In this document: piece by piece, positions 1 through 64,000 of the stretch
How positions within the stretch are numbered: the stretch's first letter is position 1
How the letters are laid out: every line of letters begins with the position of its first letter
Source: an uncultured Victivallales bacterium
GTDB taxonomy: Bacteria > Verrucomicrobiota > Lentisphaeria > Victivallales > UBA1829
Assembly (NCBI GenBank): GCA_944390795.1
Contig: CALXRI010000004.1
Coordinates: 1-64,000 of the forward strand
DNA: 64,000 bases
Direction: 5' to 3'
Position numbers and translations under genes: made by a program
Notes under the pieces: generated by a model
Databases searched by the model: none
The model's input: the letters and a program-made list of their open reading frames with translations, nothing else
What the model was told of the DNA's origin: nothing

Positions 1-150
1 TTTTAAAAAACAATCAACTCAGGCTCAAATAGGGTGGTTAGAATGACGATTTCAAAGAATTATGGGACGGCACTGAATTTTTTTAGAATAAAACCTTGAT
101 TTTTCAATCAAAAAACATTATTTTCAGATCATATCAAAAAATGGAGAACA

Positions 151-1035
151 ATGAAAAAACAGTTACAGCCAGAATGGACTTTCCGGTGGGAAGAAATCGA
201 AAAAAAAAGTGATTTCCCGCTGACGGTGACCAAGGTTCAGGATCTAAAAGCCATGACGCCACCGCATTCCCATGAATTTTTTGAACTCCTGCTGGTGGTT
301 TCCGGAACAGGACACTACGAAACACCATCGGGAGAATACCAGCTCAGGCCCGGCGACATTTTTCTGCTGCTCCCCGGACAGGTTCACGCTTTTTCCCGGC
401 AGCATCATCTGACCGTCTACAATATCCTGTGGAAATCGGCGGAAAGCTGTATTGATTTACAGGAAATCGAAAACCTCCCGGGCTATCACCTTTTTTTTCA
501 TCTGGAACCCAACACCCGGGACAGCACACGGTTCAAGCGTCATCTCAATCTGGACCGGGAACAGCTGGCATTCACACAGTCTCTCGTCGAACGTCTTTAC
601 AATGAGATTCAAGCCCGCCGCAGCGGCTACAAGCTTCTTGCCCGCTCCCTTCTGGCGGAACTTTTTGTCATGATCTGCCGCTTCAGCGTCAGGCAGAATC
701 CCGAAGAAAACGATCTGCTGCAGACGGCACGGATCATCCAGTTCATACAGGCAAATTTCAGCAAGCCGCTGCACAGAGGATTTCTCGCCAGAAGGGCAAA
801 CATGTCGGAAGCCACTTTCTTCCGGCGGTTCAAAGAGGCGACCGGCTTTTCCCCGACGGATTACATCCTCAATTTCCGGCTCGCCAAAGCCGAGGCGATG
901 CTTCGGGACACTTCGCTTTCTCTTGCGGAAATCTCCGAAAAATGCGGCTTCTGCGACAGCAACTACTTCGGAATGCAGTTCCGGAAACGTTACAACATCA
1001 CGCCGCACCGCTTCCGCAGGCAGTTCTGCCGGTAA
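151..1035 (+). CDS. AraC-family transcriptional regulator
   Basis: Cytoplasmic DNA-binding regulator of 294 residues, the normal size for a two-domain AraC/XylS protein. The N-terminal part (about residues 25-110) has the cupin-type sensor pattern, with PHSHEFFELLLVVSG and later RPGDIFLLLPGQVH, which in this family holds a sugar or other small ligand. The last 100 residues contain both helix-turn-helix units, around RANMSEATFFRRFKEATG and LAEISEKCGFCDSNYF, ending in the usual P-x-x-F-R element. A GGAG at 143-146 supports the start. The likely target gene is not visible: the next gene downstream is on the other strand and the upstream neighbour lies outside the window. In other loci of this window each AraC gene stands divergent from a glycosidase-like gene, so the target may lie to the left. 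Family assignment is firm; ligand and target are unknown. Confidence 0.93.
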   Translation: MKKQLQPEWTFRWEEIEKKSDFPLTVTKVQDLKAMTPPHSHEFFELLLVVSGTGHYETPSGEYQLRPGDIFLLLPGQVHAFSRQHHLTVYNILWKSAESCIDLQEIENLPGYHLFFHLEPNTRDSTRFKRHLNLDREQLAFTQSLVERLYNEIQARRSGYKLLARSLLAELFVMICRFSVRQNPEENDLLQTARIIQFIQANFSKPLHRGFLARRANMSEATFFRRFKEATGFSPTDYILNFRLAKAEAMLRDTSLSLAEISEKCGFCDSNYFGMQFRKRYNITPHRFRRQFCR

Positions 1036-1077
1036 GCGTGCCGAAGCGGAAGCATGCCCTTTTCCTGAACTGCCGCG

Positions 1078-1401
1078 TCAGCGATGAAGCTTCCGCAGCC
1101 GGCGCGCGATCAGAAGAATTCCGTAGATGGCAAACACCGGGAGCGCGGCAAGCCAGAGATACGACCAGCCGAAAAAAAGTGCGAAAACCAGTTCCGGCCC
1201 GCGGGGAATGAAAAGGCCGCAGCAATAGGGAATCAGAATCGCGCCGACAACGCCGCACCATGAAAACACCGTAAGACCGGCAATCCACAGGAAGAGCTTG
1301 CCGCCGCGGAAGCAGCCGGGATGACGTTCCCACAGAAAACAGAGTCCGACAGGAATGACAAGTACGTAGAGGATCAGAAGTATAAAAGGAAGAATTTGCA
1401 T
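1078..1401 (-). CDS. Small three-helix membrane protein, unknown function
   Basis: A 107-residue hydrophobic protein. The start at 1401 is chosen over longer in-frame starts because CAGGAGAGTGTC stands directly before this ATG and the protein then opens with a membrane segment (MQILPFILLILYVLVIPVG). Two further hydrophobic stretches follow, roughly residues 35-60 and 65-95, separated by a short loop with WERHPGCFRGGK. The tail is basic (ARRLRKLHR), so the C terminus is probably cytoplasmic. It converges on the upstream AraC gene with 42 bases between the stops. I do not recognise a named family; it has the look of a generic small inner-membrane protein. No operon partner is visible. Confidence 0.6.
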   Translation of the reverse strand: MQILPFILLILYVLVIPVGLCFLWERHPGCFRGGKLFLWIAGLTVFSWCGVVGAILIPYCCGLFIPRGPELVFALFFGWSYLWLAALPVFAIYGILLIARRLRKLHR

Positions 1402-1757
1402 GACACTCTCCTGTTGTTTATCTGCCGGTCCGCGGTCAGCCGAATGGAAAGGCAGACGGTCCCCCAAATCTTTGTCTGCGGATCCGGTAATCTAATCCCG
1501 TATTCCTCTTTGTTCAAGTCGGAGTTCTCCGAAAAGGAAAAGCCGGGATGTCCCGTGCACCCCACCCGCTGAAGAATTTTTTCCCGGAGATTGCTGTAAG
1601 GGGGCTTCTTTTGTGACATCCCTGCTTGTCTGGCATCTGCAGCTTTTCCCTGCAACGGCTCTGCCGCGAATACAACGATTCGCAGAGCGCAGGACGGGGC
1701 ATGAGCATGTCCGTTTCCGGATGGGATGGTGCGGGCAGGATGCAGGGGAGAGCCGGT

Positions 1758-1907
1758 TTACCGCCCCTTGCGCAGCAGGAAGAGGCACGGTGTGCAGCTC
1801 CATGCATGGCAGGCGCTGACAAGACAGGGGTCTCCGTAAAGAACCGGGACGATGCCGTCGGGGTCGAACACCTCCCATATCGACTTGACGGATTCGAGCC
1901 GTCTCAT
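1758..1907 (-). pseudogene. Remnant of a glycoside hydrolase C-terminus (GH78-like)
   Basis: In one minus-strand frame, ending at a stop at 1758-1760, about 50 residues read ESVKSIWEVFDPDG and then ACHAWSCTPCLFLLRKG. A block of W-E-x-F-D-P followed by C/S-H-A-W-S is typical of the catalytic barrel end of alpha-L-rhamnosidase-like (GH78) six-hairpin glycosidases. No plausible N-terminal part precedes it: the same frame upstream is ordinary intergenic DNA and a structured repeat. I read it as the tail of a decayed glycosidase gene. A chance resemblance is possible because the match is short. Confidence 0.4.
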
Positions 1908-2018
1908 GGTCCGGTTTATTCCTTGCCGATAAATTGTTTTGCAGAAAAGCGATTTCATTTTTTCATAATGAAGGGGAGAAGACCGTTCCTGAAATATCAT
2001 AAAAAATCTGGCTGACAG

Positions 2019-2140
2019 TGCGATGCTTCGCATTGCAGAAATTGCTTCGTGCTCTCCAGCGAGTCCTGCCGCGGCCCGGCTGCATGGATGGTCTCGCCTG
2101 AGGCGAGATTCCCGATACGGGCGCGCGCTCTGCATCGGGG
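2019..2140 (+). repeat. Structured dispersed repeat, copy 1
   Basis: About 120 bases alignable with 6385-6506 and with the reverse complement of 29855-29967. It opens with hairpin TGCGATGC-TTC-GCATTGCA (2019-2037), continues with TTCGTGC and AGTCCTGCCGCG, then holds hairpin TCTCGCC-TGA-GGCGAGA, and ends in ATTCCCGATACGGG, which itself can fold as CCCG-ATA-CGGG. Stems are kept between copies although their bases differ. It lies between two gene remnants and directly before the glycosidase fragment at 2191. Confidence 0.65.
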
Positions 2141-2190
2141 GAGTTTATTCCGATCGGGGATCAAGATGTCCGATCGATCCCTGCCGATGC

Positions 2191-2478
2191 ACGGATGCCG
2201 GCTGCGCATATCCCGCGGGCGATCCTTTCCTGGTTTATCCGGGCAGGGATGGACGGCCGGAAGACTCCATCCGTTACGAAGTGTTCACGGAAGGACTTCA
2301 GGATCAGCGCGCCATGCAGTTTCTGGAAACGAAAATGCCGCGCGAAGAGATCCTGAAGGCGCTTGACAGACTTTCCCCCGAAGGAAAAATGGGCATTGCG
2401 AAGTATCCTCGCGGCGAGAAGAGCATGCTTGCCGTGCGCGCGAAAATCAACCGCCTTATCGGAAAGTATTCCGCATAG
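2191..2478 (+). pseudogene. C-terminal fragment of a DUF4091/GH123-like glycosidase
   Basis: The 95-codon stretch from about 2191 to the stop at 2476-2478 encodes TDAGCAYPAGDPFLVYPG, then SIRYEVFTEGLQDQRAMQFL and a helical tail. This is the characteristic end of the DUF4091 (GH123-type) barrel, where a glycine-rich GDxFLVYPG turn is followed by the conserved Ser-Ile-Arg-x-Glu helix. The usual N-terminal several hundred residues are missing: upstream in the same frame lies the structured repeat at 2019-2140. The reading frame of the fragment itself is intact, so truncation or deletion rather than slow decay seems likely. It could be translated only from an upstream chance start. Nothing suggests it is functional alone. 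Confidence 0.6.
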
Positions 2479-2583
2479 CGCCGTCTTCGGAAAAGATCCG
2501 GCGCCGGGTTGCGGAGGGGAGAATTCATTCCCGGTTTTCCGAACCGGAAAATTTTCTTCCGGAACCCGGGAGTATATGCGGAA

Positions 2584-2612
2584 CCCGGTCTTCCGAAGAC
2601 GGAGAGACCGGG
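2584..2612 (-). terminator. Stem-loop behind the GH116 gene
   Basis: Perfect 8-base stem CCCGGTCT / AGACCGGG with a 13-base loop, 9 bases beyond the stop codon of the minus-strand GH116 gene. There is no T-run after it, so it is at best a weak or factor-dependent terminator, or an mRNA 3'-end stabiliser. Confidence 0.4.
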
Positions 2613-2620
2613 CGGGCCTT

Positions 2621-5209
2621 TCAGCGTGTCTGACGGAAGATCAGAAGGTCTCCCGCCCGAAGGCGGAGCGGCTTTTCCGGCGTCCATTCCCCGTCTCGCA
2701 TCTTTCCTGCGAGAGCCTCTCCGTTCCGTGCGGCGGAATCCGCGGAGAGCCGGAAAGCGGTGAATTCCGCCTCCCCGTGCAGAATGCGGAGTTTCTGTTC
2801 CGTTTCTGTGCGTTCATAGGTTCCCCAGAGTGCGCCGAGCGACCAGAAGCAGCGGAAATCCCCGGAGAGAACCGGGCGGAATCCGATCATGCCGCGCACC
2901 ATGTCGTAGCAGAAGCCGCTGTAAGCCTGAAGCATCGCATAGGAGGCCATGCTGCGAGCGTAGTTGCTGCCGCATTCGATCTCATTCCAGGGATTGCGGT
3001 GCAGGCCGTCGTAGCGTGCGCGGATCGCCCTGGCCAGAGTTTCTCCCTTTTCCGTTTCGCCGATCATGACCAGATGGGCGGCCGCGGCCCATTCAAACCC
3101 TGTCATGGTCTCTGAGTTGTAGGGCAGGGGAATTACGGGGCGTTCCTTTCCTTCCGGCCATTCGCAGATGAGGCAGCCCCCCTCGTCATTGACGGAAAAG
3201 GTGCGCCATGTGTTGGCAACTTCACGCATGGAGGAGCGGAAATTGTAACGGTAGATCGCATGAAGTGTTGAGCGGATCCTGTCCGGCTGGAAAATCCCGC
3301 CGATGCCGTACAGCGACGCATACCACTGTCCTAGATGGGCGTCGATATGACATCCGTCGGCGGTCTGATACTTGATCTGACTGTGCTCGGCATCCCAGTA
3401 GGGATTGTTTTCCGGGGTTTCCTTCCCCTGGAGGAAGGGGAAAAGCAGCGTCTGGTCATGGATATCCACATCCTGGCGGTAGTATTCCCCGTTGAAGAGA
3501 TGCTCCTCGGACCATTTCCGCCCCTTTTCGAAGAGTTCGGCACAGAGCGTTCCGAATTCCGGATCACCGCAGCAGGGCGCCATTTCAGCTGCCGCCTTGA
3601 GAGCGCCGAGATAATGACCGTTGAGCCATCCGGAAGCGCCGAACTGCTCCATGTCGAGCGTATGGTGCTGGCGCCCGGTGATTACGCCGGTCCGTTCCGG
3701 ATCCCAGCGGTCGGCATTCCGGGGGCTCCACGCATACTCGATTGCCTGCCTCACAGCAAACCAGATGGACTTCAGCCATTGCGTATCGCCGGAGATTTTC
3801 CACTCACGGTAGATTTTCATGACCTCTCCGTAGGTCCCGTCCACGCAGGGACGCATCCACGAGGCACGCGCTTTGATTCCCAGAGGCAGACGGAGCCGGA
3901 ACTGCCAGCCGCCTTTTTCATCGAACCCGTATTTTGCCTGGGATTCCCGGATGGAGCGTTCCAGATCGGGAAAGAGCAGCGGGAGCGCCTGCGCATAGTT
4001 CCATACATGCTGGCAGGTTCCGGGACAGGATCCCCGTTCCGGCCCGACACCTTCCCATCCCCAGAGTGTGCCGTCCTCCACCCGGAGACAGGTCGGCGAG
4101 ATCAGAACCGCGAGATTGGCCGCCGCCCCCTGAAGCGAAGCCTCCGGAATCGTGCTTTCATGCAGCGCCTGCCGGAAAAGAAAGACCTTTTTCCGGGTTT
4201 CCTTCCATACGGGGAAAAAGCGGCGCGCCGCATCCGCCGCGCCGGAACAGAGACGCGTGTAATAATTTTTCCAGCGGTTTTCCTTCAGGCCGGAATACTG
4301 GAGATCCTCCTCCGAGGGAGGTCCCCAGGTGTTCTGACGGTTCGGAACATACCAGCTGATCAGGAAGCGGACCGTCCGCCGTTCCCCCGGCGCCAGTGTA
4401 AAATGTCCTGCAAGCATTCCGCTGTCGCAGGCGTATACTCCGGCACGTCCGGAATAACTCCGGTTGCGGAACATGCCGGGCGTGTTCAGATCGTTCCAGT
4501 AGACTTCCAGAGAGTCGCGCCAGCGTCCCCGGAACCAATACTCCTGGAAGGAGACGCTTTCCGCATCGGTGGTAAGCGCAAGTTCGCCGTAATCGAAGGA
4601 ATCCGGTGCGAGATGGTTGCCGAGCAGGAGGGAAGTCAGAGATCCCTCCCGTTCAACCCGGTTGTCCGCCTCGGGATTTTTCCAGGGATTGCCAAGAGTG
4701 GCGGCGCAGCTGTAGTCATATGCGGAATCCGAAGTGTTCTCAATCGTAATTTCATAAAGGGCGACAGGCAGGGAAGCCAGATCGGATTCTCCCGGGACAA
4801 ACGGACTCCATGCCGTCAGAAACACCCGGCCGGGAAAAGCGGGATCCGTGAAAGTGAGTTCCGCCGCAGGAAACTCCCCGTTGAATTCGCATTCCCGGAA
4901 ATGAGGCATTCCGCACAGAGTGCCGATGTCGGGTCCCCAGCCGAAACCGTGATACACGGCATCGCGCCCCTCGAACTCTCCGGAAAGTCCGGAAATGAGA
5001 TCGCCATTGAGAATGCGTGCCGCTTCGACACGTCCATCCCGCTCCGCGCGGACGGCAAAGTGGGAACAGCCGTTCAGGAGCCCTTTCCCCGCATGGTTGA
5101 AAATTTCCCAGTCGATCAGACGACCGTTTCCGGCAAGTCCGATGCAGCCGGCGCCGATTCCGCCGACCGGAAACGAGACTTCGCGCAGCGCTTCTTTCCG
5201 CAGTTTCAT
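2621..5209 (-). CDS. Glycoside hydrolase family 116 (glucosylceramidase/beta-glucosidase type)
   Basis: Predicted exo-acting glycosidase of 862 residues, a normal size for GH116 (human GBA2 and bacterial beta-glucosidases and beta-xylosidases). The N-terminal beta-sandwich domain starts with the family hallmark FPVGGIGAGCIGLAGNG. The catalytic (alpha/alpha)6 domain occupies about residues 340-800. By alignment from memory with GBA2 motifs, E386 in GWEG is the likely nucleophile and D623 in DAHLGQW the likely acid/base. A late block PYNSETMTGFEWAAAAHL is also typical. No signal peptide is visible, so it probably acts in the cytoplasm on imported glycosides. AAGGAGT stands before the ATG. It diverges from the AraC gene at 5313 over about 100 bases with back-to-back promoters, so that regulator probably controls it. 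Substrate is not readable from sequence. Confidence 0.88.
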   Translation of the reverse strand: MKLRKEALREVSFPVGGIGAGCIGLAGNGRLIDWEIFNHAGKGLLNGCSHFAVRAERDGRVEAARILNGDLISGLSGEFEGRDAVYHGFGWGPDIGTLCGMPHFRECEFNGEFPAAELTFTDPAFPGRVFLTAWSPFVPGESDLASLPVALYEITIENTSDSAYDYSCAATLGNPWKNPEADNRVEREGSLTSLLLGNHLAPDSFDYGELALTTDAESVSFQEYWFRGRWRDSLEVYWNDLNTPGMFRNRSYSGRAGVYACDSGMLAGHFTLAPGERRTVRFLISWYVPNRQNTWGPPSEEDLQYSGLKENRWKNYYTRLCSGAADAARRFFPVWKETRKKVFLFRQALHESTIPEASLQGAAANLAVLISPTCLRVEDGTLWGWEGVGPERGSCPGTCQHVWNYAQALPLLFPDLERSIRESQAKYGFDEKGGWQFRLRLPLGIKARASWMRPCVDGTYGEVMKIYREWKISGDTQWLKSIWFAVRQAIEYAWSPRNADRWDPERTGVITGRQHHTLDMEQFGASGWLNGHYLGALKAAAEMAPCCGDPEFGTLCAELFEKGRKWSEEHLFNGEYYRQDVDIHDQTLLFPFLQGKETPENNPYWDAEHSQIKYQTADGCHIDAHLGQWYASLYGIGGIFQPDRIRSTLHAIYRYNFRSSMREVANTWRTFSVNDEGGCLICEWPEGKERPVIPLPYNSETMTGFEWAAAAHLVMIGETEKGETLARAIRARYDGLHRNPWNEIECGSNYARSMASYAMLQAYSGFCYDMVRGMIGFRPVLSGDFRCFWSLGALWGTYERTETEQKLRILHGEAEFTAFRLSADSAARNGEALAGKMRDGEWTPEKPLRLRAGDLLIFRQTR

Positions 5210-5229
5210 GATAAAAACTCCTTTGCAGG

Positions 5230-5259
5230 TTGATTTTTTTCTGGCTGGATGTTATTATA
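5230..5259. promoter_or_regulatory. Overlapping divergent promoters of GH116 and AraC genes
   Basis: On the plus strand TTGATT (5230-5235) and TATTAT (5253-5258) are 17 bases apart and face the AraC gene. On the minus strand a perfect TATAAT lies at 5259-5254 and faces the GH116 gene, with only a weak -35. Because the -10 boxes overlap, the two promoters should compete for polymerase, a common design for a regulator controlling a divergent target. Confidence 0.6.
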
Positions 5260-5312
5260 CACGAGATGGAAGAAAAATAGAATGTAAAAACAGGCCGGAA
5301 AGATATGATTTT

Positions 5313-6188
5313 ATGCCGTTGACTGAAATTGCACAGTGGCGTTCCATTCACAACATGATTCGTCTGGAACTGCACCAGATCGCATTCGCGGACTTTGCGT
5401 GGCAGGGGCGGAACACTTATTTTTTCAACAGGTTGTTCCTGGTCCGTGCGGGGGATGGCGAGGTGCGGAACCATTCCGGCTCCGGGCGTTTCCGTCTCCG
5501 TCCGGGTTTCGGGTGCTTTATGCCGGAAGGACTTGATCTCGGTTTTGAATTCCGACAGGGACTGCAGTTCCTGTGCTTTCACTTCAATCTGTCGCTGCTG
5601 CCCGGCGTGGATCTTTTCGGGCGGGAAACACTTTGCCGGGAGTTTCCTGTCGATGTCGCAGAAATCAGCCGGATCATTGAACATATCTCCGGAGTGCCGG
5701 AGTGGCGGAAAATCTGCGAAACCGAGGCGTTTCTCTGGAAGATCATCGGCAGGCTTCCGCTTCCTTCCGGGGCGCGTCTGGCGGAATTTACCAGCCTTGC
5801 CGGACGCTATGGAAGACTGCTCGGATTCATCCGGGAAAATCTCTCCGCCCGTCTGGATATCGATTGTCTTGCAGAGGCCGCCGGCCTTTCGCGCGGCAGG
5901 CTTTCGCGGAACTTTTCCCGGGATTTCTCCATGCCTCTCAAATCGTTTCTGCAGAAGGAACTGGTCGCGCAGGCTTCGCGCTATCTGCTTGGCTCGACGC
6001 TGTCTGTGCGCGAAATTTCCGAACGCCTCCACTTCAGCAGTGAATATTATTTTTCAAATTTCTTCCGGAGATGCACCGGAACGTCTCCGACATGCTTCCG
6101 CCGGGAGAACCCGGGCGTGCAGACACTGTTCCCCGTCGTTGCCGCGGCGGATTGCCGTCAAGAGCCTTCCCCGGGCGCTTTTCCGTAA
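5313..6188 (+). CDS. AraC-family transcriptional regulator, divergent from GH116
   Basis: Regulator of about 291 residues. The frame is open further upstream, but that part overlaps the divergent GH116 gene and the promoter, so I start at the ATG at 5313 (MPLTEIAQW); 5355 is an alternative. The ribosome-binding site is weak (GGAAAGAT). The N-terminal half has the AraC cupin pattern FFNRLFLVRAGDGEVRN and RLRPGFGCFMPEG. Residues 170-270 hold the two helix-turn-helix units, near LAEAAGLSRGRLSRNFSRDF and ISERLHFSSEYYFSNFFRR, with the closing G-T-S-P. Divergent position makes the GH116 gene its probable target and autoregulation likely. The last 30 residues beyond the usual end are unremarkable. 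Confidence 0.88.
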   Translation: MPLTEIAQWRSIHNMIRLELHQIAFADFAWQGRNTYFFNRLFLVRAGDGEVRNHSGSGRFRLRPGFGCFMPEGLDLGFEFRQGLQFLCFHFNLSLLPGVDLFGRETLCREFPVDVAEISRIIEHISGVPEWRKICETEAFLWKIIGRLPLPSGARLAEFTSLAGRYGRLLGFIRENLSARLDIDCLAEAAGLSRGRLSRNFSRDFSMPLKSFLQKELVAQASRYLLGSTLSVREISERLHFSSEYYFSNFFRRCTGTSPTCFRRENPGVQTLFPVVAAADCRQEPSPGAFP

Positions 6189-6384
6189 TCGGGAAATTGC
6201 CGGTGGACGGCGGGAAATTCCAGGCATGACAATCCGGACATCCTGATACAAGGTCCTTTACGGTTCTGCCGCACTTCGTGCGGAAAAGGAAGGAGAATGT
6301 CCGGTCCCTCCCTGGCAGTCAAGGCTCCAATCCGGCATAACCGGGCGCGATCCCATGTTTATTCAAAAAAATCAGGTCAATAGT

Positions 6385-6506
6385 GCGATGCCCTGCATCG
6401 CCAGAAACTGCTTCGCGCTTTCCGGCAAGTCCTGCTGCGCTCCGGCTGCGCAAGCAGGTCGCCGGAGGTGAAATTCCCGATACGGACGCATGCCCTGCGC
6501 CGGGAT
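6385..6506 (+). repeat. Structured dispersed repeat, copy 2
   Basis: Same architecture as copy 1: hairpin GCGATGC-CCT-GCATCGC (6385-6401), CTTCGCGC, AGTCCTGCTGCGCTCCGGCTGCGCAAGCAGG (can fold), hairpin TCGCC-GGA-GGTGA, then AAATTCCCGATACGG. A further triloop hairpin CCGCAC-TTC-GTGCGG lies about 110 bases upstream, and a 9-base stem GCGAAGCAT / ATGCTTCGC follows about 30 bases downstream. The surrounding 6189-6779 has no convincing gene; short frames across it are by-products of the repeat. Confidence 0.65.
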
Positions 6507-6704
6507 GGTATGTTCATATGCAGAAAGACGTTTTGCGAAGCATGGATACTGCTGCCCGGAATGCTTCGCTGCCGGAACAGGACAGTCATTTATGCGACAA
6601 CAAATACCCGCGGAGCACATCGCAGGAAGTCAGGGATGCCCCGTCTTCAACGCAACCCGGAGAGCGTTGGATCGAATGGAAGTGAAAAGACGGGCTATCA
6701 TCCA

Positions 6705-6744
6705 TTCAAAACCGGATTCTCTTCATGAAGAAAACGGTTTTGAA
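6705..6744. terminator. Long stem-loop in the convergent 6.7 kb gap
   Basis: Perfect 10-base stem TTCAAAACCG / CGGTTTTGAA with a 20-base loop that is itself partly self-complementary (TTCTCTTCATGAAGAA). It lies 36 bases past the stop of the oxidoreductase operon on the minus strand. No clear T-run on either side, so termination is only a guess. Confidence 0.4.
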
Positions 6745-6779
6745 CGGATTGTGCGGAAAAACCTTCCCGCGCGCGGCGT

Positions 6780-8279
6780 TCAGGCTTGTGCTGTTTTTGA
6801 CTTGTCGCGTTCCAGCGCCACCTTCTTCCCTTCATAGAAGGCATAGAGATTCTGCTTGATGACTTCCGGCTTGCTGCTGAATCCGTCGATGATCGCCTCC
6901 TCGAAGGCGCGGTCGAAATCCAGTTTGTCCTCGCCTTCGAGATAGTGGTCGATCAGAATCACGGAGAGCGCGCCGAGAATGACCGAGTTCGCGCATTTGT
7001 GGTTGCCGACCCGGTTCGTGGCGATGTCAAGCGCGTCGATGCCGAGCACTTTCTTGTCCGGCGTGACGTCGGGCCGTTTCATCGTGGAGCTGTCATACAG
7101 GAGCACGCCGTTGGGCTTGAGCTCGTGAATGTACTTTTCCAGTGCGGTCTGTGTCATTGCGATCAGCAGATTGCAGTCGCGGTCGATCAGCGGCGACGGG
7201 ATTTTACTGTGGCTCAGAATGATGGAGCAGCTTGCCGAGCCGCCGCGCTGTTCGGGACCGTAGGACGGCATCCACGTGACGTTGAAGTTGCGCAGCTTCG
7301 CCATGTTCGCAAGCATGATTCCGAGACTCAGAATGCCCTGTCCGCCGAATCCGCCGATCTTGATTCTCCGTTCGTAGTTGAAGATTTTCGACTCGTTGCG
7401 GAAGGTTTTCGGCACGCCGATGTTGAGCTTGCGCGGGAAGAGGAGCTCCTTGACTTTTTCCGGATCGCGGACCGGAGGAGGCGGCACCGGCGCCGGGAAG
7501 GTTTCCGCGGAACGGTCGCGGAAGCAGCCCAGCGGGAAGTATTTTTCCATGCGCTCCTCGATGAAGGCGTTGATCTCCTGCGCACTCATCTTCAGATTCA
7601 CGGGGCAGGGGGAGAGCACTTCGACGAGGGAGAATCCCCTGCGGTCGCGGAGATTTTCAACGGCCTTGAAAACCGCCTTTCTGGCGTCGCGGATGCGCGG
7701 CGTCGTGGTGAGGGCGACACGCTCAATGTAGACGGGCGCCTCCAGCGCATTCGCCAGTTCGCAGACTTTCAGCGGGAAGCCGTCCGTCGCCGTGTTGCGT
7801 CCGTAGGGGGAGGTCATGGTCTTCTGTCCCGGAAGAGTGGTGGGCGCCATCTGTCCGCCGGTCATGCCGTAGTTGGCGTTGTTGACGAAGAAGACGGTCA
7901 TCTTCTCCCCGCGGTTTGCCGCCTGGATGAATTCGTTGAATCCGATTGCTCCGAGGTCGCCGTCACCCTGATAGGAGATGACGAAGGATTCCGGATTGGC
8001 GCGGGAAACGCCGGTCCCGACCGCCGGAGCGCGTCCGTGCGCCACGGAGATGCTCCCGCAGTTGAAGTAGTAATAGGCGAAGACCGCGCATCCTACGGGC
8101 GCGATCAGCACGGTGTCCTTCTGAATGCCGAAGTGTTCGATCGCCTCGGCGATCAGCTTGTGCAGGATGCCGTGTCCGCATCCGGGACAGTAATGCATGT
8201 TTTTCCTGATCGGCCCCGGCCGGCGTTCAAAGGTGTCGAAGAAGACGGAAGATTTTCCGAATTTGACAGTTTCGCTCAT
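6780..8279 (-). CDS. 2-oxoacid:ferredoxin oxidoreductase, fused beta and gamma subunits
   Basis: Cytoplasmic subunit of an anaerobic 2-oxoacid:ferredoxin oxidoreductase, which decarboxylates a 2-oxoacid to an acyl-CoA and reduces ferredoxin. Residues 1-280 are the thiamine-pyrophosphate subunit: HYCPGCGHGILHKLIAE at the start, the TPP/Mg signature GDGDLGAIGFNEFIQAANR, then NNANYGMTGGQMAPTT. Residues 305-499 are the gamma subunit, starting at RRIKIGGFGGQGILSLG and containing SYGPEQRGGSASC. In many organisms these are separate genes, so the 499-residue length and the proline-rich joint (PAPVPPPPVRDPEK) mark a fusion. It overlaps the alpha gene by ATGA and is the last gene of the operon. Branched-chain 2-oxoacids or 2-oxoglutarate are the likely substrates by similarity; pyruvate cannot be excluded. 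Confidence 0.9.
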   Translation of the reverse strand: MSETVKFGKSSVFFDTFERRPGPIRKNMHYCPGCGHGILHKLIAEAIEHFGIQKDTVLIAPVGCAVFAYYYFNCGSISVAHGRAPAVGTGVSRANPESFVISYQGDGDLGAIGFNEFIQAANRGEKMTVFFVNNANYGMTGGQMAPTTLPGQKTMTSPYGRNTATDGFPLKVCELANALEAPVYIERVALTTTPRIRDARKAVFKAVENLRDRRGFSLVEVLSPCPVNLKMSAQEINAFIEERMEKYFPLGCFRDRSAETFPAPVPPPPVRDPEKVKELLFPRKLNIGVPKTFRNESKIFNYERRIKIGGFGGQGILSLGIMLANMAKLRNFNVTWMPSYGPEQRGGSASCSIILSHSKIPSPLIDRDCNLLIAMTQTALEKYIHELKPNGVLLYDSSTMKRPDVTPDKKVLGIDALDIATNRVGNHKCANSVILGALSVILIDHYLEGEDKLDFDRAFEEAIIDGFSSKPEVIKQNLYAFYEGKKVALERDKSKTAQA

Positions 8280-9349
8280 TGTTTCATCTCCTTCCGGATT
8301 GCTTTCACCATATCGCAGATGTCGCCGCAGCTCGGGATGTTCCCGCCCATCCGGTTGCAGAGATGAACCGGGAGGCGGCAGTCGATGGCGAGGCGGATGT
8401 CCTCGATCATCTGCCCCGCGCTCAGCTCCACGCTGACAAGCGCGCGGGCATGCCCGTTGTCCAGGAGTTTGCTGAGCGCGTTTTTCGGGAACGGGAACAC
8501 CATCTGCGGACGCACGAGCCCCGCGCGAATTCCCTCTTCGCGCAGCATCGCGACCGCGCCCGCGGCGACACGTGAACTGATTCCGTAGGCGACCAGCACG
8601 ATTTCCGCATCGTCGGTCATGAACTCCTCTGCGCGCTGTTCCGTTTCTTCAATGAGGCGGTATTTTGCCTGAAGACGGCGGTTCAGCTCCTCCAGATCGT
8701 CATGTTCCAGATAGATGGATGTGATGATATTGGCTTTCCCGTCGACGATCCGCCCCATTTTCCATTCCGGGTCGTAATCGTAGACCGCCGGTTCGGGGAG
8801 CGTGAGCGACTCCATCATCTGACCGATCACGCCGTCCGCCATGATGTAGGCGGGCATCCGGTATTTTTCGGCCATGCGGAAGGATTCATACGCCATGTCG
8901 CACATCTCCTGCACGGAGTTCGGCGTGAAGACCAGGCACTTGTAGCTGCCGTGCCCGCCGCCCTTGACCAGCTGGAAGTAATCCGCCTGTTCGGGACCGA
9001 TGTTGCCGAGTCCGGGACCGCCGCGCGTGATGTCCGCGATCACGGCGGGCATTTCATAGGCCGCCAGATAACTGACTTCCTCCTGTTTGAGGCTGATCCC
9101 AAGACCGGAACTTGCGGTCATCGCGCGTCTTCCTTCCGCGACCGCGCCGATCACCATGTTGATGGCGGCGATTTCGGATTCCGCCTGGATGAAGACGCGG
9201 TTGAGTTTCGGAAAAAGCGCGGCCGCGCTGTGGGCGATTTCGCTGGCCGGCGTGATCGGATAACCGAAGAAGCAGTCGCAGCCCGCGAGCAGGGCGCCGT
9301 AGACAAGCGCCTCGTTGCCTTTCAGGAGAAGACGGTTGTTGTATTCCAT
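8276..9349 (-). CDS. vorB: 2-oxoacid:ferredoxin oxidoreductase alpha subunit (VorB-like)
   Basis: Alpha subunit of 357 residues. The annotated start is the ATG at 9349 (MEYNNRLLLKGNEALVYGAL), which leaves only 4 bases to the ferredoxin gene upstream. Diagnostic blocks are GCDCFFGYPITPASEIAH, QAESEIAAINMVIGAVAEG and TASSGLGISLKQEE near the N terminus (pyrimidine-binding side of the TPP enzyme), and the transketolase-C-like end with LVRPQMVFPFP. The sequence resembles the branched-chain (3-methyl-2-oxobutanoate) type named VorB more than one-chain pyruvate enzymes. It pairs with the fused beta-gamma protein and the small ferredoxin, giving a complete enzyme from three genes. Substrate class is inferred from family resemblance only. 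Confidence 0.88.
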   Translation of the reverse strand: MEYNNRLLLKGNEALVYGALLAGCDCFFGYPITPASEIAHSAAALFPKLNRVFIQAESEIAAINMVIGAVAEGRRAMTASSGLGISLKQEEVSYLAAYEMPAVIADITRGGPGLGNIGPEQADYFQLVKGGGHGSYKCLVFTPNSVQEMCDMAYESFRMAEKYRMPAYIMADGVIGQMMESLTLPEPAVYDYDPEWKMGRIVDGKANIITSIYLEHDDLEELNRRLQAKYRLIEETEQRAEEFMTDDAEIVLVAYGISSRVAAGAVAMLREEGIRAGLVRPQMVFPFPKNALSKLLDNGHARALVSVELSAGQMIEDIRLAIDCRLPVHLCNRMGGNIPSCGDICDMVKAIRKEMKQ

Positions 9350-9353
9350 AAAG

Positions 9354-9578
9354 TCATTCCTCCGTCTGATAGATGGTGATGGCTCCCGGTTCGGGACATT
9401 GCAGATAGCAGGAACCGCAGCCGATGCAGTCTTCCGGGTGTTCCGCATGAACGGAGAAGTATCCCTGCTTATTCAGCTCGCCGCCGACGGCGATCAGGTT
9501 TTTCGGACAGGCCGGAATGCACCGTCTGCACCCTTTGCATTCCTCATGCGCAATGACAATGCGGTATTTTCTGCTCAT
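9354..9578 (-). CDS. 2-oxoacid:ferredoxin oxidoreductase delta subunit (2[4Fe-4S] ferredoxin)
   Basis: A 74-residue ferredoxin-like subunit with two complete CxxCxxCxxxCP cluster motifs, CKGCRRCIPACP and CIGCGSCYLQCP, which carry electrons from the TPP centre to free ferredoxin. First gene of the operon delta-alpha-beta/gamma. It has an unusually good ribosome-binding site (AGGAGGTGA) and a strong promoter at 9615-9643. Length and motif spacing are standard for the delta subunit of Vor/Kor/Por enzymes. Confidence 0.92.
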   Translation of the reverse strand: MSRKYRIVIAHEECKGCRRCIPACPKNLIAVGGELNKQGYFSVHAEHPEDCIGCGSCYLQCPEPGAITIYQTEE

Positions 9579-9614
9579 AAATTCACCTCCTGGCGATGAT
9601 TCCTGGAAAGCGGA

Positions 9615-9643
9615 AATATACCACGGAAACGGCTGTTTTTCAA
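9615..9643 (-). promoter_or_regulatory. Promoter of the oxidoreductase operon
   Basis: Read on the minus strand: TTGAAA (9643-9638), 17-base spacer, TATATT (9620-9615), about 37 bases before the ferredoxin start codon. A good sigma-70-type match. Confidence 0.7.
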
Positions 9644-9752
9644 GCCGGAAACGACCGGGTGCAGAGCGTTGCGCGGAACCAGGCGGATGCGGAATTCCCG
9701 CCCGGTCCGGAGGTCCGTGGACGGGATGAGCGGATGTTCCGCGGAGAGCAGC

Positions 9753-11045
9753 CTATTTTTTCGGTTTCACTTTCTTCAGGACGGGAACGCCGGTTTCCAC
9801 CGTTTCCGGCGTGATGACGCACTCCGCGACATCGTCCCGGGAGGGAAGATCGAACATGATGTCCACCATCATCTGCTCGATGATGGAGCGAAGTCCGCGC
9901 GCGCCGGTGCCTTTTTCATACGCCTTGTGCGCCAGAGCCTCCAGCGCCGCCTTTTCAAACGTCAGCTTGACGCCTTCCATCGCGAGGAGTTTTTCATACT
10001 GGCGCGTGATGGAATTCTTCGGTTCGACAAGAATTTTCACAAGATCCGCCTCGGTCAGCGGTTCCAGGCTCGTGATGACCGGAAGGCGTCCGATGAATTC
10101 GGGGATGAGCCCGTATTTGACAAGATCCTCCGGCTCTACGGCCTTCAGAACCTGACTGGAATCGAGACGGCGGTTTTCCTCGACTTCCTTCCGGTCGGCG
10201 GCGAAGCCGAGCACATGGCGTCCGATCCGCCGCTGCACCATCTTGTCGAGCCCGACAAAGGCGCCGCCGCAGATGAAAAGGATGTTTGTCGTATTGACGG
10301 GGATGTATTCCTGCTGGGGATGCTTGCGCCCTCCCTTCGGCGGAATGTTCGCAATCGTGCCCTCGAGAATTTTAAGCAGCGCCTGCTGCACGCCTTCGCC
10401 GGAAACGTCGCGCGTGATGGAGACGTTTTCGCCTTTTTTCGCGATCTTGTCGATCTCGTCCACGTAAATGATGCCGATCTGGGCGCGTTCGATGTTGTAG
10501 TTTGCCGCCTGAAGCAGACGGAGAATGATGTTCTCGACGTCCTCTCCGACATAGCCGGCCTCGGTCAGCGTGGTTGCGTCGGTGATGCAGAACGGCACGT
10601 CCAGGAGGCGGGCCAGGGTTTTGGCGATCAGGGTTTTCCCCGAACCGGTCGGGCCGATCAGGAGGACATTGCTCTTTTCGATTTCAACGTCGGCGAAGTC
10701 TTCGGAAAGTTCCGTGCCGCTGGCCTGAAAGAGGCGCCTGTAGTGGTTGTGCACGGCGACGGAGAGGATTTTCTTGGCATCTTCCTGCCCGACGATGTAT
10801 TTGTCGAGTTCCGCCTTGATTTCCGCTGGTTTCGGCAGGGGTTTCTTCGCCTGTTCCTGCAATGCGTCCTCTGCGGCTTTTTTCGCCCGTTTCTCCTCCT
10901 GCCCGAAAAGACGTTCGCACTCCGCAACGCAGTCCTTGCAGATGTTGGCCCCGTTCGGCCCGATGACCAGCGGCCCCACTTCCGGCGTGAATCCTTTGCG
11001 GCCGCAGAACGCGCACTTCATATCGTCATTGCGATTGTTCGCCAT
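9753..11045 (-). CDS. clpX: ATP-dependent Clp protease ATP-binding subunit ClpX
   Basis: AAA+ unfoldase of 430 residues that recognises tagged substrates and feeds them to ClpP. The N-terminal zinc-binding domain is intact, with CAFCGRKG and CKDCVAEC. The AAA+ module has Walker A GPTGSGKT, Walker [12 protein letters not shown] and the ClpX-specific [10 protein letters not shown] block. [10 protein letters not shown] corresponds to the region of the IGF loop that docks on ClpP. The start [14 protein letters not shown] is preceded by AGGTGG. It lies 24 bases behind clpP, and tig-clpP-clpX is a widespread gene order coupling folding at the ribosome with degradation. No anomalies. Confidence 0.97.
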
Positions 11046-11069
11046 CCCGGTTCCACCTTTCCTGAATCT

Positions 11070-11684
11070 TCATTTCCCGTTCTGTTCCCGGACGCGGTGC
11101 GGAAGAATCTGATCCACAAGCCCGTATTTTTTCGCTTCCTCGGCGGACATGAAGAAATCGCGCTCCATATCCGTTTTGACCTTTTTGAGCGGATTGCCCG
11201 TTGTCGCTGCGAGGATTTCCGCGAGAATGTCGTTCAGACGGTTCGCCTCGCGGACCGCCAGCTTCATGTCCTCGACTTTCCCCTCGGTTCCGCTGGAGAC
11301 GGAATGGATCATGATCCGGGCGTTCGGGAGCGCATAGCGTTTTCCCGGCGCGCCCGCGCTGAGCAGAACCGCGCCCATGCTGGCCGCCTGCCCGACGCAG
11401 TAGGTCTTGACATCGCAGGAGAGCATCTGCATCACGTCGTAGATCGCCAGTCCGGCGGTGACGCTTCCCCCGGGGGAGCAGATGTACATGTCGATGTCCT
11501 TCTTGGGATCCTCGCTCTGAAGAAACAGCAGTTCGGCAATCACAAGGTTTGCGATGGAATCGTCGATCGGCGTTCCGAGCAGGACGATTCGGTCTTTCAG
11601 AAGACGGGAGTAGATGTCATATCCGCGTTCCCCGTTGCCGGTCTGTTCCACCACCATGGGGATGGTCATTGAATTGCGCGTCAT
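11070..11684 (-). CDS. clpP: ATP-dependent Clp protease proteolytic subunit ClpP
   Basis: Serine peptidase of 204 residues forming the Clp proteolytic chamber. The catalytic triad is visible: S102 in [16 protein letters not shown]127 in [11 protein letters not shown] and D176 in [11 protein letters not shown]. Size and order match housekeeping ClpP, and clpX follows. One difference: after the catalytic histidine the family nearly always has Gln-Pro-x-Gly-Gly (HQPLGG), here Ser-Val-Ser-Ser-Gly, a stretch that lines the substrate groove and contributes to ring-ring contacts. No propeptide is obvious. It is the middle gene of tig-clpP-clpX. Confidence 0.95.
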
Positions 11685-11723
11685 AAGCTGTTCCTTTCAG
11701 AGTTGTTGCCGGGAAGCGGATTC

Positions 11724-13040
11724 TCAGGCCTTTGCCTGGGAGGCGATGAAGTCGATCACCTTGCCCATCAGGATGTCTGCCTGAATTTCCTCGTAGCCGC
11801 CGTTTTCGCCGAGCATTTTGCGGACGTCCTTTTCCTTGTATCCGAGATAGCTGCTCATATTGCGGATCTGGGTGTCCACTTCCGCTTCCCCGACCGTGAT
11901 CTTTTCGTTTCCGGCGATCTTGCGGAGGATGAAGAACTTCTTCAGATATTTCCCGGCTTCGGCTTTTGCCTCCTCAATGTGTTTGTCCTTGTCCTTCTTG
12001 AAGGCTTCGATATCCGCCTCGCTGCGGACAAGAAGCTCCGCGATGCGGGAGAATTCGCGCTGGGAGGCGGAGGCGAGAATGCCCTTGGGAAGCGGGAAAT
12101 CCTCCACCATGCCGACGATGGTCTCGGCGGCCTTCGCCTTGACGGCTTCCTTGTGCATCTGCTCCAGTTCGCGTTCGGCGGTCTTCCGGATTTCCTCGTT
12201 CATCTTCTCGACAGTTCCCAGGCCGAGCTTTTCCGCCAGTTTCGCGTCATCCGCAACGGGAACCCGCCGCTGCGCCTCGAAGACCTTGACCTTGTATTCC
12301 ACGCTTTTGCCCTGCAGATCCTTTTCCCTCCAGTCGGCGGGGAATTCCGCCTTGAAGGTGTATTCTCCGTCCTTCTTCGCACCGGTCAGAGCCGCGAGGA
12401 CGCCGGGAATCTGTTCCGGTTCGGAGAGCCAGATCCAGCTCTCCTCGGACTTGACGGCGCGCCGGAGGGAGGCGGGCGCGTCTTCCGCCGGAACGAAATC
12501 GGACTCGTAGGAGACCTTGAGCATGTCGCCCTTCTGCGCCGGTTCCTCGATGGTCACATAGTCGGCATACAGGTCCTTGAGATATTTCATGCGGTTTTCG
12601 ATGTGCTGTTCGAGCGTTTCGCCGTCTTCGACCTTGATTTCGAGGCCCTTGTATTCCGGAAGCTTGAACTCGGGGGCGACTTCCACGTCAAGCGTGACGG
12701 CGTATTCCCTGTCCGCGGCGGGAGCCTCTTTGGCGTCCATGCGCCCGAACGCGACGATGTCGGCGGACTTGTCGGAGGTCACTTTGGAGAATGCCGCCTG
12801 GTGGAGCAGTCTGGTGACGTCGTCCGCAATGTAATCCTTGTATTTCGCCTTGATGAGGGAAAGGGGGGCTTTCCCCTTCCGGAAGCCCGGAACCTGCGCC
12901 TGTTTCGCGGTTTCGCGGGATGCCTGGTCGAATGCGCCGGCAACCGCTTCCTGCGGGAATTTGATTGTCACCTGGCGGGCGCAGGGTTCCGTTTCCTTCC
13001 AGTCAAGCTGGGCCGCATCAAGCAATGAGTCGAGAGCCAT
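11724..13040 (-). CDS. tig: Trigger factor, ribosome-bound chaperone and peptidyl-prolyl isomerase
   Basis: A 438-residue protein that binds at the ribosomal exit tunnel and shields nascent chains. The N-terminal ribosome-docking signature PGFRKGKAP is present at about residue 50. A divergent FKBP-like isomerase domain lies around residues 155-250 (GDMLKVSYESDF, then YTFKAEFPADW), followed by the helical arm domain to the end. First gene of the tig-clpP-clpX operon, 39 bases before clpP. Length and domain order are typical. Confidence 0.95.
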   Translation of the reverse strand: MALDSLLDAAQLDWKETEPCARQVTIKFPQEAVAGAFDQASRETAKQAQVPGFRKGKAPLSLIKAKYKDYIADDVTRLLHQAAFSKVTSDKSADIVAFGRMDAKEAPAADREYAVTLDVEVAPEFKLPEYKGLEIKVEDGETLEQHIENRMKYLKDLYADYVTIEEPAQKGDMLKVSYESDFVPAEDAPASLRRAVKSEESWIWLSEPEQIPGVLAALTGAKKDGEYTFKAEFPADWREKDLQGKSVEYKVKVFEAQRRVPVADDAKLAEKLGLGTVEKMNEEIRKTAERELEQMHKEAVKAKAAETIVGMVEDFPLPKGILASASQREFSRIAELLVRSEADIEAFKKDKDKHIEEAKAEAGKYLKKFFILRKIAGNEKITVGEAEVDTQIRNMSSYLGYKEKDVRKMLGENGGYEEIQADILMGKVIDFIASQAKA

Positions 13041-13088
13041 AATCGTCTTTCACCTTTGTTTTATGTTTCAATATTTGAGTTGTCTGCA

Positions 13089-13117
13089 ATATTAAATCAG
13101 AAAATATAATCCGTGAA
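13089..13117 (-). promoter_or_regulatory. Possible promoter of tig-clpP-clpX
   Basis: Minus-strand TTCACG (13117-13112), 17-base spacer, TAATAT (13094-13089), about 48 bases before the tig start. Each box matches the consensus at 4 of 6 positions. The region is AT-rich relative to its surroundings. Confidence 0.4.
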
Positions 13118-13279
13118 CCTTTTTTTTCCAGCTCGCCAAACAGAAAAAAAGAATTTTTCTTTCCGTTGCGCGTGAGAGACGCTCCCGCGGACCGGGGAGG
13201 CGCGCGGCTTTTCCTCTCTCCTGCGCGGACAAAGATTTTTACAAAATGTCCGCTCCTGCAGAAAAAAAGAAAAAAAAGC

Positions 13280-13309
13280 TTGACAAATCATTCCCGTGTG
13301 CTTTATTAA
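13280..13309 (+). promoter_or_regulatory. Promoter of the LacI regulator and probably its operon
   Basis: Perfect -35 TTGACA (13280-13285), 18-base spacer, TATTAA (13304-13309). Transcription should start near 13316, just before the imperfect palindrome at 13323-13336. Confidence 0.7.
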
Positions 13310-13322
13310 CAGCGGAAAATAA

Positions 13323-13336
13323 GTTAACATGTAAAC
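13323..13336. promoter_or_regulatory. Candidate LacI-type operator
   Basis: GTTAACATGTAAAC matches its own reverse complement at 12 of 14 positions. It is just downstream of the promoter and five bases before the ribosome-binding site of a LacI-family gene, where an autoregulatory operator would sit. Confidence 0.5.
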
Positions 13337-13356
13337 CTTTGGACGGAGAACGATTC

Positions 13357-14424
13357 ATGCCGCGGCAGAGGGTGAACATCCGCGAAATTGCCAAGCTTGC
13401 AAACGTTTCAGTCGCCGCGGTCTCGTACGCGATGCACGGGGATCCGCGCTCGAAGCTGTCCGAATCGAAGCGGAAGGAGATTCAGGCCATCTGCGCGCGT
13501 CTGCGTTATCATCCGAACGAAAACGCCCGCCGGGTGTTCCGGAAAAAATCCGAGACGATCGCCTTTTTTTTCCCGCCGCTGGTCGGGAATGTCTACCGGA
13601 CCTTCGTGGATCAGAATTTCAGTTACAGCCTGATCGGCGCGCAGAATGAACTTGTGAGGCATGGAATGGATCTGCTTCTGGTGGAAACCACGCCGGCTTT
13701 TGTCCGGGAAAAGCGTTATCTGCGGCTCTGCCGTGGAGGGCTGATCGACGGCGCGCTGCTCTGGGGAACTCTGGAGAGTGATTCCTATGTCGAGGAGCTC
13801 TGCAAGGAGAACCTGCCCGTGGTGATGCTCCAGTCGGACCTGGGAAACACCCTGAGCGTGACATGCGGCGACTACTCCGGCGTCCGGGCCCTGACGGAAC
13901 ATGTGCTTCGCGCCGGTCACCGGAAAATCGCGGTGGTTTCCCCGCTGATGAGTTCCTGTTACGGCAAACGCTTTTCCGGCGGAATCGCCGACGCGCTTGC
14001 GGCGGCGGGGATTCGTCCCCGTTATGTCACCGGAGCTTCCGGCTTTGACGATATGGTTGCGGAACCGGCTGTTGCGGAAATTCTCGAACGAGCCCCGGAC
14101 GCCACATGCATCATGACGCCGAACGATATTGTGGCCTTCGGCTGCATCCGGGCTCTGCGGCAGCGGGGAATCCGGGTGCCCGGAGACATTTCCATTACCG
14201 GAGGCGCCGCCACCTTCTCCCTGGTGGATGAGTTCCGGCTGGATGCGTTCCGGATTCCCTCCCGGGAGATCGGAGCAACCGGAGCGCGTCTGCTTTGCGA
14301 TCTGATCGCGGGGAAGGAGTCCCTCCGGAGCATGGAACTGCCGGTGGAGGTGGCTGTCGGCGATTCCGTCGCAGTTCTGAACGGCGGAAAAAAACGGGCG
14401 ATTGCCGGAATGTGTTCTGTGTGA
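13357..14424 (+). CDS. LacI-family transcriptional regulator
   Basis: Sugar-responsive repressor or activator of 355 residues. The start is the ATG at 13357 with GGACGGAGAA before it; the longer open frame upstream covers the promoter. The LacI helix-turn-helix is clear at residues 5-27: VNIREIAKLANVSVAAVSYA, followed by the hinge region with YHPNENARRV. The remaining 290 residues form the periplasmic-binding-protein-like sensor, with HRKIAVVSPL and the late block ATCIMTPNDIVAFGCIRAL. The gene heads a run of six same-strand genes for sugar-polymer handling (14503-23084) and probably regulates it. The effector is unknown. Confidence 0.92.
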   Translation: MPRQRVNIREIAKLANVSVAAVSYAMHGDPRSKLSESKRKEIQAICARLRYHPNENARRVFRKKSETIAFFFPPLVGNVYRTFVDQNFSYSLIGAQNELVRHGMDLLLVETTPAFVREKRYLRLCRGGLIDGALLWGTLESDSYVEELCKENLPVVMLQSDLGNTLSVTCGDYSGVRALTEHVLRAGHRKIAVVSPLMSSCYGKRFSGGIADALAAAGIRPRYVTGASGFDDMVAEPAVAEILERAPDATCIMTPNDIVAFGCIRALRQRGIRVPGDISITGGAATFSLVDEFRLDAFRIPSREIGATGARLLCDLIAGKESLRSMELPVEVAVGDSVAVLNGGKKRAIAGMCSV

Positions 14425-14502
14425 AGGAGCCTTGCGACGGATGCATTCCGCCGTCTTTTGAAATCGGAAAACCGCAATTGAGGAAGAGTGACAGGTGAGA
14501 AT

Positions 14503-15513
14503 ATGAGACAGATCGGCAGTGGACGGGCAAAGACGGACGCCGGAAGGATATTCCGGTCGGGACAGGACAGCGCCGCCGGGGCTTTCCCGGAGGGGCGCGA
14601 ATCAGACGGGAAGAACGGATTTTGCAGCAGCCGCCTGCGGGAGGTGAGGAAGACGGAACAGATTGCAGCCATGTCCGTGGCGGTGGAACGCGGCGGGAAA
14701 ATCCTTTACTCCTTTACGGATTCCGACGGGAGTTGGGAGAATTTTTCCGCGGACACACCGCTCGCCGTCATGTCGATCACGAAGATTTTCACTTCCGCTC
14801 TTCTGATCGCGCTGATGGAGGAGGGACGCCTCTCCCTGTATGACAACGTGCGCCGTTTCATTCCGGAATTTCCGTTTGACGATGTCCTGATTCTTCATCT
14901 GATGACGCATACGTCCGGGCTGAGCGGCTATCTCAATTCCCCGGACGGCGGAAAAATTTTCTCAAGGCTGACCCGGGAATTTCCGCTGGATACGAATTTC
15001 AAATATTACAGCAGCGGATACGATATTCTCACGGAAGCGCTGGAGCGCATCACGGGTATGGATATCCGCGACTATGCGAAACAGCGGATTTTCGAGCCGC
15101 TGCATATGAACGCGTCCGCGCTGGAGTCCCATACGGGAAAAGCCGGGATGATGTCGACTGCCGGCGATCTCATCAGGTTTTCCCGCCATATTCTGGAAAT
15201 TCGCCGGACCGGGGCCGCCGGCATTCTGAAACCCTGTTCGGTCGATCTGATGTTCCGCGAGCATACGCGCGGACGCTACGACCGGACACCGGCGTTTTTC
15301 AGAAAAAGCCAGACGCGGCGTTTCGGGCGTTATTTCGGTGACTTGAATTCGGAGGAGGCGGTCGGACACGCCGGGGCCAGCGGCTGTTTTCTCCTTCTGG
15401 ATCCGAAATACGATGCAATTCTCGTCATCCTGACCAACGGGAGCAGGACCATTCAGCTGAGCGACGAGAACTTCGCCAGACTCAACAATCTCCTGATGGG
15501 GAGCTTTCTGTAA
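14503..15513 (+). CDS. Serine hydrolase of the beta-lactamase (class C/esterase) fold
   Basis: Penicillin-binding-protein-like hydrolase of 336 residues. I start at the ATG at 14503 because AGGTGAG stands at a proper distance; a GTG at 14488 is too close to AGGAAG. Motif one is S-I-T-K in PLAVMSITKIFTSALLIAL, giving the nucleophilic serine and lysine; motif two is Y-S-S in KYYSSGYDILTEAL; motif three is GHAGASG in place of K-T-G, as in esterase-type members. No signal peptide is visible, so it is probably cytoplasmic. In this operon it sits directly before two SGNH esterases, so removal of ester groups from a sugar substrate is more plausible than antibiotic resistance. Exact substrate is unknown. 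Confidence 0.8.
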   Translation: MRQIGSGRAKTDAGRIFRSGQDSAAGAFPEGRESDGKNGFCSSRLREVRKTEQIAAMSVAVERGGKILYSFTDSDGSWENFSADTPLAVMSITKIFTSALLIALMEEGRLSLYDNVRRFIPEFPFDDVLILHLMTHTSGLSGYLNSPDGGKIFSRLTREFPLDTNFKYYSSGYDILTEALERITGMDIRDYAKQRIFEPLHMNASALESHTGKAGMMSTAGDLIRFSRHILEIRRTGAAGILKPCSVDLMFREHTRGRYDRTPAFFRKSQTRRFGRYFGDLNSEEAVGHAGASGCFLLLDPKYDAILVILTNGSRTIQLSDENFARLNNLLMGSFL

Positions 15514-16245
15514 ATGGACTCGAAGGACAAACTCTCCTTTGTCGCGAAGGAAAGCGATCTCTCCTCGTTCGAGCGTCAGGCGGGAGATTATGTGATTCTC
15601 TTCAAAGGCAACAGCATCACTTCGCACGGGATCAGGGAAAATCTGTGGGATCACGTTTCCGGCATGGCGGCATCTTCGGCATCCATGGATTATGTCCATC
15701 GTTTCGCGGAGATGGTGCGCGGTTTTCTGCGGGGGCGGCGTATCGGAATTGCCATCGGGCGCGGCGGACGTCCGGCCCTCTCCCTTCAGGGGATTGACGC
15801 GGAGCGCGCGATCCGGCCCGATCTGATTGTCATTCAGAACGGGGAGCATTCCGCGTTCCGTCCTGAAGTGGAAAATTTCGGCTCCGCGCATGAGACGCTG
15901 GTCACCGCGCTGCAGCATGCCTTCCCGTCCGCGCTGATCCTCTCCGTCGGCATCTGGAATCCGCGCTGCCGGGAGGAATTTGCCTCCTGCTGCGCCCCGG
16001 AATATGACGAATGCGCGAAAGCGATTGAAAAGATGCAGAGGAGGATCGCGGAAAAGACGGGAATCGGATTCGTTCCGGTTTCCCCCTATGAGAACGATCC
16101 CGCCAATACCGGATACGGAAGTTCTCCGGGGGTCCGCTGGCATCCGAACGACAACGGCATGAAGTGCTATGCCGAGGCGCTTTTCCGTGTCTTCCTGCGG
16201 GAATTTGCGGAGAAACGTGCCGGAGACTGCAAATTTCGAGGATAA
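15514..16245 (+). CDS. SGNH/GDSL-family hydrolase
   Basis: A 243-residue single-domain esterase-like protein. Its ATG follows the stop of the serine hydrolase gene without any gap, so the two are translationally coupled. SGNH landmarks: GNSIT near residue 32 with the nucleophilic serine, a glycine-rich turn GRGGRP in block II, IVIQNGEH with the block III asparagine, and RWHPNDNGM near the C terminus carrying the His-Pro-Asn-Asp motif. The family removes acetyl or other acyl groups from carbohydrates, among other substrates. No signal peptide. Function as a carbohydrate esterase is inferred from the neighbours. Confidence 0.8.
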   Translation: MDSKDKLSFVAKESDLSSFERQAGDYVILFKGNSITSHGIRENLWDHVSGMAASSASMDYVHRFAEMVRGFLRGRRIGIAIGRGGRPALSLQGIDAERAIRPDLIVIQNGEHSAFRPEVENFGSAHETLVTALQHAFPSALILSVGIWNPRCREEFASCCAPEYDECAKAIEKMQRRIAEKTGIGFVPVSPYENDPANTGYGSSPGVRWHPNDNGMKCYAEALFRVFLREFAEKRAGDCKFRG

Positions 16246-16259
16246 ATAAGGAGTGTCGC

Positions 16260-17564
16260 ATGAAAAACAATGTCAAGCTGGATGCAGAGGCGTGGAGCCT
16301 GCGCTTCAACGGGATTTCTCTGCGTCTGACACCGCCGCGTCCCGTCGGCGTATCCGATGAGATTTATGAGAATCTGCCGCTCTTCCGGCGAGATGCCGCG
16401 CCGTGGACGCAGGGCCGTCCGCTGCGCGGGATTGCCGCATGCGAGGGCTGCCAGACCGGCGCATTGGATCCGGCGTCCGTGAAAGTCCGTTCCGAGAGCG
16501 GCGGGCGGCTCCGCCGCGGCAGGGATTACGATCTGAATCCCTTCTGGGGCGTGATCGGGCGTCTGGAGAACGGACGCATCGGGGACGGGGAGAGTGTCCG
16601 GATCAGTTACCGCTGTTTTCCGGCGCGTCTGGATTCCGTTGTCAGAGATTCCGCCGGACGTCTGCGCGTTGTGCGCGGGTGTCCCGCCGTGACGCTGCCG
16701 GAGCCGCCCCCGCTGGAGCCCGGCGAGGCGAGAATGCTCAATATCTTCTTCCACGGGGCTTGCGCCAGACTGACGGAAGCGATGCTCTATCCCGTTCAGG
16801 AGGCGGAAGACTGGCGCAGAGTCCTTCCCCGGCAGTCTCCTCCGCCGGAGTTCATGAAAAAACTGCTTTCCGGGAAAAAGGTCCGGATTCTTGCGTGGGG
16901 GGACAGCGTGACCGAGGGGAAATACCTGCCGGAGAAGGACCGCTGGCAGAATCAGTTCGCCGCCGCGCTTTCCGCGCTGTATCCGCATGCGGAAATCGAG
17001 CTGGAGACGCTCGGCTGGGGCGGGCGCACCATGTCCGCCTTTTTTGACGAGCCGCCGGGTTCGCCTTATCATTTTCAGGAACATGTTCTGGGGCGGAAAC
17101 CGGATCTGGTGATTTCCGAATTCGTCAATGACGCCGGGCTGCCTCCGGAAAAGTGGGAGGAGAATTTTTCGCGCGCCCTTTCCGATTTCCGCGGAAACGG
17201 GACGGAATGGGTGATCCTGACCCCGCATTATGTCCGTTCCGACTGGATGAATTTTCCGGATTCCTCCGATACGTCGGAAGATCCGCGCCCTTATGTGCGT
17301 TTTATCCGTGAATTTGCCCGGAAGCACCGCATTCCGCTGGCGGACGCCTCCCTGCTTTACGGACATCTGCGGAAAGAGGGAATTCCCTATGAAATCCTGC
17401 TGGCCAACGGGATCAATCACCCGGACCGTCGCGGAATGGCGCTTTTCAGCAGAGCCCTGCTGGAACTCTTCCGCCCCGCATGCGGCGGAAATGCGGCAGA
17501 ACGCGGTGACAGCGGAACTGCGGAAAAGAAAAACACAAACTCAGAAAAGGAGCATGAGAGATGA
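16260..17564 (+). CDS. Two-domain SGNH hydrolase (carbohydrate esterase-like)
   Basis: A 434-residue protein with AAGGAGTGTCGC before the ATG at 16260. The first ~190 residues form a beta-rich domain with no catalytic motif that I recognise, comparable to the jelly-roll domain ahead of SGNH domains in some acetyl-xylan esterases (CE2-like arrangement). The catalytic domain starts near residue 205: RILAWGDSVTEGKYLP (nucleophilic serine), LGWGGRTMSAFF, VISEFVNDAG (block III Asn) and NGINHPDRRGMALFS with the Asp-His pair context. Second SGNH enzyme of the operon; its stop overlaps the start of the isomerase gene by ATGA. The short Lys/Glu-rich end is probably disordered. Substrate unknown. Confidence 0.78.
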   Translation: MKNNVKLDAEAWSLRFNGISLRLTPPRPVGVSDEIYENLPLFRRDAAPWTQGRPLRGIAACEGCQTGALDPASVKVRSESGGRLRRGRDYDLNPFWGVIGRLENGRIGDGESVRISYRCFPARLDSVVRDSAGRLRVVRGCPAVTLPEPPPLEPGEARMLNIFFHGACARLTEAMLYPVQEAEDWRRVLPRQSPPPEFMKKLLSGKKVRILAWGDSVTEGKYLPEKDRWQNQFAAALSALYPHAEIELETLGWGGRTMSAFFDEPPGSPYHFQEHVLGRKPDLVISEFVNDAGLPPEKWEENFSRALSDFRGNGTEWVILTPHYVRSDWMNFPDSSDTSEDPRPYVRFIREFARKHRIPLADASLLYGHLRKEGIPYEILLANGINHPDRRGMALFSRALLELFRPACGGNAAERGDSGTAEKKNTNSEKEHER

Positions 17565-19024
17565 AAATCCCGCGCAGAAAACCGCTGACTGCCAATGTCG
17601 GCATGTTTTCCGTCTCCCTCGATACCTACTGGAGCCAGTTTCCCGGACTCCGGGAGGAGATGAACGCCAAAAGCGAAATCCTGAAGCGGAAGCTCGCCGC
17701 CAACAGTGTTGTCGTCCACGATTTCGGAATGATCGACAACGCGCAGGCGGCGTATGCGGCTCTGCCCGCGATCAAGGCCGCCGATCCGGATGTGCTGTTT
17801 GTGGATATGACCACCTACGGCACAAGCGCCGTTTTCGGGCCGATCGTCCGCGAGATGCGCTGTCCCGTGGTGCTGGTGGCGCTGCAGGCGCTCGATGCGC
17901 TCGACTACGGGAACGCGACGACTTTCATGCAGCTCTGCAACGACGACATCTGCGCCGTGCCGGAATTCACAGGAGTCGCCGTCCGGATGGGGAAGCCGGT
18001 CTCGGATCTGATTGTCGGCCGTCTGGAAGGGGATGAGGCCGCCGATGCGGAGATTGCCGCCTGGTGCCGCATTGCGCACGTCCGGCACGATCTCCGGAAG
18101 GCGCGTCTCGGGCACATGGGGCATGTCCTGGAGGCGATGCTGGACATGCAGAGCGATCCGACCGCCCTTTCCGGGACCTTCGGCTGCCATATCGTCCAGT
18201 GCGAGCCGGACGAGATCATGGCAGAGTTTGCGCCGCTGACGCGGGACGATCCCGCGGTGCGCGCGATGTCTGACAGGATCCTGGACTTCTTCGATACGCC
18301 GGACCCGGTCTCCGACCCGCTGACGGAGCGTCTTACGGACGGGGATCTCCTGACGGCTTCGCGGGCCGCCGTCGCGCTGGAGCGCTTCATTGAAAGGAAG
18401 AAGCTGGACGGGCTGGCTTATTACTACGAAGGTGCGCCGCAGTCCGCGATGCGGACGCTGGTCACCAATCTCATCATCGGGAATTCCCTGCTGACCGGCG
18501 CGGGATTCCCGATGTGCGGGGAATTCGACATCAAGACCTGCATCGCCATGCTGATTATGGACCGTCTGGAGATCGGCGGGAGCTTCGCCGAATTCCATCC
18601 GGTCGATTTTGCGCGGAATACCGTTCTCATCGGCCATGACGGACCGCACCACCTGAACATCGCGGACCGGAAGCCCGTCATCCGAAGTCTGAAGAAATAT
18701 CACGGGAAACCGGGTTCCGGAGCCGGCGTGGAGTTCAACATCAAAGCCGGTCCGATCACGATGCTGAGCATCGGCGTGAAGGCGGACGGGCGTTTCAAGT
18801 TCGTGATCGCCGAGGGCGAGTCGCTCGCCCTTCCGATTCCGCCCACGGGCAATACGAATACGCATGGAGCCTTTCCCCCCGACGTCCGGACATTCCTCAA
18901 ACGCTGGTGTCTGGAGGGGCCGACGCACCACTTCGCCCTGGGAACCGGACATCATGCGGAAACCATTGCGAAGGTGGCGGAATCCTTCGGCGTGGAATCC
19001 GTGATTGTAACAGAGGAGAAATAA
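17561..19024 (+). CDS. L-fucose/L-arabinose isomerase-family protein
   Basis: A 487-residue cytoplasmic protein with the overall make-up of the AraA/FucI aldose-ketose isomerase superfamily. The N-terminal Rossmann-like half includes ADPDVLFVDMTTYGTS and a CPVVLVALQALDALDYG strand-turn. The C-terminal half holds metal-site type residues in GFPMCGEFDIKTCIAML, FAEFHPVDFARNTVLIGHDG and a closing histidine-rich block LEGPTHHFALGTGHHAETI. It would convert a released aldose to its ketose before phosphorylation. Sequence is well away from classical AraA, so I do not assign a sugar. It overlaps the preceding gene by 4 bases and precedes the large protein at 19028 by 3 bases. Confidence 0.75.
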   Translation: MKIPRRKPLTANVGMFSVSLDTYWSQFPGLREEMNAKSEILKRKLAANSVVVHDFGMIDNAQAAYAALPAIKAADPDVLFVDMTTYGTSAVFGPIVREMRCPVVLVALQALDALDYGNATTFMQLCNDDICAVPEFTGVAVRMGKPVSDLIVGRLEGDEAADAEIAAWCRIAHVRHDLRKARLGHMGHVLEAMLDMQSDPTALSGTFGCHIVQCEPDEIMAEFAPLTRDDPAVRAMSDRILDFFDTPDPVSDPLTERLTDGDLLTASRAAVALERFIERKKLDGLAYYYEGAPQSAMRTLVTNLIIGNSLLTGAGFPMCGEFDIKTCIAMLIMDRLEIGGSFAEFHPVDFARNTVLIGHDGPHHLNIADRKPVIRSLKKYHGKPGSGAGVEFNIKAGPITMLSIGVKADGRFKFVIAEGESLALPIPPTGNTNTHGAFPPDVRTFLKRWCLEGPTHHFALGTGHHAETIAKVAESFGVESVIVTEEK

Positions 19025-19027
19025 ATC

Positions 19028-21508
19028 ATGAAATTGCGCAATGTCATGCTCGAAATCAGTTCGAAGCCTTTCCGGGATCCGTCCGAAGAGACGATGCGGC
19101 GTGTCTGCCGTACGATGTTTGAACAGTGGAAGGCGCTTTCCGACACGGCGGATGTCGTATCGGTGCTTCTGTGGATCTCCGACGGCAGCGAGATTCTCGA
19201 ATATTCCGGACGGCCGGATCAGACTTTTGAATGGGCTTACTGGCAGGGATGCGCAAACGCGCAAAAACCCGCGGAACGCAAGGCGGGCGAGGAGGAGACG
19301 GAGATGCAGAAGCGCAGTTTCTTCACGCATCCGCGCCGCTACATCCCCGATCCGGAACCGCGGACCTATGCATGGCTCAAACGCCTGATTGAAGTCATCC
19401 GGGAGGAGGGGAACGCCGTCGCCGGCAAGCCGGTACGGATCGGCGCGACCTTCGACATCGGGCCGGAATTCGCCATTTCCGATTTCAAATACCGGACGCA
19501 TCGCGAAATTCTGCGGAAAGGCCTGACCGTCCGCTGCAATTCAACGCTTCACGCGGACTCGAAAGCATATGCCGCGTTTCCCCGGGGAATCCCCGAGGGA
19601 ACCGCCTTCGGCCATTTTCTGGGGAAGCAGTTTTTCTGTTTCTCCCGGGATCTGGGATACGATTTCCTCTGGCTTTCCAACGGAATCGGCTTCGGCAGCG
19701 AACCCTGGAGCATCTGCGGACCGCTGTTCGAAGACCACGTGTTCCATCCGGAACGCGCGGAATCGGAGAAACAGACCATGCTGGACTTCTGGGAGGCGCT
19801 CTACGGTGCGAATCCCGGCATTGTGATTGAGACGCGAGGAAGCAATTATTCCTCCGGAATCGAGTTCGCCACGGAGGGGGCGCCGCTTCTGGAGCTTTAC
19901 CGGAAGTACAAAATCGCGCCGCCGGTCAACTCCCCCTGGGCCGCGCTGAATTTCAACACCGGCGTGGAACTGGCCGCCTGGATGTCCCATGTCGCGGAAC
20001 TTCCGGACGACCGTTTCCCGTTCCGCTTTTACGCGCACGATCCGTGGTTCAGCAACAGCCCGTGGCTCGACCGCTACGGGCGCGAGGCATGGGACCTGTA
20101 TCTGCCGCTGAGTGTCGGCCGGATCGATGAAAACGGGAAAACCGCTGCGGCGAACTCCGTGGCCATCATCACCGTGGACGACTCCGACGGGAACATGCCC
20201 CGCAAGGTGCCGCTGGAAGTGATTCCCCGCATCTGCGAGTCCTTCGAGTCGCTTCCGGATATGCCGGGGCCGCTGGTCTGGGTGTATCCGTTTGAGGAGT
20301 ATGCCGCCTTTTCCACCGGCCGGGAGAAACGTCTGGAAGACGTTTACACGGAGGATTTCTTCCTCGCGGAAACCATTCAGCACAGTCTGGCTCTGAACAC
20401 CGTCGTCAGCACGGCGAATTTCCGGAAGCTCGTCAGGGAGAACGGGAAAATTTTCGAAGGACGCGTCCTGGTTCTTCCCGTTCTCGCTCTGGAAACGAAC
20501 CGCGCCGCCGTATGCGCCGCCATGGAATATGCGCCGAATGTTCTGGTATACGGTTCCCTGCGCCGCGCCTCCCGGGAAACGCTGGAGCTGCTGGGCCTGA
20601 ATCGGAGCGCGGAGCTTTCCGGAACGGTGGAGGTGGAGACGCTCCTGGAGGAGGATCAGTTCGAGCAGGACGGTCTTGCGCGGAATGCGGAAGTGTATCC
20701 GCCTTTCGACGGCGGCGGACTGACGGAGGTCCCCGGCATTTCGGACGGGCTTGAAGTCTGCGCCTGGGCCGTGAAGGATGGCGAAAGGCGCGTCCTTGCC
20801 TCCGTCCGGACTCTGGAGGGGGGAGGGCGGATTGCGTTTCTGCGTTCCGTCATGCCTTCGAAAAAGACGGTCGATCCGGCGGATACCTGGTTCGAATATG
20901 CGGGGCAGGAGGAATGCTTTCCAGTCGCGATTCTGGCGCGATGGCTGGCCGGACAGCGGCTCGGCAACTGGAAAATCCGCTTCTCCGCATTTTCGGGATC
21001 CTCGAAACTGCACTGTTCGCCTTATCTGGTGAACAGCGTCATGCCGCGGGTCAATATCTCGTGCAGCGGCAATGCGGTCTGGTATTCCGTCTACGCCCGG
21101 AATACGGAGGCGTCCATCCGGACGAATTCTCCGCTCGGCGCGCCGGTCCTGACCGAAATGGAGACGAGAATCCTGAACGGCGACGCGCTCTGGCATCCGG
21201 GCCGCGCATGGCGCCGGGAATGCCGCTGCTTCATCCGGCAGGCGCAGGATTCCGTGATCTCCTCCAAAATCCAGACGTGCTATTATCCGGACTGCGCGGG
21301 GAGATACAATTATGCCGGACTGCGGGACGCCGAGGTCCGCTTTTTCCCGCCGTCCGGCTGCGGGCGCGTGGAAGTGCAGTGGGGCGAGTCGCCGATTCCC
21401 GAATTGTCCGAGACCCTTCTGAAACCGGAGTGGGAGGATACGTTCCTGGGCCGCTGCATTGTGCTGAGGCACATCAGCGGCTACCTCAGTTTCGCCTGGA
21501 TGAAATAA
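19028..21508 (+). CDS. Large glycosidase-like protein of unknown family
   Basis: An 826-residue protein without signal peptide, three bases after the isomerase stop. I do not recognise a named family with confidence. The first ~440 residues look like a (beta/alpha)8 barrel: repeated strand-helix alternation, many Trp/Tyr/Phe residues, and acidic residues at strand ends such as IVIETRGSNYSSG and FRFYAHDPWFSN. About residues 440-560 resemble a glutaminase-like/Rossmann domain (KIFEGRVLVLPVLALETN, APNVLVYGSL), a pairing seen in some beta-galactosidase-type enzymes. The rest is beta-rich, with VEVQWGESPIPELSE near the end. Context (isomerase, esterases) favours a cytoplasmic glycoside hydrolase. 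A dedicated fold search would be needed to assign catalytic residues. Confidence 0.6.
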   Translation: MKLRNVMLEISSKPFRDPSEETMRRVCRTMFEQWKALSDTADVVSVLLWISDGSEILEYSGRPDQTFEWAYWQGCANAQKPAERKAGEEETEMQKRSFFTHPRRYIPDPEPRTYAWLKRLIEVIREEGNAVAGKPVRIGATFDIGPEFAISDFKYRTHREILRKGLTVRCNSTLHADSKAYAAFPRGIPEGTAFGHFLGKQFFCFSRDLGYDFLWLSNGIGFGSEPWSICGPLFEDHVFHPERAESEKQTMLDFWEALYGANPGIVIETRGSNYSSGIEFATEGAPLLELYRKYKIAPPVNSPWAALNFNTGVELAAWMSHVAELPDDRFPFRFYAHDPWFSNSPWLDRYGREAWDLYLPLSVGRIDENGKTAAANSVAIITVDDSDGNMPRKVPLEVIPRICESFESLPDMPGPLVWVYPFEEYAAFSTGREKRLEDVYTEDFFLAETIQHSLALNTVVSTANFRKLVRENGKIFEGRVLVLPVLALETNRAAVCAAMEYAPNVLVYGSLRRASRETLELLGLNRSAELSGTVEVETLLEEDQFEQDGLARNAEVYPPFDGGGLTEVPGISDGLEVCAWAVKDGERRVLASVRTLEGGGRIAFLRSVMPSKKTVDPADTWFEYAGQEECFPVAILARWLAGQRLGNWKIRFSAFSGSSKLHCSPYLVNSVMPRVNISCSGNAVWYSVYARNTEASIRTNSPLGAPVLTEMETRILNGDALWHPGRAWRRECRCFIRQAQDSVISSKIQTCYYPDCAGRYNYAGLRDAEVRFFPPSGCGRVEVQWGESPIPELSETLLKPEWEDTFLGRCIVLRHISGYLSFAWMK

Positions 21509-21566
21509 AAGACGGATTTCCGCCGGGAGTCCGTGCAGGATATTGGAAAGGAAAGAGATTCGAAAT

Positions 21567-23084
21567 ATGGAAAAGCAGTTTTATCTTGACAAGATCCGCG
21601 GCTGCTGGTTCGGGAAATGTCTGGCCGGAGCCGTCGGAATGCCCTTCGAAGGGGTTCCCTTCACCGTGGAGATGGAGGAAAAGGACATTCATTTGAGCGA
21701 CGTTCCCAATGACGACCTTGAGATGCAGCTGATCTGGATGGACGCGCTGAAGCGATACGGGACCGGTCTGACATCGCGCGATCTCGGCGACGTCTGGATG
21801 GAGAGAATCCCCCACGGCTGCGACGAATACAGCGTTGCGATCCACAATCTCCGGCATGGGCTCCGCCCGCCCGCCACCGGACGGTGCAACAACTTCTTTC
21901 ATGACGGAATGGGTGCGACGATCCGCTCGGAAATCTGGGCTCTCGTATTCCCGGAGCGGCCGGACGCAGCCGGGTATTTCGCGCAGCAGGACGCGGAAGT
22001 CGATCACTGGGGCGACGGAGTCCGCTGCGAAATCTTCATGGCGACGGCGGAGGCGCACGCATGCTGTCATTCGGATATCGAAGGCGCGCTCCGCTTCGCA
22101 CTGGCGCACATCGACGACCGGGAGTCCCGCACTTTCCGGACATTGAAGCGCATTTTCGACGCCTATGACGGCGGCCTTCCGGAATCCGCCGCGCGCGACC
22201 GCCTTCTTCTGACCGTTCAGCGCAATTCCAACTTCACGGACTGCGTGATGAACCTCTGTTTCATCGTCCATTCGCTCCTTTATGGAAGAGGGGATTTCCT
22301 GGAGACCGTCCTGTCCGCCGTCCGCTTCGGAAGAGACACGGACTGCACCGGCGCAAGCTGCGGCGCGTTTCTCGGAATTGCAAAGGGAATGGCGGCATTT
22401 CCTGAAAAATGGCGCTCCTGCGTAGCGGACAGGCTTTCGCTGAGCGACTATGTCTCGTGCATTCCCGGCGTCCCGCTCACTCTGACGGAGCTGATCGAGA
22501 GAACAGCGGAACTGCATGAGGCGCTTTCCCCCCTCCTTCGCGCAGGAACGTATCCCGCATACGTCCCCTGGGAGCCGGTGACTCCGCTTCCGGAAACGAC
22601 GCATGCGCAATGGCTGATTCTCGATGCCGCCCGATGCGATGCCGCCGCAGTGGAGAGGGAGCTCCGTGAAACGGGGAAATGTCCGGAATCCCTGCGCTCC
22701 CGGGTTGTTCCGTTTTCCACGTTTGTCATGGATTTGTCGGAATTTGCGGACCGGGCGGGCACGCTGCATCTGTTTTCCTTTCTGCATGTGGAAAATACAG
22801 GGGTCGCCCCGGAGGAGATTGTCTTTTCCGCGACCGCGGATGTCGGGATGACGGTATGGATGGACGGACGGCGTCTGATGAACTGTCACAACCGCCAGAA
22901 GATGCTGCCTTCGTTTCATCGCGCGGAAGGCGGCTCCGCGTTCAGTCTGCCGCTGCAGCCGGGTTCCACGCATCTCTTTCATGTCACGCTTTACAACTGT
23001 CTCCCCCCCCTGCGGGCCTGCCTGATGTTCGGGAATCTCTTCAACGATCATCTTGACGGATTCCGTTTTTCTCCGGACGCGTGA
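21567..23084 (+). CDS. ADP-ribosylglycohydrolase-family protein with C-terminal beta domain
   Basis: A 505-residue protein starting at the ATG at 21567, which has GGAAAGAG before it. Residues 1-320 match the all-helical ADP-ribosylglycohydrolase (ARH/DraG) fold: IRGCWFGKCLAGAVGMPFEG, the first metal site PNDDLEMQL, and the second site FGRDTDCTGASCGAFLG. The residual ~180 residues are a beta-rich domain (VFSATADVGMTVWMDGRR, then STHLFHVTLYN) like PA14 or glycosidase accessory domains. Many members in carbohydrate loci are thought to act on sugar glycosides rather than on ADP-ribosyl proteins, and the operon and extra domain favour that here. Last gene of the LacI-headed operon. Confidence 0.82.
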   Translation: MEKQFYLDKIRGCWFGKCLAGAVGMPFEGVPFTVEMEEKDIHLSDVPNDDLEMQLIWMDALKRYGTGLTSRDLGDVWMERIPHGCDEYSVAIHNLRHGLRPPATGRCNNFFHDGMGATIRSEIWALVFPERPDAAGYFAQQDAEVDHWGDGVRCEIFMATAEAHACCHSDIEGALRFALAHIDDRESRTFRTLKRIFDAYDGGLPESAARDRLLLTVQRNSNFTDCVMNLCFIVHSLLYGRGDFLETVLSAVRFGRDTDCTGASCGAFLGIAKGMAAFPEKWRSCVADRLSLSDYVSCIPGVPLTLTELIERTAELHEALSPLLRAGTYPAYVPWEPVTPLPETTHAQWLILDAARCDAAAVERELRETGKCPESLRSRVVPFSTFVMDLSEFADRAGTLHLFSFLHVENTGVAPEEIVFSATADVGMTVWMDGRRLMNCHNRQKMLPSFHRAEGGSAFSLPLQPGSTHLFHVTLYNCLPPLRACLMFGNLFNDHLDGFRFSPDA

Positions 23085-23178
23085 GAGCGCATTCCTGAGC
23101 TCCCGTTCTGCCTGAAGTCCGGGGTCGACGGAATGTTTCCCGGGCGGTGGAAATTTATGATTTTTCCCGCCTGGGGGG

Positions 23179-23207
23179 TTGACGATTGGGTTAAACTGGG
23201 TTATAAT
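23179..23207 (+). promoter_or_regulatory. Promoter of the GntR regulator with overlapping direct repeat
   Basis: TTGACG (23179-23184), 17-base spacer, perfect TATAAT (23202-23207), 23 bases before the start codon. Two GGGTTA copies start 10 bases apart in the spacer and run into the -10 box (ATTGGGTTAAACTGGGTTAT), one helical turn, so a bound protein would block polymerase. Confidence 0.75.
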
Positions 23208-23230
23208 AGAGACAGCAACCCGGAGACTTC

Positions 23231-24274
23231 ATGAAACTTGCGGCGGAACAATCGAAGTCTGCTCAGATCGCAGGCATCATCCGGCAGGAGATTCAGGGAG
23301 GGCGTCTGCGCCCCGGCGAGAAGCTGGAGCCCGCCCGGACTCTTGCCGGACATTTGGACGTCGGACGTCAGGTGATCCGTTCGGCGATCCGGATTCTGGA
23401 AAGGGAGAGCCTTGTCCGGACCGCTCCCGGCAGCGGTGTTTTTGTCCGGGACTACCTGCCCACTTCCGCCGGACGGCGGAGAATCCGCATCGGTTTTGTC
23501 AACTGGCACGACTCCCTGGCTGAAAATTTCCCCCTGCGCGCCTATCTGGAGCTTCTGCGGCAGGGGGAAACGAAAAACTGTGAAATTTTCCTGAACAATT
23601 CGCAGACGGAACAGGAGCTGCTCCAGTGGTTCCGCAACTACAATCTGGACGGCCTGATTCTTTGCGGACGCATTGACGACAGACTGCTTCACGCGCTGAA
23701 CAAGGCGCACGTCCTCTTTCTGATCCTTGGCAATTATGCACTTTCCGAACCGGCGAACTGTCTGGAGAAGGATGTGTTCCGCAGCGTGAAAACGGCGGTT
23801 TCACTTCTTCTGAAGCGTTATCATTTCAAGCGGATCGCGTGCATCTTCGGCAATATGTTCGGACTCGGCCCGCGTCAGACTCTGGAGGCGCTGAAGGCCG
23901 CGGCCGCGGAAAACGGCCTTGTGTTTGACAATACTCTGTTTCTTCAGTCGGAGTCCGGGGACGGTTATGCCTGCATGGAATATCTTTTCCGGGAAAAGCG
24001 CCTGGACGCCTGCGACATGGTCTATCTGACGCCTACGACTTTCCACGGCGCGGCCCGATCCATTTTTGAACGGAGCGCCGCCTCCCGCAACCGTCCTTAT
24101 CTTTTTCTGGACATGCCGGTTTCCGACGTGCCTTATCCGGATCTTGTCGGATGTTTTCTTTATGAGAGCAATGCTCTGGCGGAACAGGCGCTGGATGCGT
24201 TTCTGGATCTTTATTGCGGGCGTGTCCGGTGTCCATGGACGGGATGCGTGCAGTGCCGGACCGCCATATCATGA
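23231..24274 (+). CDS. GntR-family regulator with LacI-type sensor domain (AraR type)
   Basis: A 347-residue regulator. Residues 1-70 form a GntR winged helix: KSAQIAGIIRQEIQGGRLRP, GEKLEPARTLAGHLDVGR, and the wing VRTAPGSGVFV. The remainder is a periplasmic-binding-like sugar sensor as in LacI proteins (GRRRIRIGFVNWH, KRIACIFGNMFGLGPRQTLE), the arrangement of B. subtilis AraR. CCGGAG stands before the ATG, and a strong promoter ends 23 bases upstream. It precedes a pseudopilin and a DUF4838 protein on the same strand and probably controls these. The final 20 residues include CPWTGCVQC, with two cysteines near the end that could be incidental. Confidence 0.88.
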   Translation: MKLAAEQSKSAQIAGIIRQEIQGGRLRPGEKLEPARTLAGHLDVGRQVIRSAIRILERESLVRTAPGSGVFVRDYLPTSAGRRRIRIGFVNWHDSLAENFPLRAYLELLRQGETKNCEIFLNNSQTEQELLQWFRNYNLDGLILCGRIDDRLLHALNKAHVLFLILGNYALSEPANCLEKDVFRSVKTAVSLLLKRYHFKRIACIFGNMFGLGPRQTLEALKAAAAENGLVFDNTLFLQSESGDGYACMEYLFREKRLDACDMVYLTPTTFHGAARSIFERSAASRNRPYLFLDMPVSDVPYPDLVGCFLYESNALAEQALDAFLDLYCGRVRCPWTGCVQCRTAIS

Positions 24275-24296
24275 AAACACAGGAGGAGCCAAGCAG

Positions 24297-25043
24297 ATGA
24301 AACCTGGGTTTCGGAAGAGGAAAAAGGAAGGAGCATGCTTCACATTGATTGAGCTCCTCGTCGTGATTGCTGTCATCGCCATTCTCGCGAGCATTCTTCT
24401 GCCCGCCTTGAACCGGGCGAAACTGAGCGCACAGACCGTCGCCTGTCTGAATCAGCAGAAACAGATTGCCTTCGGGATGCTTTCCTATGGGAACGATTTC
24501 AAATCCTGGGCTCCCGGGGAGTCGTTTGTTTACGGGCTTTCCCAATGGCATATCATCCGTTTCCTGTCCCGTCCGAATCCCTCGGTCAATCCCCCTTCGA
24601 GTTATCCTTACTGCTATCTCGGGTATGTGCCAGCCAGGTATGGAGAGAAAAAAGGCATCTGGCTTTGCCCGGGGACCATCTGGCAATGGCAGACAGATCC
24701 GACATACGCAGGGTTCATGACGAATTACACGATTCCCTCTTTCGCTTCCGACAGCTCGGTGGCTTATGACAGCGGCTTTGTCCGCCTGGACAGCATCAGG
24801 AAACCTTCCCGCCGCGGCTGGCTCTGCGATGCCTGGTGCCCGACCAATTATTTCGTGTCGCGGCATAAAGGAAACACCGCAATCAACTTTGCATTCATCG
24901 ACGGTCATCTTGAATCCGTGATGCGCAGGAATATTCTCATTGCGGATTATTCGGGAACATCCTCCATCGGAATGCAGGCAGTGAATGCGGGACAGCATCC
25001 TTTCACCATTAATGTCTCGAAATACCCGTTTCTGTCACACTGA
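24297..25043 (+). CDS. Prepilin-type N-terminal cleavage/methylation domain protein
   Basis: A 248-residue type II pseudopilin-like protein. I start at the ATG at 24297 with AGGAGGAG before it. A basic leader (KPGFRKRKKEGAC) precedes the classical prepilin site FTLIELLVVIAVIAIL; cleavage before F17 and N-methylation are expected. The extracellular part has PNPSVNPPSSYPYCYLGY, several cysteines and the typical NFAFIDGHLESV ending found in the many pseudopilin paralogues of Lentisphaerota and Planctomycetes (DUF1559-like group). Such genes often stand beside secreted glycosidase genes in this phylum, as here with the DUF4838 protein 88 bases downstream. Its role in sugar binding or secretion is unproven. 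Confidence 0.88.
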   Translation: MKPGFRKRKKEGACFTLIELLVVIAVIAILASILLPALNRAKLSAQTVACLNQQKQIAFGMLSYGNDFKSWAPGESFVYGLSQWHIIRFLSRPNPSVNPPSSYPYCYLGYVPARYGEKKGIWLCPGTIWQWQTDPTYAGFMTNYTIPSFASDSSVAYDSGFVRLDSIRKPSRRGWLCDAWCPTNYFVSRHKGNTAINFAFIDGHLESVMRRNILIADYSGTSSIGMQAVNAGQHPFTINVSKYPFLSH

Positions 25044-25131
25044 GGCGCGGAGCTGAAAACTTCCGTGGCGGAACGTTCCCGCTTCAAGACTTGAAAATCA
25101 ACAATCCAAATTCAGGAAAGGATCATAAAAA

Positions 25132-28062
25132 ATGAATCTGAGATGCGGAATGCTCGTTTTTTTTCTGTTCTCCGCGGCGCCGGGAGGCTTTGCCGTGGAA
25201 TCGCTGGAACTTGTGAAAGACGGAAAAGCCCGGGCGGTTTTTCTTCTTCCTGCCAATGCCGGAGAGACGGAAAAGCTTGCCGCCAGAGAATTTGCCGATT
25301 ATGTCGGGCGGATCACCTCCGTAAAGATTCCCGTGGCGGACAAAGCGCCGGACGGCATGGCGTCAATCCGCCTCGCACTGAGTGCAGCTCCCGAACTGCC
25401 GGAACGTCTGAAGGCGTCGGTGAAACGTCTGGAATATGACGGTTTTGCGCTTGATGTTTCCCGGGAGGGCGTCTGGATTGTCAGTGCGAAAAGGCGCGGA
25501 CTTCTGTACGGCGTCTATCATCTGCTGCGGGAATACGGCGGAGTGATCTGGTTTCATCCCGATCCGACGGAGGAGGGGGAGTTCGTCCCGCATGCCCCGG
25601 TTTTCCGGATTCCGTTTCAGACGACCGTGAAAAATCCCGCCTTCGAATACCGCCGTTTCGGCCTGAACGGCGGTTCCCTGAAAAACGACCATGTCCATGC
25701 CTGGTTCCTGCGCAACGGGATGCAGCTGTTCGTCAATTCCGATATCCCGAAACTCCGGGTGTTTGACCCGATTTACAAGGAGGGCGGGCACGATATGACC
25801 ACACTGCTCGTCGGATATGCCGGAACAAACCGGGAAATGAAGGCGGCAGAACAGAAACTCTACCGGGAACATCCCGAATATTTCGGACTGGATTCCAAAG
25901 GCATCCGCAGAATCGGCGGCAACAATGTCCGGAATGCTGTGCAGCCGTGCACCGGCAATCCGGAGGTCCTGAAGCGGATGGCGGATCACGCGCTTCAGCG
26001 CATTGCACGCTTCCGGGGGGCGGAAAACATCCGGACTCTCTGCAATGACGACCATACCAGCTGGTGCCTGTGCGAAAACTGCAGAAAGCTGGACGATCCC
26101 GCCGCGCCGCGCTCGAACCGCCATGCGGACCGTTGGTGGCATTTCGTCAATTACATGGCGCAGCGCATCCTGACGCCCGGACATCCGGAGAACAAACTGA
26201 ACGCACTGGTCTATCAGACTTTCCGCTATCCGCCGAAAACGGTCAAGCCGGATCCGCGCGTTTTCATCACCATCTGCCCCCATCAGCGCTGTTACATCCA
26301 CTCCCTGAACGATCCTTCCTGCCCGGTCAACGCCGGCGGCTTCCGGCAGATGTTCGAGGAATGGCACAAGGCGGGCATGCGGAGCGACACCTTTGAATAT
26401 CACACGCAGCTTCCCGGCGCGACGCGCTATCTTCCGATGGAGCGGGCGTGGATCCGGGACCTCCAGTATTACAAGAGCCTGAACATGGCCGGATTCGGAT
26501 TCATCACCCGCGCCGCGCTCAGCGATTTCGGTCCGAGGAAAAGCCCGTTCAACGACCATATGTGGATGTCCCTCTGGCAGCAGCACTGGCTGACCGCATA
26601 TTATTCCTGGAACATCGATGCGGATTTTGACACGGTCAGCGAGAAAATCAACTCGCGCTACTACGGTCCCGCATGGCGTCATATGAAACCCTACCGGGAG
26701 GAGCTGACCAGGGCTCTCTACGCTCCGAAGGTGCACATGGGCTACGGGACGCCGGACACCGCGCTCGGACGCTGCGGGGAAAGCGCGGGACTTTTCGATC
26801 GCCTTCACGGTTATCTCGACCGGGCCGAGCAGACCGCAGAAGGCGACAGGCTTCTGCTCAAGCGCATCGGGCGCGACCGTCTGTTCCTGAAGCTCAGCTG
26901 GGAGGACGCCTGCGAACAGTACAAGCAGATCAAACAGAAGGAATATTCGGCAAAACGCCTTTCCGGAACGCTTAAAATCGATGGCCGGCTGGATGAGGAC
27001 GCATGGCGCACGGCGCAGGTCATTACCGACTTCAAAAAAGCTCCGCAGGATGAGGCCGTCGGCAAAACTCCCGCCGATCCGCAGACGTTTGTGCGGATCC
27101 TCCATGACAATGACAATCTCTATTTCGGCATCGAGGCGATGAAGCCGAAAAACGGGAAAACCCTGGATGTCGCATCCTCCGACGGCATCCCCGGAGCCAT
27201 GAAGGGGAGCCATATTGAAATCTTTCTCACGCCGCCGGAACTGAACGGAAAGTATTATCACTTCGGATTCACCCGCAACGGGAGGAGTTTCCAGGCCCTG
27301 ACCGATTCCCCCGCCACCCGGGATGAGAAGGTCAGAATCAATTTCCAGTTCAAGATCACAGATGCGCCCGACCGCTGGATCGCGGAAGTGAAGGCGCCGG
27401 TAAGGAAGATTTCCACCGGAATCCGGGAGGGGTCCACCTGGAAGCTCAATATCGGGCGCGCGGCTCTGAACAAGGAAGGGAAAATGGAATATTCCTCCAT
27501 GTGCGCGGGACTTTTTCACGGTTCCTCCGGGCATCGCACGATGGCGTTCGGTGAACGCGGCGCGATCGTCAGGAACGGCGATTTTGAGGAGACCGGGAAG
27601 CCCCGCATCAAAAAGCATCTGAAGAAACACTGGGAATACCGTTCCGGCACCGTGCCGCTGCAGTGGTGGCTCAATGAGGGGAATACCGGCGCGATTGAAG
27701 TCCGGACGGGGGATGCGGCTTCCGGAAATTCCTACATCCGGGTTGCCGGGCTCAATTCCTTTGTCGAACAGCCCATGACCATTCCCGCCGACCGTCCGGA
27801 ACGTTACTCCTTTACCATGCGGGTCCGGGGCAGGGGCGAACTTCTGGTCCGCATCCGGAACCGCCTGGGGAAATACTCCGGGAATGCATACCAGAAGATC
27901 GATTCCGAGCAGTGGATTCCGGTCGTCGGAGTCATCGACCACGTTCCGGACGAACGGAATATGTTTACGCTCCGGATTACGGGCACACTTGACATCGACG
28001 ACGTCCGGGTCGACGCCGAGGCTCCCGAGGAGATGCCGGACGCGTCCAAACATCAGAACTGA
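25132..28062 (+). CDS. Secreted DUF4838 protein with CBM9-like domain
   Basis: A 976-residue exported protein beginning with a signal peptide (LRCGMLVFFLFSAAPGGFA). Residues 25-160 resemble the N-terminal domain of GH67 alpha-glucuronidases. The central part to about residue 600 is the DUF4838 barrel, with RRFGLNGGSLKNDHVHAW and the cysteine-rich site HTSWCLCENCRKL. Residues about 606-806 read as a CBM9-like sugar-binding module: LSGTLKIDGRLDEDAW and GSHIEIFLTPPELNGKYYHF. The final 170 residues are another beta-sandwich (GNSYIRVAGLNSFVEQPMT). DUF4838 proteins are thought to be glycosidases but few are characterised. It follows the pseudopilin gene and the GntR regulator. The exact substrate and catalytic residues cannot be read. 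Confidence 0.82.
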   Translation: MNLRCGMLVFFLFSAAPGGFAVESLELVKDGKARAVFLLPANAGETEKLAAREFADYVGRITSVKIPVADKAPDGMASIRLALSAAPELPERLKASVKRLEYDGFALDVSREGVWIVSAKRRGLLYGVYHLLREYGGVIWFHPDPTEEGEFVPHAPVFRIPFQTTVKNPAFEYRRFGLNGGSLKNDHVHAWFLRNGMQLFVNSDIPKLRVFDPIYKEGGHDMTTLLVGYAGTNREMKAAEQKLYREHPEYFGLDSKGIRRIGGNNVRNAVQPCTGNPEVLKRMADHALQRIARFRGAENIRTLCNDDHTSWCLCENCRKLDDPAAPRSNRHADRWWHFVNYMAQRILTPGHPENKLNALVYQTFRYPPKTVKPDPRVFITICPHQRCYIHSLNDPSCPVNAGGFRQMFEEWHKAGMRSDTFEYHTQLPGATRYLPMERAWIRDLQYYKSLNMAGFGFITRAALSDFGPRKSPFNDHMWMSLWQQHWLTAYYSWNIDADFDTVSEKINSRYYGPAWRHMKPYREELTRALYAPKVHMGYGTPDTALGRCGESAGLFDRLHGYLDRAEQTAEGDRLLLKRIGRDRLFLKLSWEDACEQYKQIKQKEYSAKRLSGTLKIDGRLDEDAWRTAQVITDFKKAPQDEAVGKTPADPQTFVRILHDNDNLYFGIEAMKPKNGKTLDVASSDGIPGAMKGSHIEIFLTPPELNGKYYHFGFTRNGRSFQALTDSPATRDEKVRINFQFKITDAPDRWIAEVKAPVRKISTGIREGSTWKLNIGRAALNKEGKMEYSSMCAGLFHGSSGHRTMAFGERGAIVRNGDFEETGKPRIKKHLKKHWEYRSGTVPLQWWLNEGNTGAIEVRTGDAASGNSYIRVAGLNSFVEQPMTIPADRPERYSFTMRVRGRGELLVRIRNRLGKYSGNAYQKIDSEQWIPVVGVIDHVPDERNMFTLRITGTLDIDDVRVDAEAPEEMPDASKHQN

Positions 28063-28502
28063 CGGATCCCGCTGCGCAGGTCCGGGCAACGGCGGAATTC
28101 CGTGAAAAGCGCGGTCCCGCTCCCGTTTTTTCCCCGGCAGGACATGATCCGCATCCGGCTTCCGGGAAAAAATCTGCCGGTTTTCGTGCCGTATTATGCT
28201 CATTTCCCAATGCCGGACTGGACTGGGGGGAAGATTCCGTCTCCGGCATGGAGAACAAAAAGCCGATTTGTCAGACAGGGACGCCGCCGCCTTCAATGAA
28301 AATCACGGGATGTCTCATCATGCTGTCTGCCGGTTGTGCCCGCAGGGGGGGCTGCGGGCCGGAATCTGCATGGCAAATGGCGATCCGGATTTCCGGATGA
28401 AAACGCAGCCCGGCGCTTCGGAACCGCGGACGGCAAAGAGATCGCTTTCGGCATTTCCCACGGCGGAATGTGAAAAAAAAGGAAAGAAGACCTTGTTCCC
28501 GC
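28063..28502. other. Intergenic region with a G-loop hairpin
   Basis: No gene is supported here. The notable element is at 28338-28359: stem GCCCGCAG / CTGCGGGC around a loop of six G. Short open frames across the region have no ribosome-binding site and no recognisable domain. Confidence 0.45.
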
Positions 28503-28530
28503 TTGATAACCCGGAACGTTCCGTTATAGT
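28503..28530 (+). promoter_or_regulatory. Promoter with a perfect palindrome in its spacer
   Basis: TTGATA (28503-28508), 16-base spacer, TATAGT (28525-28530), 36 bases before the epimerase start. The spacer holds the perfect 12-base palindrome CGGAACGTTCCG (28512-28523), placed so that a bound dimer would cover both boxes. Confidence 0.65.
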
Positions 28531-28565
28531 ATTTTCCTGTGAACATGATGATGGAGGACGAGGCT

Positions 28566-29522
28566 ATGACAGATGTTCTGATTATCGGAGGGAACCGTTT
28601 TCTGGGGAAGACAATTGCGGAGGCGTTTCTGCGGTCCGGCGCATACCGGGTCTATGAGCTGAACCGGGGAACCCGCCCTCCGAATGAAGGAATCGCGGGA
28701 CAGTTCCGCTGCGACAAGAGCGACCGCGAGGCGTTCGGGAAGATTCTTTCCTCCCGTTCCTGGGATGTGATTGTCGACACGATCCTGAAAGATGACGATC
28801 TGGAATTTGTGATCGACGCCCTGAAAGGCCGCGTCGGACATTTCATTCATACGGGTTCCATCGGGGTTTACGGCGACGCCCGGAGAATTCCCGCGCCGGA
28901 ATGGCTGCCCATGGCGAAGGGGGATCTCGCCGAGGAGATTGTCTTCAATGACAAGATCGCCCAGGACCAGGTGCTGATGCGCGCTTTTCAGGAAAGAGGC
29001 TTTCCCGCCACGATTCTGCGGATGAGCAATGTCTACGGGCCGGGGGATGTTCCGCTCGACGGGTGGGGCGGGCGCAATCCCCTCTTTTTCCAGATGATTC
29101 TCGAAGGCAGAACACTTCCGATTCCGGAGAACGGCCGCGCGCTGTTGCAGCCGGGACATGTGCAGGATCTGGGAAGGGCCTTCCTGCATGCGGCGAAACG
29201 TCCCGCGTCGATCGGCCAGATTTACAACATCTGCGGAAGCTGGAGTCTGATGCTCAAGGATTACGTCCGTCTTCAGGCGAAGATTCTCGGACGCGAAGTC
29301 CGGATGGAATATGTGTCCCAGGAGGAGCTGCTGAAGCGTTTCCCGAAAATCAGCGTGTACGGGCTGCGTTTTGTCTGCCAGCACATGTGCGCGGAGATTG
29401 CCAAGGCGGAGCGGGAGCTTGACTGGCGTCCGGAAATTCCGCTGGAGTCCGGGCTCCGGGACAATTTCCGGTGGATGTTTGAAAAAGGCCTGCTCCAGGA
29501 GAGCGCCGCGCCGCAGGAGTGA
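28566..29522 (+). CDS. NAD-dependent epimerase/dehydratase-family protein
   Basis: A 318-residue extended short-chain dehydrogenase. The start is the ATG at 28566 (MTDVLIIGGNRFLGKTIAEA), with TGGAGGACG before it; this places the NAD-binding GGNRFLG motif right at the N terminus as usual. VYG in FIHTGSIGVYGDARRI and the later RMSNVYGPGD are typical of the family, but the catalytic Tyr-x-x-x-Lys reads FNDKIAQDQ, with Phe in place of Tyr. This resembles the atypical SDR group that includes chloroplast RNA-binding and isoflavone-reductase-like proteins, in which the site is altered. It could act on a nucleotide sugar or be a binding protein. It is transcribed alone from its own promoter. Confidence 0.8.
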   Translation: MTDVLIIGGNRFLGKTIAEAFLRSGAYRVYELNRGTRPPNEGIAGQFRCDKSDREAFGKILSSRSWDVIVDTILKDDDLEFVIDALKGRVGHFIHTGSIGVYGDARRIPAPEWLPMAKGDLAEEIVFNDKIAQDQVLMRAFQERGFPATILRMSNVYGPGDVPLDGWGGRNPLFFQMILEGRTLPIPENGRALLQPGHVQDLGRAFLHAAKRPASIGQIYNICGSWSLMLKDYVRLQAKILGREVRMEYVSQEELLKRFPKISVYGLRFVCQHMCAEIAKAERELDWRPEIPLESGLRDNFRWMFEKGLLQESAAPQE

Positions 29523-29572
29523 AGAAGAATCGTCCGGACCTGTTCCGCATATCCCCGTTCGCCGGTGACGGA

Positions 29573-29854
29573 AAAATGCGCGAGCATTTTTCTCGGGGTC
29601 AAGAGTCGTTGACCCTTGCAGCGACGAAACGCTGGTCGCGCGGAGCGCGAAATTCCCGCCCGGAGCGGTTCAGACCGCTCGGTGACAAGAATTTTTCGAC
29701 AGAAAAGTTCGAGAGCTCCGGGCGTATTCATTGAGGCGAAAGAATGCGTGCGCATTTTTTCGTCACTTTTATACTCGATAATCACGAGAACTTCGGTTGC
29801 ATCCCTGAGGTTATACGCTGTTCCGGCGGCTCTCGAAGCTCCGCTTCTCGTCCT
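29573..29854. other. Hairpin-dense intergenic region
   Basis: A run of perfect small stem-loops with no gene: AAAAATGC-GCGA-GCATTTTT (29573-29592), GGGTCAA-GAGTCG-TTGACCC, CAGCG-ACGAAA-CGCTG, TCGCGC-GGA-GCGCGA, GAGCGGT-TCAG-ACCGCTC, GAAGC-TCC-GCTTC. Near 29825 CCGGCGGCT pairs with AGCCGCCGG about 40 bases further on. It joins directly to the third structured-repeat copy. Confidence 0.6.
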
Positions 29855-29967
29855 TGAGGGGATGGAACAGCCGCCGGGGGGATTTCGCCTTCGGCGCCCA
29901 GCTTGCGCAGCTGGAGCGCGGCAGGACTGAGAGTCCTGCACGAATCATAATTTGCGGTGCAAATTAT
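29855..29967 (-). repeat. Structured dispersed repeat, copy 3
   Basis: Read on the minus strand it follows the same plan as copies 1 and 2: hairpin ATAATTTGC-ACC-GCAAATTAT (29967-29947), TTCGTGC, AGTCCTGCCGCGCTCCAGCTGCGCAAGCTGG, hairpin CGCC-GAA-GGCG, then AAATCCCC. Here GCAGGACT-CTC-AGTCCTGC and CCAGCT-GCGCA-AGCTGG are also perfect stems. The first hairpin shares its position but almost no bases with those of the other copies. Confidence 0.65.
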
Positions 29968-30164
29968 TTTTTTATTGCGCATCTTCGGACGCAGATTTTG
30001 TTGCTTCGCATGTTTTGCGCATTTTTCCGTTTTCAACTGTTCCTTTCCCTTCCGCAACCGAATCGGGGACGGTGCCCCTGAGCCGGAATCTGAGTCCGTC
30101 TTTTTCCGTCAGGAACTTCGGACGCCCCTGGAAGAGGTCGCCCCGCCGAGGGGATTGCTCCTGT

Positions 30165-30980
30165 TCAGCTGCTCTGATAGCGGCTCCGGTAGAGAACCGG
30201 CGGGCAGGAGTAAAACTGCCGGAAGGCTTTGGAGAAATGATAGCGGTCCGCATATCCGGTCATGGCTGCGACTTCCTCTATGCTCCTGTCGGAATCAATC
30301 AGCAGCCGGCGCGCAGTTTCCATGCGCTGATTCAGAAGATAATGTTTCGGCGTTGTGCCGGTTTCCCGGAGAAAAAGACGGTAGAAATTATTCACCGAGA
30401 TCCCGATTCGCCTGCAGATTGCCCGGTTGCCGGAAAACGAGGCGAACTCCTGATTCATGATCTCCACGGCGCGGCGGATCCGGGAATCCAGAACGGTTTT
30501 TCCCGGAGGCAGAAATGCGTTCTCCGGAATCCGCAGCAGATAGTCGTAGACCAGCAGCCGGAATGCGAGCGCGCGAGAGATTTCCGTCCGGCACCGGAGA
30601 ATCCGCGGAAGGCATTTCGCCGCATGGGATGCCGGGAAACGGAGAATTTCCCTCCGGACGCGGTCAAAGGGCGCTCCGGACTCGAAATGAAGATAAAGAT
30701 GCTGAAACGGCTTCCGCGATTCCGTGGAAAAGGTTGTATAGGGCGGAATCAGGAAGAGATCAGGAGGATTCATTTCCATTTTCCTTCCGTTTGCCGTCAG
30801 TGTCGCGCCGGGATTCCTGTTCCAGTATAGAAGCCAGCTTCCCAGGTTGACATTGGAATGATTCCAGGATTCGACTTCTGCAAAGCCGAAGGTGGAAATT
30901 CTGATGTCGAAAGGGGGATAGGGATTCCGGAAAAGGAGATTTTCGGTATGATTTGACATGAAAAATCCAGCTTTTGACAT
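30165..30980 (-). CDS. AraC-family transcriptional regulator
   Basis: Regulator of 271 residues. Starts at 30980 or 30959 (MSNHTENLLF) are both possible; neither has a strong ribosome-binding site. The sensor half includes NLGSWLLYWNRNPGATL and PPDLFLIPPYTTFS, the usual AraC cupin pattern. The C-terminal part has both helix-turn-helix units, ICRRIGISVNNFYRLFLRE and EEVAAMTGYADRYHFSKAF, with a typical PPVLYR end. It diverges from the gene at 31065 over roughly 85 AT-rich bases, so that gene and perhaps the uronate genes beyond are its probable targets. The C-terminal domain is close to those of regulators of sugar utilisation; the ligand is unknown. Confidence 0.9.
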   Translation of the reverse strand: MSKAGFFMSNHTENLLFRNPYPPFDIRISTFGFAEVESWNHSNVNLGSWLLYWNRNPGATLTANGRKMEMNPPDLFLIPPYTTFSTESRKPFQHLYLHFESGAPFDRVRREILRFPASHAAKCLPRILRCRTEISRALAFRLLVYDYLLRIPENAFLPPGKTVLDSRIRRAVEIMNQEFASFSGNRAICRRIGISVNNFYRLFLRETGTTPKHYLLNQRMETARRLLIDSDRSIEEVAAMTGYADRYHFSKAFRQFYSCPPVLYRSRYQSS

Positions 30981-31002
30981 TTATTTTATCAGAACTTCCT
31001 CT

Positions 31003-31008
31003 TATAAT
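31003..31008 (+). promoter_or_regulatory. -10 box before the gene at 31065
   Basis: Perfect TATAAT in the divergent region. A perfect TTGACA at 30974-30979 is 23 bases away, too far for a normal pair, so the promoter would need the neighbouring AraC protein as activator or use a weaker -35 at 30980-30985. Confidence 0.45.
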
Positions 31009-31064
31009 ATATACACGAAAAGACATTCTTCAATGCCTCAAACCAAAGAAAAGGATTGCAAACG

Positions 31065-32084
31065 ATGAAGATCAGTGCGGAACAGCGTCACAGGCTTGAT
31101 CTGGCGATCGAGAGACTGTTCTCCAAATGTCATGAGGTCCGGAAACGCAGGACCGTGAAACTCGGGGAGACGGCCGCGCCCCGGCCCGCGGATTATGTGG
31201 AGGATGATCCGCTCTGCGGGAAAGTCGACACGGAATGGGTGAAGGACATCGAACCGGAGAATTCCGCTCTGGACGCCGTGATTCTGGAGCTCCTCCATGC
31301 CGCGCCCCGCCCGGACACCTCCTCCCTTGTGAAGCTCGGGGACGACAATCTCTGGGTCTGGGGAGGCCCGACTCCCTACTGGGGCGGAAGCATGGCCGAC
31401 GACACGCTCGTGAAGGGCGCGGATTACTTCCATGCGAAAAATGTCGTGTATGTCTACGGTCCGACCAGCGACAAGATGCTTGCCCTGCACGGCAAGTACA
31501 AAAGGATGCTCTGCCAGATCAATGCGAACTGCCGTACGCCCGGCGCCCAGGGAGGCGGCTCCGACGAAGAGAATGCGGAAATTCTCAGCCGTCTTTCCCT
31601 CCGGTATCCCAATATCGTCGGCGCGATGTGTGACGATGTGACCACGAACTATATGAAAATTGTTCTTCCGGAACGTTTCGAGGCCTGTTACAGGGCGCTG
31701 AAGAAGCACAATCCGGCGCTCCGGATGTACGGGGTCGTTTATACGCATGAGCTGGACAAAAAGGATTTCAGCTATATCCAGCCCTATATGGACGTGATCA
31801 ATCTCTGGTTCTGGCATAAGGATGAAATCCTCGAATATGATGAAAAAATCGAACTGTGCCGCAGGGCGTTTCCCGACAAGCCGATTGTTCAGGGGATTTT
31901 TCTCCATGAATACGGGCGGAGCGACGCCGGCAATCTTCCGGAGCTTCTGACCTATCAGCTTGACAAGGCGCGCGAGTACATGACACGGGGAATTGTGGAA
32001 GGCGTCATCCTCCTCGGCGACCGGGAGATCAAGAAGTGGCCGGAATCCGCGGAAGCGGTCCGGAAGTATCTGGAAAACCAGTAA
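31065..32084 (+). CDS. Uncharacterised barrel-like protein in a sugar locus
   Basis: A 339-residue protein without signal peptide; the ATG at 31065 has AAAGGA upstream. I cannot name the family. From about residue 85 on it alternates short hydrophobic strands and helices as in a (beta/alpha) barrel: DDNLWVWGGPTPYWGG, HAKNVVYVYGPTSDKML, IVGAMCDDVTTNYM, RMYGVVYTHELD, VINLWFWHKDEI, KPIVQGIFLHEYG and GIVEGVILLGDREI. The acidic pair in CDDVT and the Glu in LHEYG lie at strand ends where catalytic residues of such folds usually are. Divergent from an AraC regulator and 300 bases before uxaC, so a role in uronate or amino-sugar release is plausible but unproven. Confidence 0.6.
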   Translation: MKISAEQRHRLDLAIERLFSKCHEVRKRRTVKLGETAAPRPADYVEDDPLCGKVDTEWVKDIEPENSALDAVILELLHAAPRPDTSSLVKLGDDNLWVWGGPTPYWGGSMADDTLVKGADYFHAKNVVYVYGPTSDKMLALHGKYKRMLCQINANCRTPGAQGGGSDEENAEILSRLSLRYPNIVGAMCDDVTTNYMKIVLPERFEACYRALKKHNPALRMYGVVYTHELDKKDFSYIQPYMDVINLWFWHKDEILEYDEKIELCRRAFPDKPIVQGIFLHEYGRSDAGNLPELLTYQLDKAREYMTRGIVEGVILLGDREIKKWPESAEAVRKYLENQ

Positions 32085-32097
32085 CCCTGTTTTCCAG
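32070..32097 (+). terminator. Stem-loop across the stop codon at 32084
   Basis: Perfect 9-base stem CTGGAAAAC / GTTTTCCAG with a 10-base loop containing the stop codon. No T-run follows. It may end or stabilise the transcript of the gene at 31065. Confidence 0.35.
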
Positions 32098-32329
32098 GGA
32101 GGGGCGGCCGGTTCGGAGAGAGGGCTCCGGATCCGCCGCTCCTTATTTTTATCGCAAAGAGGATCATGCTTTTTCCCAATTCCGGTGCGTTCCTGCGGTG
32201 CGGCCCGTTCCCCGCAGACGGAATCTTCGAATCTTCCGGATATTTTGCACGGGTGTTCATTTCCGACATGTTTGCGTCAATTTTCCACATGGATTCCTCG
32301 TTTTTCCTCCGGATTTTCCGGAAAAGCTC

Positions 32330-32358
32330 TGGATTTCTCCCGGGAATCCGTCTATATT
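32330..32358 (+). promoter_or_regulatory. Possible promoter of uxaC-nagB
   Basis: TGGATT (32330-32335), 17-base spacer, TATATT (32353-32358), 38 bases before the uxaC start. The -35 is weak. The rest of the 312-base gap holds nothing I recognise. Confidence 0.4.
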
Positions 32359-32396
32359 AAACTCCGGAATGACGCAAAGCAAAACAAAGGATGTTC

Positions 32397-33767
32397 ATGA
32401 TGGCTTTTCTGGATGAAAAATATCTGATTGGAAATGACGTCGGCGCACAGCTCTTCGAGTCTGTGAAGGGGCTCCCGGTCATTGACGCGCACAACCATGC
32501 GGATGTCGCGGAGATCGCGGCGAACAGACCTTACACCGATCCGTGGCAGCTCTGCGCGGCGACCGACCACTATGTGTGGGAGATGCTCCGCAAGCGCAAT
32601 GTCCCGGAAGAGTTCATCACCGGAAAGACTGCGTCGAACAAGGAAAAGTGGATGAAACTTGCCTCCGTTTTTCCGGAGTTCGTCGGCAATCCGGTTTACG
32701 AGTGGATTCATCTGGATCTGCGGCGCAGCCTCGGCATTGAAAACGCCCTGCTGTCCGCGGAAACTGCTGAGGAGATCTGGAACAAGGCCGTGGCGGCGCT
32801 GGAATCGCGCCTTCCGCAGACGCTTGTCAAGGCGCAGAACATCGAGGCGATGTGCTCCACGGACGATCCCGTTGACACGCTGGAGCATCATGAAGCTGCG
32901 AACAGGGCGCTCGGGCGTCAGGTGATCCGTCCGACCTGGCGGCCGGACAAGGCGGTCAACATCTATCAGTCCGCCTTTCCCGCGTATGTCGGAAAACTTG
33001 CCGCCCGCTTCGGCATGAAGATCGTTTCGATCGACGATCTTGTGGATGCGCTGCGGCAGTCGCATGAATACTTCGAGGCGCGCGGCTGTGTCGCCAGCGA
33101 CCACGGCATTCAGTATCCGCTTTCCGGCGACGCGTCGAAGGAGGAGGCCGACCGCGCGTTCCGCATGGCGATGGAGGGGGGAAAACTCACGCAGGCGGAG
33201 ATCGACGCCTACATGTCTTATCTGACCGTTCAGGTTGCGGAGATGGACGCGAAGGCGAACTGGGTGTTCCAGATGCACATCGGCGCGGTCCGCGACGTCC
33301 GCGACGTGCTGTTCCGCAGTCTCGGTCCCGATGTCGGCGGCGACGTCTCCGATCATATGATCGACATCGTGCGTCCGCTCTGCCGTTTCCTCAACAAGTT
33401 CGACAACCGCCTCAAGGTGGTGCTTTACTGCCTCGACCCGCATCATCAGGCGTCGCTTGCGACCGTCGCCCGGGCATTCGGCAGAATGGTCCGTCTCGGT
33501 TCCGGCTGGTGGTTCAACGACACGCCGATCGGCATGCGCCGGCAGCTTGAGTACATCGGCTCCGTCGATCTGCTCTTCAACTTCGCCGGCATGGTTTCCG
33601 ATTCCCGCAAGATCCTTTCCTACGCGTCGCGCTTCGAGATGTTCCGCCGCGTGCTCTGCGATGTCGTCGGCACGTCTGTGCTGCGCGGGCAGATGCCGCT
33701 GGAACTCGCGGAAAAGCTGGTCCGGCGGATGTCCTATGAAGGTCCCAAATCGTTTTACGGTTTATAA
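32397..33767 (+). CDS. uxaC: Uronate isomerase UxaC
   Basis: A 456-residue cytoplasmic enzyme converting D-glucuronate to D-fructuronate and D-galacturonate to D-tagaturonate, the first step of uronate catabolism. The metal-binding H-x-H of the amidohydrolase superfamily is in PVIDAHNHADVAEI near residue 32. Other family blocks are NWVFQMHIGAVRDVRDVLF, KVVLYCLDPHHQASLATV and GSGWWFNDTPIGMRRQLEY, all strongly conserved in UxaC. Three clustered ATGs (32391, 32397, 32400) leave the exact start open; 32397 has the best spacing from AAAGG. nagB follows after 24 bases, so the pair may process both uronic and amino sugars from one polymer. Confidence 0.95.
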   Translation: MMAFLDEKYLIGNDVGAQLFESVKGLPVIDAHNHADVAEIAANRPYTDPWQLCAATDHYVWEMLRKRNVPEEFITGKTASNKEKWMKLASVFPEFVGNPVYEWIHLDLRRSLGIENALLSAETAEEIWNKAVAALESRLPQTLVKAQNIEAMCSTDDPVDTLEHHEAANRALGRQVIRPTWRPDKAVNIYQSAFPAYVGKLAARFGMKIVSIDDLVDALRQSHEYFEARGCVASDHGIQYPLSGDASKEEADRAFRMAMEGGKLTQAEIDAYMSYLTVQVAEMDAKANWVFQMHIGAVRDVRDVLFRSLGPDVGGDVSDHMIDIVRPLCRFLNKFDNRLKVVLYCLDPHHQASLATVARAFGRMVRLGSGWWFNDTPIGMRRQLEYIGSVDLLFNFAGMVSDSRKILSYASRFEMFRRVLCDVVGTSVLRGQMPLELAEKLVRRMSYEGPKSFYGL

Positions 33768-33791
33768 ACAATCAACCAGGAGAAAGACTCA

Positions 33792-34589
33792 ATGGAAGTC
33801 ATCATCATGCCGACGGCGGAGAAGGCCGAACAGCTTGCCGCCGCGATCATCGCCGACGCTCTGCGTCGGAAACCCAACCTGACACTTGGTCTCGCGACCG
33901 GCGCCACGATGGAGAACCTCTACCACAAGCTCGCCGAAATGAACAAGAAGGGCGAACTGGACTTCTCTCTCTGCAAGACCTTCAATCTTGACGAATATGT
34001 CGGTCTTCCCGCCGAGGACAGAAACTCCTACCGCTACTACATGAACTATCATCTCTTCGACCGGATCAACATCGACAAGCGCAACACGCATCTCGAAGAC
34101 GGCATGGCCGAGGATCTTGAGTTCGAGTGCGCGGAATACGAGCGCCTCATGGAGGAAGCCGGCGGCGTCGACCTCCAGCTTCTCGGCATCGGGCTTTCCG
34201 GCCACATCGGATTCAACGAGCCGACCTCCAGCTTCTCCTCCCGCACCCGCGCGGTCAACCTGACTCCCGTCACGATGGCGCAGAACGGCCCCTATTTCGA
34301 TCCCGCCAAGGGCGAGAAAATGCCGACGCGCGCGCTGACCATGGGCGTGGGGACCGTGCTTGACGCCAAGAGCCTGCTGATGCTTGTCACCGGCACGCGC
34401 AAAGCCGACATCATCGCAAAGGCGATCGAAGGCCCGATGACCTCGATGGTCTCCGGTTCCGCGATTCAGCTCCATCCGGACTGCACCGTGATCGTCGACG
34501 AGGAAGCCGCAGCAAAGCTGACGCTCAAGGATTATTACAGATCCGCGTTTGCGAACGATCCGAAATGGGATGCCTATCGCAAGATCTGA
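33792..34589 (+). CDS. nagB: Glucosamine-6-phosphate deaminase NagB
   Basis: A 265-residue aldose-ketose isomerase that converts glucosamine-6-phosphate to fructose-6-phosphate and ammonia. The fold signature LGLATGATMENLYH (phosphate site) and the catalytic base D67 in FNLDEYVGL are present, as are H138 and E143 in SGHIGFNEP. The residue two before the catalytic histidine, Asp141 in E. coli NagB, is Ser136 here. Some NagB proteins carry Asn at this place, so the change need not abolish activity. Length is normal, AGGAGA precedes the start, and a strong terminator follows 24 bases after the stop. It forms an operon with uxaC. Confidence 0.93.
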   Translation: MEVIIMPTAEKAEQLAAAIIADALRRKPNLTLGLATGATMENLYHKLAEMNKKGELDFSLCKTFNLDEYVGLPAEDRNSYRYYMNYHLFDRINIDKRNTHLEDGMAEDLEFECAEYERLMEEAGGVDLQLLGIGLSGHIGFNEPTSSFSSRTRAVNLTPVTMAQNGPYFDPAKGEKMPTRALTMGVGTVLDAKSLLMLVTGTRKADIIAKAIEGPMTSMVSGSAIQLHPDCTVIVDEEAAAKLTLKDYYRSAFANDPKWDAYRKI

Positions 34590-34613
34590 GTTCTTTTTTC
34601 AGATCGGTTCACG

Positions 34614-34649
34614 AAAGCCGTTTAGTTTTCCGACTGAACGGCTTTTTTT
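34614..34649 (+). terminator. Intrinsic terminator of uxaC-nagB
   Basis: Perfect 9-base stem AAAGCCGTT / AACGGCTTT with a 14-base loop and a continuing T-run, 24 bases after the nagB stop. The clearest rho-independent terminator in the window. Confidence 0.9.
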
Positions 34650-34775
34650 CATGTCTTCCGGTCTCGCAGTGCGGCAACCTGCCGTTTCCCCCTTGAAAAA
34701 TCGGATTTCCGGACTATTGTGCCTTCCGGAAGATTGGGATTTCTCTTCCCGGGGGCAGCAGAAGGAGAAATGGTC

Positions 34776-36026
34776 ATGAGTGCGGGAAGCGACTGGAAAA
34801 GCATCATCTACCGCGGCGTGGAGTCCGACGAACTGGATTACAAGGCCGCTCAGGACTGGCGGAAACTGCCGCGCTCCGGCAAGGCGAAATTTGTCCGCCA
34901 CTGTCTGGCGATGGCGAACACCAAAGGCGGTTACGTTGTGGTCGGCGTCGGAGAGGACGCCTCCGGACAGCCCGCCGTTTACACCGGACTCACCCCGGAA
35001 GAGGCGCAGTCCTTCGATCCGACGGCGGTGGGGAGCTTCATCAACCGTTACGCCGATCCGCAGATCGATTTCACCATAGAACGGCCTGTCGTTGACGGGA
35101 AACGCTATGCCGTGTTTGTGATCCGCCGCTTCAGTGCGCTGCCGCACGTCTGTTCCGCCGGACTGGATCACGAGCTGCTTCAGGGCGTCTTCTATATCCG
35201 CACCGCCGACGCTTCCAGCCGTCCGGCATACCGTTCCAGTGAAATCCACGGGATCATCCAGCGCGCCATGCGCAACCAGCGCGAACAGCTCGGACGCATG
35301 ATCCGCGGCCTTCTCTACGAAACCCACAACACCTCCGTTCAGGCGGAGGAAGGGCAGAGCCATTTTGCCGAGGAGCTTGCGCATTCCCGGAGTTTCTTCC
35401 GGAAACGGCGCGGCGCCTCTTCCGCGGGAGGCTGCACCCTGGATTTTTCGATCACGCCCAATGAATATGTCCCGGAACGTTTCACCTTGAGCGAACTCCG
35501 GCATCAGGCGCAGGCGGCCTATGATTTCCGTCCGAATTCCTCTTTCATTGCGCCGGAGGATCTGCAGGAAGCGTATGTGACGAACGTTTCTCTGCGTTTC
35601 GCTTCTGCCGCCGGTTCGCGGGGCTGGCAGCTTTACCAGTCCGGGCTTTTCCATTTCAGCGCGGCATATTCCTTCCGGGGGAGGGTGGAATACCGTTTTC
35701 TGGTGGATTTCTTCGCTGACGCGATGCAGTTTCTCGCCGGACTCTACGCGGGACTCGGTTTTGACGAGCAGACGTTGCAGATCGCCTTCTCCCTGGACAA
35801 TGCGGAAAATCTGGAGTTGAAAATCGGGGACGGCGCGGGCGAGCATTACATCTGCCGCATTCCGGAGATCACGGTCTGCCGGACACGGACCGCCGCCGAT
35901 CTTGCCAGCGATGTCGCCTTCCATGCCGAAAGCCTGCTCCGTTCCGTCTGCGAACGCTTCAACCTTCCCGACGGCTGCCTCAGGACTGCCGCGCGGATGA
36001 TGAAACAGCACCTGGGCCGGCCCTGA
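34776..36026 (+). CDS. AlbA_2 (Schlafen-type) putative DNA-binding domain protein
   Basis: A 416-residue protein; of two close ATGs the one at 34776 has the better spacing from AAGGAG. Residues 10-150 match the AlbA_2 domain, with ESDELDYKAAQDW, the glycine turn ANTKGGYVVVGVGED and VFYIRTADASSRPA. The remaining ~260 residues, including FRPNSSFIAPEDL and RGRVEYRFLVDFFADAM, show no motif that I know and are not the usual ATP-dependent helicase or winged-helix partner. It stands alone between the nagB terminator and the convergent serS gene. AlbA_2 proteins are mostly regulators or associated with defence; nothing around it decides between these. Confidence 0.78.
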   Translation: MSAGSDWKSIIYRGVESDELDYKAAQDWRKLPRSGKAKFVRHCLAMANTKGGYVVVGVGEDASGQPAVYTGLTPEEAQSFDPTAVGSFINRYADPQIDFTIERPVVDGKRYAVFVIRRFSALPHVCSAGLDHELLQGVFYIRTADASSRPAYRSSEIHGIIQRAMRNQREQLGRMIRGLLYETHNTSVQAEEGQSHFAEELAHSRSFFRKRRGASSAGGCTLDFSITPNEYVPERFTLSELRHQAQAAYDFRPNSSFIAPEDLQEAYVTNVSLRFASAAGSRGWQLYQSGLFHFSAAYSFRGRVEYRFLVDFFADAMQFLAGLYAGLGFDEQTLQIAFSLDNAENLELKIGDGAGEHYICRIPEITVCRTRTAADLASDVAFHAESLLRSVCERFNLPDGCLRTAARMMKQHLGRP

Positions 36027-36044
36027 GTTCCCCGGAAACGGAAA

Positions 36045-36081
36045 ACCCCTGCCGGAACCGTTTCTGTTCCGCGGCAGGGGG
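36045..36081 (-). terminator. Stem-loop behind serS
   Basis: Long G+C-rich stem: CCCCTGCC + GGAAC on one side, GTTCC + GGCAGGGG on the other, followed on the minus strand by TTTTCC. It lies 64 bases beyond the serS stop and close to the stop of the convergent gene, so it may serve both. Confidence 0.65.
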
Positions 36082-36144
36082 TCAGGGGCGCTTCCTCCGT
36101 CCGGAGATGTCCCGCTCCCGGAATGCGATGTTTCTGCTGCGCGC

Positions 36145-37431
36145 TTATTTCATCGGTTCGATCGTATCGAATCCGCAATAGGGCCGCAGCACTTCCGGAA
36201 TGTTCACGGAACCGTCCGCACGCAGATGATTCTCCAGAAACGCGATCAGCATCCGGGGCGGCGCGACGACCGTGTTGTTCAGCGTATGGGCGAAGTATTT
36301 CTTTCCGTCTTTTCCGTTGACGCGGATTTTCAGGCGGCGCGCCTGCGCGTCTCCGAGCGTCGAGCAGGAGCCGACCTCGAAATATTTCTTCTGGCGCGGC
36401 GACCACGCCTCGACATCGAGGGATTTCACCTTCAGATCGGCGAGATCGCCCGAACAGCATTCGAGCGTCCGCACCGGAATTTCCATCGAGCGGAAGAAGT
36501 CGACCGTGTTCTTCCAGAGCTGGTTGAACCAGTGCATGCTCTCCTCCGGTTTGCAGATGACGATCATCTCCTGCTTCTCGAACTGGTGGATGCGGTAGAC
36601 GCCGCGCTCCTCGACGCCGTGCGCGCCCTTCTCCTTGCGGAAGCAGGGCGAATAGCTCGTGAGCGTCAGCGGAAGCGTGTCCTCCGGGAGAATCTGGTCG
36701 ATGAACTTTCCGATCATCGAGTGTTCGCTCGTGCCGATCAGGAAGAGATCCTCCCCCTCGATCTTGTACATCATCGAATCCATTTCCGCAAAGCTCATGA
36801 CGCCGGAAACGACGTTGGAGCGGATCATGAACGGCGGCACGCAGTAGGTGAAGCCGCGCTTGACCATGAAGTTGCGCGCATAGGTCAGGATCGCGGAGTG
36901 GAGCAGCGCGACGGGGCCCGTCAGATAATAGAATCCGTTTCCCGCGACGCGGCGCGCGCTGTCGAGATCCAGCCCGCCGAGCTTTTCCATGATTTCCGTG
37001 TGATAGGGAATTTCGAAATCGGGCACTTTCGGTTCGCCGAAACGTTCGACCTCGACATTTTCGGAGTCGTCCTTTCCGATCGGGACGGATGCGTCGATGA
37101 TGTTCGGAATGACCATCATCGCGTTCAGGATCTCCTCGTCGACCTTTCCCTGCTCCGCCGTGAGTTCGGTGATCCGGTCTCCGTCGAGCGCGACCTCCTT
37201 TTTGACGGCTTCCGCCTCGTCGCGTTTTCCCTGCCCCATCAGCGCGCCGATCCGCTTCGACGCGGCGTTGCGTTTTGCGCGGAGCTGTTCGACTTCGGTT
37301 TTGATGGCGCGGTTGCGGCGGTCGAGTTCCAGAACCTTGTCCACGAGCGCGAGCTTGCCGTCCTGGAATTTCTTCCGGATGTTCTCTTTCACAAGCTCCG
37401 GATTTTCGCGGATCAGCTTGATATCCAGCAT
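36145..37431 (-). CDS. serS: Seryl-tRNA synthetase
   Basis: Class II aminoacyl-tRNA synthetase of 428 residues charging tRNA-Ser. The N-terminal ~110 residues form the long coiled-coil arm that holds the tRNA variable loop. The catalytic part has FLIGTSEHSMIG, motif 2 CFRKEKGAHGVEERG and QFEKQEM, and motif 3 NNTVVAPPRMLIAFLEN. Motif 3 differs from the common bacterial N-G-S-G-L-A-x-G-R form and resembles the N-x-T-x-x-A-x-x-R variants of eukaryotes and some other bacteria. AAGGAGAT precedes the ATG. It lies 59 bases behind the rpiB-glyA gene and probably shares its transcript, linking serine use in translation with serine-glycine conversion. Confidence 0.96.
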   Translation of the reverse strand: MLDIKLIRENPELVKENIRKKFQDGKLALVDKVLELDRRNRAIKTEVEQLRAKRNAASKRIGALMGQGKRDEAEAVKKEVALDGDRITELTAEQGKVDEEILNAMMVIPNIIDASVPIGKDDSENVEVERFGEPKVPDFEIPYHTEIMEKLGGLDLDSARRVAGNGFYYLTGPVALLHSAILTYARNFMVKRGFTYCVPPFMIRSNVVSGVMSFAEMDSMMYKIEGEDLFLIGTSEHSMIGKFIDQILPEDTLPLTLTSYSPCFRKEKGAHGVEERGVYRIHQFEKQEMIVICKPEESMHWFNQLWKNTVDFFRSMEIPVRTLECCSGDLADLKVKSLDVEAWSPRQKKYFEVGSCSTLGDAQARRLKIRVNGKDGKKYFAHTLNNTVVAPPRMLIAFLENHLRADGSVNIPEVLRPYCGFDTIEPMK

Positions 37432-37490
37432 AGTGACAATCTCCTTGATTCAAAAATCAGTTTTGCGGAGCGAATCCGATGTCCCGCGCC

Positions 37491-39212
37491 TCAGAACTGG
37501 GGCAGCGGGAAGGCCTTCGTGAAGGTGCGGACCTCGTCTCCGATTCTTGCGAGCGCGGCATCGTCGTCCTTCGCCGCGACGGCGCGGTCGATGAAGTCCG
37601 CGATGCGGAGCATTTCCGGCTCCTTCATGCCGCGCGTCGTGACGGCGGGCGTGCCGATGCGGACGCCGCTGGTGACCATCGGCTTCTCCGGATCGAACGG
37701 GATCATGTTCTTGTTCAGGGTGATCCGCGCCTTGTCGCAGGCGATCTGCACCTCTTTCCCGGTCGCGTGCTTCGGACGGAGGTCGACAAGCATCAGATGG
37801 TTGTCCGTGCCGCCGGAGACGATCCGGAAACCCTTGTCCTTGAGCGCCTGTGCGAGAACGGAGGCGTTTTTGACGAGCTGGCGCTGATACTCCTTGAACG
37901 CGGGGCTCATCGCCTCCTTGAAGCAGATGGCTTTCGCTGCGATCACGTGCATGAGCGGGCCGCCCTGAAGTCCGGGGAAGACCCTGGAATTGATCGCCTT
38001 GATGTATTTCTCCTTGCAGAGAATGAGTCCGGAGCGCGGCCCGCGCAGCGTCTTGTGAGTCGTGGTCGTGACGACGTCGCAGTGGGGAACCGGGGAGGGG
38101 TGGACGCCCGCTGCGACCAGTCCGGCGATATGCGCCATGTCGACGAAGAGGAAGGCGTTTGCCTTGTCCGCGATCTGCCGCAGTCTGGCGAAGTCGATGA
38201 TTCTGGGATAGGCGGAGGCGCCGGCGAGGATCATGCGGGGCTTGCACTCCATCGCGAGACGCTCCACTTCGTCGTAGTCGATCATCTCCGTCTCGGGGGA
38301 GACGCCGTAGGGGACGATGTTGAAGAGTTTTCCCGAGAAGTTCATCGGATGTCCGTGGGTCAGGTGTCCGCCGTGGTCGAGGCTCATCGAGAGCACGGTG
38401 TCCCCGGGATTGAGCAGCGCGAAGTAGACCGCCATGTTCGCCTGGCTTCCGGCGTGCGGCTGGACGTTGGCGGCCTCTGCGCCGAAGAGTTCGCAGGCGC
38501 GGGCGATGGCGATTTTCTCCACCTCGTCGACGAATTCGCATCCGCCGTAGTAGCGTCTTCCCGGATAGCCTTCCGCGTATTTGTTGGTCAGGACGGAGCC
38601 CTGGGCGGCGCGGATCGCCGTGCTGGTGAAGTTTTCCGAGGCGATCAGCTCGATGCCGTCGTTCTGACGGTCGGCCTCCCTGTCGATCCAGGCGGCGATT
38701 TCGGGATCGGCGGAGCGGACGGCCGCGATGTCGTCATAGGTCTGTCGCTCGAGTTTTTCCAGACGGTTGATATGTCTGCGGTCGTTGGAGAACGGCGTGG
38801 AGACCCAGGTTGTGATGATCTCCTTGATCGCGTTGAAGTCGAGATAGTCCGCCGGGATCACCAGCACATTGGAGACGTTGTGTTCGCGCGAGGCCTTCGC
38901 GACTTTCGCGGAGTAGGCGACCACGGCGCGCACGTTGTGGAAGCGGTTCGCGTCGATGCCCATGCCGACGCCGGAGCGGCAGAGCAGAATGCCGCAGGCG
39001 AGCTCGCCCTTCGAGACGGCGCGCGCCATCGGAGAGCCGAAATCCGGATAGTCGTCGGCGGGATCCAGCGCGAACGGGCCGAAATCGACGGGCTCGAATC
39101 CGGTTTCCGCGAGAAAGGCCGCGATCTGTTTCTTGAGTTCGAATCCGCCGTGATCGGAAGCGATTCCGATTTTTCCTCTGGGAGAAGTCTGCCAGTCTGT
39201 GATTTTCTGCAT
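37491..39212 (-). CDS. rpiB-glyA: Fused ribose-5-phosphate isomerase B and serine hydroxymethyltransferase
   Basis: A 573-residue two-enzyme protein. Residues 10-150 are RpiB (ribose-5-phosphate to ribulose-5-phosphate): [16 protein letters not shown] at the start and the active-site block [19 protein letters not shown] with its cysteine. From about residue 158 to the end it is a complete GlyA (PLP-dependent serine-glycine interconversion giving 5,10-methylene-THF): [47 protein letters not shown] and the PLP lysine in [14 protein letters not shown]. Neither half is truncated. In B. subtilis rpiB (ywlF) and glyA are neighbours in the same cluster as ywlE, so the fusion joins genes that already travel together. 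It lies 13 bases behind the phosphatase gene. Confidence 0.93.
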
Positions 39213-39225
39213 GGTCTGCGTTTCC

Positions 39226-39702
39226 TTATGGGTTATTTGATTTTGCTGAATGTTCTTCCGTCAGGAACGCGAAGAGATTGTCCAGCGCGCCCTTCATTTC
39301 CGTAAAACAGCTCCCGTAAAGTTCCTCCGATCCGCCGAAGGGATCCGCCACGTCCGCACCGGGACGCGCCGCATATTCCAGAAGAAGACGGGTTTTCGGC
39401 AGCGCCGCCGGATCGAGCGCGCCGATCTGCATGCGGTGGGAGCGCGTCATGACGACAATGGAGTCCGCTTCGGCGAGCATTTCCCGCGTCAGCTGGCGGT
39501 TGCGGAATCCGGAGAGATCGATTCCATGGCGTTTCATTGTCCTTGCCGCGTTTTCCGAGGCCGGATGTCCGCCGCCCGCGAAAAGTCCGGCGGAAAGAAC
39601 CGTAATGCCGTCCCGGTGCGTTTTTTCGCAGAGATGCTTCAGATAGCCTTCGCACATCGGGCTTCTGCAGGTGTTTCCGGTGCATACAAACAATACGTTC
39701 AT
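39226..39702 (-). CDS. Low-molecular-weight phosphatase, possibly a protein-arginine phosphatase
   Basis: A 158-residue LMW-PTP-fold enzyme. The P-loop is at the very start, CTGNTCRSP with nucleophile C7, T11 and R13, and the general acid is in [13 protein letters not shown] near residue 116. In B. subtilis YwlE the same P-loop with threonine at position 11 selects phospho-arginine over phospho-tyrosine, and ywlE also lies next to rpiB and glyA. So arginine phosphatase is the leading hypothesis; a tyrosine phosphatase is the alternative. No McsB-like arginine kinase is in this window. First gene of phosphatase-rpiB/glyA-serS. Confidence 0.85.
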
Positions 39703-39714
39703 CGCGAGAAATCC

Positions 39715-39742
39715 ACTTTATTTTTGCGAAACGGACTTTCAA
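39715..39742 (-). promoter_or_regulatory. Promoter of the phosphatase-rpiB/glyA-serS operon
   Basis: Minus-strand TTGAAA (39742-39737), 16-base spacer, TAAAGT (39720-39715). It leaves only a very short leader before the ATG at 39702. A TATAAT on the plus strand at 39765-39770 faces trmB, so the region is a divergent promoter. Confidence 0.5.
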
Positions 39743-39816
39743 GTTCGCGTTTCCGGGTCTATTTTATAATGGAACGGATAATATATCACAGCAGGAAGGA
39801 AATTTCATCAGCGATT

Positions 39817-40449
39817 ATGGATAAAAATGCGAAAACCTTGGAAGATATTTTTATTTTAAATGACAAAGACCTGCTTCTCGCCGATTTTCTGACGCTCCCG
39901 GAAGGGAAGGACGTGGAACTGGATCTCGGCTGCGGAAAAGGCGGATTCGCCGTCGCGCTTGCGCAGAGTCATCCGGAGCGGATCATTCTCGCCGCTGACG
40001 TGATGCTGGGGCGTCTGCGCAAGGTGAGGAAAAAACTCAACCGCGCACAGGCGGGAAATGCGTATCTTCTGCGGGTCGAGGCGCGGCATCTCCTCGGGCG
40101 GATTCTGCCGGACCGCAGTCTTGCGCGCATTCACATTCTCTGCCCGGACCCGTGGCCGAAACTCCGGCACCGGGGGCACCGGCTGCTCTGCGCCGATTTC
40201 ATGATGTCGATCAACCGCGTCCTCCGGGAAGAGGGCATATTCCATTTTTCGACGGACGATCCGGAATACCGTGACGCCGTCGTCCGGCAGGTCATGGATT
40301 CGGAACTTTTCGCCCCCGCGCCCGCTTCTGTTCTGGATGATGTAAGGGATTTCAAGACGGAGTTCGAGCGTGACTGGCTGGCGCAGGGAAAGACCGTCAC
40401 CCATTTTGCCTGGCGCGCTCTGAAAAACCCGTTTCACGGCGCGCACTGA
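39817..40449 (+). CDS. trmB: tRNA (guanine-N7-)-methyltransferase
   Basis: SAM-dependent enzyme that methylates G46 in the tRNA variable loop. The SAM site VELDLGCGKGGFAVALAQ and the TrmB hallmark HILCPDPWPKLRHR are intact, as is the late TDDPEY. The frame is open far upstream through the divergent gene. I use the ATG at 39817 (MDKNAKTLEDI), although AGGAAGGA is 17 bases away; an ATG at 39769 overlaps the probable -10 box TATAAT. The resulting 210 residues are on the short side but include the whole catalytic domain. Transcribed alone. Confidence 0.92.
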   Translation: MDKNAKTLEDIFILNDKDLLLADFLTLPEGKDVELDLGCGKGGFAVALAQSHPERIILAADVMLGRLRKVRKKLNRAQAGNAYLLRVEARHLLGRILPDRSLARIHILCPDPWPKLRHRGHRLLCADFMMSINRVLREEGIFHFSTDDPEYRDAVVRQVMDSELFAPAPASVLDDVRDFKTEFERDWLAQGKTVTHFAWRALKNPFHGAH

Positions 40450-40525
40450 GTCTTTTTTTCTTTCCTCCGCGCCTCTTCCGGAAAAACAAAACCCTCCGCG
40501 GAAGGCCGTTTTGCGCTGTGACTGC

Positions 40526-41338
40526 TTACAGAAGATGTTCGGCGGCGAACGCCACCGCATTGTCGAATATGATTTTCCCCTCACCCCATTCGGGGAGTTT
40601 CCCCTCCAGTTTCCGCGCCTGCCAGTCGGGGGCGTTGAAGGGGGAGAGAAACGCTTCGGGATGCGGCATCAGACCGAAAATTCTTCCGGTGGGATCGCAG
40701 ATTCCGGCAATGTCGTTGATGGAGCCGTTCGGATTTTCCGGAAACCCTTTCGCCTTGGAGCCGTCGGGAGCCGCATAACGGAGCGCGACGAGATTTTCCG
40801 CCTCGATCCGCGCGATGACCTCCTCGTCCGCGACGAACTTGCCTTCCCCGTGGCGCACGGGCAGGCGAAGCGTTCCGATGCCCTTGGTGAACACGCAGGG
40901 GGACTTCTCGTTGGCGCGCAGCGTGACCCAGTCGTCGCGGAAGACGCCGGAATCGTTGTGCGTCAGAGCCGCCTGCTGTTCGAAATACTTTCCGTCCAGC
41001 GCGGGGGCGAGCCCGAGCCGGGTCAGAGTCTGAAAGCCGTTGCAGATGCCGATCACGAGTTTTCCCGCCTTGACGAACGCACGGATGTCGTCGCTGAGGC
41101 GGAACTTCAGGCGGTTGGCGAACACCGTGCCGGAGCCGAGATGGTCGCCGAAGGAAAAGCCTCCGATGAATGCGAGAATATGGAACTCGTCGAGTTTTCT
41201 TCCGCCGTTGAGCAGATCGTTCAGATGAATCTGTTCCGCCGTGGCTCCGGCGGATTCGAAAGCGGCGGCGGTCTCCTTTTCGCAGTTCAGTCCGACGCCC
41301 GTGATAATCAAAGCCTTGACCTTAGAATAATCCGTCAT
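40526..41338 (-). CDS. purQ: Phosphoribosylformylglycinamidine synthase, glutaminase subunit PurQ
   Basis: Class I glutamine amidotransferase of 270 residues that supplies ammonia to PurL in the fourth step of purine synthesis. The start is the ATG at 41338 (MTDYSKVKALIITG) with GGAG before it. The nucleophilic cysteine is in IGICNGFQTLTRLG and the histidine-glutamate pair in GLMPHPEAF. GFSFGDHLGSGT and HNDSGVFRDDW are PurQ-specific. It is longer than the ~225-residue B. subtilis type and resembles the glutaminase part of large fused PurL enzymes. No purL or purS is present in the window. Confidence 0.92.
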   Translation of the reverse strand: MTDYSKVKALIITGVGLNCEKETAAAFESAGATAEQIHLNDLLNGGRKLDEFHILAFIGGFSFGDHLGSGTVFANRLKFRLSDDIRAFVKAGKLVIGICNGFQTLTRLGLAPALDGKYFEQQAALTHNDSGVFRDDWVTLRANEKSPCVFTKGIGTLRLPVRHGEGKFVADEEVIARIEAENLVALRYAAPDGSKAKGFPENPNGSINDIAGICDPTGRIFGLMPHPEAFLSPFNAPDWQARKLEGKLPEWGEGKIIFDNAVAFAAEHLL

Positions 41339-41545
41339 GTCATGTTCTCCACTTGAATCGACAATTACCTGTAAAATGTACCGTTGCAAAGACGTTTTTG
41401 CAAATGCGGAAGGAAAAAAAGCGGAGAATCTCGCGGATGCCGTTTTTTCCTGAAGACAGGGGGAAAACGCAATGAGATGCCCCCGCGAAGGGCCTTTTCC
41501 CCCTGTCGGATTTCACGATATCTTCGGAAAATCGGGAAGAGGAAC

Positions 41546-41574
41546 TTGATTTTCCCCGTTCCCGCATGTAAATT
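41546..41574 (+). promoter_or_regulatory. Promoter of the tat operon
   Basis: TTGATT (41546-41551), 17-base spacer, TAAATT (41569-41574), 44 bases before the tatA start. Confidence 0.65.
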
Positions 41575-41579
41575 TCGCC

Positions 41580-41602
41580 TGTCCGGCACGAACACCCGGA
41601 CA
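41580..41602 (+). other. Leader hairpin ahead of tatA
   Basis: Perfect 7-base stem TGTCCGG / CCGGACA with a 9-base loop, at or next to the predicted transcription start and just before the ribosome-binding site ACGGAG. It could protect the 5' end of the mRNA. Confidence 0.5.
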
Positions 41603-41618
41603 GAAACGGAGTTTTCCC

Positions 41619-41852
41619 ATGCTCAGTCTTACTGAAATTCTTGTCATTTTCATCGCCATTCTTCTCCTGTTCGGCGCAAAACGGATTCCCGAAATCGCCC
41701 GCGCCCTCGGCCGCGCCAGCCATGAATTCAAAAAAGCCAAGGACGACATCATCAATGAGACCGAGGAACTCCGGGATGCCGCGGAAAAAAGGGCGGCTCT
41801 CGAGGATCGGGCGTCCGAAAAGACGCAGGACGGAAAAAAAGACGCCGAGTGA
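41619..41852 (+). CDS. tatA: Twin-arginine translocase pore subunit TatA
   Basis: A 77-residue protein with one N-terminal membrane helix (LTEILVIFIAILLLFGAKR), the family hinge FGAKRIPEIARALGRA, and a charged amphipathic tail rich in Lys/Glu. TatA oligomers form the passage for folded proteins carrying a twin-arginine signal. No separate TatB is visible, so this is the two-component TatA-TatC layout, in which TatA does both jobs. tatC follows after 12 bases. ACGGAG precedes the start. Confidence 0.95.
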   Translation: MLSLTEILVIFIAILLLFGAKRIPEIARALGRASHEFKKAKDDIINETEELRDAAEKRAALEDRASEKTQDGKKDAE

Positions 41853-41864
41853 CGGGGATTCTTC

Positions 41865-42614
41865 ATGCGTGACGCAAAAGATCTCTCCTTCCTCGAACAT
41901 CTGGATGTCCTGCGCGGCGTTCTTTTCAAAATCATCGGCGCATTCGCCGTTCTCTGCATTCCCGCGTGGTTCTGCGTGCCTCCCGTCGTGAAATGGCTGC
42001 TTGCCTATGCGGCGCCGAAAGGGTTCAAACTGCATTATTTTTCCCTGATGGAACCGTTTTTCATCCAGCTGAAAGTCATGCTGGTTCTGGCGTTTTTCGC
42101 CTCTCTTCCGTTTACCCTGTACTGTCTTTGGGGATTTGTCGCGCCGGGGCTGACCGAACGGGAGCGCCGGGGAGTCCGTTCTCCGCTGCTGCTGAGCTTT
42201 TTCCTGGCGCTGGCTGGTGCGGCGTTCGGCATTCTGCTGATCGTGCCGGTGATTGTCAGATTTTCGCTCTCGTTCCAGGGGGAGAACATGACGCCGGTGA
42301 TCGGGATCGGCAGTTTCATGTCGATGATCCTGCTTTCCGTGCTGGCGTGCGCGGTGCTGTTCCAGTTTCCGGTGCTGCTGCTGATTCTGCTGTCGCTGGG
42401 CGTCATTGATCTGGAGTGGGCGCGGCGGCAGCGTCCGGTTGTGATTGTGGCGATTCTGGCGGTTGCTGCGATTGTCACGCCGCCGGATGTGCTCAGCCAG
42501 ATTCTGGTGGCTGTGCCGACTTATCTGCTGTATGAGGCCAGTCTGCTCGTTTTCCGTTTCTGCCGGAAACCGGATGAGAGTCTGGCGGTCTATGAAGAAG
42601 AGCTGAAAAAATAA
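41865..42614 (+). CDS. tatC: Twin-arginine translocase receptor subunit TatC
   Basis: A 249-residue polytopic membrane protein with about six hydrophobic segments. The signature SFLEHLDVLRGVLFK at the N terminus is the twin-arginine docking region, and the proline-rich AAIVTPPDVLSQILVAVPTY lies in the conserved C-terminal half. It recognises the RR signal peptide and recruits TatA. Length and motif order are normal. The following two genes both encode proteins with twin-arginine motifs, so the operon makes the transporter with its own clients. Confidence 0.95.
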   Translation: MRDAKDLSFLEHLDVLRGVLFKIIGAFAVLCIPAWFCVPPVVKWLLAYAAPKGFKLHYFSLMEPFFIQLKVMLVLAFFASLPFTLYCLWGFVAPGLTERERRGVRSPLLLSFFLALAGAAFGILLIVPVIVRFSLSFQGENMTPVIGIGSFMSMILLSVLACAVLFQFPVLLLILLSLGVIDLEWARRQRPVVIVAILAVAAIVTPPDVLSQILVAVPTYLLYEASLLVFRFCRKPDESLAVYEEELKK

Positions 42615-42636
42615 ATCAACCTGCAAGGAGTCGACT

Positions 42637-43599
42637 ATGAACAGACGTGATTTTCTGAAGACTACGGCGGCGCTCGCCGCTCTCGGCGCTGCGGCGAAAG
42701 CGGGGAAACTGTTTGCGGCCGCCCCGAAGGCTTCCGCCGGAGCCGCCGCATCCGGGTCCGGAACCCCCGACATGGTGGCGATCAAAGGCGGAGAGCCTGC
42801 GCAGATGTTTGACATGGGGATTCGGGAACTCGGCGGAATGGGCCGTTTCGTCAAAAAGGGGCAGAGCGTTGTCATCAAGCCGAACATCGGATGGGACAAG
42901 GAGCCCGAATACGGCGCCAACACGAATCCGGATCTGGTCCGGCGCGTCATTGAACACTGCAAAGAGGCGGGCGCTTCCAAAATCTATGTTTTTGACACGA
43001 CCTGCAGTCCGTGGGAACTGAGCTACAAGAGGAGCGGAATCGCCGAGGCGGCGGAAAAGGCGGGTGCAATCGTGGTCGGCGGAGACAGCGCGAAAGACAA
43101 ATCCTATCTCGACAACAACTATGTCGCAGTCGACCTCCCCAATGCGAAAAGCCTGAAGAAAATGAAGATGCACCGCCTGATCCGTGAGTGCGACGTCTTC
43201 ATCAACATCCCGATCCTGAAACACCATGGCGGCGCACATATGACCTGCTGCATGAAGAATCTGATGGGGATTGTTTCCAAGGACACCCAGCGTTATTTCC
43301 ACAGCCGCGGGCTGCATCAGTGCATTGCGGAGGTCTGCGCCTACCGCAAGCCCGATCTGAACATCGTGGACGCCTACCGGGTCATGACCAAGCGCGGCCC
43401 CCGCGGCGTCGATCTCAGCGACGTCGTCATCATGAAATACCAGATGCTCGGCACCGATCCCGTGGCGCTTGACACCGCCGCGGCACGCCTCATCAAGTTC
43501 AATCTGAACCGCATCGGGCATATCCGCATCGGAGAATCTCTCGGAGTCGGCACGACGAAGCTCGGCAGCCTGAACATCAAACGGATCACGGTATCATGA
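42637..43599 (+). CDS. Tat-exported DUF362-domain protein
   Basis: A 320-residue protein with a clear Tat signal at its N terminus, NRRDFLKTTAALAALGAAAK, directly downstream of tatC (AAGGAG before the ATG). The mature part is a DUF362 domain: FVKKGQSVVIKPNIGWDKEP, NPDLVRRVIEHCKEAGASKI, FINIPILKHHGGAHMTCCMK and the closing TDPVALDTAAARLI. DUF362 proteins often go with iron-sulfur proteins and may carry or insert a cofactor, but no activity is established. The next gene, overlapping by ATGA, encodes a polyferredoxin, so the two probably act together on the outer face of the membrane. Confidence 0.88.
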   Translation: MNRRDFLKTTAALAALGAAAKAGKLFAAAPKASAGAAASGSGTPDMVAIKGGEPAQMFDMGIRELGGMGRFVKKGQSVVIKPNIGWDKEPEYGANTNPDLVRRVIEHCKEAGASKIYVFDTTCSPWELSYKRSGIAEAAEKAGAIVVGGDSAKDKSYLDNNYVAVDLPNAKSLKKMKMHRLIRECDVFINIPILKHHGGAHMTCCMKNLMGIVSKDTQRYFHSRGLHQCIAEVCAYRKPDLNIVDAYRVMTKRGPRGVDLSDVVIMKYQMLGTDPVALDTAAARLIKFNLNRIGHIRIGESLGVGTTKLGSLNIKRITVS

Positions 43600-45086
43600 A
43601 GTGGAAACTGCCTGCCTGGCCGCGCGTTCTGCGGATTGTCTGCGCGGGAATTGTGCTGACCGCACTGACGGGCGGAATCTGGTTCTTTCCCGGACATGAG
43701 GCTGTTTTCGTCTCCCAGTTCGGTTCCAGTCTGCTTGCGCTGATCTCTTCGTTTTCGCTGGGGGCGCTTGCCGCCGTTCTGGCGATTGCCGTTCTGACGC
43801 TGCTTCTCGGCAGGATCTACTGCTCGGTGCTCTGTCCGCTGGGGATTCTGCAGGATCTTCTGATGGCGTTCAAGCGGCGTTTCGCCTTTCAGGGAACGTA
43901 CCGCAGGATCAAGTATCCCGTGCTGGCGCTTCTGGCGGGACTGGCTTGCGGAGGGCTGATGCTGCCGCTGGCGTTTCTGATGCCGTCGGCAAATTTTGTT
44001 TCGATCGTGAACAATGTCTTCCGCGAGGTCTGCGCAAAGGTTTTCTACTGGTTCGATCTTCCGGTCGGCTCCGTGACGGTGCATCCGGCCATCGGGGGAT
44101 TCCTCGGCGCATGGATTGTTTTCATTCTGCTTGCCGCTGCGGTGCGCTGGCGCGGACGGATCTACTGCAACACGCTCTGTCCGGTCGGCGCGCTTCTCTC
44201 GCTTGTTTCGCGCTTTTCCCTGTGGAAGATCACGATTGCGGACAACTGTGTTTCCTGCGGCGCGTGCGAACGTGTCTGCAAAAGCGGATGCATTGATTCC
44301 GGAAACCGCCGTGTCGTCAATGAGAACTGCGTCATGTGCCTGAACTGTCTCGGGCAATGCAGATTTTCCGCGCTGAAGTTTGTCCGCCGGACCGGAGCGA
44401 AAGCGTCCGGAACTGAAGTGCAGTCCGCTTCCCGGCGCGATTTCCTGATCGCAGGCGGCGCGCTGGTCGCGGGTGCCGCCGCGGGGAAGGCCGCGCATGC
44501 GCTCGGCGGAAAACGCAAGGATGAAAATGCTTGTGCTCCCGCGATGCCGCCCGGCGCGGTTTCCTATGACCGTTTCTCCGCGCGATGCGTCTCCTGCGGA
44601 CTCTGCATTGCCGCGTGCAAGGGGCATGTGCTCGCCCATGCGACGGATCAGTACGGGCTGCGGGGATTTCTCCAGCCGTACATGCGTTTTTCCGGCGGCG
44701 CGTGTGAATTCAACTGCAATGAATGCATGAAGGTCTGTCCCTGCGGCGCGCTCGACAAGCTGACGCTGGAAGAGAAACAGCACTGGCGTGTGGGGCTTGC
44801 CCGCTATACGCGGACGCACTGCATCTCCTATCTGGACGGGACCGACTGCGGCGCATGCGCGGAACATTGTCCCGTGGGCGCTCTTGAAATGGTGCCGTAC
44901 AAGGAAACGACGCTTCCGAAAGTGAACGAGTCGCTCTGCATCGGCTGCGGCGCGTGCGAAAACATCTGCCCCGCCCGTCCGGTCAAGGCAATCCGCATTG
45001 CCGGTGTTCCCGAACAGCGTTTCGTGGAAAAGCCGGTCGCGACACAGTCGGCGGTGCTGGATTCCGGGGAGGATTTCCCATTCTAG
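43596..45086 (+). CDS. NapH-like membrane ferredoxin fused to a Tat-dependent polyferredoxin
   Basis: A 496-residue iron-sulfur membrane protein. Residues 1-210 form about five membrane helices of the NapH/YccM type with two Cys-x3-Cys-Pro loops (GRIYCSVLCPLG and GRIYCNTLCPVG). Two 4Fe-4S sites follow at about 215-260 (CVSCGACERVCKSGC, CVMCLNCLGQC). At residues 280-281 comes an internal twin-arginine signal, SASRRDFLIAGGALVAGAAA. The last 190 residues carry about four more cluster motifs: CVSCGLCIAACKG, CNECMKVCPCG, CGACAEHCPVG and CIGCGACENICP. The parts correspond to NapH followed by NapG (MauM), normally separate genes. The internal Tat signal would place the last domain outside while the first sites stay inside. 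Its stop lies well before the next gene. Confidence 0.88.
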   Translation: MKWKLPAWPRVLRIVCAGIVLTALTGGIWFFPGHEAVFVSQFGSSLLALISSFSLGALAAVLAIAVLTLLLGRIYCSVLCPLGILQDLLMAFKRRFAFQGTYRRIKYPVLALLAGLACGGLMLPLAFLMPSANFVSIVNNVFREVCAKVFYWFDLPVGSVTVHPAIGGFLGAWIVFILLAAAVRWRGRIYCNTLCPVGALLSLVSRFSLWKITIADNCVSCGACERVCKSGCIDSGNRRVVNENCVMCLNCLGQCRFSALKFVRRTGAKASGTEVQSASRRDFLIAGGALVAGAAAGKAAHALGGKRKDENACAPAMPPGAVSYDRFSARCVSCGLCIAACKGHVLAHATDQYGLRGFLQPYMRFSGGACEFNCNECMKVCPCGALDKLTLEEKQHWRVGLARYTRTHCISYLDGTDCGACAEHCPVGALEMVPYKETTLPKVNESLCIGCGACENICPARPVKAIRIAGVPEQRFVEKPVATQSAVLDSGEDFPF

Positions 45087-45221
45087 CATTCGGAATGAAG
45101 CGCGTTTTCCGGTTCGCCGCGAATCATTTTTTTTCGGGGTGGAACTTGAAAAATCCCTTTTCTGCGGTAAGTTAAGGAATTGTTTTTTTCAGACACGGGA
45201 CACGAAGAGGATTCCAAAGAC

Positions 45222-45794
45222 ATGAAAGACAGCATTCTGGTGCAATTTCTCAGGAAGCCGCTGACAACCGGCGCAATCTGCCCGAGTTCCCGCGAATTGT
45301 CCAGAACGCTGACCGAATGCATTCATATTGAAGAGGCGCGCAATATCGCCGAGCTCGGGCCGGGAACGGGCGCCATCACGGCGGCGATTCTCTCGGCCAT
45401 GAATCCGCAGGCGCATTTCTTCGCCGTGGAACTCAATGAGGCGGTGATTCCCGCATTCCGGCGGCGTTTTCCGCATGTCAGGCTTTACAACGACAGCGCG
45501 GCGAATCTTGCAAAGATCATGGAACTCGAGTCCGTATCCCGGCTGGACGTCATTCTCTCAGGGCTTCCGTGGGCCTCCTTTCCGGATCATCTCCAGGAGG
45601 AGATCCTGCACGCGGTTCTGGAGGCTCTTCCGGACGGCGGCTACTTCACGACATTCGCCTATCTGCAGGGAACATGGCTTCCGACCGGGATCAAATTCCG
45701 CCGCCGTCTGGAAAAATATTTCTCCCATGTGGAAAAATCCCGGATCGTCTGGGGCAATATCCCGCCTGCGTTCGCCTACCGCTGCCGGAAATGA
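45222..45794 (+). CDS. SAM-dependent methyltransferase, phospholipid N-methyltransferase-like
   Basis: A 190-residue class I methyltransferase. I use the ATG at 45222 (MKDSILVQFLRKP). The motif I region is NIAELGPGTGAITAAIL with an acidic second strand HFFAVELNE. The opening FLRKPLTTGAICPSSRELSR is typical of PmtA-type phosphatidylethanolamine N-methyltransferases and related rRNA-dimethylase-like enzymes, and DVILSGLPWASFP sits where this group has its N/D-P-P-x catalytic loop. It may therefore make methylated phosphatidylethanolamine or phosphatidylcholine at the membrane surface. It is transcribed alone. A ribosomal RNA or small-molecule substrate cannot be excluded. Confidence 0.78.
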   Translation: MKDSILVQFLRKPLTTGAICPSSRELSRTLTECIHIEEARNIAELGPGTGAITAAILSAMNPQAHFFAVELNEAVIPAFRRRFPHVRLYNDSAANLAKIMELESVSRLDVILSGLPWASFPDHLQEEILHAVLEALPDGGYFTTFAYLQGTWLPTGIKFRRRLEKYFSHVEKSRIVWGNIPPAFAYRCRK

Positions 45795-45855
45795 CGGGGG
45801 CTTTCCATCCCGTCTTCCGCATCCGAAATAAAATCAAAAAATTCGGGAATCGGAT

Positions 45856-45883
45856 TTGCATATTTTCCGAACCATGCTAAGAT
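45856..45883 (+). promoter_or_regulatory. Possible promoter of the gene at 45923
   Basis: TTGCAT (45856-45861), 16-base spacer, TAAGAT (45878-45883), about 40 bases before the proposed TTG start. Confidence 0.5.
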
Positions 45884-45922
45884 GTATCAATTGTTTTGCA
45901 AGTGCATAGTGAGGTCGGAGCG

Positions 45923-46345
45923 TTGGAAGAGACATTCAAACAGAGAAATCCGGGTTTTTCCGCGGCGCGTCTGCTCCGGCGTTACTCCCTGCTGCTGACC
46001 GTGACGGCCGTGATGTTCGCGTTTTTCGTTCCCCGGTATGAGGCGCGCGCCATGGACCCTGTGACGATCGCCATTCTTGCGCCGATCGCCATTCAGGTCG
46101 GCAAGGCCATGATGCCCTATGTGATCAAGGCGATCTCCAACATGGGGCGCATGGGGCTCAAGGCAGGCGTGGAAATCATCAACATCTTCCGGCTTCCCCT
46201 GGGAATCATTCAGCTGACGCTGCTGGCTCCGTTCGGCATGTTTTACTCCGGGCTCCAGAACACGGTGATCGGATTCATCGCGCCATTTAAGATGGCGTTT
46301 TACATCCTTCTGCTGCCGGTGTCGGCCTTCGGCATAGGCCTGTAG
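45923..46345 (+). CDS. Small hydrophobic protein, unknown function
   Basis: Unrecognised protein of about 140 residues. No ATG exists near the start; I choose the TTG at 45923 because GAGG (45911-45914) is 8 bases upstream, with TTG 45896 and GTG 45902 as alternatives. After a basic stretch (SAARLLRRYS) comes a signal-like segment LLLTVTAVMFAFFVPRYEARA, so it is probably exported or membrane-anchored. The rest has three moderately hydrophobic stretches rich in Ile, Met and Gly (TIAILAPIAIQVGKAMM, FRLPLGIIQLTLLAPFGMFY, FKMAFYILLLPVSAFGIG) and few charges. No cysteines or motif suggest a catalytic role. The DUF721 gene follows after 33 bases and may be co-transcribed. Confidence 0.6.
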   Translation: MEETFKQRNPGFSAARLLRRYSLLLTVTAVMFAFFVPRYEARAMDPVTIAILAPIAIQVGKAMMPYVIKAISNMGRMGLKAGVEIINIFRLPLGIIQLTLLAPFGMFYSGLQNTVIGFIAPFKMAFYILLLPVSAFGIGL

Positions 46346-46378
46346 CGTCCTTGTACCCCCATTGTGTACCGGCGGCTT

Positions 46379-46870
46379 ATGAAACTCAGGAAAAAAACAC
46401 TGGATGCCATTCATTCCATTCTGACGGACTGGCACGGCGCCGATGAGGCCGGCAATGCCATGGTTGAATTCCATCCCCGTCCGGTCGGGATCGACACCCT
46501 TCTGGACAAGATCGTTGCGAAGGCGCTTCCTCCGTGGGAACGGAATCTGAACGAGCTGCGTTTGTCCTGGACGGAGATTGCGGGAGCTGAAACGGCGCGC
46601 CGCTGCCGGGTGTCGCATCTGAATGAGGGAGTTCTTTACATCGAGGTGTTTCATCCCGCTTACCGGATGGCTCTCGACACCCCGAAAATCAAAACCGTTC
46701 TGTTGGAAAAGGCCCGTGCGCGCCTCGGCGGCGCGAACTGCCGCGAGCTGAAATTCATTCCTGTCGGGAGAAGCGCTCCCGCGCCTTTGCTCCGGACGGA
46801 AAAAGGCGCGCCTTCCAGGAAGGAAAGGACAAAGGGCGGAATCACGCCGGATCTTCCTTTGCAGGACTGA
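46379..46870 (+). CDS. DUF721 (DciA-like) protein
   Basis: A 163-residue protein starting at the ATG at 46379 (MKLRKKTLDAIHSIL); a GTG at 46364 is possible. The middle carries the DUF721 pattern: LSWTEIAGAETARRCRVSHL, GVLYIEVFHPAYRMAL and LEKARARLGGANCRELKFIP. Members include DciA, which loads the replicative helicase DnaB in bacteria lacking DnaC, so a replication-initiation role is possible. The C-terminal 35 residues are charged and probably disordered. No replication gene or origin-like cluster is nearby, so the assignment rests on the domain. Confidence 0.75.
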   Translation: MKLRKKTLDAIHSILTDWHGADEAGNAMVEFHPRPVGIDTLLDKIVAKALPPWERNLNELRLSWTEIAGAETARRCRVSHLNEGVLYIEVFHPAYRMALDTPKIKTVLLEKARARLGGANCRELKFIPVGRSAPAPLLRTEKGAPSRKERTKGGITPDLPLQD

Positions 46871-46929
46871 CCGCAGGTTTTGTCCGCGTTCCCGCCTTTC
46901 CCGGCCGCCCTGTCCGGGGCAGGACGGCT

Positions 46930-49422
46930 TCAGGTGGGATTCTGCACGCCTTTCAGACTGTCTGCCGTTTGTTTTGCTGCGTTTTTCAACCGGCTGATTC
47001 CAAGGAAATTCCTCTGGATCGCCTCGGAACGTTCCGCGATGTTGGTCAGGTGCGAGGAGACTTTTTCCAGTTCCGCGAGAAGTTCGATGTAGATGACTCC
47101 CGTGACCGCGCTGCATTCTCCGGTGGCGAGCCGTTCGACATGCTTGGCTTCCAGTTCCGCGGAGAGGCGGATCATTTCGCGCCCGTCCTTCAGGGCCAGT
47201 TCCACTTTCAGCGGATCATGCGCGTCCAGGGTGGAGATGACCGCTTTCGCCTGTTCTTTCAGTATGCCGTAAATCCAGTTGAGATCCTGAATGGCGCTGT
47301 CGGATAGTCTGGCTTCCGCCTGATTCAGGCGGATCGTCAGGCTCAGGATGTTTTCCGTGTGGTCGGCGATCCGCTCCGCGTCGTTCGTGCAGTGCAGCAG
47401 CAGCGGGATGATCTGCGACTGCGGTTCGGAGAGTTCGCGCCGGGTCAGTTGCACCAGATAATTTGTCATTTCCAGCTGCCACCGGTCGATTTTCTCCTCC
47501 TTTTTCGCAAGGCTCTGGAAGCGTTCCTCGTTCACGTTGTCCGGGATGAAGTGCTGTTCCGTGGCGATGGCGACCATCTTCCAGGATTTTTTCAGCATTC
47601 TCCGCAGGAAGCGTCCCGCCTGTTCCAGGGCGACGGAAGGCGTGTCGAGCAGATGCGGTTCCAGATACTGGATCCTGACTTTTTCCGAACGGACCGGAAT
47701 CACCCATTCGCAGACTTTCGCCATGGTTGCGACGAAGGGCAGCAGAAGCAGCGTCGTAATCACGTTGAACAGCGTGTGTGCGTTGGCGATGTGGCGCGGC
47801 AGATTCTGCGGGATTGCGGCGAAGGCGTCTCCGGCGGTGAGCTTGTCGACCAGATAGAAGAAGACCGGCACGCCGCTGTCCCCCCACTGGATGTAGAAGC
47901 TCGCCCCGATGACGAAGACGCCGAAGATGTTGAACAGCGTGTGCGCGAGCGCGGCCTGTTTCGCGATCCGGTTTGCGGTGAGCGCCGCCAGCTGGGCCGT
48001 GACCGTCGTGCCGATGTTGGAGCCGAGCACCAGCGCAATCGCCGTGTAAAGATTGATGAGTCCGCTTGCTCCGAGCGCGAGAATGATGCCGGTCGCCGCC
48101 GAACTGCTCTGAATGACCATGGTCACGACCATCCCGATTCCGATTGCTCCGAGGAGTGCTGCGAAGGGCATGTATCCGCCGGGCGGAGGCGCGCAGTCGA
48201 AGGTGCCGAAGAAGGCCGTGAAGGAGGGAAACTCCCCGATGAGCTTGAGTTCCGAGCTCATGATGCTCATGCCGAAGAAGAGCATTCCGAAACCGAGCAC
48301 CGTTTCGCCCCAGCCGCGCAGGTATTTCCATGTGACGAACATCAGCAGAAGCCCGAGGATGATCGCAGGCATGATGATGCTGGAGACGTCGAAGGCGATG
48401 ATCTGCGCCGTGATCGTGGTTCCGATGTTGGCGCCGAAGATGATGCCGATCGACTGCACCAGGTTCAGGAGTCCGGCGTTGACAAATCCGATCACCATGA
48501 CCGTCGTCGCGCTGGAGGACTGGATGACCGCGGTGACGAAGGTCCCCGCGACGACCGCCACATAACGGTTGCTGGAGAAGAAGTGGAGAATGCTGCGCAT
48601 CCGCTCTCCGGCGGCTTTATGAAGTCCGTCGCTCATGAGCTTCATGCCGAAGACGAAGATTGCGAGCCCACCGAAAACGTTCATGAAGAGCGTGTAGACG
48701 TTGACGCCGAGTTCCGTCACGCCGATTCCGCGGACTGTGGCGTTGGATTGCGTGGCGCCGACTTCAATGTTGAAATTGTATTTCCCGGTTTTCTTTCCGA
48801 GCCTGACCTCTGTGCGCGCCACTCCGCCGGCATCCGTCAGAACCGTTTTCTGCGAAAGGTTTGCGCCCGCACCCGCCGCGCCGGGCATCGTGGTGAAGTA
48901 GACCGGCGCGCCTTCCACCGGTTTCCCCTCGGAAGAGACGACTGTGACGGTCAGCGGTTCCGGCAGGCTCGTTCCCGCGCGTCCTTCCTGATCGGTTCCC
49001 GTGATCTTGATTCCAGTGATGAAGCGCACGGTGATCGCCTTGTCCGGTGCGTCAGCGGGAATGACCCGGAGATACTGGTCGCCTGTTTTTCTTCCCGCCA
49101 TGACTTCGATTTTGGCGAGTCCTCCCTCGTCGGAGACGGCCTCCTTCGCGGAGAGACGCAGATCGGAGCCGTCGACGGTTTCGAAAAGCACCTTCCGTCC
49201 GGACGCCGGCGGAGGATTGCCCGGATCGCTGAAAAGTCCGTTTCCGGGAACGGCGGTCAGAAGAATGTAAAGGGGTTTTGCAAATTTTTCGCCCGGCAGG
49301 GCGCATTGTCCACCGCCCAGAAAGACGGAAGCCTTGTCGGCTTTGACGTTGCGCGCATCATTGCAGCCGGGGAATACGCAGAGCGCAGCGGCCAGTGTCA
49401 GCAGAAGTCCGATTGTTTTCAC
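46930..49422 (-). CDS. Na/Pi cotransporter-family protein with Ig-like and PhoU-like domains
   Basis: An 830-residue membrane protein. I start at the GTG at 49422, which has CCGGAG before it and places a lipoprotein-type signal (LLTLAAALCVFPGC) at the N terminus. Residues 25-225 form two Ig-like beta domains of the Big_1 kind, with SSEGKPVEGAPVYFTT. The transporter core has the paired NptA/PNaS repeats, each with a Q-S-S-S-A-T/A motif: TAVIQSSSATTVMVIGF and MVIQSSSAATGIILALG. The last ~230 residues are helical and PhoU-like (LLLHCTNDAERIADHTENIL). It should import phosphate or a similar anion with sodium. The Ig-like front is unusual for this family and lies outside the membrane. Transcribed alone on the minus strand. 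Confidence 0.88.
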   Translation of the reverse strand: MKTIGLLLTLAAALCVFPGCNDARNVKADKASVFLGGGQCALPGEKFAKPLYILLTAVPGNGLFSDPGNPPPASGRKVLFETVDGSDLRLSAKEAVSDEGGLAKIEVMAGRKTGDQYLRVIPADAPDKAITVRFITGIKITGTDQEGRAGTSLPEPLTVTVVSSEGKPVEGAPVYFTTMPGAAGAGANLSQKTVLTDAGGVARTEVRLGKKTGKYNFNIEVGATQSNATVRGIGVTELGVNVYTLFMNVFGGLAIFVFGMKLMSDGLHKAAGERMRSILHFFSSNRYVAVVAGTFVTAVIQSSSATTVMVIGFVNAGLLNLVQSIGIIFGANIGTTITAQIIAFDVSSIIMPAIILGLLLMFVTWKYLRGWGETVLGFGMLFFGMSIMSSELKLIGEFPSFTAFFGTFDCAPPPGGYMPFAALLGAIGIGMVVTMVIQSSSAATGIILALGASGLINLYTAIALVLGSNIGTTVTAQLAALTANRIAKQAALAHTLFNIFGVFVIGASFYIQWGDSGVPVFFYLVDKLTAGDAFAAIPQNLPRHIANAHTLFNVITTLLLLPFVATMAKVCEWVIPVRSEKVRIQYLEPHLLDTPSVALEQAGRFLRRMLKKSWKMVAIATEQHFIPDNVNEERFQSLAKKEEKIDRWQLEMTNYLVQLTRRELSEPQSQIIPLLLHCTNDAERIADHTENILSLTIRLNQAEARLSDSAIQDLNWIYGILKEQAKAVISTLDAHDPLKVELALKDGREMIRLSAELEAKHVERLATGECSAVTGVIYIELLAELEKVSSHLTNIAERSEAIQRNFLGISRLKNAAKQTADSLKGVQNPT

Positions 49423-49770
49423 AGTGATTTTCTCCGGAAGGTTGTTGTTTCCTGAAAATATAATCCTTTTTTCACGGGACTCAAACACTCCCGCGTTCTT
49501 CTAACGGAATTTTAACACTTTCCGGGATTCCGGGAAGGGGAGGGGGTGCGGAGAGGAGATTTTTCGGAAAATTTTTCCCCTTCCGGTCCGGTGATGTCAA
49601 GTTGAAAAAAATCGAAAAAAATAATTTTTTTTCCTTAATTTTTCTTGTATTTGGCCTCGTGCGAGTACATAGTAGCGCCGGATTTGTGTATCAAGTGCAT
49701 CCCGGCGGGATGCGCGAAATGGAAATGAAATGTTTTAAGTTATTGTGTATTAGAGGTTTAGGAGATGCGA
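49423..49770. other. AT-rich intergenic region before the TolC-type gene
   Basis: No gene supported. It contains long A and T runs (49602-49640) flanking each other and, on the plus strand, TTGTAT (49645-49650) with CATAGT 17 bases on (49668-49673), a possible promoter for the operon at 49771. A 60-codon open frame here has no ribosome-binding site. Confidence 0.45.
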
Positions 49771-51441
49771 ATGCGGAAGAATAATTCCTTGCTTGTCATG
49801 ATTCCCGTCCTGTTTGCGCTGATTGCCGTGAGCGGCTGCAAATCCTCCGAGGATTATGCGGCGGAACGCGGGAAAAAGGCGGTGACTCACCATCTGCTGT
49901 CGCAGCAGCGCGAAATTCAGGACGGCAGGCCGCTTTCGCTGGATCAGTGCATTGAGATCGCCCTGCGCAACAATCTGGACGTTCGCGTGTATGAACTGGA
50001 GCAGGAGGTCGCGAAGGAGTTCCGCACCGCCGAGGCGCTGGGCATGCTTCCCGAGCTCACCTTGACCAACAATTTCACGGCGCGCAGCAATTCCCCCGCC
50101 TCCAGCAGCAAGAAGCTTGTCTCGACCGGACAGACCTACGGCGCCAGCGTTTCCGAGGACCGGAACATCAATTATCTGAACATCGACCTGATGCTGAGCA
50201 TGCTGGATTTCGGAATCGCGTATTTCAACACGCAGCAGGCGCAGGACCGCGTGTATATCCGGAAGCAGAGAACCGAGCGCGCCGTCCAGAATCTCTCCTT
50301 TGACGTGGTGCGCGCGTATTTCCGCGTCGCCGCCGCGCAGCGCGCCATCAAGATGACCACGACGCTGCTGGAGCAGTGCCGTTCCCGGTTCGAGCTCATT
50401 GAGCAGGCCCGGAAGAAAAAGCAGATCACGGTGCCTTTCGCCTATCAGCAGGCGACTCGTTTCATTGACATGGAAAAGCGTCTCACGCAGTTCGTCCGCA
50501 GTTATGAGAACGCGTGCGTCGAACTCCGCGCGCTGCTCGGTTATTATCCCAACTCCAATATTTTCGTGGACGAATCCGTCCTGGACCGGGTTCCGGACTT
50601 CAAGCTGCCTGAAATTTCCACAATGGAGCAGATCGCGCTGATCCGCCGCCCCGAACTTTACGAAGTGGACATGCAGCGTCACGTCAACCTGGTCGAATGC
50701 TACAAGACGATCGCGATGATGTTTCCGAACGTCAAGCTGTTCGTCGACTGGTCGAACAACAACAACTCCTATCTGTACAACCAGAGCTGGTGGGAGCTCG
50801 GCGTCCGCGCGGCGTACAATCTTCTGAAGCTGCCGCAGAACATCCAGCGCTACCGCTCGCACCGGAAGCAGGTGGAAACCGAGGAGATGCGCGCCTATGC
50901 GCAGGCAGTCGCCGTGATGGCGCAGGTCCGCATCGCATACGGGAACCTTCTTTCCGCCCGGGAGCGTTACGATCTCAACCGGAAGGTTTACACCACCTAC
51001 GACGAGAATCTGCAGGCCGCGCTGAAGAGCCAGGCGGTCGGGCGGACCATGCAGCAGCTGGAGCTGGATCACATGCGTCTGGCGACGACCGAGACCAGCA
51101 TCGAGTCGCTGATGTCGCTTGGCGATTACTACGTGGCATACTACCGTCTCCTCAACGTGATGGGGCTGCGGGAGCTTGACGCCCGCTCCGCGGACGAACT
51201 TGCGGAGGAAATCTCCGATGCGGACAACCGCATGAAGGATGAAATAGCCGCCGCGCGCAAGGCCTTTGACGAACAGAGGGCGGCCGCGATGAAGGAGGCT
51301 CTGGAAAAGCAGAAGCTTCTGGAGGCGGAAAACGCGGCGGCGGCCGCCGCGGAGAGACGCGCGAAGGTCAATGCGCAGATTGACAAACGCATTGAGGCGG
51401 AAAGCGCGAATTCACTGGTTCAGTCGGAAAAAAAGCAATAA
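49771..51441 (+). CDS. TolC-family outer-membrane efflux lipoprotein
   Basis: A 556-residue outer-membrane factor. The ATG at 49771 has GGAG six bases upstream. It opens with a lipoprotein signal, LFALIAVSGC, so the mature protein starts at a lipidated cysteine as in OprM-type channels. Two tandem OEP repeats follow, the first beginning at LSLDQCIEIALRNNLDVRVYE, with long helical stretches such as QATRFIDMEKRLTQFVRSYE. The final ~80 residues form a charged, Ala-rich coiled coil beyond the usual TolC end. It precedes the giant surface-protein gene by 24 bases, so it may form the outer-membrane exit for that protein (type I secretion) or serve a drug-efflux pump. No ABC or adaptor gene is in the window. 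Confidence 0.85.
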   Translation: MRKNNSLLVMIPVLFALIAVSGCKSSEDYAAERGKKAVTHHLLSQQREIQDGRPLSLDQCIEIALRNNLDVRVYELEQEVAKEFRTAEALGMLPELTLTNNFTARSNSPASSSKKLVSTGQTYGASVSEDRNINYLNIDLMLSMLDFGIAYFNTQQAQDRVYIRKQRTERAVQNLSFDVVRAYFRVAAAQRAIKMTTTLLEQCRSRFELIEQARKKKQITVPFAYQQATRFIDMEKRLTQFVRSYENACVELRALLGYYPNSNIFVDESVLDRVPDFKLPEISTMEQIALIRRPELYEVDMQRHVNLVECYKTIAMMFPNVKLFVDWSNNNNSYLYNQSWWELGVRAAYNLLKLPQNIQRYRSHRKQVETEEMRAYAQAVAVMAQVRIAYGNLLSARERYDLNRKVYTTYDENLQAALKSQAVGRTMQQLELDHMRLATTETSIESLMSLGDYYVAYYRLLNVMGLRELDARSADELAEEISDADNRMKDEIAAARKAFDEQRAAAMKEALEKQKLLEAENAAAAAAERRAKVNAQIDKRIEAESANSLVQSEKKQ

Positions 51442-51465
51442 GATAGTCGGGAAGGAAGGACGATC

Positions 51466-54400
51466 ATGAGAAAGCAGAGAAGACAGAGAAAGATTGAGAT
51501 CTTCAGACTGGAAGACCGCGTGCTGTTTGAAGCCGCCGGAGCCGCCGAGGCGGTCGAAGCGGTGGAGAATGCGAGCAACCCCAATCCCGACCGGCAGAAT
51601 GACATTTCCGAGTCCGAGCGCCAGGAAAAGGAAGCGCAGTCCGTCGCGAAATATGCGGGGCCGGACGGCGCGGCGATTCAGGAACCCGGCGCACCCGTGC
51701 AGGATCAGGGCGCGGGGCTGACCCGTCCCGACGCGATTCAGCAGGATCCGGCGCAGAAGCTTGTTGACGGTTCCGGGGACTTTTCCGACGTTCCCGACGT
51801 GACGCAGGAGCACACTTCCGAACTTTCCGACTTCCTGAATGCCGATTTTTCCGTCACAACCGACTCGACACTTTCCTTCTCCGACTCCCTTTCCTCCGAT
51901 TCCGACACGCATGAACTGATCGTGATTGATTCCGACGCGGCGAAAGACCTTGATCTCGACGCTCTTTCCGACAAAACCGAAGTGCTTGTTCTCGACAACG
52001 ATTCCGACGCGATGGAGCAGCTCAACGCCTATCTGGACTCCCATGACGGGAAATATGATTCCATCCGCTTTGTCACGGACGGCGACTCCGGCGCGGATTC
52101 CGCTCCGGACCATCTGGAGCTGAACGGCAGAGAGGTGTCCGCCTCCGATCTGGACGCGGTTCGCGACCATCTCGCGGACGGCGGGGATCTTTCCGTGCAG
52201 ACCGCACTGGATGACGCCGCGCCGGTCTACACGCTGACGCCCGACGGCGATTTCGAGCTTGTCCATGCGGATGATCTGCACGACGCGGTCATTCATCCGG
52301 AGATTGACGAAACGATTACGGTCGACGCTTCCGCGAACGTGCCGGTTTCCGCGCTTTCCAATCCTGTTGAAAAGGGCAGGGAGGAGCTTGTCATCATCAA
52401 TTCCAATATCGCGGACAGGGATGTTGTGCTTTCCCAGCTTGGCGGACGTGATGTTTTGGAGATCGATCCCTCGCAGGATGCGCTGAGCCAGATTCAGGAT
52501 TATCTCGACGCCAATCCCGACACGCAGTATGACGCGATTCACATTCTCACCCACGGCAACGACCAGGGATTCTACCTCGGCTCCACCCAGGTGACGGATG
52601 CAGGGCAGATGACGGTGTTCACCGGTCACATGGCGGAGAATGCCGACTTCATGCTCTACGGCTGCAATCTCGCGGCCACGGAGCGGGGACAGGCTCTGAT
52701 TCATGAGATTGCCGATGTCACAGGCTGCGATGTCGCCGCGTCCACCGATATGACCGGTGCGGCCGCCGTCGGCGGAGACTGGGTCCTCGAATACAATGTC
52801 GGTGTTGTCGAGACGGCCTCCATTTCCCTGAATGCGGACTGGAACTACCGCCTGGCGGCGATTACGGTGGATGGAAAAGGAGAATCTGATACCACTGCTG
52901 TGAATTTGGCTGAAGCTTTGACAAAAGCCGGTTCAGGTGGTTCAATCACGATTTCAACTGAAACAACAGGTGCAACTGTCGACTATAATGTCACAATTAT
53001 TGCAAATGCAAAAGTCTCCACCGCAATTATAATTGAAGGCAACAATGTGACTTTGACAGGAGCGAATTATACCGATGTCACTATAACAACAGGCGGCATT
53101 GTGAATTCCAATCTGACCGTTACCGAGACATTCACCAGTCGCGGTAGCATATCGGGATCCACTGTCAATGTGGCTGAGGAATCCATTGTCATTACCGGCG
53201 GGAATGTGGAAAATTCCACTCTGTCTGCCAGCGGCACGGGAAGCATTAATATTTCCGGCGGCGGATTTACTGACACGACAGTGATCAATTCCGGAACTGG
53301 CGATATTAATATTGGTTCCAACAGTAAGTTCACAGACTCTTCCGTCACGCATTCCGGAACCGGCAATATTAATATTTCCGGTGGCACGTTCACAGAATCT
53401 CCCGTTACGCATTCCGGAGCCGGCAGCACGACGATTACCGGCGGAGAGTTTACGGGATCGGAGAAAACCGGAACCGGTATTTCAATTTCCGGGTCCGGAG
53501 CGCTTTATATTTCGGGAGGAACTTTTTCCGGTTTTGAAAAAGCCGTTGAATTTTCCTCGTCCGGGACAGCCACAATCACCGCCGGTGATTTCACGCGAAA
53601 TGTTTACGGCCTGGTCAACAACGGAACCATGAGTGTTTCCGGGGCCGGTGTCTCCTTTACATCGAATCATAACGTCATCGATGATTCTGCTGCCACCGCG
53701 GGCGCAGGCATTCTGAACAATGCCTCGGGTGAGTTGTCCGTTTCCGATGTGACGATTGGCGCAATGGGGGGCGGCAATTATTACGGTCTGGAGAATCACG
53801 GGTCAATTACTGCGCTCAAGGATTCGACGATTCAGTACAATATGATGTCCGGACTCCGCAACGAGGGATCCATTGACTCAATAAACAATGTCACGCTTAA
53901 TGAGAACGGGCTCAGCATTGATGAGGAGGGAAATTCCTATACGGCACTTGGCGGCGGATTGTACAACAGCGGGACAATCAAGGATTTCATCGATATTCAG
54001 ATTACAAACAATCATGCCGCGCAGGGCGGCGGAATTTACAACACTGGAGAGATTTCCGCCGGTGTCAATGATCGTTCCTTCAATATTTATATTTTTCGAA
54101 ATGAAGCTACGCAGGGCGGCGGCATCTATTGGGGCGGCGGTTTCCTTGACACGTCCGCGCTTGTGTATCAGTATGAGGATCCGGACAGCCGCGGTCTCAC
54201 CGGCAATACGGCGCATCAGGGCGGCGGAGTGTATATCGCTTCGGGCGATGTTCTTTTCCAGGATTTCCGTTTGTTCGAAAATACGGCCAACCGTGTCAAT
54301 CTGGATGCAGCAACGTATGCGGGCGGCGGACTTTACATCGCTTCCGGCGCAAAAGTCATTCTCGACAGCGTTACGGTGGAAAACAATGTCGTGGAGAACT

Positions 54401-57400
54401 GCTCGAACGGAATCGATACCAAGTATTGGCAGTATTATTACAATGATCCGGATCTTGCAATCGGGGATACAGGAAAGACCACGGATAAGGGCGGTCGCGG
54501 AGGCGGCATTTACAGCGAAGGAACCCTGACAGTTCTTCATTCTCAATTTAATAAGAATGTTGTGAATTTCGCCAACAGCAGCCAGCTTCCGGACTATTAT
54601 GCATTTCTTGACACCCTTTCCATGGGCGGCGCCATTTATTCCTCCGGAACGCTGACGGTTTATGATTCCTATATTCATGACAATACAGCGAAAAACGGCC
54701 TCGGCGGCGGCATTTATCTCGGCGGCGGAAGCGCCACCATTGCATCCACTGAATATTATACTGGTGAATCGCTCTGGCAGCAGACCGGCACGTTGAATTC
54801 CATGATTATTACCGGAAATACCGCCAACGGCAGCAGCGACGGGACGCAATATGCGGCCGGCGGATTCGGCGGCGGCATTTATTCGGATTCCAGCGTGAAC
54901 CTGACTCTGGACAGCGTCACGCTTTCCGGCAATACTGCGACTCTTACAGTCGCTTCGTCTTCCGGGACGTCTTATGACATCGGGCGCGGCGGCGGACTTT
55001 ATTTTGGAGAAGCGGACGCCTACCGGACTTATTCCGCCGTGACATCAGCTCCTGTTCTTGGAAATGGCGTTCTGACGATTGACGGCACCGTCCGCGATCT
55101 GACCAACGGGAGTGCGAATGTCGCGGAACTGGAAATGAACCGGCGGACGAGTTTGATTTTTGACAACCACGCGGTTTCCGGAAGCGGTCTTTACATCAAC
55201 AGCGCTTCCACCGTCAGCATTGGCAATACGGAAATTTACAACAATGCCACTACTGCATCCCCTTATTTCACAAATACCAATGACGCACAGAATTTCTTCC
55301 AGAATTTTGTCGTGTCCTCCAATCAGAAGGATGCGTCTGTGGACATCAAGGTGGAGGCGCAGGACATTTCCGCCGCCGGTAAATTGTTCACCAGCAGCGG
55401 CATTGGACTGTATCTCGGCGGTTCCGGGGCGACAGCGTCTCTGGACGGCGTCTCCATTTACGGGCACGACGTCGGCAATGCCTTCGGCGGCGGCATTTAC
55501 GTCACGGGGGATATGTACGGTTCCGGTCTGGTTCATTTGAATCTGGTCAATACCACGCTTTACGACAATACCGCGGCCTATGGCGGCGGTGTGTATATCG
55601 GCGAAAACGCGTCGGTCAACATTCTGAACACCACCGTTGCCGGAAACGCTGCCGCAACGGCCGGCGGCGGCGTGTATATCATCGGCAGCAATTCCGCGGT
55701 CAATATCCTGAACTCCATTCTTGTCGGCAATACAACAGTCGACAAGGATGACAACGAAGTTTCCAATGACTTGGCGGCGGAATCCGACGCCCCTGCGATG
55801 AATGACATGTATTCGCTGTTCGGATCGGTTCTCGTGAAAAATTCCCTGACGCTTCAATATGAACAGCAGAGCGTGGATCCGACCAGCTGCATTAATGTCG
55901 AGGCGAAAGATATTTTCGCGGATCCCACTCTTGCCAATAACTGGCAGATTCAGGGAGCCCAGTACAGCAAGGAGTTCACGGACTCCGCGGGCAAGGTTTA
56001 TTACTATGATTACGCCTACGGAACTACGCATACTCTGGCGATTTCCGCAGAAGGCGCTGCCGCCTACAAGGGTGTCTACACGGCGATTGATCTCGCAACG
56101 TCGCTCATGTATTTCAACACGCTGAATTCCCAGGCGGTTGCGGCGGGCCAGACGAGCGGAACCTGGATGAATTTCTCCACCCGCACGGCTGCGACGGTTT
56201 CTTCGGACAAGATTGTGTCCTCCTCTCAGAACGGCCTGAACCGCCAGACCGGCGCAAACGGATCGGTCAGTTACAACACCTACAATATCGGAGCCTACCA
56301 GCTCACGGTAACCGATGTGTTCTACTATGATACTCCCGCGCAGAATCAGCTTGATCCTTCCGGAGAAACCCGTTATGAAGCATATGTTGGTTTTCAGCCT
56401 TCTGACGGAATGACCGCCTCATTCAATAATACAGAATATACTTATAATGCAACGACCAGGACATGGAACAATACGAATAACTCCTACACTCCTGTGACCG
56501 GAGACACGCTGAGTGTGGAAGGCGTGGATTATAAGTATGACGGAACGGCTTGGGTCGCGACTCCTGTAACCGGAGATACGCTGACTGTGGAAGGCGTGGA
56601 TTATACGTATGACGAGACGGCCTGGATCGCGGCTCATACTCCTGGAGCTGGAGATACGTTGACCGTAAATGGGGAAACGTATCAGTATAATGCGGAGACA
56701 GATGCATGGACCAATCAGGATGACCCGTCTGATACTTATACACCGAAGATCGGAGACACGTTGAGTGTGGAAGGCGTGGATTACACGTATGACGGGACAA
56801 ACTGGACAGCAAGTTATGCTCCTGCTGCCGGGACTACTGTTTCTGTGAATGGCATGGATTACACGTATGACGGGACAAAGTGGACAACGACTCACACCCC
56901 CGCTTCCGGAGATACATTCGGCCATGATGGAACCGATTACATTTATGACGGAACGAACTGGGTTGCGACTTACGCCCCCGCCGCCGGAGATACATTCAGT
57001 CACGACGATGGAACCGATTACATTTATGACGGAACGAACTGGGTTGCGACTCACGCTCCCGCCGCCGGAGATACATTCAGTCACGATGGAACCGTCTACA
57101 TTTATGATGGAACGGACTGGGTTGCGACTCACGCTCCTGCCGCCGGAGATACACTCAGTCACGATGGGACCGTCTACATTTATGATGGAACGGACTGGGT
57201 TGCGACTCACGCTCCCGTCGCCGGAGATGATACCCTGTTTGTGAATGGTGTGCTTTACCAATTTGACGGGACAGACTGGGTAGAGGTTTACTCCCCGGAA
57301 GCCGGGGATACAATCACAATGAACGGTACAGACTATGTTTACAATACTTCAAGCCATGAATGGGAGGTGACTTGTAATCCTGAATCTGGAGATCAGCTGA

Positions 57401-60400
57401 CTGCTGCAGATGGAGTGACTTACACATACGATGGAACGGCCTGGACTGCGACTCATACTCTTGCAACAGGAGATCAGCTGACTGCTGCAGATAAAGTGAC
57501 TTACACATATGATGGAACGAACTGGACCGCGACTCATATTCTTGCAGCAGGAGATCAGCTGACTGCTGCAGATGGAGTGACTTACACATACGATGGACTG
57601 GACTGGACCGCGACTCATACTCCTGCAGCTGGAGATACATTGACCGCAAATGGGAAAACGTATCAATATAATGCTGAGACAGGCACATGGACCAATCAGG
57701 ATGACCCATCTGATACTTATACTCCTGTCAATAATGACACGCTGATTGCAGATGGAGTGACTTACACATACGATGGAACGAACTGGACCGCGACTTATAC
57801 TCCTGTCAATAATGACACGCTGATTGCAGATGGAGTGACTTACACATACGATGGAACGAACTGGACCGCGACTCATACTCCTGAACTTAGAGATACGTTG
57901 ACCGCAAATGGAGTGACTTACACATACGACGGAACGGACTGGACCGCAACTCATATTCCTGTCGAAGGGGATACATTCACTTTCAACGGGACTGAAGAAA
58001 GCACATATGACGGAACGAACTGGGTTGTGACTTACACTCCTGTCAATAATAATACGCTGACTGTGAATGGAGTGACTTACACGTATGACGGTAATGCATG
58101 GAAGGATTCTGCCGGCAACGAATACACCCTCCAAATCGGAGCTCAAATTGACGGAACAGATTATGTTTACAATGGCGAGAACTGGGTGGAAACTTATGCG
58201 CCTGCGAAGGGAAATCAAATCACCGGAACAGATTATGTTTACAATGGCGAGAACTGGGTGGAAACTTATGCGCATGAAAATGGTGACAGGATCAACGTCG
58301 ACGGAAAGCTTTATACCTATAGCTCCTTCTACGGCAGCTGGCGCAGCTCTGCCGGTGATGAGTATACCCCTGAAGCCGGTGATAGAATCGTAGGCACAGC
58401 ATATGTGTATGATGCCGATATTTCGGCATGGGTGAACACCCATCTTCCCGCAGATGGCAATATGATTTATTCCTCGGGAAGCATATTTACTTACAATGCA
58501 ATGACAGGGACATGGAATAATGTCGCCGCGGTTTACACTCCTGTCGCTAATGATACGTGGATTGTGGAAAGCGTGACTTACACATACGACGGGACGCACT
58601 GGATTGATGCCGATAATACTCAAAATCCTGTTTCGGGAGATATTATTACCACCGCTGACGGAACGACATACAAACTTGGCATTGGTGACAAGTTGGTAGA
58701 AAATCTTCCCTATCGGTATTATACTGCTTCCGGAGAATATTACGTCCGTCCGATCATCAATACGACGGATGATACGATCAATCCCTATGACGGCTCTTTG
58801 TCCCTCCGCGAGGCCATTCTGCTTGCGGGAGAGAATCTGACAATCAATTACACGCTGGATCCCGCCATCTACGGCGAGAATCCCGATGCGCCGGTCATCA
58901 GTGAAAAGTTCCATTTCGGAACAGAGATTGTTTTGAGCGAGAAAATTGCTGCTGGAGGAAGTCTTGAATTCATAATCGGAGAATCCAATGTTTACGGAAC
59001 TGCGGCGGATGGCACTTCTCTCACTTCCTCCTTCTATGATTCGATCGGAATCAACAAGGGGTTGACCGACAGTTTCGGCAATGACATTTCCTACCGGATC
59101 ATCGCGGGAACGGTGGATCCCACTTCCTATAATGTGACGCTTCCGGCCTCCTCGCTCCTGCCCTTCGAATATGACGCAACAGATGATGACACCTTCCAAA
59201 GCCTGAATCTGACTCTGAAGGTCAGCGATACGGTCAACGGGGAAACCGGACGTTTCCGCGTATTCGACGTGATCAGCGGAGACATTACGCTTTACGGCGA
59301 AGGAGCCGGCTCCCTGACCATCCTGGGCGGCAATGTTTCCAATGACAACAATCCGAATCGTCCCGCATCCGAACGTACGGATGAGAGCATCAGCAATTTC
59401 GGCGGAGCGATCCGTCTCTCCGGCGCAGATGCCACGCTGACTTTGAACGGGGTCACAATTAATCGGGGAATCGCCAACCGGGGCGGCGCAATCTACGTCG
59501 CGGACGGAACTCTGAACCTGATCGGCACGACGACAATCAATGGCACGGTGGCGCATGGATTCGCCTCCGCCGGCGATAATGTCAGCCAGGTGACCTACGG
59601 CGACGGTTATGTATATACATCCGGATACGGCGCCGGGATTTACATGGCCGGCGGCAGTCTGGTGATCGGCATGGACGCACTGTCCGCGGAAAAGGCGGGC
59701 GAGGCGTTTTACGCGTCCAATGTGACGATTTCCGGCGGCACGGCCGCACAATACGGCGGCGGCATTTATCTTGCGGGCGACTCTTCCCTGCTCGGAAATC
59801 ATTCCCTTTATGCTTACGACGCGGAAAACCGCTTATATGCTCCAGTTTCCGAATCGTTTGCCATTTCCGGCAATTCCGCCGTCAGCGGCGCGGGACTTTA
59901 CATCGCCACGACAGGGAGCGTTTCCCTGGAGCGGGCAACGATTTCCGGCAACACTCTGCGGCAGGGGGTTTCCTCCAACTTCAAGGTTCCGACTTCAGGC
60001 ATTCCCGCATCCTACGGAGGCGGTCTTTATGTCGCAGCCGGCAGTTCCGTCAGTCTGAAGGGCGTGACTGTCACGGGGAATGTGACGGCAACTTATGTCC
60101 GTCCGGGCTCTGGCAGCAATCCTGACGTTCCGAACTATGTCGTTTCCTATGGCGGCGGTATTTATGCCGAAGGAACTGTGACAATTTCGGAGTCGAATCT
60201 GTTTCTCTCCAGAGGAGATGCTCCGGCTCAGGACATTGCCAACAGTTCGATTTCTTCCAATACGGCGTTGCGCGGCGGCGGGGTTTATCTTGCCGACGGC
60301 GGAACATTCACCATGAGCGGCGCTGATCCCGGAAAAGGGGGCGATGTGGCTTCTGTTTCCGGAAATAAAGCAACTGCAGGAAGTTACACTAATGAAACTT

Positions 60401-63400
60401 CCAATACAACCGGACAGGGCGGCGGCCTGTATGTCTCAGCCGGCGCGACTGCGAATTTGTCCAATGTTGTGCTTTCCGGCAATATTGCGAATTCTGTGTC
60501 CTCCGGTGCGGCAGCGGATAACAACCTGAGCGGGCGCGGCGGCGCGGTCTACACCGCCGGCGTCTTCTCTCTGACGAATACAACGCCCTCCTCCGAGACG
60601 CTGCGCATTTCCATGAATGACAACAGCGCGGCTTACGGCGGAGCCGTTTATCAGGCGGGAGGAACGGTTTCTCTCTCCTATCTTTCCATGTATGAAAACA
60701 AGGCCAGCGGCGTCACGAGCGGTTCCGTTTCCGCTCCCACAGGAGGCGCTCTGTATCTGGCGAATGGAACTGCGAATATCCTGAATGCGACGATCGCCGG
60801 GAATATCGGGGATGCCGCCATTTATACCGGTGCCGGCACTCTTACTTTGACCAATACGACGCTTGCACTGAATACTGGTTCAAACTGGGGTCTGGTGAAT
60901 TCCGCGGCGACCGTATTCCTGAGAAACACTCTGGTGATCGGCAACGGCAATTCCGATGACAACAATATCAAAGGAGAATATACCTATGACGGATATTCCC
61001 TTGTCGGAACGGAGGCGAACGGATATTCGGCGGAACTGATTTTCGGAACGAATGACTTTGATTCCGAGACCGGTGTTATTCAGCTTGATCAGACTGCCGA
61101 GAATCCCGCGCTTACCGGGGGATATCTGTATCGCGATCCCGCTGGAAACGCTTACGATCAGCTTGGCAAGGACCGGACCGAGACGCCCGGCGACGGCGTT
61201 TACACCATCGGCGCCGTGATTGCCGGATCCGTTTCACCGACCAGCGTGCTGGTGAATACGTTTACCGATGACACGACTTCCGATAATGACCTCTATTCTC
61301 TCCGCGAAGCAATTCAGGATGCAGACGGTGGCGATATCACCATCGCATTTGATCTTGAGGCGTTGCAGAATGAGATGGCGGGTGGAGCTGAAGCCTCATT
61401 TATTCTTGATAAGCTTCCAGTCTCCTGGACGGCCGGAACTGTGACGATCGACGGCAGTCTTCTGGCGTCACTGGGGACAGTTTCCATTACTGCCGGAACC
61501 GGCAATACCGCCGGATTGTTTGCCCTTGCGGGAACGTCGGGCCTTGTTCTTTCCAACTTCACTGTTTCCGGCAGAGCCGGAGCGTCCTTCGGCAATGACG
61601 GCGCGGCTCTCAGTCTTGCCGATTCCTCAACGGCGACCTTGACCAATGTGACCGTTCAGAATGTGGTGACATCCGGCAACGGCGCGGTTTCTGTCGCGAA
61701 CGATTCGTCACTGACTCTTGCGGGGAATACAGTCTTTGCCTCCAATCAGGCCAAGAACGGCGGCGCTCTCTACAACGCCGGTTCTCTGACAGTCTCCGGA
61801 ACGCTCGAATTTACGGGGAATCAGGCGACTGAAAACGGCGGCGCAATCTACAATGCCGCGGGTACACTGACGGTTACCGATGCTGTGTTCAGCGGCAACA
61901 CGGCAGCCGGAAACGGCGGTGCGATCTACAATGCCGCGGGTACACTGACGGTTACCGGAGATTTCACCTCCAATCAGGCTGAGAACGGCGGTGCGATCTA
62001 CAATGCCGCGGGCACATTGACAGTTTCCGATTCCGCCGTTCTTCAGGGCAACATCGCAACCGGTTCCGGCGGCGCGATTTACAATGCCGCTGATGGAACT
62101 TTGATTGCCATGGTCGCGCAATTCAGCGGGAATCATGCGGATTCCGGTTCCGGCGGTGCGATTTACAATGCCGGTTCTCTGACGGTTTCCGGAACCGAAT
62201 TCCTTGCGAATGAATCCGAGGATGGCGGCGCGATTTACAATGAAGGAGCGCTGCAGTTTACAGAAGGGACCAATACGGTCTTTGCCGGCAATACAGCAAC
62301 CGGAAACGGCGGCGCGATCTACAACGCCTCCAGTGATCTTCAGCTTGCCTATGCCTCATTCACTGACAACAAAGCTGTGAATGGCGGCGCATTCTATAAT
62401 GCCGGACAGAATGTTTCGATCACAGGTGTCGTATTCGGCGGCATGTCGGAAGACGGGACTGTAGAAGGAAATACCGCTGCAAACGGCGGCGCGATCTACA
62501 ATAAGGGGACCATGCTGACGGTTACCGATGCTGTGTTCAGCGGCAACACGGCAACCGGAGACGGCGGCGCTCTCTACAATGAAGGCGCATTGACCATGAC
62601 TGGCGGCAGTTTCACCGGAAATACCGCTGCAAACGGCGGCGCAATCTACCATAAGGGGACCATTCTGACGGTTACCGATGCTGTGTTCAGCGGCAATGCC
62701 GCGACTGCAAACGGCGGCGCGATCTACAATGCCTCGACGGAATCCGTGCAGTTTACAGGGACCTTGTTGACCGACAACATTGCAACCGGAAACGGCGGCG
62801 CATTCTATAATGCCGGACAGAATGTTTCGGTTACAGGCGTCGTATTCGGCGGCATGTCGGAAGACGGGACAGAAGAAGGAAATACCGCTGCAAACGGTGG
62901 CGCGATTTACAACGCCGCAGGTGCGGTTCTGACACTGGATGCCAGCTCGGCTTTCTCGTATAATAAAGCGACTGGTTCCGGCGGTGCGATCAGCAACAGC
63001 GGCACCCTGAGTGTCAGTGCGTCCTTCAGCGACAACCGGGCTGAACAGAATGGCGGTGCGATCAGCAACAGTGGCACGCTGAATGTCAGGAATGCGTCCT
63101 TCAGCGACAACCGGGCTGAGCAGAATGGTGGTGCGATTTATACGGATACTTCGGTCACCGTGAATAACTCCGTGTTCAAGAACAACCGGACGTCCGGCGA
63201 CGGCGGCGCAATTTCCGGTTCCGGCGTGACCGTGAATGGCGGTACCTTTACAGGGAACCACGCGGATAACGGCAGCGGCGGTGCGATCAGCGGCAGCAGT
63301 CTGAGTGTCAGCAATGCGACCTTCACCCGCAATACCGCGACAAACGGCGGCGCGATTTCCGGTTCCGGCGTGACCGTGAACGGCGGTTCCTTTACAGAGA

Positions 63401-64000
63401 ATCAGGCGGATAACGGCAGCGGCGGTGCGATCAGCGGCAGCAGCCTGAGTGTCAGCAATGCGACCTTCGACCGCAATACCGCGACAAACGGCGGCGCGAT
63501 TTCCGGTTCCGACGTGACCGTGAAGGGCGGCACCTTCGACCGCAATACCGCGACAAACGGCGGCGCGATTCTGGCGAACGGTTCGCTCTCCGTCAATTCG
63601 AATTTCACGGGCAATAAGGCCAGCTCCAACGGCGGTGCGATTGCGGCATTTGGAGCTGATACGACCATCTCCGGCACCTTCACCGGCAACAGTGCGACTG
63701 TTGCCGGCGGCGCGGTATATCTCGATCAGGGCGGCACTCTTGCAAATATCACCCTGACTGGCAATACCGCGCAAGACGGCGCGGCGGGTTACAGTGCGGA
63801 CGGTGCATTGACAATGAATTCCGCCACAGTGACCAGCAGCAATGCAAAGAACGGTTCCGTTGTAACCAGCCTCGGCGACAAGACGGTCATCCGGAACAGC
63901 AGTCTTTACAAGAATACTGCGAGCGGCAGCGTTGTGAACGCGCCGAACGGCGAACTCTTCCTGATTTCGACGACGGTTGCGGAAAACAGCGGCGTTGCCG
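51466..64000 (+). CDS. Giant LEPR-XLL/DUF4347 beta-helix surface protein, C-terminus beyond window
   Basis: One uninterrupted frame of 4178 codons to the window edge; GGAAGGAAGGA precedes the ATG. Residues 10-25 (IEIFRLEDRVLFEAAG) form a LEPR-XLL leader, found on very large proteins of this phylum and Planctomycetes. An acidic region follows, then two DUF4347-like domains (about 149-245 and 306-445). The second keeps H363 in LTHGNDQGFYLG and C400 in MLYGCNLA; the first has Asp in place of the His and lacks the Cys half. From about residue 466 on it is mainly beta-helix with GGAI/FxxN motifs as in chlamydial Pmp proteins, broken by a YDG-W repeat array (about 1655-2385) and by two LSLREAI/YSLREAI segment starts (about 2445 and 3276). 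Probably exported and cell-surface bound; adhesion is likely but unproven. Confidence 0.9.
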   Translation, partial: MRKQRRQRKIEIFRLEDRVLFEAAGAAEAVEAVENASNPNPDRQNDISESERQEKEAQSVAKYAGPDGAAIQEPGAPVQDQGAGLTRPDAIQQDPAQKLVDGSGDFSDVPDVTQEHTSELSDFLNADFSVTTDSTLSFSDSLSSDSDTHELIVIDSDAAKDLDLDALSDKTEVLVLDNDSDAMEQLNAYLDSHDGKYDSIRFVTDGDSGADSAPDHLELNGREVSASDLDAVRDHLADGGDLSVQTALDDAAPVYTLTPDGDFELVHADDLHDAVIHPEIDETITVDASANVPVSALSNPVEKGREELVIINSNIADRDVVLSQLGGRDVLEIDPSQDALSQIQDYLDANPDTQYDAIHILTHGNDQGFYLGSTQVTDAGQMTVFTGHMAENADFMLYGCNLAATERGQALIHEIADVTGCDVAASTDMTGAAAVGGDWVLEYNVGVVETASISLNADWNYRLAAITVDGKGESDTTAVNLAEALTKAGSGGSITISTETTGATVDYNVTIIANAKVSTAIIIEGNNVTLTGANYTDVTITTGGIVNSNLTVTETFTSRGSISGSTVNVAEESIVITGGNVENSTLSASGTGSINISGGGFTDTTVINSGTGDINIGSNSKFTDSSVTHSGTGNINISGGTFTESPVTHSGAGSTTITGGEFTGSEKTGTGISISGSGALYISGGTFSGFEKAVEFSSSGTATITAGDFTRNVYGLVNNGTMSVSGAGVSFTSNHNVIDDSAATAGAGILNNASGELSVSDVTIGAMGGGNYYGLENHGSITALKDSTIQYNMMSGLRNEGSIDSINNVTLNENGLSIDEEGNSYTALGGGLYNSGTIKDFIDIQITNNHAAQGGGIYNTGEISAGVNDRSFNIYIFRNEATQGGGIYWGGGFLDTSALVYQYEDPDSRGLTGNTAHQGGGVYIASGDVLFQDFRLFENTANRVNLDAATYAGGGLYIASGAKVILDSVTVENNVVENCSNGIDTKYWQYYYNDPDLAIGDTGKTTDKGGRGGGIYSEGTLTVLHSQFNKNVVNFANSSQLPDYYAFLDTLSMGGAIYSSGTLTVYDSYIHDNTAKNGLGGGIYLGGGSATIASTEYYTGESLWQQTGTLNSMIITGNTANGSSDGTQYAAGGFGGGIYSDSSVNLTLDSVTLSGNTATLTVASSSGTSYDIGRGGGLYFGEADAYRTYSAVTSAPVLGNGVLTIDGTVRDLTNGSANVAELEMNRRTSLIFDNHAVSGSGLYINSASTVSIGNTEIYNNATTASPYFTNTNDAQNFFQNFVVSSNQKDASVDIKVEAQDISAAGKLFTSSGIGLYLGGSGATASLDGVSIYGHDVGNAFGGGIYVTGDMYGSGLVHLNLVNTTLYDNTAAYGGGVYIGENASVNILNTTVAGNAAATAGGGVYIIGSNSAVNILNSILVGNTTVDKDDNEVSNDLAAESDAPAMNDMYSLFGSVLVKNSLTLQYEQQSVDPTSCINVEAKDIFADPTLANNWQIQGAQYSKEFTDSAGKVYYYDYAYGTTHTLAISAEGAAAYKGVYTAIDLATSLMYFNTLNSQAVAAGQTSGTWMNFSTRTAATVSSDKIVSSSQNGLNRQTGANGSVSYNTYNIGAYQLTVTDVFYYDTPAQNQLDPSGETRYEAYVGFQPSDGMTASFNNTEYTYNATTRTWNNTNNSYTPVTGDTLSVEGVDYKYDGTAWVATPVTGDTLTVEGVDYTYDETAWIAAHTPGAGDTLTVNGETYQYNAETDAWTNQDDPSDTYTPKIGDTLSVEGVDYTYDGTNWTASYAPAAGTTVSVNGMDYTYDGTKWTTTHTPASGDTFGHDGTDYIYDGTNWVATYAPAAGDTFSHDDGTDYIYDGTNWVATHAPAAGDTFSHDGTVYIYDGTDWVATHAPAAGDTLSHDGTVYIYDGTDWVATHAPVAGDDTLFVNGVLYQFDGTDWVEVYSPEAGDTITMNGTDYVYNTSSHEWEVTCNPESGDQLTAADGVTYTYDGTAWTATHTLATGDQLTAADKVTYTYDGTNWTATHILAAGDQLTAADGVTYTYDGLDWTATHTPAAGDTLTANGKTYQYNAETGTWTNQDDPSDTYTPVNNDTLIADGVTYTYDGTNWTATYTPVNNDTLIADGVTYTYDGTNWTATHTPELRDTLTANGVTYTYDGTDWTATHIPVEGDTFTFNGTEESTYDGTNWVVTYTPVNNNTLTVNGVTYTYDGNAWKDSAGNEYTLQIGAQIDGTDYVYNGENWVETYAPAKGNQITGTDYVYNGENWVETYAHENGDRINVDGKLYTYSSFYGSWRSSAGDEYTPEAGDRIVGTAYVYDADISAWVNTHLPADGNMIYSSGSIFTYNAMTGTWNNVAAVYTPVANDTWIVESVTYTYDGTHWIDADNTQNPVSGDIITTADGTTYKLGIGDKLVENLPYRYYTASGEYYVRPIINTTDDTINPYDGSLSLREAILLAGENLTINYTLDPAIYGENPDAPVISEKFHFGTEIVLSEKIAAGGSLEFIIGESNVYGTAADGTSLTSSFYDSIGINKGLTDSFGNDISYRIIAGTVDPTSYNVTLPASSLLPFEYDATDDDTFQSLNLTLKVSDTVNGETGRFRVFDVISGDITLYGEGAGSLTILGGNVSNDNNPNRPASERTDESISNFGGAIRLSGADATLTLNGVTINRGIANRGGAIYVADGTLNLIGTTTINGTVAHGFASAGDNVSQVTYGDGYVYTSGYGAGIYMAGGSLVIGMDALSAEKAGEAFYASNVTISGGTAAQYGGGIYLAGDSSLLGNHSLYAYDAENRLYAPVSESFAISGNSAVSGAGLYIATTGSVSLERATISGNTLRQGVSSNFKVPTSGIPASYGGGLYVAAGSSVSLKGVTVTGNVTATYVRPGSGSNPDVPNYVVSYGGGIYAEGTVTISESNLFLSRGDAPAQDIANSSISSNTALRGGGVYLADGGTFTMSGADPGKGGDVASVSGNKATAGSYTNETSNTTGQGGGLYVSAGATANLSNVVLSGNIANSVSSGAAADNNLSGRGGAVYTAGVFSLTNTTPSSETLRISMNDNSAAYGGAVYQAGGTVSLSYLSMYENKASGVTSGSVSAPTGGALYLANGTANILNATIAGNIGDAAIYTGAGTLTLTNTTLALNTGSNWGLVNSAATVFLRNTLVIGNGNSDDNNIKGEYTYDGYSLVGTEANGYSAELIFGTNDFDSETGVIQLDQTAENPALTGGYLYRDPAGNAYDQLGKDRTETPGDGVYTIGAVIAGSVSPTSVLVNTFTDDTTSDNDLYSLREAIQDADGGDITIAFDLEALQNEMAGGAEASFILDKLPVSWTAGTVTIDGSLLASLGTVSITAGTGNTAGLFALAGTSGLVLSNFTVSGRAGASFGNDGAALSLADSSTATLTNVTVQNVVTSGNGAVSVANDSSLTLAGNTVFASNQAKNGGALYNAGSLTVSGTLEFTGNQATENGGAIYNAAGTLTVTDAVFSGNTAAGNGGAIYNAAGTLTVTGDFTSNQAENGGAIYNAAGTLTVSDSAVLQGNIATGSGGAIYNAADGTLIAMVAQFSGNHADSGSGGAIYNAGSLTVSGTEFLANESEDGGAIYNEGALQFTEGTNTVFAGNTATGNGGAIYNASSDLQLAYASFTDNKAVNGGAFYNAGQNVSITGVVFGGMSEDGTVEGNTAANGGAIYNKGTMLTVTDAVFSGNTATGDGGALYNEGALTMTGGSFTGNTAANGGAIYHKGTILTVTDAVFSGNAATANGGAIYNASTESVQFTGTLLTDNIATGNGGAFYNAGQNVSVTGVVFGGMSEDGTEEGNTAANGGAIYNAAGAVLTLDASSAFSYNKATGSGGAISNSGTLSVSASFSDNRAEQNGGAISNSGTLNVRNASFSDNRAEQNGGAIYTDTSVTVNNSVFKNNRTSGDGGAISGSGVTVNGGTFTGNHADNGSGGAISGSSLSVSNATFTRNTATNGGAISGSGVTVNGGSFTENQADNGSGGAISGSSLSVSNATFDRNTATNGGAISGSDVTVKGGTFDRNTATNGGAILANGSLSVNSNFTGNKASSNGGAIAAFGADTTISGTFTGNSATVAGGAVYLDQGGTLANITLTGNTAQDGAAGYSADGALTMNSATVTSSNAKNGSVVTSLGDKTVIRNSSLYKNTASGSVVNAPNGELFLISTTVAENSGVA
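56430..58620 (+). repeat. Array of about 27 in-frame YDG-W repeats
   Basis: Units of about 70-81 bases encode variants of Y-x-Y-D-G-T-x-W-x-A-T-H-x-P-x-x-G-D-T-L-x (for example TYTYDGTNWTATH). I counted 27 tryptophan-centred units. Some neighbours are nearly identical in DNA, others have an insert (TNQDDPSDTY) at 56710 and again at 57700. Hand counts of two 60-base lines give about 45-52% GC here against about 67% for a line at 63.2 kb. Confidence 0.85.
62383..62912 (+). repeat. Two near-identical 120-base segments, 411 bases apart
   Basis: 62383-62502 and 62794-62912 are the same except for a few substitutions (for example GATCAC/GGTTAC and TGTA/AGAA). The distance is 137 codons, so the frame is kept. 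The phrase ACGGTTACCGATGCTGTGTT also occurs three times (near 61870, 62519 and 62669). Confidence 0.85.
63211..63560 (+). repeat. Tandem 144-base repeat in the beta-helix
   Basis: ATTTCCGGTTCCGGCGTGAC starts at 63211 and again at 63355, and with one change at 63499. The period is 144 bases, 48 codons, probably two turns of the predicted beta-helix. Copies differ by few bases, so the duplication is recent. Confidence 0.85.

Follow-up and report, generated by a model that had tools for sequence, protein, structure and literature searches.

How a single polypeptide could place iron–sulfur clusters on both sides of a membrane, and which enzyme such a protein would serve, are the questions raised by a gene in the 64,000-nucleotide stretch of DNA analysed here as a whole (the window). 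A sequence-only reading of the window described the gene at 43596–45086 as a NapH–NapG fusion with an internal twin arginine at residues 280–281, and proposed that Tat transfers its last helix and Sec/YidC inserts its first ones. The idea is right in kind but was already published: Tooke et al. 2017 (eLife 6:e26577, PMC5449189) described NapH–NapG fusions of the same design as a "polyferredoxin" (PFD). The window protein is thus a further PFD member. Here we report its conservation, predicted topology and genomic setting, in which the PFD lies beside tat genes and an exported partner.

The PFD gene is a single uninterrupted ATG frame of 496 residues and the last gene of a compact tatA–tatC–DUF362–PFD unit, whose genes all point the same way and are spaced by 12, 22 and −4 bases. 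The same uninterrupted frame is found in three sister species (79–92% identity), which rules out a chance fusion of frames or an assembly error. In profile searches, NapH models cover residues 56–262 and NapG models residues 274–460, so that the NapH-like and NapG-like parts lie within one chain, as in the PFD of Tooke et al. Conservation was assessed in an alignment of 41 sequences, comprising the window PFD and 40 homologues, all from the same order (Victivallales). The features of the unit are as follows.

41619–41852, plus strand: tatA-like gene, 77 residues, from the list of open reading frames; homologues precede tatC in sister loci
41865–42614, plus strand: tatC, the only copy in the genome (single genome-wide match; PF00902, E 2e-51; TIGR00945 over cut-off)
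42637–43599, plus strand: DUF362 protein with an N-terminal Tat signal (MNRRDFLK) and a predicted LarA-like fold (PF04015 and PF10518 over cut-off)
43596–45086, plus strand: NapH–NapG fusion PFD, 496 residues, ATG frame, its start overlapping the DUF362 stop (ATGA)
43617–43685, plus strand: predicted TM1 (residues 8–30), from the AlphaFold2 helix and hydropathy
43719–43808, plus strand: predicted TM2 (residues 42–71), from the AlphaFold2 helix and hydropathy
43821–43838, plus strand: first CX3CP motif (C76–P81); C76 and C80 in 41 of 41 homologues
43920–43982, plus strand: predicted TM3 (residues 109–129), from hydropathy
44082–44144, plus strand: predicted TM4 (residues 163–183), from hydropathy and AlphaFold2
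44166–44183, plus strand: second CX3CP motif (C191–P196); C191 in 40 of 41, C195 in 41 of 41
44247–44360, plus strand: two 4Fe–4S sites (C218–C255), predicted cytoplasmic, with Fer4 matches; each in 40 of 41, one row being gapped
44433–44438, plus strand: internal twin arginine R280–R281, 41 of 41 in the order; a Tat-signal HMM candidate below cut-off
44442–44504, plus strand: TM5 (residues 283–303), weakly hydrophobic, the proposed Tat-inserted helix, from hydropathy (AlphaFold2 helix 279–303, low confidence)
44511–44519, plus strand: KRK after TM5; K/R at this place in 41 of 41 homologues
44586–44969, plus strand: four NapG-like 4Fe–4S sites (C331–C458), proposed to be periplasmic, from profile matches and the alignment
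45111–45125, plus strand: hairpin with a T run, resembling a terminator, at the end of the unit; the placement fits, and the scan total is near chance level

Downstream of the unit, at 45180–45794, lies the gene of a methyltransferase that has ornithine-lipid/phospholipid N-methyltransferases as relatives but scores under the family cut-off; it recurs beside the PFD in one sister species only (locus L043).

The two cluster motifs before the twin arginine (C218/221/224/228 and C245/248/251/255) and the four behind it (C331/334/337/341, C370/374/377/381, C409/418/421/425 and C448/451/454/458) bear out the count of the sequence-only reading. Their cysteines are invariant in the alignment save for one gapped row, and the two CX3CP motifs (C76/C80 and C191/C195), absent from that reading, are conserved to an equal degree, one of their cysteines being substituted in a single row. 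Tooke et al. count seven clusters in PFD, three cytoplasmic and four outside (PMC5449189); motifs for three cytoplasmic and four outer sites are present in the window PFD, their occupancy being predicted. The twin arginine, which directly precedes the last transmembrane domain (TMD) as in the PFD of Tooke et al., is identical in all 41 sequences inside a linker that is highly variable in length and sequence. Neither the twin arginine nor the clusters can therefore be put down to chance. In a set of 140 homologues spanning several phyla, 119 have RR before TM5, 20 have KR and 1 has KK, so the twin arginine is not absolute.

The hydropathy profile shows four strong helices, and directly after the twin arginine a fifth that is weak. 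The AlphaFold2 model (mean pLDDT 86), which takes no account of the membrane, has helices at residues 8–30, 42–71 (broken), 103–119, 166–186 and 279–303, with low confidence (about 52–66) over the linker and TM5. Together these predict five TMDs with the N terminus inside, placing the K/R-rich loops 68–108 and 184–282 on the cytoplasmic side and iron–sulfur clusters on either side of the membrane. On simple hydrophobicity scales, TM5 falls below the weakest of TM1–TM4 in 36 of the 41 homologues, and positively charged residues trail it throughout.

The sequence-only reading had likened this arrangement to actinobacterial Rieske proteins. One of these, QcrA, has three TMDs, the last of them Tat-dependent, and a 2Fe–2S Rieske domain. 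The parallel stands as far as both are multi-helix proteins with a Tat-dependent last helix, proposed for the PFD; the sequences are unrelated, and the published NapH–NapG fusion is the closer precedent. In that work, the PFD of the deltaproteobacterium MLMS-1 (Q1NSB0) has five TMDs with the twin arginine before TMD5, reporters placed after TMD5 were Tat-translocated in Escherichia coli, Tat dependence was tested by twin-arginine substitution, and the low hydrophobicity of TMD5 with its trailing positive charges was found to govern the handover from Sec to Tat (PMC5449189). The window PFD has in common with Q1NSB0 the fusion itself, the five TMDs, the twin arginine before a weak TMD5, the trailing charges and the predicted three cytoplasmic and four outer clusters, a likeness that rests on described features; Desulfobacterales homologues are present in our survey. 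It differs in coming from another phylum (Lentisphaerae-type, Verrucomicrobiota) and in sitting within a tatAC–DUF362 unit; the sections of Tooke et al. consulted here (PMC5449189) make no mention of a DUF362 setting.

These features suggest an assembly route. Sec/YidC would insert TM1–TM4 with the N terminus inside, leaving the CX3CP motifs and two 4Fe–4S sites at the cytoplasmic face. Sec would then release TM5, because this helix appears too weak and is trailed by positive charges. The NapG-like domain would fold around its four 4Fe–4S clusters before Tat transfer, and RR280–281 would target TM5 to TatAC, so that the four clusters end up periplasmic. The dual Sec/Tat interpretation is well supported by sequence features, to which the published homologue and the distribution of tatC add.

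Of the order's 137 genomes, 86 encode PFD and 99 TatC; 83 have both, 3 PFD only, 16 TatC only and 35 neither. PFD is thus present in 83 of 99 TatC-positive and 3 of 38 TatC-negative genomes (Fisher p 7e-17, uncorrected for kinship), and in 46 of the 83 genomes with both it lies within 5 kb of tatC. A scan of named genomes, a search that the sequence-only reading had proposed, revealed homologues in Bacteroidota (Bacteroides nordii, Parabacteroides, Prevotella and others), Lentisphaerae, Verrucomicrobiota, Riflebacteria, Ignavibacteriae and Desulfobacterales, as well as single MAGs labelled Planctomycetaceae and Alphaproteobacteria. Of 141 loci from several phyla, 54 have tatC within 5 kb, in at least five arrangements (tatA–tatC–DUF362–PFD, tatA–tatC–PFD–aldo/keto reductase, divergent tatAC, tatC–tatA–DUF362–PFD, and PFD followed by tatAC).

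The exported partner is either DUF362 or a Tat-signalled 4Fe–4S aldo/keto reductase (AKR), and almost never both: DUF362 is encoded nearby at 82 of the 141 loci, an AKR at 47 and both at 3. Mapped onto a quick PFD tree, the loci show 3 changes of partner type against at least 19 of tat linkage, some of which may reflect losses or the ends of contigs; the partner thus follows the PFD subfamily, and the tat genes have been repeatedly linked or unlinked. We found nothing in the open literature joining DUF362 with a polyferredoxin or with tatC, a weak negative as subscription journals were outside its scope, nor, within the same scope, an aldo/keto reductase joined with twin-arginine, 4Fe–4S and periplasm. 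The repeated encoding of PFD beside the Tat machine and one of two exported partners, in gut and anaerobic bacteria, looks new. All six KR loci with an adjacent tatC have AKR partners; the other KR loci are without an adjacent tatC. KR precedes TM5 at loci L107, L117, L123, L130, L137 and others, some with tatAC directly upstream. At locus L134 the PFD has KR and the DUF362 protein lacks RR, at L136 the PFD has KK, and at L155 the DUF362 protein has RK; Tat may have been lost, or the route changed, in these three lineages. A Bacteroidales AKR partner (L128, 7488–9296) has a DUF1893 (TM1506) domain added at its C terminus.

The DUF362 protein of the window scores 183 bits against PF04015 (gathering cut-off 24 bits), and RR is present in 30 of 32 aligned DUF362 partners, the others having KH and RK. 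Foldseek assigns its model a LarA-like fold (TM about 0.5 to lactate/malate racemases, 12–16% identity), and this predicted fold agrees with the common Pfam clan of DUF362 and LarA, CL0471 (PMC11770544). The protein differs from the LarA lactate racemase superfamily in being DUF362 rather than DUF2088 and in carrying a Tat signal, and the likeness is one of clan and predicted fold. Solved structures include no sequence relative of this protein, and for the PFD they include relatives of the ferredoxin-like parts only; Foldseek with the whole PFD model gave no significant match.

A scan of the genome with TIGR01409, a search by family models and not exhaustive, gave nine Tat-signal candidates at E up to 1, of which the two PFD loci hold seven. 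Two come from the window, one being the DUF362 gene and the other the internal signal of the PFD (ranked eighth, below cut-off), and five from a locus on contig C13 with a second PFD; the remainder are a Tat-signalled protein on contig C2, DUF1501-like by eye, and one weak match. The second PFD (locus L008, C13:20000–32000; 4963–6287) is split, with 7 bases missing relative to two sister species. The missing bases cost the second NapH cluster its fourth cysteine and put the sequence out of frame; a NapG-like open reading frame with its own RR starts from a GTG at the break. Tat-signalled 4Fe–4S aldo/keto reductases flank this PFD, within a Tat-signalled cluster (L008, 1805–8910) of an FMN reductase-like protein, a DUF6282 protein and three 4Fe–4S aldo/keto reductases.

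Three other explanations bear on TM5 and its setting. TM5 might never be translocated, the twin arginine being incidental and all six clusters remaining cytoplasmic; the weak hydrophobicity and low AlphaFold2 confidence of TM5 and the KR pair in 20 of 140 homologues would fit, but the invariant twin arginine in the order, the co-occurrence and linkage with tatC, the homology to NapG and the published export of a homologue make this very improbable. That TM5 is a Tat signal removed by signal peptidase I, whose cut behind residue 302 (AHA|LGG) would free a soluble NapG-like protein, is unlikely, if slightly less so: an AxA site does follow the h-region in the genus of the window, but it is not conserved beyond the genus in the 41-sequence alignment, and Tooke et al. 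needed an added cleavage site for reporter release (PMC5449189). That PFD is repeatedly linked to tatAC, in several different gene orders, and is nearly absent from TatC-negative genomes could also mean that PFD and DUF362 serve the Tat system itself, in the maturation or quality control of its substrates. The 16 TatC-positive genomes of the order lacking PFD, and the build of the PFD as an electron carrier, speak against such a role, as does the E. coli Tat system, which, like other well-known ones, manages without a PFD; we regard it as highly doubtful.

By analogy with NapGH, the dual Sec/Tat-inserted PFD is likely to relay electrons across the membrane to partner enzymes in the periplasm. 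With NapH and NapG, the quinol dehydrogenase of periplasmic nitrate reductase, it has in common the domain order, the CX3CP motifs and the two plus four cluster sites; it differs in being one chain rather than two, and it falls far below the curated cut-offs for NapH (TIGR02163; 70 versus 213 bits) and NapG (PRK09476; 76.5 versus 269 bits). A role in nitrate respiration is rejected here, because NapA has no match in the genome (95% complete). In NapGH, the membrane part is thought to oxidize quinol and the outer clusters to serve a periplasmic partner (PMC5928378, citing Kern and Simon). Working in a similar manner, the membrane part of the PFD would collect electrons from quinol or a cytoplasmic donor, and its outer clusters would hand them to the Tat-signalled DUF362 protein, which the unit encodes immediately upstream; in a sister branch of the family, Tat-signalled 4Fe–4S aldo/keto reductases take the place of DUF362. 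The source and direction of the electrons, like the partner's reaction and the topology, are inferred. The quinol route is plausible, the membrane module of NapH, CX3CP motifs included, being the proposed quinol-oxidizing part (PMC5928378). A low-potential donor in the cytoplasm, for instance ferredoxin, delivering electrons through the cytoplasmic clusters with protein and topology unchanged, is a serious rival, though we think it somewhat the less probable: two ferredoxin-type sites are predicted to face the cytoplasm, and the genome lacks NapA and, in a search with futalosine-route models, any match to futalosine-pathway menaquinone genes (MqnA/D-type), although it has two UbiA-type genes. 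Taken as a whole, a dual Sec/Tat-inserted, NapGH-like relay feeding the exported DUF362 partner is probably the best explanation of the locus.

The window fusion carries the published two-translocase assembly route into another phylum, and the tatAC linkage with its two near-exclusive exported partners, more than the fusion itself, is the part worth pursuing. The pattern includes common gut genera (Prevotella, Bacteroides and Parabacteroides) and offers a handle on the roles of uncharacterized Tat-exported DUF362 proteins and 4Fe–4S aldo/keto reductases, while the natural PFDs, KR variants included, are substrates for studying the Sec-to-Tat handover. Tentatively, Tat in Lentisphaerae-type anaerobes and many Bacteroidota might largely build one periplasmic redox module, a PFD with an exchangeable partner (LarA-fold DUF362 or 4Fe–4S AKR). 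If so, this module would permit periplasmic reductions without NAD(P)H.
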